A stretch of DNA of 64,000 nucleotides from an uncultured Alphaproteobacteria bacterium (lineage in GTDB: Bacteria; Pseudomonadota; Alphaproteobacteria; Methylaequorales; Methylaequoraceae), in the NCBI GenBank assembly GCA_902550225.1, contig CACCYL010000003.1, forward strand, positions 70,213 through 134,212, read 5' to 3'. The notes beneath the pieces are model-generated. The model did not search any database, was not told the origin of the DNA, and saw only the letters and a program-made list of their open reading frames with translations. A program made the translations under genes and the position numbers. How positions within the stretch are numbered: position 1 is the stretch's first letter; each line of letters begins with the position of its first letter. Shown here piece after piece: positions 1-64,000 of this stretch.

Positions 1-620
1 GAATCGGATTTTTCTTCTCTGATGTACTTTACAAGACCATAATCTTTAGCAAACCAAGAAGTAGAAAAAACTTCAATATTTATCACATCCAATGGAGGTC
101 CTGGATTGTAACTCGTTTTACCGTAACCTGAGATCTTTATACAATTTTTAATTTTTTTTCCGTTTATTGAAACTGTCTCATTAATGCTTTCAATTTTGTT
201 TGTTAATTTAAAAGGCAGATTTGTATCGTATATCCTGTCATAACCTAATTTCATCTGCAGGCTAGTTTTGTCATTTGTTTCCCATTGAGTGTCCTTAATA
301 ATAGGAAAGGCTATGAGCAGCTGTTTGTTCTCATTCTCATTTGCAGAAAAAAAGTCATTAGTGTTTTTTTTAAAAATGCCCTCATCCTCAAAAACATAGA
401 AAGTTATTTCTCCATCATTTTTCAGAACTGGTATTGCATTATTTACTCTAGGCAGAAAATAAAAACTCTGTCTGTAAGATTTTTTTGTTTTTTCTTTGTC
501 TTCAAAAAAAACATCATAAAAAATTTTTTTACCTTCATTGTGTGGAAAATAATTAGAGTCAAAATTACATGAGGTTATGATTAAAACAAAAATAAGTTTT
601 GCTAAAATTTTTAAGGACAT
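1..620 (-). CDS. Predicted lipoprotein, 3' end truncated by window edge
   Basis: Minus-strand open frame from ATG at 620 to the window edge with no stop; translation begins MSLKILAKLIFVLIITSCNFDSNYFPHNEGKKIFYDVFFEDKEK, with a signal peptide and lipobox-like ITSC. The + ORF 285..572 is its antisense. Confidence 0.75.
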   Translation of the reverse strand, partial: MSLKILAKLIFVLIITSCNFDSNYFPHNEGKKIFYDVFFEDKEKTKKSYRQSFYFLPRVNNAIPVLKNDGEITFYVFEDEGIFKKNTNDFFSANENENKQLLIAFPIIKDTQWETNDKTSLQMKLGYDRIYDTNLPFKLTNKIESINETVSINGKKIKNCIKISGYGKTSYNPGPPLDVINIEVFSTSWFAKDYGLVKYIREEKSD

Positions 621-626
621 TTTTAA

Positions 627-1235
627 TTAAAATTTTTCTTCATTAATAAGTGGTGAAAGACCAAGCTGGAACTCCAAAGCGTTGCATAACATTTGACCAA
701 TTAATATGTGAGCTTCTTGTATTCTTGAGGTATTTTTAGCTGGTATAGATATAACTTCGTCTGTTATTTTTTCAATCTTTTTTATATTTCTTCCCGTAAA
801 AGCCACTGATTTCATTTTATTCTCCTTGGCATATTGAAGCCCTTCCAGTACATTCTGACTTTTGCCAGAAGTTGTTATTCCAATAGCGACATCTCCAACT
901 TGTCCTATTGCTTCAAGTTGTCTAGAAAAAATGTATTTAAATCCAAAATCGTTGCCGATAGCAGATATTGCTGATGTATCTGTTACTAAAGATATAGCTG
1001 GGATTGACTTTCTATTTTCGCAGAATCTAACCGTCAGTTCTGTAGACAAATGTTGTGCGTCTGCGGCACTCCCTCCGTTTCCGAAAAAAATAATTTTTTT
1101 CCCATTTTTTAAGGACTTAACACAAATATTTACGAGATTTAGAAAATTTCTCTCAACACTTGATTTTGTTTTTTCTATAACCAACTCGTGTTCATTAATC
1201 TGTGATAGAAAAAAATTTTTAATTTCACGCTTCAT
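627..1235 (-). CDS. gmhA: Phosphoheptose isomerase (D-sedoheptulose-7-phosphate isomerase), SIS domain
   Basis: FGNGGSAADAQHLSTELTVRF motif; typical length and N-terminus of GmhA. Confidence 0.9.
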   Translation of the reverse strand: MKREIKNFFLSQINEHELVIEKTKSSVERNFLNLVNICVKSLKNGKKIIFFGNGGSAADAQHLSTELTVRFCENRKSIPAISLVTDTSAISAIGNDFGFKYIFSRQLEAIGQVGDVAIGITTSGKSQNVLEGLQYAKENKMKSVAFTGRNIKKIEKITDEVISIPAKNTSRIQEAHILIGQMLCNALEFQLGLSPLINEEKF

Positions 1236-1246
1236 TTTTTCTTATT

Positions 1247-1322
1247 TGGTGATCTTATCTGGACTCGAACCAGAAATTAATCCTTAGGAGGGATTTGTTA
1301 TATCCAGTTTAACTATAAGACC
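1247..1322 (-). tRNA. tRNA-Arg (anticodon CCU), CCA encoded
   Basis: Reverse complement GGTCTTATAGTTAAACTGGATATAACAAATCCCTCCTAAGGATTAATTTCTGGTTCGAGTCCAGATAAGATCACCA folds as a cloverleaf: acceptor GGTCTTA/TAAGATC, D stem GTTA/TAAC, anticodon stem AATCC/GGATT with loop CTCCTAA, T arm TCTGG-TTCGAGT-CCAGA. Confidence 0.95.
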
Positions 1323-1326
1323 ACTT

Positions 1327-1845
1327 TTACCTTCCCATAGGAATTTGATATTTTAAAACTAAAGTCTCTGAGCCAGGGTTCTTTTTACCACTATCAGCGT
1401 TTGAAATATGAAAAATACCAACCCCTATTCTCGCATTGTTTTTAAACCTGTAAAACATATCAATTCCAATATAAAACTCTAGAGGATTTCCCGCCTTTAT
1501 TTCGTTTCCATCTTTGTAATATCCACAGGCTAAACTAGGAGTTACAACAAAATTCTTTTTTTTTCCATAATAACCATCAATACCGAATCCACCATAAGCA
1601 TAATATGCATTTTCATTGGTTCCCAAAAATCCAGCAAAAGGCTTAATTAAATTAAACATCTTTCTCCCACTGTGAAGTTCTAGATTTATCATGCCAGATT
1701 GGTCGTTATGAGGCGGAGAACCATCTTCCATATAATTAAAAATGCCCAAACCAACTGAAAATCTAGATGAATCCTTTGCATATAAGTTTGATGAAATCAT
1801 GATAATAATAAAAAAAAATATGTAAATTGGTTTGAAATTTTTCAT
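1327..1845 (-). CDS. PagL-like lipid A 3-O-deacylase / acyloxyacyl hydrolase family outer-membrane protein
   Basis: Signal peptide; C-terminal RIGVGIFHISNADSGKKNPGSETLVLKYQIP resembles the PagL His-x-Ser-Asn...Asn-Pro-Gly-x-Glu catalytic region. Confidence 0.75.
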   Translation of the reverse strand: MKNFKPIYIFFFIIIMISSNLYAKDSSRFSVGLGIFNYMEDGSPPHNDQSGMINLELHSGRKMFNLIKPFAGFLGTNENAYYAYGGFGIDGYYGKKKNFVVTPSLACGYYKDGNEIKAGNPLEFYIGIDMFYRFKNNARIGVGIFHISNADSGKKNPGSETLVLKYQIPMGR

Positions 1846-1847
1846 AA

Positions 1848-2393
1848 TTAATTAAAGGGTATATGATATTTGAAAATTATTTGTTCAGAACCAGGATTTC
1901 TATAACCCAAACCTGCATTAGAGATATGAAAAATTCCAACGCCAACCCTTACATTGTTTCTAAATCTGTATGTAATATCCCCACCACTTCTAAATTCTAG
2001 TGTATGTCCTAGTCTAATTTGATCCCCATCCTCATACGCACCTACTGCCAAACTCGGGGAGAGTAAAAAGCACTTACAATCAAAAAAATAAAGATCAGTT
2101 GATAATCCAAAGTAACCATAGAATGCATTTTCAGTCGTTCCAAGAAAGCCTAAAAGTGGTTTGATAAATCCAAATGCCTTTTTTTTTGAAAAATATTCAA
2201 AATTATAAGCTATCGAAGATTGATTGAAATCATCACTTCCGTGTTTCATAAAATTATAAATTCCTCCACCAAGGGCGATTCTATTTTTATTATCCTTTGC
2301 GAGTGACATATTACTCACAAAAGAAAACAAAAATATGATAATAAAAAAATTTAACTTATTCTTCATTAATTTTTTACAATAACACTCAAACAA
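1848..2393 (-). CDS. PagL-like lipid A deacylase, tandem paralog
   Basis: VRVGVGIFHISNAGLGYRNPGSEQIIFKYHIP; clearly paralogous to 1327..1845; true start probably the internal MKNKLNFF. Confidence 0.75.
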   Translation of the reverse strand: MFECYCKKLMKNKLNFFIIIFLFSFVSNMSLAKDNKNRIALGGGIYNFMKHGSDDFNQSSIAYNFEYFSKKKAFGFIKPLLGFLGTTENAFYGYFGLSTDLYFFDCKCFLLSPSLAVGAYEDGDQIRLGHTLEFRSGGDITYRFRNNVRVGVGIFHISNAGLGYRNPGSEQIIFKYHIPFN

Positions 2394-2407
2394 ACTATCA
2401 TTTAATA

Positions 2408-3856
2408 ATGAAAAATAAAATTAAATATTCCTTTTTAATAATTTCAATTTTTATTTTATTTAACTTCGTTCAAGGGTGTCAAAAAAATCCTGCAACCGGA
2501 GATAGTGAGTTTAATCTTTTATCAGAAAGTGAAGAAGAGGCAATTGGAAGAAGTGAACATCAAAAAATTATTAAACAATTTGGCGGTGAGTATCAGAATC
2601 CAAAATTAAAAAATTATGTTGAAAGCTTAGGAAATTTTTTAGTCAGCACATCAGAACTTTCTGATAAAAAGTTTACATTCACAATCTTAGATACACATAT
2701 AATAAATGCATTTGCACTCCCTGGTGGGTTTGTTTATTTGACAAGAGGGTTAATATATCTATGTCAAAATGAAGCTCAGCTAGCTGGAGTTATTGCACAT
2801 GAAATTGGACACATAACTGCCAGACATTCAGCGAGAAGATATACGAAAAGTGTTGGAACCGGAGTCCTATTACAAATTCTGAATGTTTTTTCACAGAATA
2901 ATTTTGTTAACAATCTTTTAGGTCAGTCAGCTCAACTTTATCTTTTATCCTACTCAAGGTCTCAAGAATATCAAGCTGATCAGCTAGCTGTGAGATATAT
3001 GATAAGAGCAGGATTTGATGCAAAAGAAATGGCGAACTTTTTAAGAATAATGGAGGAATATGCAGAGGTTCAAAGAGAAATACTTAAAATAAAGAATAAG
3101 GTTTCTGAGCTCTTAAAAACTCACCCTAATTCATCAAAGAGGGTTCAAGAGGTAATTGAAAGTTACAAAGGACAGACTCAATTAAATCCAATAGTAGGGA
3201 AAGAAATTTTCTTAAAAAAGATTGATGGTATCATTTATGGAGACAGACCTGAGCAGGGATTTTTCTATAGAGATAGTTTTGTACATAAACCATTGGGATT
3301 TAAATTTTCATTTGATCAGGATTTCTATTTTATCAATAATCCAAATTCGTTAATTGGAATCACTAAAAAGAAGACAAAAATAATTTTTGATCTTCACCAA
3401 GATTCAGGAAAAAATAACGTTGATTATATAAGTAAATGGTTAAAAATTGATAAGAAACAGATTTTAGATTTTGAATCAAGATCTCATAATAATTTAAATA
3501 TAAATATAGGAAGGTTTGAGAAAAATAAAAAAACCTTTGTTTTTGCAACCATTCAAGAGAGTGAGGAACTAATTTATCGGTTTCTACTAATTAGCACAAA
3601 GGAGGAATTAAAAAATTACAATGACAAATTTAAAAAAATGGTTTTAAGTTTCTCAAAATTATCAGAAATTCAAATAAAATCAATTAAACCACCAACTATC
3701 AAAGTTGTAACAGCTCCGTCTAGTCCAGAATTAATAGGAAATATAATAAATAAAATGAATATTCAAAGCATGTATTCTCAAAAGATTTTCTCAAATCTTA
3801 ATGATTTTAAAGATGATAAATTTAAGCCGAATCAAAAAATTAAGACTATTTATTGA
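2408..3856 (+). CDS. M48 family metalloprotease, lipoprotein
   Basis: Lipobox FVQGC, NPATGDSEFNLLSESEE, zinc motif HEIGHITARHSARR. Confidence 0.9.
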   Translation: MKNKIKYSFLIISIFILFNFVQGCQKNPATGDSEFNLLSESEEEAIGRSEHQKIIKQFGGEYQNPKLKNYVESLGNFLVSTSELSDKKFTFTILDTHIINAFALPGGFVYLTRGLIYLCQNEAQLAGVIAHEIGHITARHSARRYTKSVGTGVLLQILNVFSQNNFVNNLLGQSAQLYLLSYSRSQEYQADQLAVRYMIRAGFDAKEMANFLRIMEEYAEVQREILKIKNKVSELLKTHPNSSKRVQEVIESYKGQTQLNPIVGKEIFLKKIDGIIYGDRPEQGFFYRDSFVHKPLGFKFSFDQDFYFINNPNSLIGITKKKTKIIFDLHQDSGKNNVDYISKWLKIDKKQILDFESRSHNNLNINIGRFEKNKKTFVFATIQESEELIYRFLLISTKEELKNYNDKFKKMVLSFSKLSEIQIKSIKPPTIKVVTAPSSPELIGNIINKMNIQSMYSQKIFSNLNDFKDDKFKPNQKIKTIY

Positions 3857-4350
3857 TTTAGTAACTCTTCAAGTTTGTTTTTGGCCATTTTTTTTTCAAG
3901 ATTTTGAACGGCAGCATATTCATTGCTTAATCTATTTAAAGCTGTGAGGTAAATCTGTCTTTCGGAATAAGATTGTTGTTCTAAAGAATCTTCTTTTTTA
4001 TGAAGATCCCTTACAACTTCAGCAATAAGCACTGGGTCTCCACTATTAATATTTTTCTCATATTCTTTTGCTCTTTTGATCCACATATCTTTTTTTATTG
4101 ACGGTTTCTCAGCTAAGACATCTAAAGCTCTTGAAAGCCTGTTTTTATTACTTAATTTTCTTAATCCAGAACTAGACGCTTTTTCTCTGGGGATCCTTAA
4201 TTTCATTTTATCTTGTTTAAAATTTATTAAAATGAAATCTTGCTTCGATCCATCTATATCATAAGTATCGAAGTTTTCTATCTCACCTACACCATAAGTT
4301 GGATAAACTACTAGATCACCGATATCTAGTTCTAAAACTTTTTTTTTCAA
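3850..4350 (-). CDS. carD: CarD family transcriptional regulator
   Basis: LDIGDLVVYPTYGVGEIENFDTYDIDG N-terminal RNAP-interacting domain. Confidence 0.9.
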   Translation of the reverse strand: MKKKVLELDIGDLVVYPTYGVGEIENFDTYDIDGSKQDFILINFKQDKMKLRIPREKASSSGLRKLSNKNRLSRALDVLAEKPSIKKDMWIKRAKEYEKNINSGDPVLIAEVVRDLHKKEDSLEQQSYSERQIYLTALNRLSNEYAAVQNLEKKMAKNKLEELLNQ

Positions 4351-4414
4351 TTAAGTCTCCGTTTTAATTAAGCGTGAATAATATAATAAATAAAATAAAA
4401 ACTAAAGATAAATG

Positions 4415-4753
4415 TTATGAACCTTTTCCTGGGTTAGGGCTAAAGTGTTTTTCGAACTTACTTTTTACATCCTTCCACTCATCACTATCAGACGGAGGAG
4501 TTCCCATCTTATTAATATTTGGCCATTTTTCAGCATATTCTCTATTAATATCAAGCCATTTTTGCGCATCATCGCATGAATCGTCACTTATTGCCTCAAC
4601 TGGACACTCTGGTTCGCAAACTCCACAATCAATACATTCGTCTGGATGAATGACGAGAAAATTTTCACCTTCGTAAAAACAATCGACAGGGCAAACCTCA
4701 ACGCAATCCATATATTTACATTTTACGCAAGCATCTTTTACTATATATGTCAT
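4415..4753 (-). CDS. fdxA: Ferredoxin, 7Fe/8Fe FdxA type
   Basis: [29 protein letters not shown]...[16 protein letters not shown] cysteine pattern. Confidence 0.93.
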
Positions 4754-4806
4754 TTTTTATTATATAGAACAGAAAAAATACTAATTCAAGTTAATAACTA
4801 GACATT

Positions 4807-7140
4807 TTAAAAATCATAAATTTTCTTAGGGTTTTTAAAGAAAATTTTTTCAAACTTGTTATTTGGTAAGAATGAAAATTTTTGTTTTTTAAAAAAATAA
4901 ACTTTCCTTGATAGAGATTCAAAATATTGATGATCAACTAAAAAGTGTTCTTTATTGATTTGAATTTTGTAAAACCCTAACTTTTTGTAAAAGTTGATAG
5001 TAGTTTTTACACTTTTTTTGAAATTTAAAGAAAAAATCGGCTCGTCAATAAATGTTTTCATTTCATACTTAAAAAAAATATTTATAAGCATTTGTTTTAA
5101 ATGACTAAGTTTATTACCGTTAAAATAAAAGAAATTTACTCCAACTCTAAAGCCAAACTTCCTGTATTCTTTTAATTCTTCTGAGGTTAGTTGTTTTAAA
5201 AAATCGTTAATATTTTTTCTCTCACAATGTCCCAGATTTTCTAGAACGCTAAAGTTAATTGCTCTACAGGCGCCGTTTTTTTTTATCTTTTGAAGTTGAC
5301 TAATAAATGGAAGCTCTTTTCTCACTAAGAAATAAAAAAAATTCAAAACTTTCGATTTAATAACTTTTTCAAAATTAAGAAAAAATTTATCAAGAAAAAC
5401 CTCAAGTCTTGGCTTTGTCAAAGATTTATCTTTCAAAAAACAACCTATTACGTCTTTTTTCCAAAGAATAGTCCCATCAATTTTAAATTCAAAAGAAACA
5501 AAGCTGGAGTTTAAAAATTCGTTTTTAATTTTTAATGAAAATTCTGTTAAGCTTTTCTTTAGTATTTTATTATTAAAAATACTTTTACTTTTTTTAAAAT
5601 TTTGATTTATATCAAATTTTAAACCGTTTCTGCAGCCAATGATTTCTTTTCCAAAACAAATTTTTTTTTTCTCAAATCTGACGATATGGTTCGTTTGTAT
5701 TAGATTGGTTGAATTTTCTAATTCAAAATTTTTATACTCCCCAATAAACTCTGTCATAAGCTCTTTATGTAATTTTAATGCAAACTGAAGTTCAAGTTTT
5801 TTGACCTTCTTTTGAAATCTTTCACCATTTTTTATCCATTCTCTTTTAAAAGAAATAAACGACCAAGTTCTGAGTTGCGACAACTTATAATTAAGCTCTG
5901 GTATTTTTTTTGTAAAACGATTAATTTCATTCAAATTTTGTTTTACCCATTGATCTGGAATACATTTGTTTTGACTAATAAGGTAAAAAAATATTTTCTT
6001 TAAAAATCTTGTATGATATTCATCTAAATTTTTAGAGTAATCAGGTACACTGCATATTTCCCATAGTTGTTTTAAATGGATTGGGTTTGTTAAATTTTTT
6101 TTAAACTCATTTTCTTCAAGAAATATTTTTACATATCTATGATCATTTCCATCATTTTTAAGTCTTAAATATTTTTTGTTGGGTCTTACAGATAATGATT
6201 TTAGTAAATTTGATGGTGAACTAAAATTCAATTTATCATTTCTCCAGTAAATTTTTTTAATTTCAGTGAATTCATAATTTTCTACAAAATTTATAATATC
6301 ATTTCTTAGACTCTTTAAATCACATGTTGTCCCAAAGTATCCGTCATTAAAGTGTCTTCCTGCTCTTCCAGCGATTTGGGCAATTTCATCATATGTTAAA
6401 TACCTACCATTTAACCCGTCAAATTTTTTTATGCCGGAAAAAAAAATATTTTTTATGTTCAGGTTTAAGCCCATCCCAATAGCATCAGTTGCTACAATAT
6501 AGTCAACTTTGCCATCCTCGAATAATTTTACTTGTGCATTTCTTACATCTGGAGACAAGGCACCCAGTACAACCGAGACTCCACCATGTGATTGTTTAAT
6601 CTTATTTGCTATTTCATATACATCAATTTGAGAAAACGCAATCACCGCTGATCTTTTTGGAAGTCTAGTGAGATTTTTGTAGCCGATATATGATAGTTTC
6701 GACATTCGTGGTTTTTTATTAATTTGAATATCTGGATATATTTTTAATAAAATATTTTCTATACTTCTTGAGCCTAAAAACAATGTTTCCTTGAGACCTC
6801 TATTATTCAAGATTCGTTTTGTGAAAATATATCCTCTCTCATAATCTGAAGCCAATTGTACTTCATCAATAGCGACAAAATCAAATTGCAAGTTTTCTGG
6901 GATTGATTCTACAGTACAAAAAAAGTACTTTGCATCTTTTGGAATTATTTTTTCTTCACCAGTTATTAGTGCTATCTTACTTTCTGGTAAAAATTTCTTT
7001 GCAAGCTCAAAATTCTCTCTTGCTAAAAGTCTTAATGGAAATCCTATTACACCAGACTTATATTTTAGCAAACTTTGAATTGCAGTATAAGTTTTGCCAG
7101 TATTAGTTGGACCTAAAAAAGCTGAAATTTTTTTTTTCAT
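4807..7140 (-). CDS. SUV3-like DEAD/DExH RNA helicase
   Basis: AFLGPTNTGKTYTA Walker A, FVAIDEVQLA, QIAGRAGRHFNDG helicase motifs. Confidence 0.88.
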   Translation of the reverse strand: MKKKISAFLGPTNTGKTYTAIQSLLKYKSGVIGFPLRLLARENFELAKKFLPESKIALITGEEKIIPKDAKYFFCTVESIPENLQFDFVAIDEVQLASDYERGYIFTKRILNNRGLKETLFLGSRSIENILLKIYPDIQINKKPRMSKLSYIGYKNLTRLPKRSAVIAFSQIDVYEIANKIKQSHGGVSVVLGALSPDVRNAQVKLFEDGKVDYIVATDAIGMGLNLNIKNIFFSGIKKFDGLNGRYLTYDEIAQIAGRAGRHFNDGYFGTTCDLKSLRNDIINFVENYEFTEIKKIYWRNDKLNFSSPSNLLKSLSVRPNKKYLRLKNDGNDHRYVKIFLEENEFKKNLTNPIHLKQLWEICSVPDYSKNLDEYHTRFLKKIFFYLISQNKCIPDQWVKQNLNEINRFTKKIPELNYKLSQLRTWSFISFKREWIKNGERFQKKVKKLELQFALKLHKELMTEFIGEYKNFELENSTNLIQTNHIVRFEKKKICFGKEIIGCRNGLKFDINQNFKKSKSIFNNKILKKSLTEFSLKIKNEFLNSSFVSFEFKIDGTILWKKDVIGCFLKDKSLTKPRLEVFLDKFFLNFEKVIKSKVLNFFYFLVRKELPFISQLQKIKKNGACRAINFSVLENLGHCERKNINDFLKQLTSEELKEYRKFGFRVGVNFFYFNGNKLSHLKQMLINIFFKYEMKTFIDEPIFSLNFKKSVKTTINFYKKLGFYKIQINKEHFLVDHQYFESLSRKVYFFKKQKFSFLPNNKFEKIFFKNPKKIYDF

Positions 7141-7159
7141 CTTTAACTTAAATCTAAGC

Positions 7160-9763
7160 TTAAATGTTGTTTAACACATACGGAAGAATACCGTTACTTT
7201 CAAAATATCTGATTTCTTTTTCTGTATCAATTCTCGAAATAACATCCAAATAGAATTTTTCCCCATTATGTTTTTCCACCTCTAACTTTTTTTCTATGTT
7301 AGGTCTCAGGAGATAGTCTCTGAGTTTTCCAATGTTGAAAATTTCCTTACCGTAAAATTGAATTTTTTTTAGATGATTACCATTAATTTGCAGTGGTAAA
7401 ACTCCCATACCAACAAGGTTTGATCTGTGAATTCTTTCAAAACTCTCTGCGATCACAACTTTTATACCAAGTAACTTTGTTCCTTTAGCAGCCCAATCTC
7501 GAGATGAGCCTGTACCATATTCTTTTCCAGCTAAAACGACTAAGGGGATATCTTCTTCCTGATATTTTTTTGCCACTTCATATATTTCATTTTCTTTATC
7601 ACTTTTAAAATGCTTTGTATAACCTCCAAATTTAGAAACCATTTTATTTTTTATTCTAATATTAGCAAATGTTCCTCTGGTCATAACCTCGTGATTTCCC
7701 CTTCTGGCTCCATAAGAATTAAAATCGTCAACCTTTATTTGTCTATCTCTCAAATATTTCCCAGCCGAACTATCCTCTTTAATTACTCCTGCTGGAGATA
7801 TATGATCTGTTGTAATTGAATCTCCAAGAATCAACAAAGGTCGAGCTTTGATGTCCTTCAAAAGATCATTTTTCTCAAAATCTAAAAATGGTGGTTTTTT
7901 TATGTATGTTGAAGTCAAAGACCAATCGTAGGTAGAAGATTTTTTAACATTTAATTTTTCCCACTGTTTGTCTCCCTGAAAAATATTAGAATAATTCTTT
8001 CTATAAAAGTTTCTTTTGACATGTTTTTTGAGAATTATATCAGCTTCAGCTTTTGAGGGCCAAAGGTCCTTGAAAAAAATTTTCTTTCCTTTAGATACAC
8101 AAATTGGATCTTTATTAATGTCAATATCAATTCTTCCTGCAAGAGCGTAAATCACTACAAGTGGGGGAGAAGCAAGAAAGTTTGATTTAATATGCGGGTT
8201 TATTCTTCCTTCAAAATTTCTGTTACCAGATATTATACTGCATACATTTAGATCGTTCTTAATAATTTCTTTTCTTACTTTTTCGTCTAATGGTCCTGAA
8301 TTTCCAATGCAGGTAGTACAACCATATCCAATAATGTTAAATCCAATTTTATCTAAATACTGCATCAAATCTGATTCCGAAAGGTATTTATCTACTACTT
8401 TGCTTCCTGGTGCAAAAGAAGTTTTAACCCACCAAGGAGTTTTGAGTCCAAGTTGAACAGCTTTCTTAGCAACTAGGCCAGCCATCACTAAAACAGATGG
8501 ATTTGAAGTATTTGTACAACTAGTTATTGCTGCGATACAAATTTTCCCATGTGTTAATTTATCAAAATCCAGGGTGTTACTCATTTTGTCATTTTCTAAA
8601 TGTTCTGAAAATTTTTTTGGAACATTTAATAAATTGATTTTATCTTGTGGCCTTTTTGGTCCTGATATGCATGGCTGGATGGAGTTCATATTTATTTCTA
8701 TGTTTTCGTCATAATCAATCTTTTCTGATCCATTATGCCAAATTTTTTGCGCTTTAGAATATTCCTCTACAATTTTGATTTGTTGAGAAGTTCTTCCTGT
8801 AATATGCAAATAATTAAGAGTCTCTTTGTCAACAGGAAAAATTCCGCAAGTCGCTCCATATTCAGGTGCCATATTGGAAATCGTTGACCTTTCCGACAAA
8901 CTCAAAGAACTTAAACCTTTACCATAAAATTCAACGAACTTTCCAACAACATTATGATTTCTTAATTTTTCAGTAATATTTAAAACTAAATCTGTAGCAG
9001 TTAAGCCATCCTTTAATTTACCTTCAAGTCTAACACCTACAACTTTTGGAAGTTGCATAGAAATTGGTTGACCCAACATAACAGCCTCTGCTTCAATCCC
9101 CCCTACGCCCCAACCTAAAACTGATAAAGCATTGACCATGGTAGTATGGCTGTCAGTTCCGACAACAGAGTCCAAAAATAAAAAATTTCTTTTCTTTTGA
9201 ACAATCTGAGCTAGATACTCTATATTAATTTGATGACAAATACCTGATCCAGGTGGAAACAACAAAAAGTTTTTCAAAGAGCCTTGAGCCCATTTTAGTA
9301 ATTTATATCTTTCAGTATTCCTTTCGTATTCTTTTCTTACATTAAAATGCAAAGAATCTTTTCTTGAATAACTATCTACATTTATTGAATGATCTATGAC
9401 TAGACTAACAGGTATGACTGGATTTATTTTATCAGGATCTTTTCCCAAACTTTTCACTTTATCCCTCATGGCAGCTAAATCGGCAATTGCTGGAACACCA
9501 GTATAATCCTGCATTAATACCCTGGTAGGAGAAAATAAAATTTCCTTGCCTGCTTTCCTTTTAATGAGGTTTTCTAAATCTGCTTTATTAACCCCTGTGT
9601 TATCAATGTTTCTAATCAAATTTTCCAAAAGAATTTTGTAAGAAAATGGCAACTTTTCTAAAATAAAATTGAGTTTTTTTTCAGCCTTTTTTAAACTTAC
9701 AAAATTATAAGAATTTTTTTCAACTTTTAGGTTGTCTGTAAAATTTGTTGTTGTTATTTTCAT
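7160..9763 (-). CDS. acnA: Aconitate hydratase A
   Basis: VVGTDSHTTMVNALSVLGWGVGGIEAEAVMLG, SCTNTSNPSVLV, YGTGSSRDWAAKGT. Confidence 0.97.
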   Translation of the reverse strand: MKITTTNFTDNLKVEKNSYNFVSLKKAEKKLNFILEKLPFSYKILLENLIRNIDNTGVNKADLENLIKRKAGKEILFSPTRVLMQDYTGVPAIADLAAMRDKVKSLGKDPDKINPVIPVSLVIDHSINVDSYSRKDSLHFNVRKEYERNTERYKLLKWAQGSLKNFLLFPPGSGICHQINIEYLAQIVQKKRNFLFLDSVVGTDSHTTMVNALSVLGWGVGGIEAEAVMLGQPISMQLPKVVGVRLEGKLKDGLTATDLVLNITEKLRNHNVVGKFVEFYGKGLSSLSLSERSTISNMAPEYGATCGIFPVDKETLNYLHITGRTSQQIKIVEEYSKAQKIWHNGSEKIDYDENIEINMNSIQPCISGPKRPQDKINLLNVPKKFSEHLENDKMSNTLDFDKLTHGKICIAAITSCTNTSNPSVLVMAGLVAKKAVQLGLKTPWWVKTSFAPGSKVVDKYLSESDLMQYLDKIGFNIIGYGCTTCIGNSGPLDEKVRKEIIKNDLNVCSIISGNRNFEGRINPHIKSNFLASPPLVVIYALAGRIDIDINKDPICVSKGKKIFFKDLWPSKAEADIILKKHVKRNFYRKNYSNIFQGDKQWEKLNVKKSSTYDWSLTSTYIKKPPFLDFEKNDLLKDIKARPLLILGDSITTDHISPAGVIKEDSSAGKYLRDRQIKVDDFNSYGARRGNHEVMTRGTFANIRIKNKMVSKFGGYTKHFKSDKENEIYEVAKKYQEEDIPLVVLAGKEYGTGSSRDWAAKGTKLLGIKVVIAESFERIHRSNLVGMGVLPLQINGNHLKKIQFYGKEIFNIGKLRDYLLRPNIEKKLEVEKHNGEKFYLDVISRIDTEKEIRYFESNGILPYVLNNI

Positions 9764-9798
9764 AAATCTTCTAAGTTTTTTAATTAAGGTCTTTTGTC

Positions 9799-10470
9799 AT
9801 GGTTTTAGAAATTATATCGGTTTATTTTCGTAGAAATAAAAGATTAATTTTTCATAACTTTAATTTAAAATTAGCAAAATCACAAATAATCATTTTGATT
9901 GGAGAAAATGGGGTTGGGAAAAGCAGCCTTTTTGATCTATCTACAGGAATACTTAAGCCTGAAAAAGGTGTTATCAAAATTAATGAAATGCCAATAAATG
10001 AAATAGATCAAAAAAAAAAAGATTTGTTTACATATCTCCCTCATAAAGATTCGCTGAAAGAGTATCTTACTGTAGAAGAAAACTTGTTTAATTGGCTGGA
10101 GCTTATCGATATTAAAATCCGAAAAGAAAAGCTTTTAGATTCTTTAAAATTTTTTAAATTAAACAATTTAAAAAATAATTTGATTGGGAATTTGTCTCAG
10201 GGACAAAGAAAAAAAGTATCATTAACCAAGCTTCTTCTTTCCAAATGCAACTTATGGATCTTAGATGAACCTTTTAATGGCCTTGATATAGATTCTATTA
10301 ATAAAACAAAAAAGATGATTTGTAATCACAAAGCAAATGGAGGGTCAGTTCTACTAGCGAGTCACATTAATTTGAATATCGAAGGATCTAAGAGAATATT
10401 TATAAAAAGTCCAAAACTAAAGATTAGCAACAAAATAACCGATTTTGATACTTGGGAAAATATAAAGTGA
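9799..10470 (+). CDS. ccmA: Heme exporter ATP-binding protein CcmA
   Basis: ABC Walker A GENGVGKSSL, signature LSQGQRKK, first gene of ccm operon. Confidence 0.9.
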   Translation: MVLEIISVYFRRNKRLIFHNFNLKLAKSQIIILIGENGVGKSSLFDLSTGILKPEKGVIKINEMPINEIDQKKKDLFTYLPHKDSLKEYLTVEENLFNWLELIDIKIRKEKLLDSLKFFKLNNLKNNLIGNLSQGQRKKVSLTKLLLSKCNLWILDEPFNGLDIDSINKTKKMICNHKANGGSVLLASHINLNIEGSKRIFIKSPKLKISNKITDFDTWENIK

Positions 10471-11132
10471 AACTAGATTTTTTTAAATTAGTAAAAAGAG
10501 AAATTAGAATTATGCTAAAAAATTTTTCTATTATTTACTCTTTTTCAACTTTTTTTGTAATAGCATCTTTAATATTTGTCTTTTCAGTAAATGATATTTC
10601 TTATGTAAAAATTTTTTACAAATCTATCGTTTGGATTGTTTTAATTTTTTCAATCATGCTTGTCTCAGAAAACTTTCTGAATGAGGATTTTAACGACGGA
10701 AGTTTAAAAGAACTTCAATTTCTTGGTTTTAGTGAAGAGAGCATTATGGTTTCTAAAAGTATAGCAATGTGGGTTATGATCATGATTCCAATGCTTTTTT
10801 TAATTCCATTAGTCTTTGTATTTTTTCAAATTACATTATATGAATTAATAAGTCTCGTAATAAACTTATTTCTTGCAACACCTAGTTTAACTTTAATTTC
10901 AATACTATCATCATTGTTCTCAGTTCAACTTAAAAGGAATAAGATTATTCAATTTGTAATTATTTTACCATTTTTCGTACCTATGATTATATTTACAACC
11001 TCTACTGAAACTTTATTTGAGAGCTATAATTTGAAAGAAAATCAATTTTTAATTTTAATTGGGATTTTTTTTATTACATTACCAGTATGCCTAATGGCTG
11101 GGAGATTAATTATGAGGGAGATAAATAAGTGA
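10452..11132 (+). CDS. ccmB: Heme exporter permease CcmB
   Basis: Membrane protein between ccmA and ccmC; LVSENFLNEDFNDGSLKELQFLGFS. Confidence 0.88.
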   Translation: MGKYKVKLDFFKLVKREIRIMLKNFSIIYSFSTFFVIASLIFVFSVNDISYVKIFYKSIVWIVLIFSIMLVSENFLNEDFNDGSLKELQFLGFSEESIMVSKSIAMWVMIMIPMLFLIPLVFVFFQITLYELISLVINLFLATPSLTLISILSSLFSVQLKRNKIIQFVIILPFFVPMIIFTTSTETLFESYNLKENQFLILIGIFFITLPVCLMAGRLIMREINK

Positions 11133-11848
11133 TTTTCAAATTAGCGAATCCTTTGAGGTTTCAAAGATTAATCGAAAAAATTGAACCAATAACATTGAAC
11201 ATTGCAATCACTTTGCTTTTGGTTGGCTTGTTTTTTTGCTTTTTTGGGAGTCCTCCAGATTATCTTCAAGGTGAGACTGTCAGAATTATGTATATACATG
11301 TTCCGTGCGCTTGGTTTTCATTAATGATATATTCAATTATAGCTTTATGCAGCATTTTTTCGATTGTATTTAAGCATACACTTGCAGATTTAATTTCAAG
11401 ATCATGTGCACCCATAGGAGCTTGTTTCACTCTTGCTACACTATTGACAGGTTCAATTTGGGGGAAACCAACTTGGGGAACATGGTGGGTTTGGGATGCA
11501 AGGCTTACGTCTGAATTAGTTTTACTTATTATCTATTTAGGACTTATAATTATAAATAATGCTTACGAAGATAAATCCAAGGCTGACAGATACTCGTCAA
11601 TCTTAGCAATAATTGGTATTATAAATCTTCCAATTATTAAATGGTCTGTAGATTGGTGGAGCACTCTACATCAACCAGCCAGCATCTCCAAGTTTTCCTC
11701 TCCCTCAATAGATCCATCAATGTTATTACCATTATTTATAATGACTTTTTCCTTTTTCTTTTTCTTTATTTCAATTTTATTAGTAAGAGTCAGAGGTGAA
11801 ATAATACAACGAAAAATTGAAGTTATAAGATTTAATAGGATGGTGTAA
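11129..11848 (+). CDS. ccmC: Heme exporter CcmC
   Basis: MYIHVPCAWFSL, WGKPTWGTWWVWDARLTSELVL tryptophan-rich motif. Confidence 0.95.
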   Translation: MIFKLANPLRFQRLIEKIEPITLNIAITLLLVGLFFCFFGSPPDYLQGETVRIMYIHVPCAWFSLMIYSIIALCSIFSIVFKHTLADLISRSCAPIGACFTLATLLTGSIWGKPTWGTWWVWDARLTSELVLLIIYLGLIIINNAYEDKSKADRYSSILAIIGIINLPIIKWSVDWWSTLHQPASISKFSSPSIDPSMLLPLFIMTFSFFFFFISILLVRVRGEIIQRKIEVIRFNRMV

Positions 11849-12018
11849 TGAATTATTTTCTAAATTTTATAAATTCAGGTGATCATTTTTCATATGTACT
11901 TTCATCATATTTGATTGTTTTTTTTATTATTTTCCTGATATTCATTTTAAGCAATTCAAAAACAAAAAAACTAGAGAAAGAGTTTGTTAATTTGATTAAA
12001 AATGAAGAAAAAAAATAA
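11848..12018 (+). CDS. ccmD: Heme exporter protein CcmD, 56 aa; not in the ORF track
   Basis: ATG overlaps ccmC stop (TAATG); MNYFLNFINSGDHFSYVLSSYLIVFFIIFLIFILSNSKTKKLEKEFVNLIKNEEKK: one TM helix with basic tail, in the ccmD position between ccmC and ccmE. Confidence 0.8.
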   Translation: MNYFLNFINSGDHFSYVLSSYLIVFFIIFLIFILSNSKTKKLEKEFVNLIKNEEKK

Positions 12019-12451
12019 AAGACTTATTACTATTTTAATTTTTATGGCGTTCTTTACTTTTGGGTGTGCTATTTTGCTTTTCAATTTGAGAGAAAACTTA
12101 ATTTTTTTTTACTCACCAACCGAAGTTTTTGAAAAACAAATAGAAACAACGCAAATGATAAGAGTAGGTGGCATGGTGAAAGACGAAAGTTTAATTAAAA
12201 AAATTAAAACAATTGAAGGAAGACAACTTGAAGAAATATCTTTTATTATAACAGATTTTGAAAATGAATTAGTTATTTCGTATATTGGAATACTCCCTGA
12301 TTTGTTTAAAGAAGGACAAGGCGTTGTTGTTGAAGGCTTTTTAAAAAATGTTGGTAAGTTTGAAGCGAAAACAGTTTTGGCAAAACACGATGAAAATTAT
12401 ATGCCACCTGAAATAAAAGATATCAAATCGATAAAGGATAAAAAAATATGA
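12002..12451 (+). CDS. ccmE: Cytochrome c maturation heme chaperone CcmE
   Basis: VRVEG-like fold and heme-binding HDENYMPPE motif. Confidence 0.95.
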   Translation: MKKKNKRLITILIFMAFFTFGCAILLFNLRENLIFFYSPTEVFEKQIETTQMIRVGGMVKDESLIKKIKTIEGRQLEEISFIITDFENELVISYIGILPDLFKEGQGVVVEGFLKNVGKFEAKTVLAKHDENYMPPEIKDIKSIKDKKI

Positions 12452-14340
12452 TTTCTGAAATTGGCTTTGTGTTTTTGACCTTAACCCTTGTTATTTCAAG
12501 TTTTAGTTTCGCACAACTGATTTATTCACATGTAAATTCAAGATTTTTTGTTTTGGATCATCTAAAGATAACTAACTTAATTTTCTTTTTCACTTTAAGT
12601 TCATTCATTTCTTTAACCTACTCTTTTTTAATTTCTGATTTTTCTTTAAATGTTGTTGCTCAGAACTCAAACAGTCAACTTCCAACAATTTATAAATTTA
12701 CTGGTGTCTGGGGTAATCACGAAGGATCTATACTTTTATGGTTATTAGTAATGACTTTTTTTGGTTTTTTATTTTCCAAAAATAGTTCAGCCACTGAAGA
12801 ATTTAAAAATAATGTTCTCAAAATTCAAAATAGTTTATGCTTTTTAGTTGTATCTTTTATAATTTTTACATCTAATCCATTTGAAAAATCTTTTCCATAT
12901 CCAATTGAAGGAAGTGATTTAAATCCACTTTTACAAGATCCAGGACTAGCTATACACCCACCTTTCCTTTATCTTGGTTATGTTGGTTTTTCAATAATTT
13001 ACTCCATATCAGTCGCTGCTTTGTCGGATGGAGTAAAAAACTACTTTATAAAAATTCTTAAGCCGTGGGTTTTTATATCCTGGATCTTCTTGACATGCGG
13101 AATAGGTCTTGGGAGTTGGTGGGCATATTATGAATTAGGATGGGGGGGATTTTGGTTCTGGGATCCTGTCGAGAATGCATCTCTACTGCCCTGGCTAACC
13201 GCCTCCGCACTTCTTCATACAATTGTAGTTGCCGACAAAAAGAAAATCTTTATAAATTGGACTATTATCCTTTCAATACTCACATTTATATTGAGTCTAC
13301 TCGGGACATTTTTAGTCCGATCTGGAGTTTTGGTTTCTGTCCATGCATTTGCCAATGATCCAACAAGAGGAGTCTACATTCTTCTTCTTTTAGCATCTAT
13401 AAGCTTTTTTGGTATTTTTAAATACGTTAACAAAAATATACAATTGAGGCGCGCAGATATCACCTTGATTTCAAGAGAAGGAATGATTTCTTTGAATAAT
13501 ATTTTCATGCTTTCGTTAACTTTTACAATTTTAGTAGGAACAATTTATCCATTATTTGCTAGCGTTTTGTTTAACTCAAAAATTTCAGTTGGAGCGCCTT
13601 TCTTTAACTCAATACTAATGCCTGTAATGTTTCCTTTTATTGCAGGTATGATTATTGGTCCATATACTAAATGGGGGAAAGACGATCTTATTGTCTTACT
13701 AAATAGAATAAAGGTTCTCATCTTATGTTTTTTTATAATTTCACTCTTAGTGTGGTATCTAAATTATAAAACCCCTATTTTATCTATTATATTTATAGCA
13801 TTAGGATGTTGGATAATTTTCAGTTCTTTATTTGAAGTCTTTCAGTTCATAAATAAAAAATTAAGAGTTCCAAAAAAAATCTTTGCTCAAATTACAGCTC
13901 ATATTGGAATTGGTTTGTTAATTATTGGAGCTACGGGAAGTAGTATTCTTAAACAAGAAAAAATTCAATTCCAAGAAGTAGGTCAATCATTAAAAATTAA
14001 AAACTTTGATGTAGAATTTCTTGGTGTTAAAAAAATAGAAGGACCAAACTACATCAGTCAGATGGGTGTTTTTTCAATTAAAAAACAAGGTGAACAAATT
14101 AAGATTCTTAGACCAGAAAAAAGGTTCTATAATGCAGGTAAACAAGTTACAACTGAAGCGGCTATTCATTCAAGCATTTTTGGAGATCTATACATAGCAA
14201 TAGGAGATGTTCACGAAGACAAAACCAAATGGACTACAAGGATTTGGTTTAATCCATTCACCATTTGGATATGGATTGGTGTTTTTCTTCTTGCTTCGGG
14301 TGGTTCACTTTCATTTCTAAATAGTTTATCAAGGAAATAA
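12448..14340 (+). CDS. ccmF: Heme lyase CcmF
   Basis: WGNHEGSILLWLL, LGWGGFWFWDPVENASLLPWLTASALLH. Confidence 0.96.
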   Translation: MISEIGFVFLTLTLVISSFSFAQLIYSHVNSRFFVLDHLKITNLIFFFTLSSFISLTYSFLISDFSLNVVAQNSNSQLPTIYKFTGVWGNHEGSILLWLLVMTFFGFLFSKNSSATEEFKNNVLKIQNSLCFLVVSFIIFTSNPFEKSFPYPIEGSDLNPLLQDPGLAIHPPFLYLGYVGFSIIYSISVAALSDGVKNYFIKILKPWVFISWIFLTCGIGLGSWWAYYELGWGGFWFWDPVENASLLPWLTASALLHTIVVADKKKIFINWTIILSILTFILSLLGTFLVRSGVLVSVHAFANDPTRGVYILLLLASISFFGIFKYVNKNIQLRRADITLISREGMISLNNIFMLSLTFTILVGTIYPLFASVLFNSKISVGAPFFNSILMPVMFPFIAGMIIGPYTKWGKDDLIVLLNRIKVLILCFFIISLLVWYLNYKTPILSIIFIALGCWIIFSSLFEVFQFINKKLRVPKKIFAQITAHIGIGLLIIGATGSSILKQEKIQFQEVGQSLKIKNFDVEFLGVKKIEGPNYISQMGVFSIKKQGEQIKILRPEKRFYNAGKQVTTEAAIHSSIFGDLYIAIGDVHEDKTKWTTRIWFNPFTIWIWIGVFLLASGGSLSFLNSLSRK

Positions 14341-14837
14341 TGAAATATTTTCTTCTTTGTGTTTTTTTTTTCTGTATCTACATTTTATATGAAGGACTCC
14401 AAAAGGATCCAAATTTGGTTCCTTCAAATCTAATTTCTAAAGAGATTCCTGAATTTTCAATTGAATCTCTTCAAGGAAAAAATTTCACCAATGTTGATTT
14501 AGAAAATAAAGGAGTTGTTATCTTAAATTTTTTTGCATCATGGTGTCCCCCTTGTAAAATTGAACATCCTCAACTTTTACAATTAAGTAAAATCATTCCA
14601 GTATTTGGGATTGCAAAAAAGAATAAAAAAAAAGATTTACTCCCATGGTTGGAAGAACTTGGTAGTCCATATGAAGTAATTGGAATGGATCATAATGGTC
14701 TTCAAAGCATAAACTGGGGAGTTTATGGATTACCTGAAACTTTCATAATACAAGATGGATTAGTAAAGTACAGACATGTAGGTCCAATTCTGGAGAGAGA
14801 TCTTGAAATTTTTAGAAATTTAACAAGAAAAGAATAA
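14340..14837 (+). CDS. ccmG: Thiol:disulfide interchange protein CcmG/DsbE
   Basis: NFFASWCPPCKIEHPQL thioredoxin motif in ccm operon. Confidence 0.92.
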   Translation: MKYFLLCVFFFCIYILYEGLQKDPNLVPSNLISKEIPEFSIESLQGKNFTNVDLENKGVVILNFFASWCPPCKIEHPQLLQLSKIIPVFGIAKKNKKKDLLPWLEELGSPYEVIGMDHNGLQSINWGVYGLPETFIIQDGLVKYRHVGPILERDLEIFRNLTRKE

Positions 14838-15205
14838 TGATTATTTTTATTTTTTTTATGAATATAATTCTATCGGAAGCCATTGCGATAGAGCCTAATG
14901 AAATTTTAAAAAACAAAGAATTAGAAGCCCAAGCAAGAGCAATTGGCAAAGAACTAAGATGCTTGGTTTGTCAAAACGAAGATATTCAGAATTCAAATGC
15001 TGATATAGCCAAAGATTTAAGAAAAATTGTACGAATAAAACTCGAAAAAGGTGAATCGAAAGAAGAAATAATGGATTTTATTCACTCAAAGTATGGTGAT
15101 TTTGTCCTTTTCTCTCCCCCATTAAGATTAGACACGGCTGGCTTATGGTTATTACCAATCTCCTTTTTTATTTTATTAACATTTTACTTTTTTAGAAAAA
15201 GATAA
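14837..15205 (+). CDS. ccmH: Cytochrome c maturation protein CcmH
   Basis: ELRCLVCQNEDIQNSNADIAKDLR (RCxxCQ motif). Confidence 0.94.
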   Translation: MIIFIFFMNIILSEAIAIEPNEILKNKELEAQARAIGKELRCLVCQNEDIQNSNADIAKDLRKIVRIKLEKGESKEEIMDFIHSKYGDFVLFSPPLRLDTAGLWLLPISFFILLTFYFFRKR

Positions 15206-15840
15206 TGTTTATTAGTTTTGTTCTTTTTTTGATAATAATAACACTGAGTGTTTTGTATCTTAACAAATTCAAGAGAAAAACTCTTGGATTTTTTCTTGTC
15301 TTTTTGCTTATAACTATTCCTTCAACAATAATTTATTTCTCTAAAGGAAATTTTGAATCTTTCTTTTTTGAGGAAAAAATAAATAAGTTAGTGCGAGAGG
15401 GAATAAACGATCCTGAAAATTTTAAGAGAATAAGTCCCCAGGTTTTAATCATTTTTCTTGAAAAAAAATTAAAAAAAGAACCCAACGATCTTCAAGGTTG
15501 GTTAATTCTCTCACGAACATGTGTATTGAGTGGACACTATCAAAAAGCAGATAAATATTATAAAAACGCATTAAAGCTTTTTCCAAAAAATGAAAATATC
15601 TTACTTGAAATTGCTTTGCTTAAAAAAAAAACCAATCAAACAGAGAGTGCAGAAAAGTATCTTAACAGATTAAAAAATCTTTATCCTTTAAATATAAAAG
15701 CAAGAGAGTTACTAATAGAAATTTTCACTAACAACTATATGCAAATGAAAGCGATAAAGGAATATAAAGAGCTTGCTATTATTAAAAAAGGAGAAATTAA
15801 ATACTTAGAAAGTATAAAAAAAAAATATAATTTAAACTAG
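15205..15840 (+). CDS. ccmI: Cytochrome c maturation protein CcmI, TPR
   Basis: N-terminal TM segments, TPR-like C-terminal, last gene of ccm operon. Confidence 0.75.
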   Translation: MFISFVLFLIIITLSVLYLNKFKRKTLGFFLVFLLITIPSTIIYFSKGNFESFFFEEKINKLVREGINDPENFKRISPQVLIIFLEKKLKKEPNDLQGWLILSRTCVLSGHYQKADKYYKNALKLFPKNENILLEIALLKKKTNQTESAEKYLNRLKNLYPLNIKARELLIEIFTNNYMQMKAIKEYKELAIIKKGEIKYLESIKKKYNLN

Positions 15841-16728
15841 TTCTAAATTTTTAGATCTTTTACTTTTTTTAAAAAAAAAATTGATCATTTCTCTGGTTGC
15901 ATCTGTTGTTTTGAATTTTTTATTACTTAGGTGTGTAACTGGTAATATTTTAATTACTGAATTTGTAACAAACATCTCATCGAAAGTTGAAATGGTTCTT
16001 CTTTTAATTTCAATTTCACAAACTTCTTTAAAAAATAATTTAGCATTGTCAATAACCACTTGTCTCATTATACCGTTAATACCGCTCTTCTTAATTATTG
16101 GAGTATAAAGAACATTATTCTTCGAGAAAAATAAGTTGGTCATTGTACCATCAATAATACTTTCTGAATTGTCTAACATGACTCCATCAAAGAATTCATC
16201 TTCCTCCCATTCTGATCTCGCCATAACTGAATCAATTCTATTTAAATGTTTCAATCCAGCGAGCATTGAATTTTCAAATATTGGAAATTCACAAAATCTT
16301 AATTTCACTCCTGTATATTGAGTTTTTTTATTAATCTCTTTTGACGGAAAACTTAAAAAGATGACCGTGGGGACGATCTCTTTTTCAAATTTATATCCTC
16401 TTCCACCGATTCCTCTTGTAATTACAATTTTCAGAACACCGTTCTTAATTCCTTTTCTCAAGCATTCCTTAAGAATCTTTTCTTTGTAATTTGTTAAAAT
16501 TTCTGTTGGCGGCAATTTTATTTTTGTGATTGAGCAACCTAGTTTTATTCTTTCTATATGTCTATCCCAGAATTCCACACCTAAAACTTTTTCATCATCT
16601 AAATAAGACCAAGACATTGTTTCAAACAAACCATCACCGTATGAAAGACCCCTGTCAATTACAGAAATATATTTCGAAAATTCTCCGTTTATCAAAGATA
16701 TAAAATCACTCATCTTTAAATGACCCAA
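15832..16728 (-). CDS. pabC: Class IV aminotransferase, probable aminodeoxychorismate lyase
   Basis: YGDGLFETMSW, SIIDGTMTNLFF; adjacent to pabB. Confidence 0.8.
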   Translation of the reverse strand: MGHLKMSDFISLINGEFSKYISVIDRGLSYGDGLFETMSWSYLDDEKVLGVEFWDRHIERIKLGCSITKIKLPPTEILTNYKEKILKECLRKGIKNGVLKIVITRGIGGRGYKFEKEIVPTVIFLSFPSKEINKKTQYTGVKLRFCEFPIFENSMLAGLKHLNRIDSVMARSEWEEDEFFDGVMLDNSESIIDGTMTNLFFSKNNVLYTPIIKKSGINGIMRQVVIDNAKLFFKEVCEIEIKRRTISTFDEMFVTNSVIKILPVTHLSNKKFKTTDATREMINFFFKKSKRSKNLELV

Positions 16729-18121
16729 CTGCTTTCAGCATACCATTGGCTTTGGCTTCTGTTTCAAGTGTTTCGTTTTGTGGAATTGAATCTGCAACGA
16801 TTCCTCCTCCAGCTCTAAAGAAGAGATCATTACTTTCTTTCAAAATTGTTCTTATCAGAATGTTTATATCCATATTTCCACTATGAGTGACGTATCCAAA
16901 CGATCCTGTGTAAGGACCTCTTCCTTCCTTTTCTAATTCTGCAAGAATTTCCATACATCTTACTTTTGGACAACCTGTAATTGTTCCACCTGGAAAAACT
17001 GATTTTATAATTTCGCCAGGATTTATATTTTTTCTTTTTTTACCACTTATATTTGAAACGATATGATGAACATGCGCATAAGTCTCTATACTCATCATTT
17101 CGTCAACTTTTACACTTCCTGGTTCGCAAACTTTCGAAATATCATTTCTCTCTAGATCAACTAACATCAAATGCTCAGCCTTCTCTTTATCCGAATTAAT
17201 TAATTCTCTAGTTAGCTCTACATCAACAATTCCAGACGTTCCCCTAGGTCTTGTTCCGGCAATAGGTCTAGTCTGTAAATGATCCCCAGAAATAGATATT
17301 AATCTTTCAGGGGAAGAACTAATAATTGAGCTTTTCTTATATCTAACTATTCCTGCAAATGGGGCTGGATTTTTTTCCCTAAGTTTCCTGTAAATGTTGA
17401 TATCTGTTAATTCTTCATCTACCTTAAATCTCCATAGCCTTGATAAATTTGCCTGAAAAATCTCACCTTGATAAATGTAATCAATGCACGACTTAACTTG
17501 TGATTGATGTTCAATTGATGTTCCTTTTGAAAAAATCTTCACTGAGCCTTTGGAGCTAAAATTTTCATGTGAAAATTTTGATTTATCTAAATCACTTAAA
17601 ATTTCGTTGAAATCATTGGAAAATAAATCTTTATCGCTTGTCAAAATGAGAACTCTTTTAACGTGATCATAAATAACTGACGTATTTACCCTGGCTGCAA
17701 AAGCATCTGGCAAAAAATAAGGGGACTTTGGTATAACAATTTTTTTTTCAATTTCTTTTGCAATTTCATAACCTAAGTAAACAAACCATCCACCGTAAAA
17801 TGGTATTTGGTTACCTTGATATATCATTTCGTCCTGTTTAACTTTATTTTTATTCCAAAGTTTATCGAATTCATTTAGAAAATGAATGTTGTCTGAATTT
17901 TTAACTAGTAATACTTCAGGTTTATAAAAAACAATTGAATATCTGTTTAATATATTCCCTCTGGAAGAACTCTCCAAAAAATACGGGTATTTCTTGGGAT
18001 TCATTTCAACTAAATTTAAAAGATCAAAATTTTCTGTTTCTTTTAATTCTATAGCAATACCATTCCAACCTTTTCCTTTAATTGTTTTAGATCTATCTCT
18101 GTTCATAAATTTTAGTTGCAA
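16706..18121 (-). CDS. pabB: Aminodeoxychorismate synthase component I
   Basis: [51 protein letters not shown]. Confidence 0.9.
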
Positions 18122-18184
18122 TTAATTTTTTTATTATTATATGCTAGTCTAATAATAATATAGACTTTAAATACAAAAAAAAAA

Positions 18185-19465
18185 ATGTATCATACAATTG
18201 TTATTGGTGGAGGATGTTTAGGAGCTGCAGCTGCCATTTCTCTCCAAAGAAAACTGAACAAGCTCGGCAAAGGAGATAAAGTTTGTTTAGTAGAAAAAGC
18301 TGTTCTATGCGCAGCAGAGTCCTCTAGACATTCAGGTATTGTTAGGTCAGCAAATGCTGATCCTGATGCTTCTATTATGGCATCAATGAGTTCTAAAATG
18401 TGGAAAAGTCTTTCTTCAGTTTGGGGATTGGATATGGAGATTGATGAGTTTGGCGCTATTTGGATAGCAAAAAAAAATGCAGATGGAGAAAACCCTGCAT
18501 GGTCTGATCTTTCAGAGAGAATGAGCAAAATCCAATTAATCTTCGAAGAAATTGATACAAATTCAGCTACTCAAAAATGTGGTGAAACATTACTTACAGA
18601 TGAAAATGAATCTTATTTTTACGAGCCAGCAGCATTTCAGTTAGATCCGAGTATTCTTCGGTCAACTCTTTATGATGCTATAGATGAGAATGGTGTCGTT
18701 TTAATGGAAAAAACTGAAGTTGATACCATTTTAACCAAAGGAAAAGAGATAATAGGCATTACAACCAATAATGGAAAACTGGACGCTAAAAATTTTGTTA
18801 ATGCAACTGGAGCTTGGAGTTCACAATTATTTTCAAAGATAGGGCTAAAAATACCAGTTACAATTGAACCTGTTTCAGTTGTAAATTGGATGGAAAGCCC
18901 AAAGCAGATTAGATATGAATATCCAATAGTAGCTGACTATACTAACCTTTGTTACTTCAGATCATGGAGAGGGAATAAAATGCATGCTCACCAACCTAGG
19001 AAAAGATCTGTATATGAGATTGCTAAAAATTTTTTAAACGATCTTACGTCCGTAAATGGTGGTGAATATCTAAATGAACCAATGAATCAGTCTCTTGCAT
19101 ATAACCAAATAAAAAATTATGAAGATATTTCAAAAAAAAGATTCTCAAATATTGACAAAACGGTATACGCCTCTGGTTATAGATCATTCTTTGATATTAC
19201 ACCAGACTTAAGATTTATTTTAGGTAAAGACAGTAAATTCAATAATCTCTTTCATAATTTGGGATCAGGCCAAGCCATGAAGTATTGCCCAGTTTTAGGA
19301 GAAAGCATTGCAGAGGAAATTCTAAATGAATCAGATGTTACCGGAAAATTTGATTATAAAAAATTTAACATCAACAGATTTAGTGATGATTACATGAAGG
19401 ACTTTTGGAATCTTGTTCAGGGAGAGGAAAACACGCTTCATCGTCAAGGTAAGAATACACTTTAA
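18185..19465 (+). CDS. FAD-dependent oxidoreductase, DAO family
   Basis: IVIGGGCLGAAAAISL Rossmann motif; C-terminal LGSGQAMKYCPVLGESIAEEI. Confidence 0.85.
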   Translation: MYHTIVIGGGCLGAAAAISLQRKLNKLGKGDKVCLVEKAVLCAAESSRHSGIVRSANADPDASIMASMSSKMWKSLSSVWGLDMEIDEFGAIWIAKKNADGENPAWSDLSERMSKIQLIFEEIDTNSATQKCGETLLTDENESYFYEPAAFQLDPSILRSTLYDAIDENGVVLMEKTEVDTILTKGKEIIGITTNNGKLDAKNFVNATGAWSSQLFSKIGLKIPVTIEPVSVVNWMESPKQIRYEYPIVADYTNLCYFRSWRGNKMHAHQPRKRSVYEIAKNFLNDLTSVNGGEYLNEPMNQSLAYNQIKNYEDISKKRFSNIDKTVYASGYRSFFDITPDLRFILGKDSKFNNLFHNLGSGQAMKYCPVLGESIAEEILNESDVTGKFDYKKFNINRFSDDYMKDFWNLVQGEENTLHRQGKNTL

Positions 19466-19860
19466 TCATCCTCGTCTGATAAAGAAGTAACAACATTTAG
19501 ATTTCTCCAAAAATTTTCACTTTTTAAGTTTATATCATTCAACCTCATCAACAAACTCCTGACAATTGCTCGAACCACAGGGTCCGCCTCCTTAAGTTTT
19601 TGTTTTAAATTTTTTTCATTAATTGGATACAAGATACAGTTTGAATCTGCTTCTGCTGTTACTGACCTAGATTCATCTAATGAGGGTCCTCTTTCTCCAA
19701 AAATTTCTCCTTCGCCGATTTTTCCAAGTAAAAGGCCGCCAGGACTATAAATATTAACACGTCCTGAATGAACATAATAAGCGAAATGGGCTGCATCACC
19801 TTTTGTGTATATTTTTTTTCCTTTGCTAAATTTAAGTTGATTTATTCCTATTTTTTTCAT
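19462..19860 (-). CDS. Single-domain cyclic nucleotide-binding (cNBD) protein without HTH
   Basis: IYTKGDAAHFAYYVHSGRVNIYSPGGLLLGKIGEGEIFGERGPSLDESRSVTAEADSN. Confidence 0.8.
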   Translation of the reverse strand: MKKIGINQLKFSKGKKIYTKGDAAHFAYYVHSGRVNIYSPGGLLLGKIGEGEIFGERGPSLDESRSVTAEADSNCILYPINEKNLKQKLKEADPVVRAIVRSLLMRLNDINLKSENFWRNLNVVTSLSDEDD

Positions 19861-19866
19861 CCCAAT

Positions 19867-21225
19867 TTATTCCACTCCAAATAATTTTTTATTATCTAAA
19901 TATCTTTTAGAAAAATCAACATTGGATTTAACTAATCTTCCAAAAAAATTTCTTTTTTCAAAGGTAAAATCAGACGCTTTTTCAGAATGTAACTTTGTAT
20001 CATTAATATGTAATTCATTGAAAAGAATTTTCTCTATCTTCTCAAGGATTAGAGATTCTTTATCTGTAGGAAAATAAATCTTATCCCTTACTAAAAAAAC
20101 TGGAATCTTAATACCAATAATTTCTGAAACTAAATTAAAGAAAATTTTAGAAACGAGAAAATTCCAACCAATATCTTTCCCTTTATACAAAAATTTTTGG
20201 AGTCTTTGATTATTAATTATGTGATTTTTTATCGCTTCATCAATTTCATTCGAAGTGAAATTTTGTAGTGAAAATTTCTTTTTCTCTCTTGATACAGAAT
20301 TCAAAAAGCTTGTGCATGTTTTTGATCGAAATCCTTTCATTATTAAATAGCACAATTGATCATAATCCAACACTTTTGAAAAAGACTTTTGTTGAATAGA
20401 AATATTGGAATTTGAGATCAAACTCAAATAATTGGCAAAATAATTCGTTAAGTCTAAATAGCTTGTTTTCTTATTATTTATTGTAAGTTTGTTTTTAATA
20501 TTCAAAAACAAGTGCAAATCAATCTTATTCCACCAGCAACCTCCAATTAATCCTTCGTCTAATTTTTCAACATTTTTTTTATAAAAAATCGAAGAAAAAG
20601 GGGAAATGGTTATTTTTTTATTATCACCTCTTACTAAAATGTTTCCTTCAGAGCTTGGAATATCAAAAAGAGTTTTTGAAATAATTTTATTATAATTTTC
20701 TAAAACAACTCTTATCTCCTGGGTGTCATAAGAATCTTTATATTCATATAGTTTTCCTTTATTGTAAATTAAAAGATATTCTTTTTTTCTATGATTTACT
20801 CCTTGCGTCGAGAGTAATTTGATTTTTTCAAATTGATTTATCAATATTTCTGAAGTTTTAATTCTAGTTAATCTACTTTTTTTTGTTCTAGTGTCATAAA
20901 AACCCGCATGAAAATTTATGAGGTTATTTTTAGCCAATAAATTAATAACTTTTATTAAGTAAGAAGATATATTGTTAGGATTATATCTAGATTTGGAGTT
21001 ATAACCTCTCTTTGACATTGATACAGTAAGAAATTGTTTATCAGATTCAATCCAGCAATAGTAAAGCTCGAGCATTAAAATTTTTAAGTGTTTTTTAAAT
21101 AGAGAATTTTTATTTTCTTTGAAAAGCTCAGAAACACAATCATCAATAATCTCTGAACTAATGTTTCTTTGAAAATCAATAGGTCTACTAAAATCAAAAT
21201 CTAATTGATCAGTTTTGCTTTTCAT
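19867..21225 (-). CDS. Conserved hypothetical protein; N-terminal part resembles alphaproteobacterial replication-initiator-like/wHTH proteins (tentative)
   Basis: 452-aa ORF; ELYYCWIESDKQFLTVSMSKRGYNSKSRYNPNNISSYLIKVINLLAKNNLINFHAGFYDTRTKKSRLTRIKTSE. Confidence 0.45.
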   Translation of the reverse strand: MKSKTDQLDFDFSRPIDFQRNISSEIIDDCVSELFKENKNSLFKKHLKILMLELYYCWIESDKQFLTVSMSKRGYNSKSRYNPNNISSYLIKVINLLAKNNLINFHAGFYDTRTKKSRLTRIKTSEILINQFEKIKLLSTQGVNHRKKEYLLIYNKGKLYEYKDSYDTQEIRVVLENYNKIISKTLFDIPSSEGNILVRGDNKKITISPFSSIFYKKNVEKLDEGLIGGCWWNKIDLHLFLNIKNKLTINNKKTSYLDLTNYFANYLSLISNSNISIQQKSFSKVLDYDQLCYLIMKGFRSKTCTSFLNSVSREKKKFSLQNFTSNEIDEAIKNHIINNQRLQKFLYKGKDIGWNFLVSKIFFNLVSEIIGIKIPVFLVRDKIYFPTDKESLILEKIEKILFNELHINDTKLHSEKASDFTFEKRNFFGRLVKSNVDFSKRYLDNKKLFGVE

Positions 21226-21243
21226 AATAGATTCTTATAAATT

Positions 21244-21531
21244 ATGTATTTTATAGATTTTTTTTTATACATCATTTTTCAAATTTTGCAGATTTATAAA
21301 TATGCTGTGATAATTTATGTGATTTTAAGCATGTTAATTTCATTTAATATTATTAACACTAACAATAGAATAATTTCAATTGTAATGGATTTTTTATTTA
21401 AGTTGATCGAACCGCTTCTTAGAGTTATAAGAAATGTTATCCCAAACTTCGGTGCGATTGATATTTCACCTGTAATATTAATAATAATAATTGAAGCTTT
21501 TCAATATATTATGACAAAATACGGATTCTAA
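21244..21531 (+). CDS. YggT family membrane protein
   Basis: VILSMLISFNIIN...FLFKLIEPLLRVIRNVIPNFGAIDISPVILIIIIE. Confidence 0.88.
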   Translation: MYFIDFFLYIIFQILQIYKYAVIIYVILSMLISFNIINTNNRIISIVMDFLFKLIEPLLRVIRNVIPNFGAIDISPVILIIIIEAFQYIMTKYGF

Positions 21532-21532
21532 T

Positions 21533-22429
21533 ATGAGCAATAAAATAATAGACGGAAAACTTATATCCTCTGAAATAAGAGAAAAAGTAAAAAAATTTGG
21601 AAGCCAGCTTAAAAATAAAACAGGTAAAGTCCCAGGGCTGGCCGTTGTGCTTGTTGGCGAAAATCCGGCTAGCAGAGTTTATGTTAAGAATAAAATTGAA
21701 AAAACAATTGAGGTTGGTTTCAATTCAATTGAGCATAAATTGAGCGAAAAAGTATCTGAGAACGAATTAATTGATTTAGTTGATAAGTTAAATAATGACG
21801 AAAATGTACAAGGAATTCTTGTACAATTACCTCTACCAGAACATGTAAATTCAGATAAAATTTTAGATAGAATAAAACCCGAAAAAGATGTTGACGGTTT
21901 TCATGCCAATAATGTTGGAAAACTCTGGTCAGGTCTGAATTCACTTGTTCCTTGCACGCCTCTGGGTTGTAGTATTCTTATAAAAAAGATTTCAAAAGAT
22001 CTATCAGGAAAACACGCCGTAATAATTGGAAGATCAAATATAGTTGGAAAACCAATGGCAGCACTACTTCTTGAAATGAACGCGACTGTAACAATATGTC
22101 ATTCAAGAACAAAAGACTTGGAATCTGTCTGCAAGAATGCTGATATTATTGTGGCTGCTGTTGGAATTCCAGAAATGGTTAAGTCAAATTGGATCAAGGA
22201 AGGTTCAATCATAATCGATGTCGGAATCAATAGAATTGAAAGAGATGCAAAGAAAATTCTAGTTGGAGACGTTGATTATGACGATTGTCTAACAAAATGC
22301 TCTCTCATTACTCCCGTTCCTGGTGGAGTAGGACCAATGACAATAGCCTGTCTACTTTTGAACACACTTCTTGCATCTTATCCTCAGTTTAACCAACCAA
22401 CTCCAGATTTATCGTCTATTCTTGAGTAG
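21533..22429 (+). CDS. folD: Bifunctional methylenetetrahydrofolate dehydrogenase/cyclohydrolase
   Basis: [42 protein letters not shown]. Confidence 0.97.
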
Positions 22430-23635
22430 TTTTAGCCTGAGTGCGTTTAATTTTATGAACCCCTCAGCATCTTTTTGATTATAAATTGAGTCTTCTTCAA
22501 AAGTTGCCATTTCACTACTATAAAGACTATTTTTTGACTTTCTTCCAAGTATGATAATATTTCCTTTATATATTTTTAACTTTACAATACCCTCGACATT
22601 TGATTGCGACTTATCAATCAATGACTGTAACATTTCTCTTTCAGGAGAAAACCAGAAACCGTTGTAGATTAATTCTGCATACTTGGGCATTAATTCATCT
22701 TTCAAATGAGCTGAAGATTTATCAAGTGTAATACTTTCTATTGCTCTTCTTGAAGCAAGAAGAATTTCGCCTCCAGGAGTTTCGTACACACCTCTTGATT
22801 TCATGCCTACAAATCTATTTTCAACAATATCAATTCTTCCAATTCCATTTTCACCACCTATTTTATTTAAACGAGCGAGAAGTTTAGCAGGTGATAGTTT
22901 TTCTCCATTAATAGAAATTAAATCTCCCTTGAAAAACTCTAAATCAATTATCGTTGGGGTGTTAGGAGCATCCTCACAAGAAATTGTTCTTGTGTACATT
23001 GACTCGTTTGGCTGAGTCCAAGGATCCTCCAAAATTTTTCCTTCATATGATGTATGCAGAAGATTTGCATCCATTGAATAAGGGGGTTCATAACTATTTT
23101 CAGAAGACACAGAAATTTGTGATTTTTTGGCATATTCTATCAAATCCTTTCTAGATTTTAAATTCCATTCTCTCCATGGAGCGATGACTTTAATTTTTGG
23201 GTTTAATGCATAATATCCCAACTCAAATCTAATTTGATCATTACCCTTACCCGTTGAGCCGTGTGCAACGAAGTCTGCACCTACTTTTTTTGCAATTTCA
23301 AGTTGTTTTTTTGCTATTAATGGTCTTGCTATTGATGTGCCTAGAAGATAGTAACCTTCATAAACTGCATTAGCTCTGAACATAGGAAATACAAAATCTT
23401 TAACGAAGTCTTCTTTAAGGTCGTCAATAAAAATTTCTTTTACCCCAAGTTTTAAAGCCTTATACTTGGCTTCTTTAACCTCACTTCCTTGTCCAATATC
23501 GGCAGTGAAAGTCACAACTTCTAAATTTCTTTCATTTTGAAGCCATTTTAAAATTACAGATGTATCAAGACCTCCAGAAAAGGCTAGAACAACTTTTTTT
23601 TTTTTATTCATAAAGTTTACTATTTCTTTTGGCAA
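22409..23635 (-). CDS. argG: Argininosuccinate synthase
   Basis: [33 protein letters not shown]; true start probably [14 protein letters not shown]. Confidence 0.97.
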
Positions 23636-24144
23636 GCTTCATTTATTTGCTGGTATGCTTTGCTGAAACCCATTAAAGAATAGGTATCTGTTGTTATCGT
23701 TCCTCTTGTTGAAGTTCCAACAACTTTCATTTTCATTGATGACTTTAAGAATTTAATAATTTTTTCATCATCAGGTGGACTAAAACTCCACGCTCTTGAT
23801 CCTGATGTAAATAATTGAAATTTTGCATCACCAACAGTAATTTCTGGGTTACTATCTGCTTTATAATTGTATCCAGCAACTATACTGAACTCATTCCATT
23901 TATTCTGACCAGGTAAATGAGTAATGACAGCAAAAATTTCACCTCTTCTTTTATAGTTTCCTTCTGCTTTTTTTGGTTTAGAAACTGCGAGGCAGGCTAA
24001 GTTTTTTCCTTCGCCTTCTGCGTATGCACTCCAATCATTAAATTTTCCTAGTTCTTTAGATTTTGTTTCCGTAAATGCAAAAATTACTAGAAAAGTTATC
24101 AAAGATTTATAAGTAATTTTTAAATTCATTATTTTTATTGACAT
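23620..24144 (-). CDS. Invasion-associated locus B (IalB) family secreted protein
   Basis: Signal peptide plus [42 protein letters not shown]. Confidence 0.7.
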
Positions 24145-24185
24145 ATTAGTTAATAAATTGCAAGAGACTATAATTCAAATAAGAT

Positions 24186-25049
24186 ATGTATCCAATTTTT
24201 TTACTTATTTCGTCCTGTTTTCTTTTTTCAGTCCTCGCTGCTTTGATAAAATTTGGCTCTCAGTTTATTCATCCCATCGAACAAGCATTCTTTAGAAATT
24301 TATTTAGTATTTTCTTACTTATTCCATTTGTTATTCAAACAAGGAAAATAATTAATAAAAGTAGTAATATCAAACTTTTACTTTTAAGAGGAATCTTTGG
24401 GGGTATCACAATGATTCTTCTTTTTTGGTCTTATTCACTAATTCCTCTTTCGCAAGCTATGGCGATTAGCTTTAGCACTCCTCTTTTTATTTATCTTGGG
24501 GCGATATTATTTTTTAAAGAAAAAACTTCTAAATTAAATAATTGTATAATTATTCTTGGATTTGTCTTAACTATTATAATAATTCGACCAGATTTAGAAA
24601 TAAAATTTGGAGTTATTCTAGCTCTTATTGCTGCAATGACCCATGCAATAGCAGGTTTGTTGGTAAAAAAAATATCAAGAAACGAATCTGTAATCACTCT
24701 AATGTTTAGTATGGTTTTATTAATGACTCCTATCGCTGGTATTCCTACTATGATGGTTTGGTCAACACCAAATATTCATCAATTATACTTATTGATTATT
24801 ATTTCAGTTATAGCAACACTAGGGAATTTTTGTTGGACAAAAGCTCTAAGTATAACAAAATTGACCAATTTGATGTCTTTTGATTTTTCTAAATTGTTAT
24901 TTTCTACTATAATAGGATTTATTTTTTTTGAAGAGAAAATTGATCATATAACAATAATCTGTGGATCCGGTTTAATTTTATGTTCAAATATAAAGTTTAT
25001 TAGTGTTAGAAGAAATGAGAAAAATAAAACCATCTTACCAGATAATTAG
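24186..25049 (+). CDS. EamA/DMT family transporter
   Basis: About ten hydrophobic segments; PIEQAFFRN...LIPLSQAMAISFSTPLFIYLGAILFFKEK. Confidence 0.85.
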   Translation: MYPIFLLISSCFLFSVLAALIKFGSQFIHPIEQAFFRNLFSIFLLIPFVIQTRKIINKSSNIKLLLLRGIFGGITMILLFWSYSLIPLSQAMAISFSTPLFIYLGAILFFKEKTSKLNNCIIILGFVLTIIIIRPDLEIKFGVILALIAAMTHAIAGLLVKKISRNESVITLMFSMVLLMTPIAGIPTMMVWSTPNIHQLYLLIIISVIATLGNFCWTKALSITKLTNLMSFDFSKLLFSTIIGFIFFEEKIDHITIICGSGLILCSNIKFISVRRNEKNKTILPDN

Positions 25050-25851
25050 TTGTTTTTTTTTTGCAATTCTTGGCGTTCAGATAAAAAAATTACTTTTAAT
25101 AGATAACATAGAAAACCTTGTCTTCTACAGATCATTCTTTGGGATGTTATTATTAATGATTATTCTATTGACTCAAAAAAGGGTTTTTTTTTTGATTAAC
25201 ACAGGAAATATTAAAATTCACATTTTTAGATGTCTTTGTGGAATATCAGCCATGTATTTCGGATATCAATCTTTGATGTTCCTTACATTAGCTCAAGCCA
25301 GTACAATTGGATTTACAAAAGTTTTTTTTACCTGTTTAATTTCATTTTTTATATTCTCAGAAAAGTTAAACTTTAAATTGATCGTTTTAATATTTTTAGG
25401 ATTTTTGGGAATTGTTTTGATTACTAGACCGGGACAAATTGAGAGTGACACTGGAGTATACATGGCTTTATTCTCTGCGATATGTGTATCAGGAGGTATT
25501 ATTTCCATATCTTATTTGAGTAAAAGGGAAGAAACCTTGACTATACTTTTTTATCATTCCCTTTTTTCTACAATTATTTTTTTTTCAATTTTTTATAGTA
25601 AAATTTCTTTTAAATCTGTTGATTTAATTGGAAGCTATTTTTTAATAACTTTAACAGCATTACTTGGACAATATTTTAACACGGAATCCTATAAAAACTT
25701 TGAAACAAAAAATGTTGTTATTCTTAGTTATTCTAGAATAATTTTTTCTACAATATTTGGATTTATTTTCTTTGACGAAAAAATAAATTTTATGAGTTTA
25801 GTCGGAATATTAATAGTCTGTTTAACAAGTTTCTTAGTCCAAAAAAGATAG
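25003..25851 (+). CDS. EamA/DMT family transporter, tandem paralog
   Basis: NLVFYRSFFGMLLL...LTLAQASTIGFTKVFFTCLISFFIFSEKL; start probably at internal MRKIKPS. Confidence 0.85.
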   Translation: MLEEMRKIKPSYQIISCFFFAILGVQIKKLLLIDNIENLVFYRSFFGMLLLMIILLTQKRVFFLINTGNIKIHIFRCLCGISAMYFGYQSLMFLTLAQASTIGFTKVFFTCLISFFIFSEKLNFKLIVLIFLGFLGIVLITRPGQIESDTGVYMALFSAICVSGGIISISYLSKREETLTILFYHSLFSTIIFFSIFYSKISFKSVDLIGSYFLITLTALLGQYFNTESYKNFETKNVVILSYSRIIFSTIFGFIFFDEKINFMSLVGILIVCLTSFLVQKR

Positions 25852-25852
25852 A

Positions 25853-26893
25853 TTAAGGACATGGGTATGGATTTTCATCATGAATTTTTTCAATTTCAGA
25901 AATTACCTCATCTGTTAAATTAATTCTGAACGAATCAATATTATTCTTTAGCTGTTCTAAGTCAGTTGCGCCAATAATATTACTTGTTAAAAAATCTCTT
26001 GAATTTACAAAACCTAAAGCCATTTGCACTGGCGTTAGACCATGCTCTCTAGCAAGGCTGTTGAATTTTTCTGAGTATTTTAAGCCCTTCGGCTTTGTAT
26101 ACCTTGTATACATGTTTGAATATAAGGTCAGTCTAGCTCCGTCAGGTTTTGCTCCATTATCATATTTTCCTGTTAACATTCCAAATGCTAGAGGCGAATA
26201 AGCTAACAATCCACATTTCTCTCTAATTGATATTTCTGCCATTCCTACCTCATAACTTCTGTTTAAAAGAGAGTAGGGGTTCTGGACAGAAACAATTCTT
26301 GGAAGACCAAACTTTTCAGCTAAAGAAAGAAATTTCATTAATCCCCAGGGAGTTTCATTAGAAAGACCAATATATCTTATTTTACCCTTTTTTACATTAT
26401 CTGAAAGAACTTCAAGTTGAACTTTTAAATCAATAAAATCTGATTCTTCTTCAAATTTATAACCTAGTTTTCCAAAAAAATTTGATTGTCTGTCTGGCCA
26501 GTGTAATTGATATAAATCAATATAATCTGTTTTAAGTCTTTTTAAACTACCATCTATTGCTTCATTAATTTGTTGTTCGTTAAGTCTAGTTTCCTTATTA
26601 CGAAACCACTTCATCCCAGATCTACCAACTACCTTTGAAGCGATAATTACTTTGTTTCGGCATTTTCTAGATTTTAGCCAATTTCCAATAATTTTTTCTG
26701 TCATACCCCATGTTTCTTTTTTTGGGGGCACTGAATAAAGTTCAGCAGTATCAAAGAAATTTACACCTTCAGAAATTGCCAAATCCATCTGCTGAAACCC
26801 TTCTTCTTCAGAATTTTGTTCGCCCCAAGTCATTGTTCCGAGGCAAATTAGACTTACGTCGATATTTGTATTACCTAACTTGTTATATTTCAT
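25853..26893 (-). CDS. Aldo/keto reductase, Tas-like
   Basis: NTNIDVSLICLGTMTWGEQNSEEEGFQQMDLAISEGVNFFDTAELYSVPP; DYIDLYQLHWPDR. Confidence 0.9.
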   Translation of the reverse strand: MKYNKLGNTNIDVSLICLGTMTWGEQNSEEEGFQQMDLAISEGVNFFDTAELYSVPPKKETWGMTEKIIGNWLKSRKCRNKVIIASKVVGRSGMKWFRNKETRLNEQQINEAIDGSLKRLKTDYIDLYQLHWPDRQSNFFGKLGYKFEEESDFIDLKVQLEVLSDNVKKGKIRYIGLSNETPWGLMKFLSLAEKFGLPRIVSVQNPYSLLNRSYEVGMAEISIREKCGLLAYSPLAFGMLTGKYDNGAKPDGARLTLYSNMYTRYTKPKGLKYSEKFNSLAREHGLTPVQMALGFVNSRDFLTSNIIGATDLEQLKNNIDSFRINLTDEVISEIEKIHDENPYPCP

Positions 26894-26953
26894 AATAAAA
26901 TAAAAATCTTGATTTAAAAATTTTGTATCATATTTTAACTATAAATAATAATA

Positions 26954-26970
26954 GTAGTATATTATACTAC
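26954..26970. promoter_or_regulatory. 17-bp perfect palindrome upstream of the YccA-family gene, candidate operator
   Basis: GTAGTATA-T-TATACTAC, 31 bp before the ATG at 27002. Confidence 0.4.
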
Positions 26971-27001
26971 ATGTAAAACATTTAAAATAAGGAGTTTAAA
27001 A

Positions 27002-27733
27002 ATGGCTTACGACTATGAAAGAGATCTAAAATCCAAATCTACATCCATTGATATAGATTTAGGTCTTAGAGCCTACATGAATAAGGTCTATTCTTTTATG
27101 GCAGTTGGTTTGGCACTCACTGGTGTCATCGCCCATCTTACATCAACGTTGGCTTTCAATTTTACCACAAATACCTATACATCTTTTGGTGCAGCTATCT
27201 ACGGTTCGCCACTAGCGTTTTTAATAATGTTGGCACCATTAGGTTTCATTATTGCTTTAAACATGGGTATTGCAAGAATGAAGGAAAGTACTGTTCAAAT
27301 CCTATTTTGGGCATTTGCTTCCGTAATGGGACTTTCTTTATCTTCAATTTTCATTCAGTACACTGGTGAATCAGTTGCTCGAGTATTTTTCATATCTGCC
27401 GGAGCTTTTGGAGCTCTAAGCCTATACGGTTACACCACCAAAAAGGATTTAACAGGTTGGGGCTCGTTTCTGTTTATTGGATTAATTGGTATATTGATAG
27501 CTTCAATTGTAAACATCTTCGTGGCTAGTACTGCGCTTCAGTTTGGAATTTCAGTAATTGGTGTTCTAGTATTTGCTGGACTTACTGCGTATGATACTCA
27601 ACGCATTAAAGCAATGTACTTTGATGGCTCTGGACAAGAAGGTAAAAAAGCAATAATGGGAGCTTTGACTTTGTATCTAGATTTCATCAACCTCTTCATT
27701 ATGCTAATCCAACTATTTGGGCAAAGAAGATAA
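27002..27733 (+). CDS. Bax inhibitor-1/YccA family membrane protein
   Basis: RAYMNKVYSFMAVGLALTGV, GLTAYDTQRIKAMY, ALTLYLDFINLFIMLIQLFG; ribosome binding site aaggag upstream. Confidence 0.93.
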   Translation: MAYDYERDLKSKSTSIDIDLGLRAYMNKVYSFMAVGLALTGVIAHLTSTLAFNFTTNTYTSFGAAIYGSPLAFLIMLAPLGFIIALNMGIARMKESTVQILFWAFASVMGLSLSSIFIQYTGESVARVFFISAGAFGALSLYGYTTKKDLTGWGSFLFIGLIGILIASIVNIFVASTALQFGISVIGVLVFAGLTAYDTQRIKAMYFDGSGQEGKKAIMGALTLYLDFINLFIMLIQLFGQRR

Positions 27734-27749
27734 TATAAAATATTCGTAG

Positions 27750-28463
27750 TTGGTAGGGCTAACCCCCCTACCGGCTCAACTCAACAAACTCTTGAAAAAA
27801 TTCACGTTTCTTTTTATCTTTTTTACCTTTCTATTACCTTCAATATCAGTTTCAAACACAGCATCTGAAAAACTCAATTTTAATGTTTACAGAAATGGCT
27901 CATTAATTGGTTATCACAACTTAGATTTCTATGAGAGAGATAGTCTAATAGAATCAAAAATAGAAATAAAGTTCGAAGTTACCTTTCTTGGCTTTGTAGT
28001 GTATGAGTATCTCCATAAAAATTTTGAAAAATGGATGAATAACACACTAGTTTTTATGGAAGCTAGTACAGACAAAAATGGCGACTTGTTGGACTGTAAA
28101 GTTAATAAAAAAGAAAACAAGTTTAAAATTTTAGGAACCAATGGCGATTATACACTTGATAAAAAAATCACACCAACGACATACTGGAAGTTTGACCAAT
28201 TAATTACTGGAGAGAAAAATAAAGTTTTGAATTCTCAAGATTGTAGTTACATAAATCTTGAAATTAAATACCTCGGAGATGAAATGATTTATGATAATTT
28301 ACTTAGAGCTTCACGTTATAAACTATTAGGTAAAGAGTTTACTGGTGATGATGTAAATATTGATATCTGGTATAAAGATAAAAAATGGGTAAAAATGATT
28401 TTTTTAAAAGATGGGAGTACAATTGAGTATTTTTTAAAGGAATATGACTCAAAAAAAGAATAA
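27750..28463 (+). CDS. DUF6134-like secreted protein
   Basis: Signal peptide, then KLNFNVYRNGSLIGYHNLDFYERDSLIESKIEIKFEVTFLGFVVYEYLHKNFEKW; true start probably downstream of 27750. Confidence 0.6.
   Translation: MVGLTPLPAQLNKLLKKFTFLFIFFTFLLPSISVSNTASEKLNFNVYRNGSLIGYHNLDFYERDSLIESKIEIKFEVTFLGFVVYEYLHKNFEKWMNNTLVFMEASTDKNGDLLDCKVNKKENKFKILGTNGDYTLDKKITPTTYWKFDQLITGEKNKVLNSQDCSYINLEIKYLGDEMIYDNLLRASRYKLLGKEFTGDDVNIDIWYKDKKWVKMIFLKDGSTIEYFLKEYDSKKE
27752..27772. terminator. GC-rich hairpin between the YccA-family gene and the next gene
   Basis: GGTAGGG-ctaaccc-CCCTACC, 7-bp stem in an AT-rich context; no clear U-tract. Confidence 0.35.
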
Positions 28464-29205
28464 AGTTGCATGGATCACTGGTGGGGGCACAGGTATTGGA
28501 AAAGAACTTGCCCTAATTCTTGCCAAACAAGAATATGACGTCATTATAAGCGGAAGAAGAAAAAAGAAATTAATAGAAACAGCAAATATATATAAGAAAG
28601 GAATTCATCCTTTTTCTTTGGACGTAAGTAACCCAAATCAATGTCTGAAAGTTTCAAAATCTATTTACAAAAAATTTGAAAAAATTGATTTACTTATCCT
28701 CAATGCTGCAATTTATAGTCCTGGATCAATTACAAAAATTTCTACAGCAGATGCTAAAAAAGTTGTAGATATAAATCTTTTAGGTGCAATCAATGTTCTT
28801 TCGCCTGTAGCTAAAGTAATGCAGAAAAATAAAAAAGGTCACATTGTTTTTGTATCTTCTCCAGCAGGTTACCAAGGGTTACCAGGTGGAGGATTTTATG
28901 GTGTTACAAAATCAGCTCTAACTTTTTTAGCTGAGACTTTGAACATTGAGTTTCATAAAAGTAAAATTAAAGTACAGGTTGTAAACCCAGGTTTTGTGAA
29001 AACACCAATGACAGATCAAAATCCTTTTTTTATGCCCTTTTTGATGACGCCGCAGAATGCTGCAAAAAAAATTTACAAAAAACTAGAGAGTAAACAATTT
29101 GAAATCTATTTTCCAAAAAAACTAATTATCCCCATGAAATTATTAAGTTTATTACCCTACAGAATTTATTTTTTTCTGATTAAAAAATTAATAAAACTTC
29201 CCTAA
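28444..29205 (+). CDS. Short-chain dehydrogenase/reductase
   Basis: VAWITGGGTGIGKELALILAKQ, LILNAAIYSPG, YGVTKSA. Confidence 0.9.
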   Translation: MTQKKNKVAWITGGGTGIGKELALILAKQEYDVIISGRRKKKLIETANIYKKGIHPFSLDVSNPNQCLKVSKSIYKKFEKIDLLILNAAIYSPGSITKISTADAKKVVDINLLGAINVLSPVAKVMQKNKKGHIVFVSSPAGYQGLPGGGFYGVTKSALTFLAETLNIEFHKSKIKVQVVNPGFVKTPMTDQNPFFMPFLMTPQNAAKKIYKKLESKQFEIYFPKKLIIPMKLLSLLPYRIYFFLIKKLIKLP

Positions 29206-29606
29206 TGAATCAAGCCTTACAAAAATATCTTATTTACTTTGAAAGACTTCAGGACAATAAAATAGATGATCTTTTATCTACCGTTTCTGAAAACTTCATA
29301 TTCGAAGACCCTTTTCAAAAAATAAAAGGTAAATGTCAATTCAAAGCTTTACTCAAAAAAATGTTTAAAAGGCTTAAGAAACCAAAATTTAAAATCATAA
29401 TGGTTTATGAACATAAGCTTGTAAATGTTGTTAAGTGGAATTTTAGTTGTGAGTTTTTAAAAAAAACAATCTCATTCTCAGGTATGAGTGAAATTTATAT
29501 TAAAAAAAAGTTAATAACAAAGCATATTGATTATTGGGACACCGGTAGAAATTTTTATTCACATCTTCCCGTAATAGGTTCAATTTTTAGAGGGATTCAT
29601 AAATAG
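29205..29606 (+). CDS. NTF2/SnoaL-like protein
   Basis: YFERLQDNKIDDLLSTVSENFIFEDPFQKIKGK...HIDYWDTGRNFYSHLPVIGSIFR. Confidence 0.75.
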   Translation: MNQALQKYLIYFERLQDNKIDDLLSTVSENFIFEDPFQKIKGKCQFKALLKKMFKRLKKPKFKIIMVYEHKLVNVVKWNFSCEFLKKTISFSGMSEIYIKKKLITKHIDYWDTGRNFYSHLPVIGSIFRGIHK

Positions 29607-30137
29607 TTAATTAATTTTTAAGAATGTTATAGATACTACTCCAATATTAAGGCCCCACTTTTTTACTTCTGCTCTGTTCATGAGAACATTTCTATCTTGT
29701 AAAAACATCCAATCATCGAAATCAACCAAGATTGTGCTGTCACCAACTTTCAAATTAAGCTTATATTTCCAATTAAGAGCGTTCCCTTCAGATATCCCTT
29801 TAGCTTCTCCAACAACGTCAGAAGCGGTACCACTATATTGATTATTTCCTAAAATCTTGATAGTCCAAACTCTTGAATCTTGTTCTCCATCATCATATAG
29901 AAATTTTTCATCAAGCGTGAGTGTGTTAGATTCTATTGTCCCAGTAATGTCGACTTTAAATGTTCTCTTTAAATTACCAAATCTATCATGAAACATTCCC
30001 CAGGCCTCTGTCTTGCCTTCAAAATAATCCTCTAAAGTAAATGTTGGCTGACTTCCTTTGAACTTTTCTATATTCATTTGACTACTACAAGAACTTATTA
30101 AAAAAATAAAAATAGTAAAAAAAAATCTCATCGTCAT
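29607..30137 (-). CDS. DUF3833 family lipoprotein
   Basis: LISSCSSQ lipobox; FTLEDYFEGKTEAWGMFHDRFGNLKRTFKVDITG...WTIKILGNNQYSGTASDVVGEAKG. Confidence 0.82.
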   Translation of the reverse strand: MTMRFFFTIFIFLISSCSSQMNIEKFKGSQPTFTLEDYFEGKTEAWGMFHDRFGNLKRTFKVDITGTIESNTLTLDEKFLYDDGEQDSRVWTIKILGNNQYSGTASDVVGEAKGISEGNALNWKYKLNLKVGDSTILVDFDDWMFLQDRNVLMNRAEVKKWGLNIGVVSITFLKIN

Positions 30138-30156
30138 TAAATTTATTTAAATAATA

Positions 30157-31446
30157 TTAACCATATATTTTTTTTTGAATTTTTTGAAGTTCATTTTCTT
30201 TTAATTTAAAATTTACAAGTAAATAAGTAGCTAAAAGCTTAAGTAAAATTGGCGCCAAAGCGTAAGAAATTATTATAAAAAGTCTAACGTTTGTATTAAT
30301 TTCACCATCTGTGTCAAAATCCAAAATCCCCATTATTCCAAACACAAAAATACTTACTAAAGCAAAAGCAAATTTATTTAGAAAGGTTATAATTGAAAAA
30401 AGCACACCAGAGATATCCTCGCCAAATTTACTACGATGCCAATCAGTTATATCAGCCTGAATGGATGGTGGTATTATTAAATCTGCCCCAAGACAAAATC
30501 CGGTTATACAAGAAATTATTATAAAAAACAAAAAATTGCCATCTTCTAAAAAAAATACCAAAAGAAAAAACATTGCTGACATAAATAACGAAAGACTCCA
30601 CACTTCTTTTTTTCCATATTTTTTACTGATAATCGTCCAAAATGGAACGCCAATTATTGCAAATAAAAAGTAAAAAAACAAAGTTGTTTGCCTGTTTGAA
30701 TCATCACCGCCTAGAACATAAGTAATAAAAAAGGCAAATAACACCATTGGAAATACATTTGCTAAATTATTAACAACTAATACAAAAAAAATTTTGGTAA
30801 AATATGTATTTTTTCTAAGGTTTTTTATAACTTTTTTGAATTTTATTTTTTTTACATTTGTTCTTTTATTTTCTGGAATCAAAGTACAAAATAAAATCAG
30901 CCCTATTAAACCAAACAATATGGCAACAAAAACTATATTTTCTAATAACTTTTCATTACTAATACTAAAAAAAATTGGGATACCAAGAGAGCAGAAAAGT
31001 CCGAGCAGAATGAAGAATTCACGAATTGCACTAAGCTTAGTTCTAAAGAAATAATTTTTTTCCAAATCATATCCAATCGACAAATAAGGAATTTGAAACA
31101 TCGTCCAACCAAGATATAAAATAGAAAGCCAAACGAAGAGAAATATCTCTTGATCTATATCTTGTTTTAAAAAAAGTTGTGTAAGTGCCAAACCAGATAA
31201 AATTCCACCTATTACTAAATAAGCCTTTCTTGGAAATAAATTTTTATCATTCAACCATCCAACAAGCGGATCTGTGATTACATCGATAAGCTTTGATAAA
31301 AAAATAAGTACTCCAATTACTGAAATTTCAAAACCATGAACTTCTGCAAAAAAAGCAGGAAGCATAATCATTACTGGAAATGTAGGAATAGAAAATGCAA
31401 ATGCGGGAAATGCATAAATGATATTTCTTAAAGAAATAGATTTCAA
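30157..31446 (-). CDS. MFS transporter, GPH (glycoside-pentoside-hexuronide) type
   Basis: LIDVITDPLVGWLNDK motif, 12 hydrophobic segments. Confidence 0.85.
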   Translation of the reverse strand: MKSISLRNIIYAFPAFAFSIPTFPVMIMLPAFFAEVHGFEISVIGVLIFLSKLIDVITDPLVGWLNDKNLFPRKAYLVIGGILSGLALTQLFLKQDIDQEIFLFVWLSILYLGWTMFQIPYLSIGYDLEKNYFFRTKLSAIREFFILLGLFCSLGIPIFFSISNEKLLENIVFVAILFGLIGLILFCTLIPENKRTNVKKIKFKKVIKNLRKNTYFTKIFFVLVVNNLANVFPMVLFAFFITYVLGGDDSNRQTTLFFYFLFAIIGVPFWTIISKKYGKKEVWSLSLFMSAMFFLLVFFLEDGNFLFFIIISCITGFCLGADLIIPPSIQADITDWHRSKFGEDISGVLFSIITFLNKFAFALVSIFVFGIMGILDFDTDGEINTNVRLFIIISYALAPILLKLLATYLLVNFKLKENELQKIQKKIYG

Positions 31447-31447
31447 T

Positions 31448-32632
31448 CTAGACTTTCTTAATTAGAAATTGACCAACATTGATATTACCAGATTTAAAAC
31501 CTCCCTCACAATATCCTAAGTAATAGTTCCACAGTCTTTTAAAATTTTCACTGAAACCTAAGCTTTTTATACAGCCCCATGAATTCTCAAATGACTCAGA
31601 CCATATTCTTATTGTTTTAGCGTAGTCATTTCCAAACATTTTTTTATTTATGATATGAAGGCCTCTTGATGTTATTACCTTATTCATTTCCTCTACTGAG
31701 GGAAGCATACCACCCGGAAATATATAGGTTTGGATAAAATCTGGAAACTTTTTATATTTTTGAAAAAATTTATCCTCAATTGTAATTGTCTGAAGCCCTA
31801 TAGATCCGTCAGACTTTAAGTTTTTCTTTAGAACATCAAAGTATTTTGACCAGTATTTTTCTCCAACTGCCTCAAACATTTCTATAGAAACAATTTTATC
31901 ATATTTACCGTTAATATTTCTGTAATCTAGAAGTTTTACATCAACCTTATCTGTGAGCTTATCATCATATATTTTTTGCTTTGCTTTCTCATACTGTTTT
32001 TTAGAAATTGTAATTGCTGTCACATTTGCTGAGTATTTTTTTGCTAAAAAAGAAGAAAAACCTCCCCAACCACATCCTATTTCAAGTATTTTGTCATTTT
32101 CTTTTATACCCGTAATATTTGCAAGATTCGCATATTTATTAATTTGGCCTTTATGAAGGTTGTCCTGAGGATTCTTAAACATAGCTGATGAATATGTCAT
32201 TGATTCGTCTAACCATTTTTCGTAAAACGAGTTGCCTAGATCATAGTGAAAAGATATGTTCTTTTTAGATCCGGACCTGCTATTTTTTTTTAAGTGATGC
32301 TTAAGCCTTAAATACAAAATGGTGAACCATTTTCCTCTAACATATTTTGAAAATTCATGAAAATTTCTTGCACCCCATTCGAGAAAGTCAGTGAGGTTTG
32401 ATGTTTCCCAATTTCCGTCAACGTAACTTTCAGCCCAACCAAGGTCACCTCTTAAAAAAAAATCACTAATGCATTTATCTTTTAAGATTTTTATATTTGC
32501 ATCAGGTCCCGGGAGCTCTCCCTTAAAAGATAATATAGACTTATTATCCTTATAAACATTTATTGAGCCGTATTTACTCTGTGCTAATACATTTAAAAAT
32601 AAATTTAACTTACTTTGAGTGTTAAAAATCAT
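31448..32632 (-). CDS. Cyclopropane-fatty-acyl-phospholipid synthase family methyltransferase
   Basis: ISFHYDLGNSFYEKWLDESMTYSSAMF, ILEIGCGWGGFSSFLA, FPGGMLPS. Confidence 0.93.
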   Translation of the reverse strand: MIFNTQSKLNLFLNVLAQSKYGSINVYKDNKSILSFKGELPGPDANIKILKDKCISDFFLRGDLGWAESYVDGNWETSNLTDFLEWGARNFHEFSKYVRGKWFTILYLRLKHHLKKNSRSGSKKNISFHYDLGNSFYEKWLDESMTYSSAMFKNPQDNLHKGQINKYANLANITGIKENDKILEIGCGWGGFSSFLAKKYSANVTAITISKKQYEKAKQKIYDDKLTDKVDVKLLDYRNINGKYDKIVSIEMFEAVGEKYWSKYFDVLKKNLKSDGSIGLQTITIEDKFFQKYKKFPDFIQTYIFPGGMLPSVEEMNKVITSRGLHIINKKMFGNDYAKTIRIWSESFENSWGCIKSLGFSENFKRLWNYYLGYCEGGFKSGNINVGQFLIKKV

Positions 32633-32638
32633 TTATTG

Positions 32639-33391
32639 CTAGCCCCCTGAAAAAAAATTTTTTGGTTTTTTTGGTTTTTTAATATATGTTGCACCCTTTA
32701 TAAAAAGTTTCAAGGCTTCTAAGTGTATCGCAATTGTAGCTTTGAAATTTTGAAAGATATTACTAAAGAATATTCCCAAGAGATTTTTATCATTCATTTC
32801 AACTGATCTTCCCCTAAACGATGCTTCGAAAATTTTTTGCTTATTTATATTATAATTTATAAACAAATTCACGAAACTTTTATCAATATTGAAAGTAATA
32901 ACATAATGGCCATTTATATTAAAAAAAGGAGAAACGTGAAATTTTTTTTTTACATTATTTTGTTTATTTATTTCACAATAATATGAGTGTCTTTCGTTGA
33001 ATGTATTACTAACTTCATATATTATAGCAGTAGCTTTATCTTTATCGTCAAAACCTACAAAAACTGTTATTGGGTTAAACACATAACCTAAAATTCTAGG
33101 CAAACAAAAAGACTTGATATCATAGACATTTTTTTTACCTTCTTGTAAAAATTTTTTTTTTAATAATTGATATGTATTATTTGATTTTTTACCAACTTCT
33201 CCATGATCTTTGTCGTAGAATGAAAATAAAGTAAATCTATTTTTTTTAAAAAATTTATATTGGTGTTTAAAGTTCAATGAAAACCAAAAATAACAAAAAC
33301 GATAATTAAATGAATGAGTAAAAGGTTTATACCTTGTATGTGAAACAATACCCTGAAATAAAGTATCAGTTATATTGTTAATTTTTCTCAT
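32639..33391 (-). CDS. DUF1365 family protein
   Basis: LFQGIVSHTRYKPFTHSFNYRFCYFWF...LPRILGYVFNPITVFVGFD. Confidence 0.9.
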   Translation of the reverse strand: MRKINNITDTLFQGIVSHTRYKPFTHSFNYRFCYFWFSLNFKHQYKFFKKNRFTLFSFYDKDHGEVGKKSNNTYQLLKKKFLQEGKKNVYDIKSFCLPRILGYVFNPITVFVGFDDKDKATAIIYEVSNTFNERHSYYCEINKQNNVKKKFHVSPFFNINGHYVITFNIDKSFVNLFINYNINKQKIFEASFRGRSVEMNDKNLLGIFFSNIFQNFKATIAIHLEALKLFIKGATYIKKPKKPKNFFSGG

Positions 33392-34634
33392 TGTTTCTTT
33401 CCAATATTTTTTTCACAACATTCAATGCAGAAGTAATTCCGTCCTCATGAAAACCGTAACCTAAGTATGCTCCACAAAACCATATGTTTGTATTTCCTTG
33501 TATGGTTGTTATTTTTTTTTGATTTTCAAATGTATTTAAATCAAACAATGGATGGTCATAATATATTTTTTTAAATATTTTTTCCTTAGATGGTAAAATA
33601 GAAGGATTAAGAGAGACAAAAATATTTAAACCAGTATTCAGTTTTTGAAGTTTATTCATCCAATATGTAACGTTTACACCTCTTTTATTACTTTTATTTT
33701 CAATATAATTCCAGCTTGACCATGCTTTTCTTGATTCTGGCATTAGCTTTTTGTCAGAATGTACATAAACCTTATTTTTGGTATACTTTATATCTTCAAA
33801 CATCTTTTTTTCTTCTTTTTTTAAATTGATAATTTTTTTTACCTGATCTGAATGAACTGCAATTACAAGATGGTCATATTTTTTTTTTTTACCTTTCACA
33901 TCCAGAAAAATTTTATTTTCTTTGCTATATAAGAATTTTACAGAGCTGTTTTTATATGCTGAGATATTTTTTGACTCAAGAATTTTTTCAACATAGTTCT
34001 TACTTCCATCCAAAACAGTTCTCCATTTTGGGCGATTAATAATTTTAAGAAGCCCGTGATTTACAAAAAACATTACCAACTTCTCAAATGGATATTTTTT
34101 AATTTCATTGATTCCAGAGGACCAGATACTAGCTGCCATTGGGTAAAGATGTTTGTATTTGTAATAGTCAGAATAGTTTTTTAAATCCAAATATTCTTGA
34201 ATTGTATAATTTTTATATTTTTTAATATGCTTTTTAGCTAACAAATTAAAAGACACAATTTCAAACAACATTCTCCAAAAATTAAAATTTAGTAAATTTT
34301 TCTTTTGAGAGAATAATGATGATAAATTAGTTCCTGAATATTCGATATTATCAATCTTATTAGAAACAGCAAATGACATATCACTTTCATAAGATTTAAC
34401 ATTTAACTCCTCAAAAAGTTTGCATAGATTTGGGTAGTTAATTTCGTTGAATACAATAAAACCAGAATCAACATTAATAATTTTCCCTCTATATTTGATT
34501 GATTGTGTGTGGGTATGTCCACCAAAGTAGGAGTTTTTTTCAAAAAGGTCCACTTTATAATTCTTAGACAAATAATACGCACATGATAGACCTGAAATAC
34601 CACTACCGACTACAGCAATCTTAAAATTCCTCAT
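33378..34634 (-). CDS. FAD/NAD(P)-binding amine-oxidase-like protein
   Basis: IAVVGSGISGLSCAYYLSKNYKVDLFEKNSYFGGHTHT; C-terminal FCGAYLGYGFHEDGITSAL. Confidence 0.92.
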   Translation of the reverse strand: MRNFKIAVVGSGISGLSCAYYLSKNYKVDLFEKNSYFGGHTHTQSIKYRGKIINVDSGFIVFNEINYPNLCKLFEELNVKSYESDMSFAVSNKIDNIEYSGTNLSSLFSQKKNLLNFNFWRMLFEIVSFNLLAKKHIKKYKNYTIQEYLDLKNYSDYYKYKHLYPMAASIWSSGINEIKKYPFEKLVMFFVNHGLLKIINRPKWRTVLDGSKNYVEKILESKNISAYKNSSVKFLYSKENKIFLDVKGKKKKYDHLVIAVHSDQVKKIINLKKEEKKMFEDIKYTKNKVYVHSDKKLMPESRKAWSSWNYIENKSNKRGVNVTYWMNKLQKLNTGLNIFVSLNPSILPSKEKIFKKIYYDHPLFDLNTFENQKKITTIQGNTNIWFCGAYLGYGFHEDGITSALNVVKKILERNNEKN

Positions 34635-34689
34635 AAAATAATATTATGAGAAAAAAAAGGAAATAAAACAAAATAAATCAATATATTGT

Positions 34690-34718
34690 TTGACTTTCAA
34701 TCTTTATTACTATATATT
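34690..34718 (+). promoter_or_regulatory. Sigma-70-like promoter for small transcription unit
   Basis: TTGACT at 34690-34695, 17-bp spacer, TATATT at 34713-34718. Confidence 0.5.
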
Positions 34719-34732
34719 GATACTGAACTAGT

Positions 34733-34807
34733 ATGATAATAACAAAATTTTGTGCAATAACATTCTCTTCAATTTTTTTGTTATTACTAGTTTCAAGTCT
34801 ATTTTAA
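34733..34807 (+). CDS. Putative 24-aa hydrophobic small protein (or sRNA; coding status uncertain)
   Basis: ATG...TAA reads MIITKFCAITFSSIFLLLLVSSLF; about 15 nt downstream of the promoter -10 and 8 bp before a strong terminator; no clear SD. Confidence 0.4.
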   Translation: MIITKFCAITFSSIFLLLLVSSLF

Positions 34808-34814
34808 TTTCCTC

Positions 34815-34846
34815 CAATAAAACCCTAGTTTACTAGGGTTTTATTG
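34815..34846 (+). terminator. Rho-independent terminator
   Basis: CAATAAAACCCTAG-ttta-CTAGGGTTTTATTG, 14-bp perfect stem followed by TTTT. Confidence 0.85.
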
Positions 34847-35017
34847 TTTTCTGTAAATTGATATCCAGTGAGTTGAAAGACATTTAATGTCTAAATTTTC
34901 AGATGTTCCCGAAGTAAGCAACTCCGAGGTATTATAATTTTCAAGATCCTTTTTAAATGAAAAACTAGATTTACTTCTGTTTCTGTCAAATCTAAGATTT
35001 TGAATTAAGTTCAACAT
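34841..35017 (-). CDS. Putative 58-aa small protein
   Basis: MLNLIQNLRFDRNRSKSSFSFKKDLENYNTSELLTSGTSENLDIKCLSTHWISIYRKQ; same strand as and downstream of 35054..35368; below the ORF-track length cutoff. Confidence 0.35.
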   Translation of the reverse strand: MLNLIQNLRFDRNRSKSSFSFKKDLENYNTSELLTSGTSENLDIKCLSTHWISIYRKQ

Positions 35018-35053
35018 AGTAATTACAACGACATACCGTAAAAATGTTTAATT

Positions 35054-35368
35054 TTATCTTAATAAGTGTTTTCTAAATTCACAGACAGCTGTAAAATAAG
35101 GATCATCTGATCTTGGCTGAGTTGATAGTACATTTCTTCTGATATCACAATTTTCTGCAATCATTGAATTTAAAAGATGTCCTGCGTTCTGAAAACCTGA
35201 ATGAATTGCAATGAATAAATTGTCAGAGTTTTTGCATTTAGCCAAATCTTCTTTTATTTTTCCATCAGATGTATTTTGATTGTAGACAACTTTACACCAA
35301 TGAGCAGAAAAGGTGTAGTTTGAGTACGAACCTAGAAAAGAAAATACGAGAAAAATAATTATTTTCAT
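35054..35368 (-). CDS. Small secreted Cys-containing hypothetical protein
   Basis: Signal peptide MKIIIFLVFSFLGSYSNYTFSA followed by HWCKVVYNQNTSDGKIKEDLAKCKN; overlaps the upstream gene by 4 bp. Confidence 0.6.
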   Translation of the reverse strand: MKIIIFLVFSFLGSYSNYTFSAHWCKVVYNQNTSDGKIKEDLAKCKNSDNLFIAIHSGFQNAGHLLNSMIAENCDIRRNVLSTQPRSDDPYFTAVCEFRKHLLR

Positions 35369-36147
35369 ATAAATATCCTCCAGTACATTAATTTAAAAAG
35401 ATCAATAAGGGAAAATTTATGTTTTTTTTTTATCTTCTCAATCTTCTTTTTAAAAAATTTATCGTAAAATAAAATAGGAATAATAGATCCTAAATAAGCT
35501 CCAGCAACTAAATCACTCGGAAAGTGCATTGACATAAAGATTCTCGATAATCCCATCATCGTTGCTATTAATATAATAATAAAAAAATATCTTCTAAAAT
35601 AAATAATAAATAACAATGCCAAAGTAAATGCTGCTTGAGTGTGTCCTGATGGAAATGAGCTAATTTTGTGCTCAAAATTAAAAAAATTAAATCTTTCGTA
35701 TCCCTCTAAGAAAAAATATTTTGGACGTGTCACTCCAAATATATACTTAAGAATATTACAAATTATTCCCGCTAAAGCTAAAGAAAATATAAAATGTTTG
35801 GACACTAACGAAATATAAATAAAGAGGTCTTCTATCTTTTCTCGACTGTAATTTGTCTTATCTTTAATTACGGAAAACTTCTTCTTGTCATTCAAAATGG
35901 ACTTAACATTCAAATTTACAAATAAAATCAAAGAAAACAAAATAATAAAATTTAATGGGTCCAAAATATCAGAAATTGGATCAATCACCTCCTTAAAAAA
36001 ATTAAAAATTAGTCCTGGAAAAGACCTTGACAATTCAAATAAAAAAATATCAAGGAAATTAAAAAAAATTAAAATTATTAAAGTTACGTATACAAAAAAT
36101 CTAACTGATGTTAAAAAATTAAGGTCTTTTAAATCTTTAACAATCAA
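35365..36147 (-). CDS. PAP2-family membrane phosphatase (LpxE-like possible)
   Basis: SFPSGHTQAAFTLALL and SRIFMSMHFPSDLVAGAYLG (PAP2 motifs C2/C3). Confidence 0.85.
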   Translation of the reverse strand: MIVKDLKDLNFLTSVRFFVYVTLIILIFFNFLDIFLFELSRSFPGLIFNFFKEVIDPISDILDPLNFIILFSLILFVNLNVKSILNDKKKFSVIKDKTNYSREKIEDLFIYISLVSKHFIFSLALAGIICNILKYIFGVTRPKYFFLEGYERFNFFNFEHKISSFPSGHTQAAFTLALLFIIYFRRYFFIIILIATMMGLSRIFMSMHFPSDLVAGAYLGSIIPILFYDKFFKKKIEKIKKKHKFSLIDLFKLMYWRIFI

Positions 36148-37748
36148 TTTTTATAAACCTTAAAAATAACATTTTCACCTTTTGAATAATTAAAACCTGT
36201 AAATTCTTCGATTAGTAAAAATTCAGAAAAATTTTCATTATTTTTTATATTTTTACTTATTATATCGGTAACAATAAGTAAAATTTTTTCTTCTTCCCCT
36301 TTCTTATAACTTAAAATACTGGATGAGTTTGAAGATTTATGTGAGGTTAGAAATAGTAAACTGGGTTCATTGAAACCAACTGTAAAGATTTTTTCAACAC
36401 TGCTCTCGTGTTTTTTCATTATCATGTTTATTCTATCTGAAATCCACAAAACTTCCAATCTTGGTAAGAGAAAAAAAATTAATACAAAGTAAGTAAAAAT
36501 TTGAAAACATCCAGAAGAAATTAAAACTGATTTAATATTTTGTTTGTAAGTTTCTTTTAAAAGAAACAAAGAAAGGATTAAATATAAAACTATAATAAAC
36601 ACAAAGTTAATGTCAAATTCTGAAAACTGATGTATTGAAAATGTTATTAATGAAATTATAGTCAGAGGAAATAATACAATTGGAAATAATGAAAATTTCA
36701 TTAACTTTTTGTTATAATCACATTCAGTAATAAACTTTGCAACTAAAATACTTAATGGAAGGTAAGCTGGATATATATAATGAGGTAATTTAGTTGGAAC
36801 TAGCTCAAAAATAATTAAGGGAAAACCAAAACTTATTATTAGATAAAGTAAAAAGTCGTCCTTTTTAAGGATATACTTAAATCTTTCTTTCATTTGTAAA
36901 AAAAGATTAATTATAAAAATAGACCCAGGCCAAAAAAAAATAAAAAGCAATAGTGAATGATACCCTGGAGGAAAACCGTGTGACTCCTGACCTGACCTGA
37001 CTTTATTGAAAAAATCGTTACCGACCGACTCATACCAAAAAGCACCTCCTGATTTAATATTTATCAAAACAAACCATGGAATTGTAATCAAAAGCAAAAG
37101 AACAAATCCAAAAGTTGACCAAATATTTTTTATAAAATTTCTTTTTCTTAAAATAGAAAAAATTATTAATGGAAAAAATGTAAAAATTATTATGATAGGT
37201 CCTTTAATTAAGATACCGAAAGACATCGCAACCCAAAAAAATATTTTATTAAGAAAACTCAGGTTTCTAAAATTTATAAGTTTGTAAATTATCAAGTTAC
37301 ATATTCCTATAAATAAGAATAGTAAACCATCAGTTTTTGCCTGGTGAATTTCAGATATTGTTAGAAAAGAAAAAATTAAAAAAAATACAGTCAAGAATGC
37401 TATTTGTTCATTTTCAATATTTCTAATAATTACAAAAATTAAAAAAAAGCTTATAAAAACTCCTAATATCGATGGTAATCTATATATCGAAATTTTATCA
37501 TATGGATAACTCCCAAAAATTGAATTCATTAACGATTGTGTCCAATAAATACCGATTGGCTTTTTATATCTTTTTTCTTGTACCATTTTTATGTCAATAA
37601 AATCCTTTTCAATTAACATTGTTTTAGACGCAGTTGCAAAGCGTGCTTCATCTCTATCCATTACTGGAAGTTTAAAAATCCCCTGAAGATAGATTAAAAA
37701 ACAAATAAATAAGAAAAAAAGAAATCTTTTATTAAAAGAAATATTCAT
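36144..37748 (-). CDS. ArnT-like polyprenyl-phosphate-dependent glycosyltransferase
   Basis: MDRDEARFATASKTMLIEKDFIDIKMVQEKRYKKPIGIYWTQ; multi-TM GT83/PMT-like. Confidence 0.82.
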   Translation of the reverse strand: MNISFNKRFLFFLFICFLIYLQGIFKLPVMDRDEARFATASKTMLIEKDFIDIKMVQEKRYKKPIGIYWTQSLMNSIFGSYPYDKISIYRLPSILGVFISFFLIFVIIRNIENEQIAFLTVFFLIFSFLTISEIHQAKTDGLLFLFIGICNLIIYKLINFRNLSFLNKIFFWVAMSFGILIKGPIIIIFTFFPLIIFSILRKRNFIKNIWSTFGFVLLLLITIPWFVLINIKSGGAFWYESVGNDFFNKVRSGQESHGFPPGYHSLLLFIFFWPGSIFIINLFLQMKERFKYILKKDDFLLYLIISFGFPLIIFELVPTKLPHYIYPAYLPLSILVAKFITECDYNKKLMKFSLFPIVLFPLTIISLITFSIHQFSEFDINFVFIIVLYLILSLFLLKETYKQNIKSVLISSGCFQIFTYFVLIFFLLPRLEVLWISDRINMIMKKHESSVEKIFTVGFNEPSLLFLTSHKSSNSSSILSYKKGEEEKILLIVTDIISKNIKNNENFSEFLLIEEFTGFNYSKGENVIFKVYKN

Positions 37749-37799
37749 TGCTATATACGCTCACTAGATTAGATTTAAAAAATATCATAACATCCGAAA

Positions 37800-38507
37800 A
37801 TGAAAAATTTTAGTATAATCATACCAATTTATAACGAATCTGAGTCAATATTTGATTTAATCAAAGAAATACATTCCGAATTTAAAAAAAATACTCCAGA
37901 ATTAATTATAGTTGATGATGGAAGCAATGACGATTTCTATAAACAAAGAGATGAATTAAAAAAGTTAAAAGTAAAAATTCTTCGACACAAAAAAAATCTT
38001 GGAAAATGTAGAGCAATGCTAACTGGTATCTCAAATGCAAGAAATAATTTAATTTGTATTATGGATGGCGATGGACAAAACCCTCCATATGAAGTTAAAA
38101 AAATGATTGCCTTTTGGCAAAATTTATCAAAAAAAGAACAAGATAATTCTCTCATATGTGGAAATAGAAAAATAAGGAAAGATACCTTTATAAAAAGATT
38201 AAGTTCAAAAGTTGCAAATACTACAAGAAAATTTTTACTAAAAGATGATTGTAATGACACAGCATGTGCTTTGAAAATTTTTAATCGTTCTAATTATTTA
38301 AAAATAAAATATTTTAGGAATATGCATCGATTTCTTCCTGCACTATTCAAAATGAACAATTGTAAAATATTTAATGTTCAGGTTGACGACAGATTAAGAT
38401 ACAGTGGCGTCTCAAAATATTCTTTTAATAATAGATTTTGGGTGGGTATTATAGATTTAATCAGAGTATATTTTTTAATAAGAAAAGGAGAAACAAATGG
38501 AGACTGA
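37800..38507 (+). CDS. Family 2 glycosyltransferase, dolichol-phosphate-mannose-synthase-like
   Basis: FSIIIPIYNESESIFDLIKEI, LIIVDDGSNDDF, ICIMDGDGQNPP. Confidence 0.9.
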   Translation: MKNFSIIIPIYNESESIFDLIKEIHSEFKKNTPELIIVDDGSNDDFYKQRDELKKLKVKILRHKKNLGKCRAMLTGISNARNNLICIMDGDGQNPPYEVKKMIAFWQNLSKKEQDNSLICGNRKIRKDTFIKRLSSKVANTTRKFLLKDDCNDTACALKIFNRSNYLKIKYFRNMHRFLPALFKMNNCKIFNVQVDDRLRYSGVSKYSFNNRFWVGIIDLIRVYFLIRKGETNGD

Positions 38508-38799
38508 ACAAATTTGGCTTATAATTGGATTCATTGGTCAAACAATTTTTGCATCCCGCTTCCTTGTACAATGGGTTGTAAGTGAAAGAGCAGCGAAAAG
38601 TATAATTCCTAACATTTTTTGGTGGATAAGTTTGGCTGGCAGTATGATTTTGTTAAGTTATGCAATTCATAAGGCTGATCCTGTATTTATCGTTGGGCAA
38701 TCATGCGGTTTTTTAATATATTCAAGAAATATTTATCTAATTAAAAAGGAAGGAAAAAATAAAAAGAATGACCCAACTAAAATTATGAAAGTTAACTAG
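38497..38799 (+). CDS. Stand-alone lipid A biosynthesis N-terminal domain (LAB_N) protein
   Basis: IWLIIGFIGQTIFASRFLVQWVVSERAAKSIIPNIFWWISLAGSMILLSYAIHKADPVFIVGQSCGFLIYSRNIYLI. Confidence 0.9.
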   Translation: METEQIWLIIGFIGQTIFASRFLVQWVVSERAAKSIIPNIFWWISLAGSMILLSYAIHKADPVFIVGQSCGFLIYSRNIYLIKKEGKNKKNDPTKIMKVN

Positions 38800-39413
38800 T
38801 GGGATCTAAGAATGAAGAAATACACGATTTCCTAATTGAAAAAAGTAGAAAATTTCCATTTATAAAGAATGAAATCAGTAATAATGGAGTGTTAAAAATA
38901 ACAAAACAAAATATTGATTTATTTTCTTTCATAGTCAAAACAATTATAGCCCAACAAATATCAAATGAAGTGGCAGAAATATTATGGAAAAGATTATGTT
39001 CTCAACTAGGAAAAAATTCTGTATCAATTAAAAGTTTTAAAAATATTAGTTTCTTAAAAGAACTTCTTATTACAACAAAGATTTCGAAATCAAAGATTAA
39101 CTATATATCGGAGCTATATATTGCAATGTTAAAAAAAAAAATAGACGAACATATACTTTTGAAAAAGACTGAAGATGAAATTAATTCTTTATTACAAGGA
39201 TATAAAGGAATAGGGCAATGGACATGCAATATGATACATATTTTTTATTACAAAAAATTAAATATCTTTCCTGAAAATGATCTTGTAATAAAAAAAACTC
39301 TCAAGAAATTAAACTTACTAGAAAAAAGAAAAATTAGTTTTCAGGAAAATTATTCTCCTTATCTTTCAATTTTCTCTCTTCATCTGTGGAAGATGTCTAA
39401 GAGGATTTTGTAA
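38799..39413 (+). CDS. DNA-3-methyladenine glycosylase II-like (AlkA/HhH-GPD)
   Basis: TIIAQQISNEVAEILWKRL...LLQGYKGIGQWTCNMIHIF HhH region; GTG start overlapping the previous gene. Confidence 0.8.
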   Translation: MGSKNEEIHDFLIEKSRKFPFIKNEISNNGVLKITKQNIDLFSFIVKTIIAQQISNEVAEILWKRLCSQLGKNSVSIKSFKNISFLKELLITTKISKSKINYISELYIAMLKKKIDEHILLKKTEDEINSLLQGYKGIGQWTCNMIHIFYYKKLNIFPENDLVIKKTLKKLNLLEKRKISFQENYSPYLSIFSLHLWKMSKRIL

Positions 39414-40703
39414 GAATTCTTTAAAAAAATCAATGTCTTTATGCTTCTCAAATTTACTTTTTGACCAAATTATTTGTCCAAATGCACTGCAGTTCTGACA
39501 AGTTAGTTGCCATTCTTTTTTTTCAGAATTACATGCAGAGCACTTCCACTTTGGATCAGGTAAAATAATTCCATCATCACTGAAGGCTTGTGGTTCTTCA
39601 GTTTTTTCAGAGATCTTTTTATATAAACTTATAACACGATGATCCCTTTCGGTTTTTTTAATTTGATCTAGATATTTCAGAGCTTCTCCCCAAATTTTTG
39701 CTTCAAAACTTGCAAATGCTAAGCTTAACTTAGTTTCATTAGATTTCTCATTAGCATATTTTTTTAAAGTTTTAACAATCAGTCTGTATCGTTTTAAAGC
39801 TTCTTTTTCCCCTTGGGCCCTATACTGCATGAAAGTTTTAATAATATCAATACAAAGAAGTTGACTCCATGTTGTACTCAACACTCCAACAGCTTTCTTA
39901 AAATTTTGCTGATCTATGTAAAATTTTATAGTTTCGTTTACTACTGGTATAGATTGATTACATAGTTTATATGCATCTAAAGCTTGAGCTCCAATTAAAA
40001 TCTTAAGATTGGCTAAATTACTTTTAAGTTGGTCTGGAATTTTTTTTAAATTATTGATCGTATCATGAGCGAGCTTCCAGTTTTTTTCAAATGCATAAAT
40101 TCTCGACAACTTTTCGTTAAACCAGATATCATCAGGATACTTTTTACATAAATTTAAAAGAGCAACTTTTGCTTCCTTTTGATTTTTATTTTTTAAGAAC
40201 AAAACTATTTTTCCTCTCTCAGCAACATATTGAGCCCTAGGAATAGATTCTAAAACTCTCAAGTATTTAAATGATTCATTAAGATCGTTTTTAATAAGAG
40301 ACGAATTAAAAAGCATAAAAGTAGTAAAAAAATCATTTTTCAAATACTTTTTAAGCATTCTAGAATTTTTTTCTATGTTACTTGAATCCCCTGTCAGAAG
40401 TGCATCAGCAATATTGTCCAAGCTTTTATTTGCCAATTTTAGATATTTTTCATTTCTTTTTATACGAAAGTTTTTAGGTATATTTTTTATAGACGTGAAG
40501 GTATATATGACAATTGAAAAAGTTGATAAAATAACAACAACAATGAATATAAGCCCTAAAAGGTTTGTCTCAAAAAAATAATTTTCCCAAAATATTTCAA
40601 CTTTACCTGGATTTTCAGACAACCAAACTACGACGGAAGAAGTAAATATAAAAATTAGAAAAAGTTTAAAAACTTTAATCACTAATTTCACCCACGATTT
40701 CAA
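39366..40703 (-). CDS. hemY: HemY-family TPR membrane protein
   Basis: VVVWLSENPGKVEIFWENYFFETNLLGLIFIVVVI; C-terminal KWKCSACNSEKKEWQLTCQNCSAFGQIIW zinc-ribbon-like motif; gene position. Confidence 0.85.
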   Translation of the reverse strand: MKSWVKLVIKVFKLFLIFIFTSSVVVWLSENPGKVEIFWENYFFETNLLGLIFIVVVILSTFSIVIYTFTSIKNIPKNFRIKRNEKYLKLANKSLDNIADALLTGDSSNIEKNSRMLKKYLKNDFFTTFMLFNSSLIKNDLNESFKYLRVLESIPRAQYVAERGKIVLFLKNKNQKEAKVALLNLCKKYPDDIWFNEKLSRIYAFEKNWKLAHDTINNLKKIPDQLKSNLANLKILIGAQALDAYKLCNQSIPVVNETIKFYIDQQNFKKAVGVLSTTWSQLLCIDIIKTFMQYRAQGEKEALKRYRLIVKTLKKYANEKSNETKLSLAFASFEAKIWGEALKYLDQIKKTERDHRVISLYKKISEKTEEPQAFSDDGIILPDPKWKCSACNSEKKEWQLTCQNCSAFGQIIWSKSKFEKHKDIDFFKEFLQNPLRHLPQMKREN

Positions 40704-41700
40704 GTAATTGCGATTCTAGTAATCTTAATTTTTCTTGAATATTAGAAAATCTTGAAGCGTCTTCAACCCAAATATCAATTTCATTATCATCAATATTCGA
40801 TAATTTTAAAGTTTCTACGGCTCCTTGTAAGTTTCCAATAATTAGATATTCTTTTGCCTTTACTAATACTTGCCTGAAATTATAAACTTCATATGGAATC
40901 TTCTCACTTTTTTCTGAATAGTCATTTACTCTAGTTACTTTGTAAGTACTATTAAAAATATCCTTTATGTAGTTTACCAAGTTTTCTCTTGAGTTTAAGA
41001 TCTCACTGAATTCTCTTGATGTCTTATCAAAATTTGTATTTATAAATCTATCAATATCTTCTTCATAAAAATTAATTTTTTCATTCAGCCTATCTAACAA
41101 ATTTGTAACTTTAATTACATTGGAGATTTCAATGTCTTGTAAATTTATAATAGAACTTTTAACTTCAGGATTGTTATTAAAAATTGAAATAAGAGTATCT
41201 AATTCCTTCTTTAAACTTTGCCTTCTGTCAAATTTATTTTTTAAACTTAACAAGGAATTTAAAATAATATATTTTTCAGCATAGTAAAATTCCGAATTTA
41301 CTAATCTTCTGCTCTCGTAATTATTTAGTTGTTGAGTTAAATCTGAAATTTTTCTATTGGCTCTAGATAGCTTTTCAGTGTTTTCAAATGATTCTTGTTT
41401 TAAAAGATCAATTTTTTCACTTAAATAAATAATTTGTTCATTAAAATTATTATCACTCTTTTTTTTATAATTTTTTTTTTCTATCCCATCAGGAGAAATT
41501 GATCCGTTATTATCAAAATTTTTAGAGATAAAATCTTTTACATTTAAATTATTTATATAAAAAAAAATCAAGATTGTAGAGATAAATATAGAGAGTATGA
41601 TAATAATATATTTCTTGATTCTATTACGCTTTTTGTACTGATTTCTCTCCAAATCAATAAAATCACCTTTAGGGGGTGATGATTTATTTGACTCATTCAA
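40675..41700 (-). CDS. Mitofilin/HemX-like coiled-coil membrane protein
   Basis: Single N-terminal TM, coiled coil, C-terminal KAKEYLIIGNLQGAVETLKLSN; position between hemD and hemY. Confidence 0.7.
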   Translation of the reverse strand: MNESNKSSPPKGDFIDLERNQYKKRNRIKKYIIIILSIFISTILIFFYINNLNVKDFISKNFDNNGSISPDGIEKKNYKKKSDNNFNEQIIYLSEKIDLLKQESFENTEKLSRANRKISDLTQQLNNYESRRLVNSEFYYAEKYIILNSLLSLKNKFDRRQSLKKELDTLISIFNNNPEVKSSIINLQDIEISNVIKVTNLLDRLNEKINFYEEDIDRFINTNFDKTSREFSEILNSRENLVNYIKDIFNSTYKVTRVNDYSEKSEKIPYEVYNFRQVLVKAKEYLIIGNLQGAVETLKLSNIDDNEIDIWVEDASRFSNIQEKLRLLESQLLEIVGEISD

Positions 41701-42448
41701 TTAACTTCTCCTTTTTGCACACGTCTCTAATTAATTTCAGCATGCCTCTTTCATTTGGTTGTGAACAAACGAAAACCTTGTCAAATTTTAGTTCTTGTAT
41801 TTCTTCTGCGATTGAGTCACTTAAGGTAAGAATTTTTTTTCCCCTGTGTTTTTGCATCAAGCCTAACTTAGATAATTCTTTTTTGAAAGAAATAGCAGTT
41901 CTTCTTGAAAATAATGTTATTAACCCATCCTTACATGACTTAAAAAAATTTTCAAACCTTTCTGCCCTTTGATTAATCATAATAGACTTATAGCAACTTA
42001 TTTGTTTGTAATAACAACCCTCACTGCTAAAAAAATTTTCTAAATCTGAGTTTTGTATTTTAGAGGTAGGGTGAAGAATTCTGATATTTTTCTGCAAAAA
42101 AGGCTTCATCTTAGTCTTCAAATCATTGGAGTCACCTTTAATGTTGGCCACGTTTGCATATCCAATTTTTTTTGCTAAATTAAAAGTTCCGTCACCAATT
42201 ACAAAAATTTTTTTTTTGTGTTCTATCTTTTGAAAGTTTCTCAATCCATTTTTGCTTGTAAATAAAACAAAGTCGTAGTCTACATTTTTGTCAAACTCAT
42301 ATTTACATTTAATTATTTGAATTAATGGGGCTAAATAGCACTCAAATAAATTTTTATCTAAATATTTAGAAAAATTTAGAGCGTCTATTTCTGGTCTGGT
42401 AAGCAAAATTTTTACTTTTTTATCTAATTTGATTTTTAATTTTGACAC
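41693..42448 (-). CDS. hemD: Uroporphyrinogen-III synthase
   Basis: KILLTRPEIDALNFSKYL, DFVLFTSKNGLRNF; adjacent to hemC. Confidence 0.85.
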   Translation of the reverse strand: MSKLKIKLDKKVKILLTRPEIDALNFSKYLDKNLFECYLAPLIQIIKCKYEFDKNVDYDFVLFTSKNGLRNFQKIEHKKKIFVIGDGTFNLAKKIGYANVANIKGDSNDLKTKMKPFLQKNIRILHPTSKIQNSDLENFFSSEGCYYKQISCYKSIMINQRAERFENFFKSCKDGLITLFSRRTAISFKKELSKLGLMQKHRGKKILTLSDSIAEEIQELKFDKVFVCSQPNERGMLKLIRDVCKKEKLIE

Positions 42449-43337
42449 CTAATTTATAACTTTCTGACTTGAAGTTTTTAATATCTAGACAAATTTTGTC
42501 CTTAACGCATCTGGCACCATCTTGTGAGAATGCTATAAAATTAAAAATAATTTTGTCTTTATTATTTATTTTTTTTAGGATTGCGTAACCACCAACTGGC
42601 GTCTGGCATGAACCATCAAGGGCATTTAAAAAAATCCTTTCACATTCAGTCTCAAGGAACGTTTTGGTATGATTTAGTTTTCTAATAACTTTGTTTAAAT
42701 TAATATTTTTAACGTTTACTACTAATGCTATTGTTCCCTGTCCCAAAGCGGGAACCATTACTCGTGGATCTATTGTTTTATACGATTTTTTTATATCTAA
42801 TCTTTTAAGACCTGCATGTGCGAGAATAATTGCGTCATAACTTTTTTCTTTTAGTTTTTTTAGTCTAGTATCAACATTTCCACGTATATCTTTGATTATT
42901 AGGTCAGGCCTTATTTTTTTTATTTGCATTGCTCGCCTTATTGAGGAGGTTCCAATAATTGATTTTGCTGGAAGTTCTTTAATATTTGAATTTCTATTTG
43001 AAACAATTGCATCTCTAAAATTTTCTCTTTTGAGTGTCGCAGCTATTTCAATTCCTTTTGGCAACTTTGTTGGCAAATCTTTGAGAGAATGAATTCCTAA
43101 ATTGATTTCAAATTTTAATAATGCTTCATCTATCTCTTTTGAAAATAAACCTTTGTTGCCAAGATCAGAAATTTTTTCATTTAAAAATCTGTCTCCAGTT
43201 GTTTTAAAAAATTTTTTTTGAATTTTAATTCTTGAAGAAACATTTTTACTTAGCTGATTTTCGAAAATATCGATATGCTTTTTTGCTAAAAGACTTTCTC
43301 GTGATCCGACAATTATATTTTCAGAATTATTATGCAT
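42420..43337 (-). CDS. hemC: Hydroxymethylbilane synthase (porphobilinogen deaminase)
   Basis: IIVGSRESLLAKKH, GTSSIRRAMQIKKIRPDLIIKDIRGNVDTRLKKL, LDGSCQTPVGGYA. Confidence 0.97.
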   Translation of the reverse strand: MHNNSENIIVGSRESLLAKKHIDIFENQLSKNVSSRIKIQKKFFKTTGDRFLNEKISDLGNKGLFSKEIDEALLKFEINLGIHSLKDLPTKLPKGIEIAATLKRENFRDAIVSNRNSNIKELPAKSIIGTSSIRRAMQIKKIRPDLIIKDIRGNVDTRLKKLKEKSYDAIILAHAGLKRLDIKKSYKTIDPRVMVPALGQGTIALVVNVKNINLNKVIRKLNHTKTFLETECERIFLNALDGSCQTPVGGYAILKKINNKDKIIFNFIAFSQDGARCVKDKICLDIKNFKSESYKLGVKIKNQIR

Positions 43338-43369
43338 ATACTTTATTTTATTTTACTATTATAAGAAAA
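43285..43369 (-). repeat. Direct repeat copy A: hemC 5' end plus promoter
   Basis: Ungapped 85-bp match to 43632..43716 with roughly 10 mismatches. Confidence 0.9.
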
Positions 43370-43606
43370 AATTTGGAAAAAAAATAAATTGATCTTCCTA
43401 GTAAATAAATTTTCATAGCAATAGATCTAATACAAGACTTTTCAAAAAAAAAAATAGAGTGTATATACACTTATACAACAAAGATTTTGTAAGGTAACAA
43501 TTTTCAAACCTGCACTTTTTGATACTCTTTTATCAAAAGCTAACAATATGTGGTTTGTTTTTGGAATATGTTAAAGGATTTTAAAAATTTAAAACGAAGC
43601 ATATTT

Positions 43607-43684
43607 TTACTTCAATAAAATATTAATTTTTGTTAATAGACTTTCTCGTGATCCTATAATTATATTTTCAGAATTAATATGCAT
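43607..43684 (-). pseudogene. Vestigial duplicated hemC start, 25-codon mini-ORF
   Basis: MHINSENIIIGSRESLLTKINILLK*, matching HemC N-terminus MHNNSENIIVGSRESLLAKKH then diverging. Confidence 0.7.
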
Positions 43685-43716
43685 ACTCTGGATTTTATTT
43701 TACTATTATAAGAAAA
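43632..43716 (-). repeat. Direct repeat copy B of hemC 5' region/promoter
   Basis: Same orientation as copy A, 347 bp away; includes minus-strand TATAAT at 43705-43710, matching 43358-43363 in copy A. Confidence 0.9.
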
Positions 43717-43742
43717 TAATGATAACTTTATAAAATTTCAAA

Positions 43743-44774
43743 ATGAGGGTATTAGGAATAGAAACTAGTTGTGACGAAACATCTGCTGCTATTGTTGAAA
43801 AACAAAATGGAAGAAGATTTGGAAGGGTGCTTTCTGAAGTCACGGTTTCTCAAATTAACAAACATAAAAAATTTGGTGGAGTAGTTCCCGAACTCGCCTC
43901 CAGGGAGCATAGCAATAATATAGACTTTATTGTCCAAAAAACTTTTAAAAGTTCAAATATAAATCTGTCAAAAATTGATGCATTTGCTGCAACTACAGGG
44001 CCAGGACTTCTAGGAGGTCTTTTAGTAGGAACCAATTATGCAAAAGCACTGGCAATATCTTGTAATAAACCATTTTTATCAATAAACCATCTACAGGGTC
44101 ATGTTCTAATTCCAAGAATGAGCAGAGTTGTAGATTTTCCTTTTATCTGTTTACTTGTATCTGGCGGACACTGTCAAATTCTCCTTGCAAAAGATTATAA
44201 TAAATTTAAGGTCATTGGTGAAACGCTCGATGATGCTGTCGGCGAAGCATACGATAAAATTGCTAAGATATTGGGGTACGACTATCCCGGTGGTCCAATT
44301 ATAGAAAAACTAGCACTTAAGTGTAATGGAAAGTATCATTTTAATCTACCCAAACCTCTCATTAAAGACAAATCGAAGAATCTTTCATTTTCAGGATTGA
44401 AGACAGCTGTTAGAAGAATAATTGAAAAAGGTATTAGTAACGAACAAAAATTTGATTTAGCGAATGAATTTCAAACTGTAATTTGTGAATGTTTGATTAA
44501 TAAAGTTGAACTCGCAATAAATAGCTTAAAAGATATAAACAAAATAAATACTTTTATTCTAACTGGGGGAGTTGCCTCAAATTTATTTATCAGAAGAAAA
44601 TTCAAATTACTGTGTAAAAAGAAAGGTTTGACTTTTATTGCTCCAGAAAAAAAATTATGCACCGATAATGCTACTATGATAGCGTGGGCTGGGCATGAGA
44701 TTTTAAATAGAAGAAAAAAAAGCAGTAATTTTAGTTTGTCTCCCAAACCCAGGTGGAGGCTGGATTCTTTATGA
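43743..44774 (+). CDS. tsaD: tRNA N6-adenosine threonylcarbamoyltransferase
   Basis: MRVLGIETSCDETSAAIVE, LPKPLIKDKSKNLSFSGLKTAV. Confidence 0.97.
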   Translation: MRVLGIETSCDETSAAIVEKQNGRRFGRVLSEVTVSQINKHKKFGGVVPELASREHSNNIDFIVQKTFKSSNINLSKIDAFAATTGPGLLGGLLVGTNYAKALAISCNKPFLSINHLQGHVLIPRMSRVVDFPFICLLVSGGHCQILLAKDYNKFKVIGETLDDAVGEAYDKIAKILGYDYPGGPIIEKLALKCNGKYHFNLPKPLIKDKSKNLSFSGLKTAVRRIIEKGISNEQKFDLANEFQTVICECLINKVELAINSLKDINKINTFILTGGVASNLFIRRKFKLLCKKKGLTFIAPEKKLCTDNATMIAWAGHEILNRRKKSSNFSLSPKPRWRLDSL

Positions 44775-45706
44775 GAAAAATAAGTATAATAGGTTCTGGT
44801 TCTTGGGCACAAGCACTAACAAAAGTCTTTGTTAATAGAGAAATTTTAGTAAAATACAGAAAGTCAGTGAATAAATCAAAATTTACAAGCAAAACAATAA
44901 GGTTTACCAATCACTTCAAAGATCTTGACAAATCTTACTTTATTTTCTTAGCGATACCGTCACAATCAATTAGACAAAATCTTGTTGAACTAAGAAATAA
45001 AACTAATTTTTATAATCCAGTTTTTATTATTTGTAGTAAAGGAGTTGAACAAAGAACAGACCAGCTTATGAGCGAAGTTGTTTTAGATATATTCCCAAAA
45101 AGCAGAATAGTTGTTCTCTCTGGGCCAAACTTTTCTTCTGAACTGATTAAAAATAAACCCTCAGCTACAGTTTTATCATCATTGAATAAAAAATCGTTGT
45201 TAGAAGTATCAGAGCTTTTTTCTTTAGAAAAGCTAAGGGTATACTTTAACAGCGATATAATTGGAACACAGTTGGGTGGTGCAATGAAAAATGTAATTGC
45301 TATTGCTTGCGGGTTTGCAAAGGGTAAAAATCTTGGAGAAAATGCTAAAGCTGCTATTATTACGAGAGGGATATCTGAGATAGTAAAATTAGGTGTTAAA
45401 ATGGGAGCGAAAAGAAAAACATTTTATGGTTTATCAGGAATTGGTGATCTTACACTTACTTGCTCTTCTTTGAAGTCAAGAAATACAAAATTTGGTTACG
45501 ATCTAGCAAAGGGAGGAAAGCTTAACAGCTTAAAAGAGGATTGTACTTTAGAGGGATTTGAATCGTGTGAAAGTATTTGTAAACTAGGACAAAAATATGA
45601 GGTTGAATTACCATTATGTAATTCTGTAAAAAAACTAATAAATGGAGCAAACCCTAAATTAGTTATCTCTAACCTTTTATCAAGACCACTTCAATTTGAA
45701 AACTAA
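44753..45706 (+). CDS. gpsA: Glycerol-3-phosphate dehydrogenase [NAD(P)+]
   Basis: ISIIGSGSWAQALTKVF, GAMKNVIAIACGFAKGKNLGENAKAAIITRG. Confidence 0.95.
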   Translation: MEAGFFMRKISIIGSGSWAQALTKVFVNREILVKYRKSVNKSKFTSKTIRFTNHFKDLDKSYFIFLAIPSQSIRQNLVELRNKTNFYNPVFIICSKGVEQRTDQLMSEVVLDIFPKSRIVVLSGPNFSSELIKNKPSATVLSSLNKKSLLEVSELFSLEKLRVYFNSDIIGTQLGGAMKNVIAIACGFAKGKNLGENAKAAIITRGISEIVKLGVKMGAKRKTFYGLSGIGDLTLTCSSLKSRNTKFGYDLAKGGKLNSLKEDCTLEGFESCESICKLGQKYEVELPLCNSVKKLINGANPKLVISNLLSRPLQFEN

Positions 45707-45978
45707 TGGCCTACCTAATAACTTGCACAGATAAAGAAAATTCGATTGATTTGAGACTTTCAACTAGAGAAAAACACATCAGATATTTAAAAAAAATAAA
45801 AAAAAAATTAATTCTTGCTGGGCCTATTTTGGATAAAAACGATAACCCTGTGGGTACTGTTTTAATTGTTGATTTTGAAAAGCTTACTGCTGTGAAAAAG
45901 TTTTTAAACGACGATCCTTACTCAAAAGTTAATCTTTTTAAAGATGTAAACATAATTAGATTTAAAAAAGTTATATAA
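45706..45978 (+). CDS. YciI-like protein
   Basis: YLITCTDKENSIDLRLSTREKHIRYLKK...DDPYSKVNLFKDVNIIRFKKV. Confidence 0.85.
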   Translation: MAYLITCTDKENSIDLRLSTREKHIRYLKKIKKKLILAGPILDKNDNPVGTVLIVDFEKLTAVKKFLNDDPYSKVNLFKDVNIIRFKKVI

Positions 45979-46055
45979 AATTTCTTTTAATTGAAAAATT
46001 AACGTTGACCATATGCTTATCACAGAGTTAGAATTCATTTAGTAAACCGAAATAA

Positions 46056-47975
46056 ATGAAAAATATAATAATAAATAAAACCAACCATAAAAGTTTATCT
46101 TTTGAGGATTATAAGAAAGAATATTTAAGATCAATCAATAATCCTGAAGACTTTTGGACAGAAAAAGCAAATTCAATAAGTTGGATAAAAAAGTTCACCA
46201 AAACTAGAGAAAGTTCATTCGAAAAAGACATAAGTATCAAATGGTTTGCAGACGGCACATTAAATGTAAGTTTTAACTGTTTAGATAGGCATCTTAAAGA
46301 CAGAGGTAACAAAACTGCCATTATCTGGGAATCAGATGATCCAAATATTTCAAAAAAAATAACTTATAGAGAGCTTTATGAAGAAGTTTGCAAATTTTCC
46401 AATGGACTAAAATCTATTGGTGTGAAAAAGGGAGATAGGGTAACTATCTATATGCCAATGATACCAGAAGCAGCAATAGCAATGTTATCTTGTGCCAGAT
46501 TAGGAGCTATACACTCTGTTGTTTTTGGAGGTTTTGCACCTGAATCTTTAAGAAATAGACTCGATGATTGTAGCTCTACATTTATAATAACTGCAAATGA
46601 GGGTATTAGAGGTGGAAAAAAAATTTCATTATTAGCAAATGTGAAAGAAGCCTTGAAAGGTTACAAAAAAATAAAAAAAAATATTATTGTAAAAAGAACA
46701 AGCAGCGAAGATCACTTTGAAAATGGAAATGATATTTGGTATCATGAACTTATTTCCAACCAATCAAATGAATGTGAACCTGTTGAACAAAATTCTGAAG
46801 ATCCTTTATTTATTTTATACACCTCAGGATCAACAGGTAAGCCAAAAGGGGTACTCCATACGAGCGCTGGTTATCTTCTTCACGCCTCATTGAGTCACAA
46901 AATTATATTCAACCTTCAAGAGAAAGATATTTATTGGTGCACAGCAGATGTTGGCTGGGTTACTGGTCATTCTTATATTGTGTATGGTCCTTTGTGTAAT
47001 GGTGGAACAACATTGATGTTTGAGGGTATCCCAACTTTCCCCACAGCAGCAAGGTTCTGGGAAGTAATAGATAAATTTCATGTCAATATTTTTTATACTG
47101 CTCCAACAGCTATTAGAGCTTTGATGGGGTTAGGGGATGATTTTGTAAAGAAAACAAAAAGATCTTCATTAAGAATTCTTGGAACAGTAGGAGAACCAAT
47201 AAATCCAGAGGCTTGGAAATGGTATTATGATATAGTTGGAGAAGGAAGATGTCCTGTAATAGACACATGGTGGCAAACTGAAACTGGTGCAGCTCTGATT
47301 TCTCCAATAACAGGAACGACTCCCCTCAAAGCTGGATCAGCTACTTTGCCTTTTTACGGTGTAGAGCCTGTAATAGTAGATAATGACGGAAAAGTACTTG
47401 AAGGTGCTTGTGAAGGCAATTTATGCATTACCTCATCATGGCCAGGAATGATGAGAACAGTTTATAACGATCATAAAAGATTTATTGATACATATTTTTC
47501 TTCTTTCAAAGGTAAATATTTCACAGGCGATGGTTGTAAGAGAGATGAAGATGGATACTACTGGATTACAGGGCGGGTTGATGATGTTATTAATGTTTCA
47601 GGTCATAGACTAGGAACTGCTGAAGTTGAAAGTGCATTAGTTTTACACGAAAAAGTTTCAGAAGCAGCAGTTGTGGGCTATCCTCATGACATAAAGGGTC
47701 AAGGAATTTACGCCTATATTACTTTAATGAAGGGACAAGAATATACTGATCAGTTAAAAAAAGAACTTGTTTCATGGGTAAGATCAGTTATTGGACCTAT
47801 TGCCTCGCCTGATATAATTCAGTGGGCGCCAAATCTACCAAAAACCAGATCAGGAAAAATTATGAGAAGGATATTAAGAAAGGTTGCGTCGAAAGAAGAA
47901 GAGGCAATTGGAGATGTCTCGACTCTGAATGAACCAGAAGTCGTTGAAGAATTAATTAAGAATAGAGTTGATTAA
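46056..47975 (+). CDS. acs: Acetyl-/propionyl-CoA synthetase family, probable acetate-CoA ligase
   Basis: [53 protein letters not shown]. Confidence 0.95.
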
Positions 47976-47979
47976 CAGA

Positions 47980-48114
47980 TTAAAAGTCATAACAAATACC
48001 TTTTTTTTCCCAATCACCATATCTTGTCGGTTCAGGTCCAGTTGGACCACCAATCTCTTTTTCTTTTTGCGGTTTAAGGTTTTTGCTTTTTTTTTGTTTA
48101 ATATTTTTATTCAT
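47980..48114 (-). CDS. DUF1674/SDHAF4-family protein, 44 aa; not in the ORF track
   Basis: [44 protein letters not shown] carries the family signature [23 protein letters not shown]. Confidence 0.92.
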
Positions 48115-48155
48115 GATAATAATTTAGTTAATAATTTTACTCTTTCTATAAATCA

Positions 48156-49448
48156 TTGTTTAACACAAGAGAAATAGCAACTCAAATACTAACTGACATT
48201 TATTTAAAATTTGAGTTTTTTGAAACTGCAGTTCTTTTAAGTAAAAACTTTAGCAGGCTGAACCAGAGGGATAAAGCATTTGTTAGATATTTAGTTCTCA
48301 ATACTCTAAGAAGGAATGGACAAGTAGATAAAGTTCTTAATGACTATGTAAAAATTCCAATTAAAAAAAAAAATTTTTATATTTTAAATTTATTAAGATT
48401 ATCAATTTGTCAAATTCTTTTTTTAGATATAAAAGATTATTCCATTGTAAATACTGCAGTAGAAATATCTAAAAACTATAAAGTTGACAAATTTGTGAAT
48501 GGTCTCCTAAGAAACATTTGCAGAAATAAATACAAGATTCTTGAAAATTTAGATCATACAACCAACATTCCAAATTGGATCAAAAATGACATAATTCAAA
48601 ATTTAGGTAAAGAAACTTTAGAAAAAATATCTAAAAGAATAATTAATGAACCAAGTTTGAATATCAAAATTAAAGCTAATTGTTTAAAAGAAAAGAATTG
48701 GGAAAAACTTCTCAATGGAAAATTTATTTTAGATGATCTCTTAAAAACTCAAAATGATGGTTTGATTGAAAACAAACCTTATTTTAATGAAGGAGATTGG
48801 TGGGTTCAAAATATCTCTTCCACTTTACCAGTTAAATTTATTTCAAGAATATTTAATAATGTTGATAAATCAAAAATATCAGTTCTAGATGTTGGTGCCG
48901 CACCAGGTGGTAAAACATTTCAGCTAATCGAAGAAAATTTTAATGTAAAATCTTTAGAAATATCACAAAGACGAATTAGAAAATTAAAAAAAAATTTACA
49001 AAGACTTAAATTTGATACAGAGATTATTTGTGAGGACTTTTTAAATTACGAATGCTCTAATTTATTCGATTGTATTTTAATTGATGCACCGTGTAGTGCT
49101 TCAGGTTTAATGCAAAAAAAACCAGAAATATTGATCAGAAACAAGGAAAAAAACATAGAAAAGTTAATTGTTAAACAACAAAAGATGCTTGAAAAATCAA
49201 AACATCTTTTAAAAATTGGAGGTTATATTGTTTACTGTGTTTGCTCAATACATTCAAGTGAAGGCTCATATCAGATTAAAACTTTTTTAAGAAAAAATGA
49301 AAATTTTAAAATTGTTGAATTCAAAAACATTGTCAGTAATTTTGGAAAATATTTAAAAAAAGGTATGTTAACTATCATACCGGAAGATTTAGGTTGTAAT
49401 ACAGAAGCGGATGGATTTTTTATTTCTATCTTAAAACGAATAAAATAA
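48156..49448 (+). CDS. rsmB: 16S rRNA (cytosine-967-C5)-methyltransferase
   Basis: NusB-like N-terminus, VLDVGAAPGGKTFQLIE, IDAPCSASGLMQKKPEI, YCVCSIHSSE. Confidence 0.9.
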   Translation: MFNTREIATQILTDIYLKFEFFETAVLLSKNFSRLNQRDKAFVRYLVLNTLRRNGQVDKVLNDYVKIPIKKKNFYILNLLRLSICQILFLDIKDYSIVNTAVEISKNYKVDKFVNGLLRNICRNKYKILENLDHTTNIPNWIKNDIIQNLGKETLEKISKRIINEPSLNIKIKANCLKEKNWEKLLNGKFILDDLLKTQNDGLIENKPYFNEGDWWVQNISSTLPVKFISRIFNNVDKSKISVLDVGAAPGGKTFQLIEENFNVKSLEISQRRIRKLKKNLQRLKFDTEIICEDFLNYECSNLFDCILIDAPCSASGLMQKKPEILIRNKEKNIEKLIVKQQKMLEKSKHLLKIGGYIVYCVCSIHSSEGSYQIKTFLRKNENFKIVEFKNIVSNFGKYLKKGMLTIIPEDLGCNTEADGFFISILKRIK

Positions 49449-49453
49449 AACAG

Positions 49454-51064
49454 ATGAAAAATATATTAAGAAATTTTCAATTGTCCCTTTTTTTCAAAAA
49501 CAGCTTTTATAATCAAATTTTCAGTGAAGGTATTGATGGTAAAATACAATATAATCCTGAAAGTCTTTGGAAAGGAAATAAATTTGAAGGATCGCGAATA
49601 ATTGACGGCTTTCTTAATTTTCAAAAAGAAAGTGTATTTATAAATAGCAATGTTTGGGACAAAAATCATGGAAGTATAGCATGGAATTGTTATCTTCACA
49701 GCTTCATGTGGATTAAAGATGTAAGAGCCGTGGGTACCGATGAAGCGAGGATTTTCTTAAGAAAGAAAGTTTTATCATGGATCGAACAATCTGATTATTT
49801 GAGCCTACATATTTGGGATGTAGAAGTTATGTCAAAAAGAATTTTCTATCTACTTACCAACCTATCTTTTTTCTTCGAAACAGCAAATGAGAGTTTTCAA
49901 AAAAAATTTGCAGAAAATATAAACAAGCAAAGTATCTTATTATTAAAAAAAATAAAAAAAGTTAAAAATCTAAAAAATAAAATTTTTCTTTCAAAATCGT
50001 TGCTTCTAGCTTCTTTATGTTTTAAGAACTTAGAAAAAAATTTTGATTACTCAATCAAACTTATACAAAAAACAATTGACATTACAATAAAAGATGGGAT
50101 GCATTACTTAAGATCTCCCAGTGAACATTTTTATTTTCTTTGTTCAATATTAGATATTAAAAATTTTTTCGGCAACCTAAACAAAGAATTACCAAATGGC
50201 TTAAATGAAACAATAAAAGAAATGACATTAATTCTTGATTTTTTTAGAATAGGAGACGGTCATTTAGCAATCTTTAACAAATATGACTTTATTGGTTCAA
50301 ATAAAATTTATAATCTTCAGAAAAAAATTGGTTATAAAAATAGACTTCCTAGTGTCGCAGAATGCTGTGGTTTTAATAGAGTATCAAAAAATAAATTAAT
50401 ATTCATAATGGATTGTGGAAGTCCTTCGATGGAGAAAACGCAAGCTGGTTCTCTCTCATTTGAATTGTCATATTTATCAGAAAAAATTGTTGTTAATTGT
50501 GGCTCACCATTTGTTAATAATAGAGAGTGGGATGATGCTATGAGATCAACGGCAGCCCATAGCACTTTAAATATAAATGAAATAAATTCATCTGATATTT
50601 TCTTTGATAAAGATACAACATCGAGAATTGCAAAAGTTTTCTCAGAGAAATTCAATGAAAATGAAAATGTATGGATAAATTCTTATCATGAGGGTTACAA
50701 AGATATTTTTAGTATTATTCATAAAAGACTAATTCATATTGATCTTAAAAATTTTGTTATAAGAGGTGAAGATTCATTTGAACAAATTAAAACGAAAAAA
50801 AAATATAAAAATCTTCAATATTTTTTAAGATTTCATATTCATCCTAGTATTAAATTGAATGTAACTACTAGTAAAAAAAAAGTTGTTTTAAAATTACGGA
50901 ATAATCAAGGATGGGAATTCATATGTTCAGAACCAAAGATTGAAATTCATGATGGTATTTATTTAGGAGAGAATAAAATAGTACAACCTAATTACCATAT
51001 CTTAATAAAAGACCACATTTTTCCAAAAACTAAAATTAATTGGTTGTTCAGACTCATAAGATAA
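49454..51064 (+). CDS. Heparinase II/III-family protein
   Basis: SLSFELSYLSEKIVVNCGSPFVNN...RSTAAHSTLNINEINSSD. Confidence 0.88.
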   Translation: MKNILRNFQLSLFFKNSFYNQIFSEGIDGKIQYNPESLWKGNKFEGSRIIDGFLNFQKESVFINSNVWDKNHGSIAWNCYLHSFMWIKDVRAVGTDEARIFLRKKVLSWIEQSDYLSLHIWDVEVMSKRIFYLLTNLSFFFETANESFQKKFAENINKQSILLLKKIKKVKNLKNKIFLSKSLLLASLCFKNLEKNFDYSIKLIQKTIDITIKDGMHYLRSPSEHFYFLCSILDIKNFFGNLNKELPNGLNETIKEMTLILDFFRIGDGHLAIFNKYDFIGSNKIYNLQKKIGYKNRLPSVAECCGFNRVSKNKLIFIMDCGSPSMEKTQAGSLSFELSYLSEKIVVNCGSPFVNNREWDDAMRSTAAHSTLNINEINSSDIFFDKDTTSRIAKVFSEKFNENENVWINSYHEGYKDIFSIIHKRLIHIDLKNFVIRGEDSFEQIKTKKKYKNLQYFLRFHIHPSIKLNVTTSKKKVVLKLRNNQGWEFICSEPKIEIHDGIYLGENKIVQPNYHILIKDHIFPKTKINWLFRLIR

Positions 51065-51068
51065 TACT

Positions 51069-52328
51069 CTAAAGGGACCAGTAATTTAAGTTTTTATCTC
51101 TTTTAGAGCTCACCTTACCTTTAATATCGAAAAAAATACCATCGGATTTTAGATAATTTTTAATTAAATCAATCCTCTGAAGATAGAATTTATGAGGCAC
51201 TGCCAAAATAAACGCATCAAAACTATTTTTTTTAATTTTTTTTAAGTTTATCAACTCCAAATCATCAGATTTTACATATGGATCATGAATTTTTATAGTA
51301 TGTTGCTTATTCTTTAAAAATGAAATAATTTCAAAAGATTTAGAGTTTCTTAAGTCTGGTACGTCCTCTTTAAAAGTCAAACCTAAGAATAATACTTTTG
51401 ATTTCCTTTTCAATTTTTCATTTATCCTTTTTGCAATAAAAGTTGGCATTTCATTATTTGTTTTTCTTCCTGATAAAATAACTTTTGGATCTATTTTTAA
51501 CTTTGATGATTTGTGCGCTAAATAATAAGGATCCACGCCTATACAATGACCACCAACAAGACCTGGTTGAAATTTTAAGAAATTCCATTTTGTTGAAGAT
51601 GCATCCAAAACATCATAAACGCTAATATTTAACTTGTTACATATTTTTGCTACTTCATTAATAAAAGCAATATTTATATCTCTCTGAGAATTTTCAATTA
51701 CTTTAGAAGCTTCAGCCACTTTAATATTCTTTGCTAAAAATACTTTACCTTTAGTGAGTTTTGAATAAATCTCTAAAAGTACTTTTTCTACAATTTTATT
51801 TTGACCTGATACTACTTTGTCAATTTTGTCTATAGTATGAACTTTGTCGCCAGGATTGACTCTTTCAGGCGAATATCCAAGAAAAAAATCTTTTCCCGAC
51901 TTCAAGTTTTTATAGTTTTTTTCAAGTATTGGAGCACAAATTTCTTCAGTTGCCCCCGGATATACCGTGCTTTCAAACACGACGATATCATTCCTTTTCA
52001 ACAATTTTGATATAGTTTTGCAGACATCTTTTAGTGGCTTAAAGTCAGGTTCACAATTTTCAGTTATGGGTGTTGGTACTGTTGCGATGAAAATATTACA
52101 GTTCTTGAGATCATTAAAATTATTTGTAACAATCAAATTTCTCTTTAAACAACTTTTAAGTTTTGTTCCTTTCACTTCCAATGTTTTATCAATTCCCTTG
52201 AGAAGTTGACTAATCCTATCCAAACTGATATCAAAACCTATAGTCTTATAAGATGAACATAACCCAACAGCTAGTGGTAATCCAACGTATCCTAAACCAA
52301 GTACTGCAATTTTCTTTTCTTTTATCAC
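51069..52328 (-). CDS. UDP-glucose/GDP-mannose dehydrogenase family, TviB/WecC-like nucleotide-sugar dehydrogenase
   Basis: IAVLGLGYVGLPLAVGL, GGHCIGVDPYYLAHKS, FLGLTFKEDVPDLRNSKS. Confidence 0.92.
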   Translation of the reverse strand: MIKEKKIAVLGLGYVGLPLAVGLCSSYKTIGFDISLDRISQLLKGIDKTLEVKGTKLKSCLKRNLIVTNNFNDLKNCNIFIATVPTPITENCEPDFKPLKDVCKTISKLLKRNDIVVFESTVYPGATEEICAPILEKNYKNLKSGKDFFLGYSPERVNPGDKVHTIDKIDKVVSGQNKIVEKVLLEIYSKLTKGKVFLAKNIKVAEASKVIENSQRDINIAFINEVAKICNKLNISVYDVLDASSTKWNFLKFQPGLVGGHCIGVDPYYLAHKSSKLKIDPKVILSGRKTNNEMPTFIAKRINEKLKRKSKVLFLGLTFKEDVPDLRNSKSFEIISFLKNKQHTIKIHDPYVKSDDLELINLKKIKKNSFDAFILAVPHKFYLQRIDLIKNYLKSDGIFFDIKGKVSSKRDKNLNYWSL

Positions 52329-52359
52329 TAATGAATAATATAATAGATTCTAACTAATT

Positions 52360-53382
52360 ATGAGTTTTATAATAATTTTAGCTTTATATCCACTAACTTC
52401 TGCATTATTAAGCTGGGCTTTAAAATTTTTAAACCAACCAATGTTTTTAGATGTTCCAAATGAAAGAAGTAATCATCAGACACCAAAGCCTCGAGGAGCT
52501 GGTATTATTTTGATACCACTTATCTTATTTTCAACGTCTGTTATTTTTCTATTAGAAGATACGCTGAATAACGATTGGAAATTAATTTTTGGATTCTGTT
52601 TTCTGCTTTCGATTGTTTCTTTTTTGGATGACATAAAAAATATTAATGCGAAAATCAGATTAGCATTTCAAATATTTTGTGTATTTTCCTCGTTGTATCT
52701 TTTTAAGGATCAACTGAATATTTTTATAAGATCGTCTGAGTTTTTGATTATTTTTAACGGAATAGAATCTCTGGGACTAGGTCTTATTTTTTGTTTTCTA
52801 GTTATGATATGGGTATGGATAATCAATATGTTTAATTTTATGGATGGTATGGATGGAATAACTTCAGTTCAGATAAGTTCTTTGTCTATTTTAACTAACT
52901 TTCTTGCTATTTTAGGGCTTATTGAAGAAATTTTTATTTATTTTAGTTTGATTCTTCTGACAATATCATTTGCATTTTACTCGGTTAACAAACCGCCTTC
53001 TAAAATATTTTTAGGAGACGTCGGATCGATCCCACTCGGCTTTATAGTTGGATTTATTGTTATATATAATATGATAACGTTCAATTTGATTTTACCGTTT
53101 CTAATCATCATGTTTTATTATCTGCAAGATTCAATTGCGACAATAATTTTAAGATTTTTAAAAAAAGAAAATTTATTGCAGGCTCACACCAGTCATTTTT
53201 TTCAAAAGATGTTGAGGAAAGGTTTTAGTCACGATTATGTTCTAAAGAAGATAATTTATTTACATTCAATTCTATTAATACTGGCCATCCTTTCTTGTTA
53301 TTATCCTATAACTTCATTTCTCCTCGCTTTTGTTTGCACTTCTTCATTATTAGTTTTCTTTAATTCAAGGAAATTTAAATGA
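52360..53382 (+). CDS. WecA/MraY-like polyprenyl-phosphate glycosyl-1-phosphate transferase
   Basis: DVPNERSNHQTPKPRGAGI, NMFNFMDGMDGITS, KIFLGDVGSIPLGF. Confidence 0.92.
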   Translation: MSFIIILALYPLTSALLSWALKFLNQPMFLDVPNERSNHQTPKPRGAGIILIPLILFSTSVIFLLEDTLNNDWKLIFGFCFLLSIVSFLDDIKNINAKIRLAFQIFCVFSSLYLFKDQLNIFIRSSEFLIIFNGIESLGLGLIFCFLVMIWVWIINMFNFMDGMDGITSVQISSLSILTNFLAILGLIEEIFIYFSLILLTISFAFYSVNKPPSKIFLGDVGSIPLGFIVGFIVIYNMITFNLILPFLIIMFYYLQDSIATIILRFLKKENLLQAHTSHFFQKMLRKGFSHDYVLKKIIYLHSILLILAILSCYYPITSFLLAFVCTSSLLVFFNSRKFK

Positions 53383-55208
53383 ATATTAGAATTTTAATTA
53401 CAATTTTGCATGATCTATTTTTTTTTGGATTTTCATTTTTCGTATCTTTGTGGGCTAGATTAGATTTCAATAGTGCTTTAATTCTTTGCAAAGAGTTATT
53501 TTGGTTTCTAATTTTTTTCTCTTTCACAAATATTTGTCTACTCAAGTATATGGGTCTTTATCATGGGATTTGGAGGTATGCGTCCATTCATGAAATAAAA
53601 TCTATTATTAAGAGCGTATCTGTTTCAATCATACTATTATTTAGTATTTTTTTTCTTGTATTTAGATTGGAAGATATACCTAGGTCCTTTCCAATTTTAT
53701 TATTCATTATCTCAATTTTTAGCGTTACAAGCCCGAGAGTTTTCTATAGGATTTTGAAAGATAATTTCAAAAATAGTAATCATAAAAAAGTTCCAATTTT
53801 AGTTGTGGGAGACAGTTCCACAACGGAAAATTTTATAAGATTTTCTCAGCAAAGCGAACATTCTCATTATGAAGTTGTTGGGATCATTAGTTTTAAAGAG
53901 TCTTCAATTGGAAGAAGAATTCACAATATACCAATTCTTGGCTCCACTAATAAACTAGAGTCTCTTAATAAAGGTCTAAAGAAAATGAATAAGTCACCGC
54001 AAAGAATTATCATTTCGGAACCTAATGTTAAATCAGAAACTCTTGAATCGCTTTACATTTTTTCAAAACGAAATGGCTTAGCCATCGGGATACTTCCAAG
54101 AGTTTCAGAAGTTTCAATCCAGGACCCAGTCCAATTCATACCCAAACCAATTGTCATCGAAGATATTTTAGGAAGAAAACAAAAAGTAAATGATCCAAAA
54201 CTTTTGGAGGATCTTGAAGGAAAAATAATTTTAGTTACAGGCGCAGGTGGAAGTATTGGAAGTGAATTATGCAAACAAATTCATAGATTAAAACCAAAAT
54301 TATTAATTTTACTCGAACATAATGAATATAACCTTTTCAAAATCTCATCACAACTCAAAGAAAATATTTTGCCAAGTCTTACGGATATAAAAGATTTTAG
54401 TAAAATGGAGGAAATACTTAGAAAATTCAAACCCGACTATATTTTTCATACGGCTGCATTTAAGCACATTACATTTGTTGAAAAAGATCCCATAGAAGCT
54501 CTTCAGACAAATTTTTTAGCTACTGTCAAACTTTGTCAGCTTTGTAAATTTTTAAAAATAAAAAAAATGGTTTTTATTTCTACTGACAAAGCTGTAAATC
54601 CCTCAAATATAATGGGTGCATCGAAGAGACTTTGTGAGAAATATATTCAAAAAATCGCCTCTAAAGGGAAGGACACACTTTTTACAATCGTTCGATTTGG
54701 CAATGTTCTAGGTTCAACAGGTTCAGTTGTTCCAATTTTTGAAAAACAAATAAGTGAAGGCGGTCCTATAAAAATTACACATCCAAAAATTAAAAGATTT
54801 TTCATGACCATGAGAGAGGCTGTTGAATTAGTATTAATTTCTTCACAACTTGAGTTATCAGAAAATGGAGAAATCTTTATACTAGAGATGGGTAACCCAA
54901 TTTTTATTGAAGAACTTGCAAAAAAAATGATAATACTGTCAGGAGCAGATGAAAAAAAAATTAAAATTCAATATACTGGACTAAGGAAAGGTGAAAAAAT
55001 AAAAGAACAACTTTTCTTTAAAAGTGAACAGATCAATAAGACTAGCGTCAAAGGTATTTTATCGACAACAAGTAAACTCTTTTCTCCAAAAAATTCTGAT
55101 TTCGACAAACTAATTAATCTTATAATCAACAACAGTAATGAAAACTCTTTAAAATTTTTTGATAAAATGCTTCCTGAATATAAAAAGAATGACAAAAATA
55201 GAGATTAA
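53379..55208 (+). CDS. CapD/PglF-like membrane nucleoside-diphosphate-sugar 4,6-dehydratase/epimerase
   Basis: N-terminal TM region; ILVTGAGGSIGSELCKQIHRLKPKLLILLEHNEYNLF; FISTDKAVNPSNIMGASKRLCEKY; VRFGNVLGSTGSVVPIF. Confidence 0.93.
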   Translation: MNIRILITILHDLFFFGFSFFVSLWARLDFNSALILCKELFWFLIFFSFTNICLLKYMGLYHGIWRYASIHEIKSIIKSVSVSIILLFSIFFLVFRLEDIPRSFPILLFIISIFSVTSPRVFYRILKDNFKNSNHKKVPILVVGDSSTTENFIRFSQQSEHSHYEVVGIISFKESSIGRRIHNIPILGSTNKLESLNKGLKKMNKSPQRIIISEPNVKSETLESLYIFSKRNGLAIGILPRVSEVSIQDPVQFIPKPIVIEDILGRKQKVNDPKLLEDLEGKIILVTGAGGSIGSELCKQIHRLKPKLLILLEHNEYNLFKISSQLKENILPSLTDIKDFSKMEEILRKFKPDYIFHTAAFKHITFVEKDPIEALQTNFLATVKLCQLCKFLKIKKMVFISTDKAVNPSNIMGASKRLCEKYIQKIASKGKDTLFTIVRFGNVLGSTGSVVPIFEKQISEGGPIKITHPKIKRFFMTMREAVELVLISSQLELSENGEIFILEMGNPIFIEELAKKMIILSGADEKKIKIQYTGLRKGEKIKEQLFFKSEQINKTSVKGILSTTSKLFSPKNSDFDKLINLIINNSNENSLKFFDKMLPEYKKNDKNRD

Positions 55209-56730
55209 AAGAGCGATTGTTTCTGTGCACAATAAAAGTTTCTTGAGTCTTTTAGCAGACTATTTTATTAAGTACAAAATTGAAGTTTTAAGCACAGGTG
55301 GAACTGCTCGCTTTTTAAAAAATTATAGTGCAAAATTAAAAATTATTGAAATTTCAAAATTTACAAACTTTAGTGAGGTTTTAGATGGACGAGTAAAGTC
55401 TCTCCACCCAAAAATTCATTCAGGAATACTAGCAAAAAAAAAAGATAAGAATCATGTTAAAGAATTAAAAAAAATAGAAACACCCTTTATCGATTTAGTA
55501 GTGGTGAATTTATATCCATTTGAAAAAGTGGTAAACGATCAAAAGTCAGGAAAACAAAAATGCATCGAAAATATTGATATTGGCGGGCCTACATTAATTA
55601 GAGGTGCAGCAAAAAATTACGACAATGTAACAGTCCTCACTGATCCAAACCAATATAATTCTTTTTTAGAAATTGTTGATAAAAATCATAACCAGATACC
55701 TAAAAATTTTAGAGAACTCTGCGCAATAGTTGCATTTGAAAAGACATCTTATTACGACGGAGTAATTTCAAATTGGTTCAACAAAAACAACCCTAATTTT
55801 TGCAATGAAAAAATTTCATTAATTTTCAATAAGATTTCTCAGCTTAGATACGGTGAAAACCCTCATCAAAAAGCTGCGTTATTTAACTTAAAAGAAAATC
55901 CCTTAATTAAGGTTTCTGGAAAAGATTTATCTTTTAACAACATATATGATTTAGAAATTGCTATGGAGTTAGCCCAACAATTTCAAGAATCTTCATGTGT
56001 AATCCTAAAACACGGGAATCCCTGTGGAGTGGCTCTAGATAAACAGCAACATATAGCCTTTGATAAAGCACTCAATTGTGACAAAATTAGTGCGTTTGGG
56101 GGGATAGTAGCATTTAACAAAAAGCTTGCTTCAAAAACTGCCAAAAAACTTAAAAACTTATTCATTGAAGTTGTGATTGCTCCAGATTTTTCATTGGAGT
56201 CCAAAAATATCCTTTGTAAAAAAAAGAACCTTATTTTAATTCAATATAATGCAACCAATAGAAAAAACTCACTTCATCTCAAAACCACTAGAAATTTTTT
56301 ACTTCTACAAAATAAAGATAACAAAGTTATCAATAAAAAAGATTTAATAATTAAAACCAAAATCACGCCTTCTGATAAGGATAAAAAAGATATGATTTTT
56401 AGTTTTATAATTGCCAAATACCTTAATTCTAATGCTATTGTTTTAGCTCAAAATCAGGTAACCTTAGGTATTGGCGTAGGGCAAATGAATCGTCTTGAAG
56501 CTGCAAAACAAGCTATAAAACGGATGAAATCTAATTTTAAAAAATATAATCCAGTTCTTGCCTCAGACGGTTTTTTTCCTTTCTCGGATATTGTTAAATT
56601 ATGCTCAAAAAATAAAATTAAAGGCATAATCCAACCGGGCGGCTCAAAAAATGACAAAGAAGTAATAGACGTTGCAAATAAAAATAAAATTTCTATGGTT
56701 TTTACGGGGATAAGGCACTTTAAACATTAA
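55159..56730 (+). CDS. purH: Bifunctional AICAR formyltransferase/IMP cyclohydrolase
   Basis: IKRAIVSVHNKSFLSLLADYF, LDGRVKSLHPKIHSGILA, LRYGENPHQKAAL; true start probably MTKIEIKRAIVS near 55189. Confidence 0.96.
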   Translation: MIKCFLNIKRMTKIEIKRAIVSVHNKSFLSLLADYFIKYKIEVLSTGGTARFLKNYSAKLKIIEISKFTNFSEVLDGRVKSLHPKIHSGILAKKKDKNHVKELKKIETPFIDLVVVNLYPFEKVVNDQKSGKQKCIENIDIGGPTLIRGAAKNYDNVTVLTDPNQYNSFLEIVDKNHNQIPKNFRELCAIVAFEKTSYYDGVISNWFNKNNPNFCNEKISLIFNKISQLRYGENPHQKAALFNLKENPLIKVSGKDLSFNNIYDLEIAMELAQQFQESSCVILKHGNPCGVALDKQQHIAFDKALNCDKISAFGGIVAFNKKLASKTAKKLKNLFIEVVIAPDFSLESKNILCKKKNLILIQYNATNRKNSLHLKTTRNFLLLQNKDNKVINKKDLIIKTKITPSDKDKKDMIFSFIIAKYLNSNAIVLAQNQVTLGIGVGQMNRLEAAKQAIKRMKSNFKKYNPVLASDGFFPFSDIVKLCSKNKIKGIIQPGGSKNDKEVIDVANKNKISMVFTGIRHFKH

Positions 56731-57943
56731 ACCTTAAATATAATTTTAAAAATGGAATTAATGATAAAAATAAAAAAATCGGAATTACTATTATTCCAAA
56801 TCTTATTGAATCAGTAAGTTGTATTGTAAGTCCTACTAAAAATGGACCCAGTATAGAACACAAATTTCCAAACATTGAATACAAACTAAAAGCCGCCATT
56901 TGATTTTGAGCTTTTATCTTTTGCACCAAAAAACTTCTACTTGAAGCCTGAATTGGCCCAATAAAAAAACCTACTAAGAGTGCAATCACCCAAAAGCTAT
57001 AATAACTCTCAGTAAAATAAAGAATAAGTGTTAAAATTAACAACCCTGAAATACAAATTTTAACAGCATTAAGTGATCCAATTTTGTCCTCAACACTACC
57101 AATAACTAAACAACCTATTATTCCAAAAAAATTTATCGAGACGCCTAGGAATAAGATTTCAGATTCAGAGAGTCCAAAGATAAATGCTGCAATCATGCTA
57201 GCGAATGCAAAAATAGAAACCACCGCGTTATTAAAAAAAAAATAGCTAATTAAGAAATTCGATATACCTCTAGATCTAACGTTTTTTATCAATTCTAAAA
57301 TATTTGGTGATTTAAATTGAACCTCTTTCATAACATTAAATAACGAAAATCCATATAATGCCGACCATATGGCAACAAAAGGACCAATTAATAAAAAAAC
57401 CTTAATATTAAAAATTTTAAAACTTTCATCAGAGAACTTTAATAACATGAATACGAGGAACAACGATGCCAATCCACCTAAATACCCAAATGCCCAACCC
57501 AAGTTTGATAATGCTCCTGTAGTATTTTTTTTTCTAATTTTGGACAGTGAAAGATTATAAAATAAATTTACTATTTCAAACGAAACAAAACTAATTACAA
57601 TAAAGAAAAGTGGAAGGAATTGATTTGACCCCTTGTCAAAAAAGAACAGTCCAAAAGTAAAAAAAATCATTAAATAGAAAAAAAACTTAAAAAAACCAAT
57701 TTTAATATTTCGAAAGAAATTTTTCCCGCTTATAAGAATGAAAGATAATAACAAAAAACACAGTATGCTTGCTGCAGACAAAGCAAACCCCCAAAGACTT
57801 GTTCCCACATTAGGATTAGAAGAAATGGTTTTTGCGTAAAAAGCTCCATAGAAAAAAGTAAGAATTAATGTTGGGTAACTCGAAATTCCAAAATCAAATA
57901 AACACCATGATCTAATCTTTTTTGAATTTAGTAATGAAAACAT
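56720..57943 (-). CDS. MFS transporter, UMF1/Atg22-like
   Basis: IRSWCLFDFGISSYPTLILTFFYGAFYAKTI; GALSNLGWAFGYLGGLASL; GPIQASSRSFL. Confidence 0.87.
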   Translation of the reverse strand: MFSLLNSKKIRSWCLFDFGISSYPTLILTFFYGAFYAKTISSNPNVGTSLWGFALSAASILCFLLLSFILISGKNFFRNIKIGFFKFFFYLMIFFTFGLFFFDKGSNQFLPLFFIVISFVSFEIVNLFYNLSLSKIRKKNTTGALSNLGWAFGYLGGLASLFLVFMLLKFSDESFKIFNIKVFLLIGPFVAIWSALYGFSLFNVMKEVQFKSPNILELIKNVRSRGISNFLISYFFFNNAVVSIFAFASMIAAFIFGLSESEILFLGVSINFFGIIGCLVIGSVEDKIGSLNAVKICISGLLILTLILYFTESYYSFWVIALLVGFFIGPIQASSRSFLVQKIKAQNQMAAFSLYSMFGNLCSILGPFLVGLTIQLTDSIRFGIIVIPIFLFLSLIPFLKLYLRFNV

Positions 57944-57967
57944 TCAAACTCCGTAAACTTTTAAATT

Positions 57968-60900
57968 TTAATTACACAGACCATTTCTTAAAACACACGG
58001 AGCAACTGTTATTGATTGATCTGGAGTAGAAATACTGATTTTCTCGGCTACTGCTGGAACACTTCTGTGTGAGGTTTTTGTTGGCAAAAGAATCAAGTTT
58101 TTACCTGAACGTCCTTTTTTTAAAATTTCTCTTATTCTCTGGGTAAAGGTTAATTTATGTTTTAAGGTCAACAAGAAACTTCCACCAGAAAATGTGTAGT
58201 TTGAAGCTGATCCGGTTCCATCGCTAAAAGTTAAAGTGCCCAAAGAAATATTTTGAGTACTTCCTGGAATATTACTTTGAATACTACCTTGTCCGGTTAA
58301 AGTTAACGACTCATTATTAGCTGTTGTGATAGATAATTCTTCAGCTAGAACGATCAAAGATGGGTTTTCCACAGCAACTCGAGAGCCTAAGAGATTAATT
58401 GGTCTTTTAGTTACATTCATAGAAGCCCCTGTGATTATATAATTTGGGTGAGCTGAAGTTAATGATCCAATATTAACAGACTTTGATCCAACCCCAGGAG
58501 ACCCAATTGTACCTGAACCAGAAATAGTTATTGTGTCAGAACCAACAGTGTTGGTGAAAGAGTCAAATATATTACCATTTACAATATTTGTCCCATCGTA
58601 AAATCTACTACCAGAGGCTGATGTTGCACGTGCCGTTACATCAATTGAATGGTTGCCGCCATCTAAAGTATAATTCGAAGCAGATCCACTTCCGTTTCCT
58701 AATGCAAGAGTTCCAATACTTGTAATGTTTTTTCCTACTCCTACGTTTGTATTTTGCATTTGACCATTTCCGCTTAGTGTTAATGTCTGCCCCCCTACAG
58801 TATTAGAGATTCCATTAGATTGAAGACCTGAAGCAGGTGCATCTAAAGTTCCGTCATAAATTTTTTCGATACTTAGATCAACGGGACGTTTTGTAATACT
58901 TAAAGAAATTGTTCCCATGGTATAGTTGGTAGCACTTCCATTTGCGCTAACAAGACTCAATGTATTTTGAGTAACTGTTTTATTACTTCCAACATTTGCA
59001 TCAGGTACACTGCCTTGGCCGGATAGTGTAATTATTTCAGAACCTACACCAGTTGTTATAGCTAGGTCAGAACCATTTACCGTTGTTGTATTATCATACA
59101 CTCTAGAGCCTGTGACATTTAACTGACGCGAGTTTATTGCAAATGTTCCACTTGATAGCGAATAATTCGACGCTAACCCCGTTCCATCTTGCAATTGAAG
59201 TGTTCCAAGTATAATTGTTTTTCCAGTCCCAGAAATTGCGTTAGAAACACTTCCTGAACCTGTGATTCCAAGGGTCTCTCCAGCAGAGGTATTATTAAAA
59301 GTTGAAATATCTGAACCATTTACAGTTGTTGTTCCATCATAAAATCTTGAGCCACTAATTGTTATTGGTCTTTTTGTTACACTCATGGTTTGTGTTCCAC
59401 CTGACAATGTATAATTAGCAGCTAAACCTCCGTTAGTTCCATCACTAATTGTAAGACCACTTACATTTGTTAACGTTTTTAAATCTCCAACGTTAGCATT
59501 TCCTAAGTCACCATTTCCTGATAACCCAATTGTTTCCGAACCAACCAAATTATTGATTGTTGTTAAGTCAGATGAGGCGGCAGTAGCAGAAGAATCGTAG
59601 ATTCTTGTACCAGTTAAATCTAATGGACGTTTCGTAATATCTAAAATTGCAGAGGTTAAATTATAATTACTTGAGGCTGCAGTTCCATTCGCTAATGCTA
59701 TACTTCCAAGCGATATTGACTGCCCAGACGCCACATTTTTAGAAGCAACACTTCCAGATCCTGTTAGATTTAAATTTTCCCCACTTACCAAATTGCTGAA
59801 GGTTGAGGTGAAGTTTGAAGTATTTGCATCTGTTGTTCCATCATAGTGTCTAGTACCCACAAAAGTTACATCTCTTACGTTAATATCAAAAGACCCTGAT
59901 AATAGTTCATAGTTGGAAGCCAACCCGGAATTATCAGCTAATGCAAGTGAACCCAATGATATAGCCTTATTTGTTCCAACTGCAGCAGAATCAACAGTTC
60001 CAGATCCATTTAAATTCAGAGTTTCACCACCAGCCCTATTACTGATAGTTGAAATAGAAGAGTTTTGCACATTTGTAGATCCATCATAGATTTTTGAGCC
60101 TGAAATTGTAATAGGTCTTTTAGTAACATTAACTGTGTGTGTTCCCCCAGATAATGTGTAGTTTGATGCTAACCCACCATTAGATCCATCGCCCAACGAC
60201 AGTCCACTAACATTTGTAAGTGCTATCGAATCTGCAACATTTTTATTACCTATAACTCCATTTCCTGAAAGGATAATTGTTTCAGAACCAACCAAATTAG
60301 TCATGGTTGATAAATCAGATGCTGCTACCGACGTTGTTGAGTCATATACTCGTGAACCTGATAAACTTAATGGGCGAGCTGTTACAGTAAGTGTACTCGA
60401 AGTTAAATTATAATTACTAGCAGCACCTGAACCATCAAGTAGACTAAGGTTTGTGACTGTTACGGCTTTTCCTGAACCAACATTCTTATTTGAAACTGTT
60501 CCTGTTCCTGTTTGTGATAGAATTTCAGAACCTACTAAATTACTGTAAGTAAATGTTGTTGAAACACTAGCACCATCCAAAATATTTGATCCATCATATT
60601 CTCTACTTGCGACAAGAGTTATAGGTCTTTGAGTGATATTCATCAAATGAGTGCCTCCATCAAGAGTATAGTTACTTGCTGAACCTGAGTTATCTGATAA
60701 AGACAGTGTATTTTTAGCTACATTTTTTGAATTACCAACTGCAGCTGATAACAAAGTTCCAGAACCAGATAAATTTAAAGTTTCAGAACCAACTAAGTTT
60801 GATAAAGATAAATCTGAAGCATTTGCAGTTATTGATCCATCGTAAATTCTTGTGCCTGAAGAATTCAGTATCCTCGGAGTAATTTCAAATGTTGTGGTGA

Positions 60901-63900
60901 AATTACTTAAGGTATAGTTCCCTGCGCCAGGGCCAGTAAGAGCAAGGGATCCTGCAGTCACAGTTTTATTAGCACCAACATTTTCATCTGCAACTGTGCC
61001 GGCTCCCGTCAAACTTACAGTTTCTCCACTAACTAAATTGGTTAAATTAAGATCAGAACTATTAACAGTTTTTGTGCCATCATATTGCCTGCTTCCAGTA
61101 ACATTTACAGATAATTGAGATATATCTAATGTGTGAGATCCTCCTGTTAATGTATAATTTGAAGACTTTCCACCAGAACCATCCGAAATAGAGAGACTTC
61201 CAAGGCTAATTGCTTTATTCATTTCAACTGTTGCATTTGGGACTGTTCCCGAGCCAGATAGTGTTAAATTTTCACCACTTACTAAGTTGCTTATACTTAA
61301 ATTTGTGCTTGAAGCGTTGTTAGTCCCGTCAAAAGCTCTTACCCCACTTAAACCAATCACACGTTCTGTGACATTTACGGTGGCAGCGGATAATGTATAG
61401 TTTGAACCAACACCTGAACTGTTGTCTATTGTTAAGCCCGATGTGTTAACTGTTTTTCCAGTTCCAACGTCAGCACTAGATATTGTGCCAGTTCCTGAAA
61501 GTGATAGTGTATCCGATCCAGCCAGATTCGAAAAGCTTGAAAGGTTGCTTGACGCTACATTTGTTGTCCCGTCATAGGTTTTTGTTCCTGAAACTGTTGT
61601 TGATCTTGGAACAATTGTCATAGTTAGCGTTCCATTTGTTAAAGTATAATTTGTTGCTATTCCAGAACCATCTGATATTGCCAATGTGTTTGTATTCACA
61701 ATAGTCCGGCTACCAGCGGCTGGAGAATCCAAAACGCCACTTCCTGTTAACCCAAGTGTCTCTCCAGAAACAATATTTGTAAAACTAAGGTCTGATCCAG
61801 AAGCTGTCCTTGTTGAATCATAAGCTCTTGAGCCAGATAAATTTAATGGACGTTGCGTAATATCAGAACTTGCTGAAGCTATCGAATAGTTGCTTGCTTG
61901 TCCAGAATTGTCAACCAATGAAAGCCCCGAAGTCGACAAAGTTCTAGCATTTCCTACATTTGCTGATGAAACAGTTCCAGATCCAGAAACAGATAACGTT
62001 TCAGACCCTACTATGTTTGTGAACGTAGTAATTTGACTGCCTTGAATCGTTGTATTACCGTCGTAAATTTTTGAACCAACAAGTGTTAATGGTCTTTGAG
62101 TTATATCAAAATTTGCACTTGAAATGCTATAATTACTGGCACTTCCTGTTCCATTCGCAAGAGCTAAAGTTCCAAGTGTCACTGTTTTGCCTGCACCAAC
62201 ATTCGAAGAATTTACAGAACCACTTCCTGAAACAGATAGCGTTTCAGAACCAACTAAATTTGAAAAAGTTGTCAAGTTGGAACCATCTACTGTTGTATTT
62301 CCATCATAAACCTTGCTTCCAGCTACCACAACTGGACGTTGTGTAACATTAATTTCAAGAGTTCCATTTAAAGTATAATTAGCAGCGGCACCGCTGTTAT
62401 CAGATAAAGTGAAGTTTACATCTGTTACACTCTTGTTATCACCAACGGCACTAGTGGTAATAGTCCCAGATCCAGACAAGTTAAGTGTTTCAGAACCTAT
62501 GAGTCCTGTTAATGATAAATTTGATGAAGATACTGATGTGTTCCCGTCGTAAACTTTTGATCCATTTACTCCTATAGATTTTTTGCTAACTGTTGTACTG
62601 TGGACTCCTCCTAAGAGTGTATAATTTGAAATTAATCCTCCATTACTTCCGTCTGAAAGTAACAGCGCAGTCGTATTAATTGAAGTTGATCCATAAGTTG
62701 AAGCATTTGGTGAAGAGGTCGAAATCGAGCCAGATTTATTTAAAGTCTCTGACCCTATTAGGCCGTTCAAACTAATACTTCCAGAAGAGACTGTGGTTGA
62801 TCCGTCGTAGGCCCTTGTTCCAGAAATACTTAATATTTTGTTATTGATTGTAAATGTCCCTGTACTTAAAGAATAGTTAGAAGCATTTGAAGTATTGTCC
62901 GCCAAACTCAGGCCAGTTGTATTTATTGTTTTTCCAACTCCTACATTTTTATCAGTTACTGAACCTGTTCCTGCAATTGATATAGACTCTCCTGAAACCT
63001 GACCAATTAACGTCAAGTCAGAACTTGCAACATCGGTTGTACCATCGTATTGTCTTGAACCCGAGAGTGTTATTGGCTTTGTGGTAATATCAAAAGTGCC
63101 GGAATCCAGAGTGTAATTAGAGGCCAAACCAATAGTTCCGTTGGTTCCATCAGATATTCCCAATGTATTAAGAGTAATAGATTTATTTGTTCCAACCGAT
63201 GGTAGCGAAACACTTCCCTCTCCGCTAATTGTAAGTGTTTCACCGCCGGCCGTGTTAACTGTATCAATTTGGCTGGCTAAAACCGTTCCCGTTCCATCAT
63301 ACACTTTCTCTCCACTTATACTTAGATTGCGACGAGTTATAGCAAAGCTTGTTGTTCCAATTATATAGTTGGATGCAGAATGTGAACCGTCGGAAAGGGA
63401 TAGACCAGATATGTTTATTGTTTTACCAGATCCGACATTTTTATCAGTTACTGAACCTGTTCCTGTGATTGAAATTGATTCACCTGTAATTTCTCCAGTA
63501 ACATCTAAATCTGAGCTACTAACGGTGGTAGTGGCATCATAAATTTTTTGACCTCCCACACTTACCCACTTTTGACTTATGTCAAATGTCCCTGTTGTCA
63601 AATTATAGTTGCTCGCTAATCCACCGCCAGAACCGTCGACTATTGCAATAGATCCTAACGTTATAGATTGGTTGTTTTGTACATTAGCCGATGAAACTGT
63701 TCCACTTCCGGAAAATGCAAGTGTTTCTCCACTTGTAGTATCGTTGGTGACCAAATCAGATGAACTTACCGTTGTAGTGCCATCATAAACTCGAGACCCT
63801 GAAAATGTTATGTCTTTTTTAGTTACATTGAACGTATGTGTTCCTCCGTCTAATTTATAATTAGATGATAAGCCAGGCGTCCCTCCTGATCCGTTTCCTA

Positions 63901-64000
63901 AGGTTAAACCAGATACATCTAATGTTTTTCCATTTGCGACATTTTTGTCACTTATAGTTCCATTACCAGTTAATGTTAAGTTTTCTCCTCCTTGAAGGTT
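57968..64000 (-). CDS. Giant YDG-repeat surface/secreted adhesin (filamentous-haemagglutinin-like), C-terminal part, N-terminus beyond window
   Basis: Frame stays open to the right edge; the listed ORF start at 63754 is an internal TTG. About 22 motifs of the form SGSRxYDGTTxVxxSDL spaced about 80 aa apart, each with GSETLxLSGSGT, VGxxKxxxxxxLxLxDGSG and ASNYTLxxGT. Confidence 0.9.
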   Translation of the reverse strand, partial: NLQGGENLTLTGNGTISDKNVANGKTLDVSGLTLGNGSGGTPGLSSNYKLDGGTHTFNVTKKDITFSGSRVYDGTTTVSSSDLVTNDTTSGETLAFSGSGTVSSANVQNNQSITLGSIAIVDGSGGGLASNYNLTTGTFDISQKWVSVGGQKIYDATTTVSSSDLDVTGEITGESISITGTGSVTDKNVGSGKTINISGLSLSDGSHSASNYIIGTTSFAITRRNLSISGEKVYDGTGTVLASQIDTVNTAGGETLTISGEGSVSLPSVGTNKSITLNTLGISDGTNGTIGLASNYTLDSGTFDITTKPITLSGSRQYDGTTDVASSDLTLIGQVSGESISIAGTGSVTDKNVGVGKTINTTGLSLADNTSNASNYSLSTGTFTINNKILSISGTRAYDGSTTVSSGSISLNGLIGSETLNKSGSISTSSPNASTYGSTSINTTALLLSDGSNGGLISNYTLLGGVHSTTVSKKSIGVNGSKVYDGNTSVSSSNLSLTGLIGSETLNLSGSGTITTSAVGDNKSVTDVNFTLSDNSGAAANYTLNGTLEINVTQRPVVVAGSKVYDGNTTVDGSNLTTFSNLVGSETLSVSGSGSVNSSNVGAGKTVTLGTLALANGTGSASNYSISSANFDITQRPLTLVGSKIYDGNTTIQGSQITTFTNIVGSETLSVSGSGTVSSANVGNARTLSTSGLSLVDNSGQASNYSIASASSDITQRPLNLSGSRAYDSTRTASGSDLSFTNIVSGETLGLTGSGVLDSPAAGSRTIVNTNTLAISDGSGIATNYTLTNGTLTMTIVPRSTTVSGTKTYDGTTNVASSNLSSFSNLAGSDTLSLSGTGTISSADVGTGKTVNTSGLTIDNSSGVGSNYTLSAATVNVTERVIGLSGVRAFDGTNNASSTNLSISNLVSGENLTLSGSGTVPNATVEMNKAISLGSLSISDGSGGKSSNYTLTGGSHTLDISQLSVNVTGSRQYDGTKTVNSSDLNLTNLVSGETVSLTGAGTVADENVGANKTVTAGSLALTGPGAGNYTLSNFTTTFEITPRILNSSGTRIYDGSITANASDLSLSNLVGSETLNLSGSGTLLSAAVGNSKNVAKNTLSLSDNSGSASNYTLDGGTHLMNITQRPITLVASREYDGSNILDGASVSTTFTYSNLVGSEILSQTGTGTVSNKNVGSGKAVTVTNLSLLDGSGAASNYNLTSSTLTVTARPLSLSGSRVYDSTTSVAASDLSTMTNLVGSETIILSGNGVIGNKNVADSIALTNVSGLSLGDGSNGGLASNYTLSGGTHTVNVTKRPITISGSKIYDGSTNVQNSSISTISNRAGGETLNLNGSGTVDSAAVGTNKAISLGSLALADNSGLASNYELLSGSFDINVRDVTFVGTRHYDGTTDANTSNFTSTFSNLVSGENLNLTGSGSVASKNVASGQSISLGSIALANGTAASSNYNLTSAILDITKRPLDLTGTRIYDSSATAASSDLTTINNLVGSETIGLSGNGDLGNANVGDLKTLTNVSGLTISDGTNGGLAANYTLSGGTQTMSVTKRPITISGSRFYDGTTTVNGSDISTFNNTSAGETLGITGSGSVSNAISGTGKTIILGTLQLQDGTGLASNYSLSSGTFAINSRQLNVTGSRVYDNTTTVNGSDLAITTGVGSEIITLSGQGSVPDANVGSNKTVTQNTLSLVSANGSATNYTMGTISLSITKRPVDLSIEKIYDGTLDAPASGLQSNGISNTVGGQTLTLSGNGQMQNTNVGVGKNITSIGTLALGNGSGSASNYTLDGGNHSIDVTARATSASGSRFYDGTNIVNGNIFDSFTNTVGSDTITISGSGTIGSPGVGSKSVNIGSLTSAHPNYIITGASMNVTKRPINLLGSRVAVENPSLIVLAEELSITTANNESLTLTGQGSIQSNIPGSTQNISLGTLTFSDGTGSASNYTFSGGSFLLTLKHKLTFTQRIREILKKGRSGKNLILLPTKTSHRSVPAVAEKISISTPDQSITVAPCVLRNGLCN
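58150..64000 (-). repeat. Tandem array of roughly 245-260-bp YDG-domain repeats
   Basis: At least 22 full units plus one degenerate terminal unit and one partial unit at the window edge. Confidence 0.9.

Follow-up and report, generated by a model that had tools for sequence, protein, structure and literature searches.

A conserved small RNA of the HIMB59 clade that probably encodes a membrane peptide and represses by base pairing

Small RNAs of the AbcR and NfeR1/CCUCCUCCC family in Alphaproteobacteria carry a CU-rich anti-SD motif that is complementary to Shine-Dalgarno sequences. The RNA described here, which is encoded by marine Alphaproteobacteria of the HIMB59 clade, differs from these sRNAs in having the motif UUUCCUCC instead of CCUCCUCCC and a conserved open reading frame (ORF), and in Rfam searches at the gathering score and at E ≤ 10 no family exceeded its gathering score for this RNA.

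Several described RNAs combine a small protein with regulation or with a translationally occluded message. VcdRP from Vibrio cholerae is longer than 300 nt and strictly Hfq-dependent, contains a 29-aa ORF whose peptide binds citrate synthase, and uses a C-rich stretch near its 3' end to bind the translation-initiation sites of carbon-uptake mRNAs (PMC8672173). The HIMB59 RNA resembles VcdRP in having its own promoter and terminator and a small ORF followed by a conserved C-rich stretch, with both ORF and seed being conserved; however, with an estimated length of about 122 nt it is much shorter, no Hfq was detected in its hosts, its peptide is hydrophobic, and its putative seed overlaps the last codons and the stop. 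The likeness is one of architecture, and no sequence relationship is claimed. SgrS/SgrT is also a regulatory RNA encoding a small protein, but there the pairing sequence is conserved and the ORF is present in a subset of species only (PMC8672173), whereas nearly all homologues of the HIMB59 RNA have the ORF. The type I toxins AapA and Hok likewise are small hydrophobic peptides with an initiation region that is sequestered intramolecularly (PMC6733600, PMC8309996). In contrast to these, the HIMB59 unit is a single-copy core gene for which no antisense RNA promoter was found and whose peptide has a C-terminus that is not cationic.

A stand-alone gene at a fixed locus

The gene lies in a window of 64,000 nt, which is the whole stretch of DNA that was analyzed, and consists of a promoter (34690–34718), an ORF (34733–34807), and an intrinsic terminator (34815–34846), all on the plus strand. 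The initial annotation had recognized the promoter TTGACT-N17-TATATT, which is of the sigma70 type, and we find it in all 26 homologues as TTGAC(T/A)-N17-TAT(A/G)TT with a spacing of exactly 17 bp, while the letters of the spacer vary freely. A scan of this AT-rich DNA gave 24 promoter-like sites where 26.4±5.1 were expected, so that a consensus match alone is no evidence and the case is decided by the relatives; TTGAC-N16-18-TATA(A/T)T sites number just nine in 1.22 Mb. Transcription would start near 34725 and yield an RNA of approximately 122 nt, close to the length of about 120 nt first proposed.

Just upstream of the −35 box is the near-palindrome CAATATATTG (34679–34688), and a second copy, CTATATATTG (34710–34719), overlaps the −10 box. 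Both copies of this C[AT]ATATATTG element, 31–32 bp apart, are recognizable with small variations in the 26 homologues and look like a candidate operator pair, whose influence might extend to the divergent operon. Beyond the window, G000:C4 has a close pair of strong promoter-like sites, near 69115 and 69576, whose spacers contain GCGCAAT/TGCGTA-type repeats.

The terminator comprises 14 perfect pairs, a loop of 4, and a U-rich tail, shows compensatory changes at the loop side of its stem, and is the sole terminator-like site in 4 kb. The perfect 14-bp stem thus stands as first described, but the stem begins 7 nt rather than 8 bp after the stop, because the last C of UUUCCUCC is also the first base of the stem. 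On the minus strand the gap is occupied as well, and the same element lies at the 3' end of a convergent gene there. This previously unlisted convergent ORF of 58 aa (MLNLIQNLR...HWISIYRKQ; 34841–35017, minus strand) is a neighbor outside the RNA; it occurs across much of the family with the consensus MLNLI.NLR.DR...SFK.DL.N..TSEL...W..IYRKQ, was recovered at 18 of the 23 loci examined for it, its stop lying inside the terminator arm, and matches no model in Pfam or NCBIfam.

Built on 25 sequences, a covariance model identified the RNA gene in 28 of 32 family genomes, at one locus each. A second copy in G044 is near a contig end, as is the first, and looks like an assembly overlap. The four genomes without the RNA gene also have no orthologue of the adjoining FAD gene, indicating that the whole locus is unassembled or lost there, and loss of the RNA gene alone was rejected. 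Outside the family, the model found nothing convincing in 385 genomes of the class (the only scores, 37 and 28.7 bits, are consistent with chance), a profile of the peptide gave a single weak match, with an internal TGA, in 240 class genomes, and viral contigs contained no match to the gene. Family-wide the gene keeps a fixed position next to, and pointing away from, the gene of an FAD/NAD(P)-binding oxidoreductase, and its placement divergent from a lipid-modification operon (FAD-DUF1365-CMAS), as proposed initially, is conserved in relatives. That this is a real gene is, in our judgment, close to certain.

The NAD(P)/FAD oxidoreductase, DUF1365, and CMAS methyltransferase encoded at 31451–34634 on the minus strand resemble UfaD, UfaO, and UfaM, which are responsible for furan fatty acid synthesis (PMC7380195), and it is possible that members of the HIMB59 clade synthesize furan fatty acids by means of this operon.

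The encoded peptide and the fold of its RNA

The ORF runs from an ATG at 34733 to a TAA at 34805–34807 on the plus strand and encodes the 24-aa peptide MIITKFCAITFSSIFLLLLVSSLF, exactly as had been read from the window; we analyzed it by coding test, codon table, and hydropathy. The peptide has a GRAVY of 2.1; across homologues it is 23–24 aa long, has one lysine or arginine near its N-terminus and is hydrophobic in the rest, and its ORF ends in SLF-TAA in every case. On the basis of hydropathy it is predicted to form a single transmembrane helix. No Pfam or NCBIfam profile matched it, a comparison in which a query of 24 aa has little power.

The frame is intact in 26 homologues with zero indels, and no other forward frame stays open throughout, both alternatives being broken by stops in some or all sequences. 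Among 24 distinct sequences, the synonymous share of codon differences is 0.444 compared with 0.174±0.057 in column permutations (0/1000), and the differences have a BLOSUM62 score of +2.13 against 0.04±0.44 when permuted. Serine codons alternate between the TCN and AGY types. An ATG is often present at codon 2 when codon 1 is a different triplet (L005, L008, L009, and L015), and one genus combines ATT as its first codon with an in-frame GTG upstream. In one genome (G006, locus L004:1709-1839:-) the start codon has changed from ATG to GTA together with a S13P replacement, while hairpin and seed are kept; this sequence reflects either an error of single-cell sequencing or a version of the RNA that has no peptide. 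A minus-strand ORF overlapping the invariant region was rejected, since it has in-frame stops in distant relatives (L019, L020, and L023). We consider it very likely that the peptide is translated and under selection; a small membrane protein is thereby well supported, and insertion into the membrane is what its hydropathy leads us to infer.

A stretch of 133 nt folds far better than its shuffled versions (z = −6.2), and covariation along the structure is 0.207 compared with 0.140±0.007 after shuffling (0/500) and at most 0.103 when the structure is slid along the alignment. Helix 1 joins the leader just upstream of the AUG (34725–34732) to a 3' arm within codons 18–21 (34786–34793), both on the plus strand, with 98% of cells paired and double changes at three of its eight pairs. 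Helix 2, between an A-rich and less conserved 5' arm (34738–34747) and a 3' arm at 34776–34785 on the same strand in the covariation alignment, is weaker, with 87.6% of cells paired, double changes at one pair, and register shifts in distant members. In 25 sequences the predicted unpaired probability of the leader is 0.06 on average and at most 0.18, so the region in front of the start codon is predicted to be occluded, and we regard it as likely that the hairpin between leader and codons 18–21 controls translation. Both the reading frame and the RNA structure are clearly conserved in relatives, the comparison by which the initial annotation proposed to judge the unit.

The invariant segment and its candidate target

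Between the hairpin and the terminator lies AGUCUAUUUUAAUUUCCUCC (34796–34815, plus strand), a candidate base-pairing segment made up of the last codons, the stop, and the linker to the stem. Only 1 of its 20 columns varies among 25 sequences, as opposed to 17 of 20 third codon positions; elsewhere in the RNA, 10 of 11 columns of the leader and all six of the tail are variable. The single variable column is among the 12 of the last codons and stop, and none of the eight linker columns varies. Because these eight positions follow the stop, the invariance goes beyond what coding alone accounts for. The segment is also predicted to be exposed, with a mean unpaired probability of 0.87 for UUUCCUCC in the 25 sequences. 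An sRNA, which the initial annotation had listed as an alternative to a membrane protein, is supported by selection on the RNA structure and by this exposed 3' segment, and the two hold together rather than excluding each other.

AGUCUAUUUUAAUUUCCUCC is complementary to a Shine-Dalgarno sequence followed by AUGGAY, its UUUCCUCC part being the mirror of a strong Shine-Dalgarno sequence. GGAGG is rare in front of genes here (41/1224), and pairing of the segment with it would therefore be selective. Apart from the RNA gene itself, near-full complements of the seed are confined to the starts of aldehyde dehydrogenase (ALDH) genes within the genus and to a scatter of chance sites. In the window's genome, with gene starts called crudely, the ALDH start forms the best duplex by energy of 1222 start regions, at −26.8 kcal/mol, and when two other genera were each scanned with their own RNA, ALDH again took first place, among 374 sampled start regions in one and 405 in the other. 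Duplex energies over 24 ALDH starts range from −18.7 to −32.1. For ALDH, the seed's flanks around UCCUCC contribute to this, with a median of −23.05 compared with −15.8±1.9 for shuffles (0/500, or 5/500 with one sequence per genus), figures that have to be read in light of the fact that the ALDH sequences are related, so that their agreement is not independent, and that AUGGAY also codes for Met-Asp. Other genes with GGAGG show no flank effect (30/100), and with the anti-SD of the 16S tail as a query ALDH ranks only 65th–271st. When seeds were shuffled in their flanks while keeping UCCUCC, 8 of 240 were as good as the best match in G000, which is only modestly unusual and no more than suggestive. 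A second candidate, glnA, with ATTGGAGGAAAT shared by three genomes from the window's genus, was rejected because it fails the shuffle control (53/300).

The predicted ALDH duplex is bipartite: UUUCCUCC pairs with GGAGGAA(A) and, after a gap of variable length, GUCUAU pairs with AUGGA(U/C), that is, the start codon and codon 2. The latter pairing would explain the near-fixed nucleotides of the last codons, AGU CUA UUU. The ALDH gene heads an Aldedh-DUF485-SSF operon, in which DUF485 and an SSF symporter gene follow in the arrangement of actP-type uptake operons. Hfq was detected in none of the 19 family genomes (G000–G018) and in all 12 other alphaproteobacteria searched, making an Hfq-dependent mechanism unlikely; ProQ was likewise detected in none of the 19. 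Overall, target pairing is moderately supported: base pairing in trans is probably a function of the RNA, and ALDH is, by a narrower judgment, the favored partner.

Three of these results are at odds with the RNA being a small mRNA only, in which a hairpin controls a membrane peptide and the role of the invariant 3' segment is in stabilizing the RNA, in termination, or in binding a protein: the linker is invariant though it has neither a coding nor a stem role, ALDH is first in three genera with complementarity of the flanks beyond the SD, and one genome has lost the ORF start and kept seed and hairpin. We hold this reading to be rather unlikely, with the strong coding signal, a hairpin that would be sufficient for control, and the failure to detect Hfq and ProQ in the family all in its favor, along with the facts that UUUCCUCC complements any strong Shine-Dalgarno sequence and that in one genome the best target stands out only modestly from UCCUCC-keeping shuffles (8/240).

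The initial annotation also considered a type I toxin-like peptide, meaning a small hydrophobic toxin made from a folded, translationally inert mRNA and countered by an antisense RNA. A peptide of 24 aa, under about 60 aa and hydrophobic, does fit membrane-associated toxins (PMC8309996), and their mRNAs typically sequester the SD through intramolecular pairing (PMC6733600), but this suggestion is not borne out by a gene that is single-copy in each genome, at a fixed, family-wide locus, with no minus-strand promoter-like site for an antisense RNA within 34650–34900 and with the C-terminus SLF where a review lists a cationic C-terminus as a general feature. Even with an antitoxin possibly encoded in trans or produced by read-through from the convergent gene, we regard a toxin as improbable. 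Still less credible is a purely non-coding sRNA with a fortuitous ORF, because frame-specific synonymous substitution is incompatible with chance, although RNA structure and seed are conserved and L004 has no start codon. An attenuator or leader peptide acting on a gene farther downstream, which a short ORF with a terminator directly after it might bring to mind, hardly merits consideration, being already contradicted by gene order: no same-strand gene directly follows the terminator, the ORFs that come next are read from the minus strand, and not until 37800 does a plausible plus-strand gene start.

A proposed dual-function RNA in streamlined cells

We propose that this is a dual-function RNA, a messenger for a membrane peptide and a base-pairing repressor, and assign this reading a probability of roughly 0.6; one small RNA would thus probably do two jobs. 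Our analyses revealed a conserved promoter, coding selection, a covarying hairpin, an invariant segment predicted to be exposed, and, in three genera, a predicted complementarity that is strongest for one and the same gene. The proposed course of events, including transcription, translation, membrane insertion, repression, and the physiological role of RNA and peptide, is what we infer from them. A transcript of about 122 nt from the stand-alone gene would encode a single-helix membrane peptide of 23–24 aa, whose translation would be held down by pairing of the leader with codons 18–21. AGUCUAUUUUAAUUUCCUCC, exposed between hairpin and terminator, would pair in trans with translation-initiation regions and block ribosome binding, the best-supported target being the ALDH mRNA of the Aldedh-DUF485-SSF (ActP-like) operon.

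The pairing segment spans the last codons, the stop, and the linker, and would thus be under a terminating ribosome, while translation would require the hairpin over the start region to open. A tentative extension, which we offer as doubtful but worth stating, is that the RNA is a self-contained switch that serves either as mRNA for the peptide or as repressor of the ALDH/solute-uptake operon, never both, and does so independently of Hfq or ProQ. If true, such a switch would operate in free-living cells that are among the most streamlined.

Nearly all genomes of this ocean clade, which is abundant and largely uncultured, have the gene, unannotated, and its product would define a new peptide family that, at less than 30 aa, is missed by standard annotation. 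It offers a concrete, testable case of dual coding and regulation in cells that have no detectable Hfq or ProQ. If the pairing with ALDH is true, an RNA of 122 nt would connect the uptake and oxidation of carbon with a membrane peptide and would represent an independent parallel to VcdRP.
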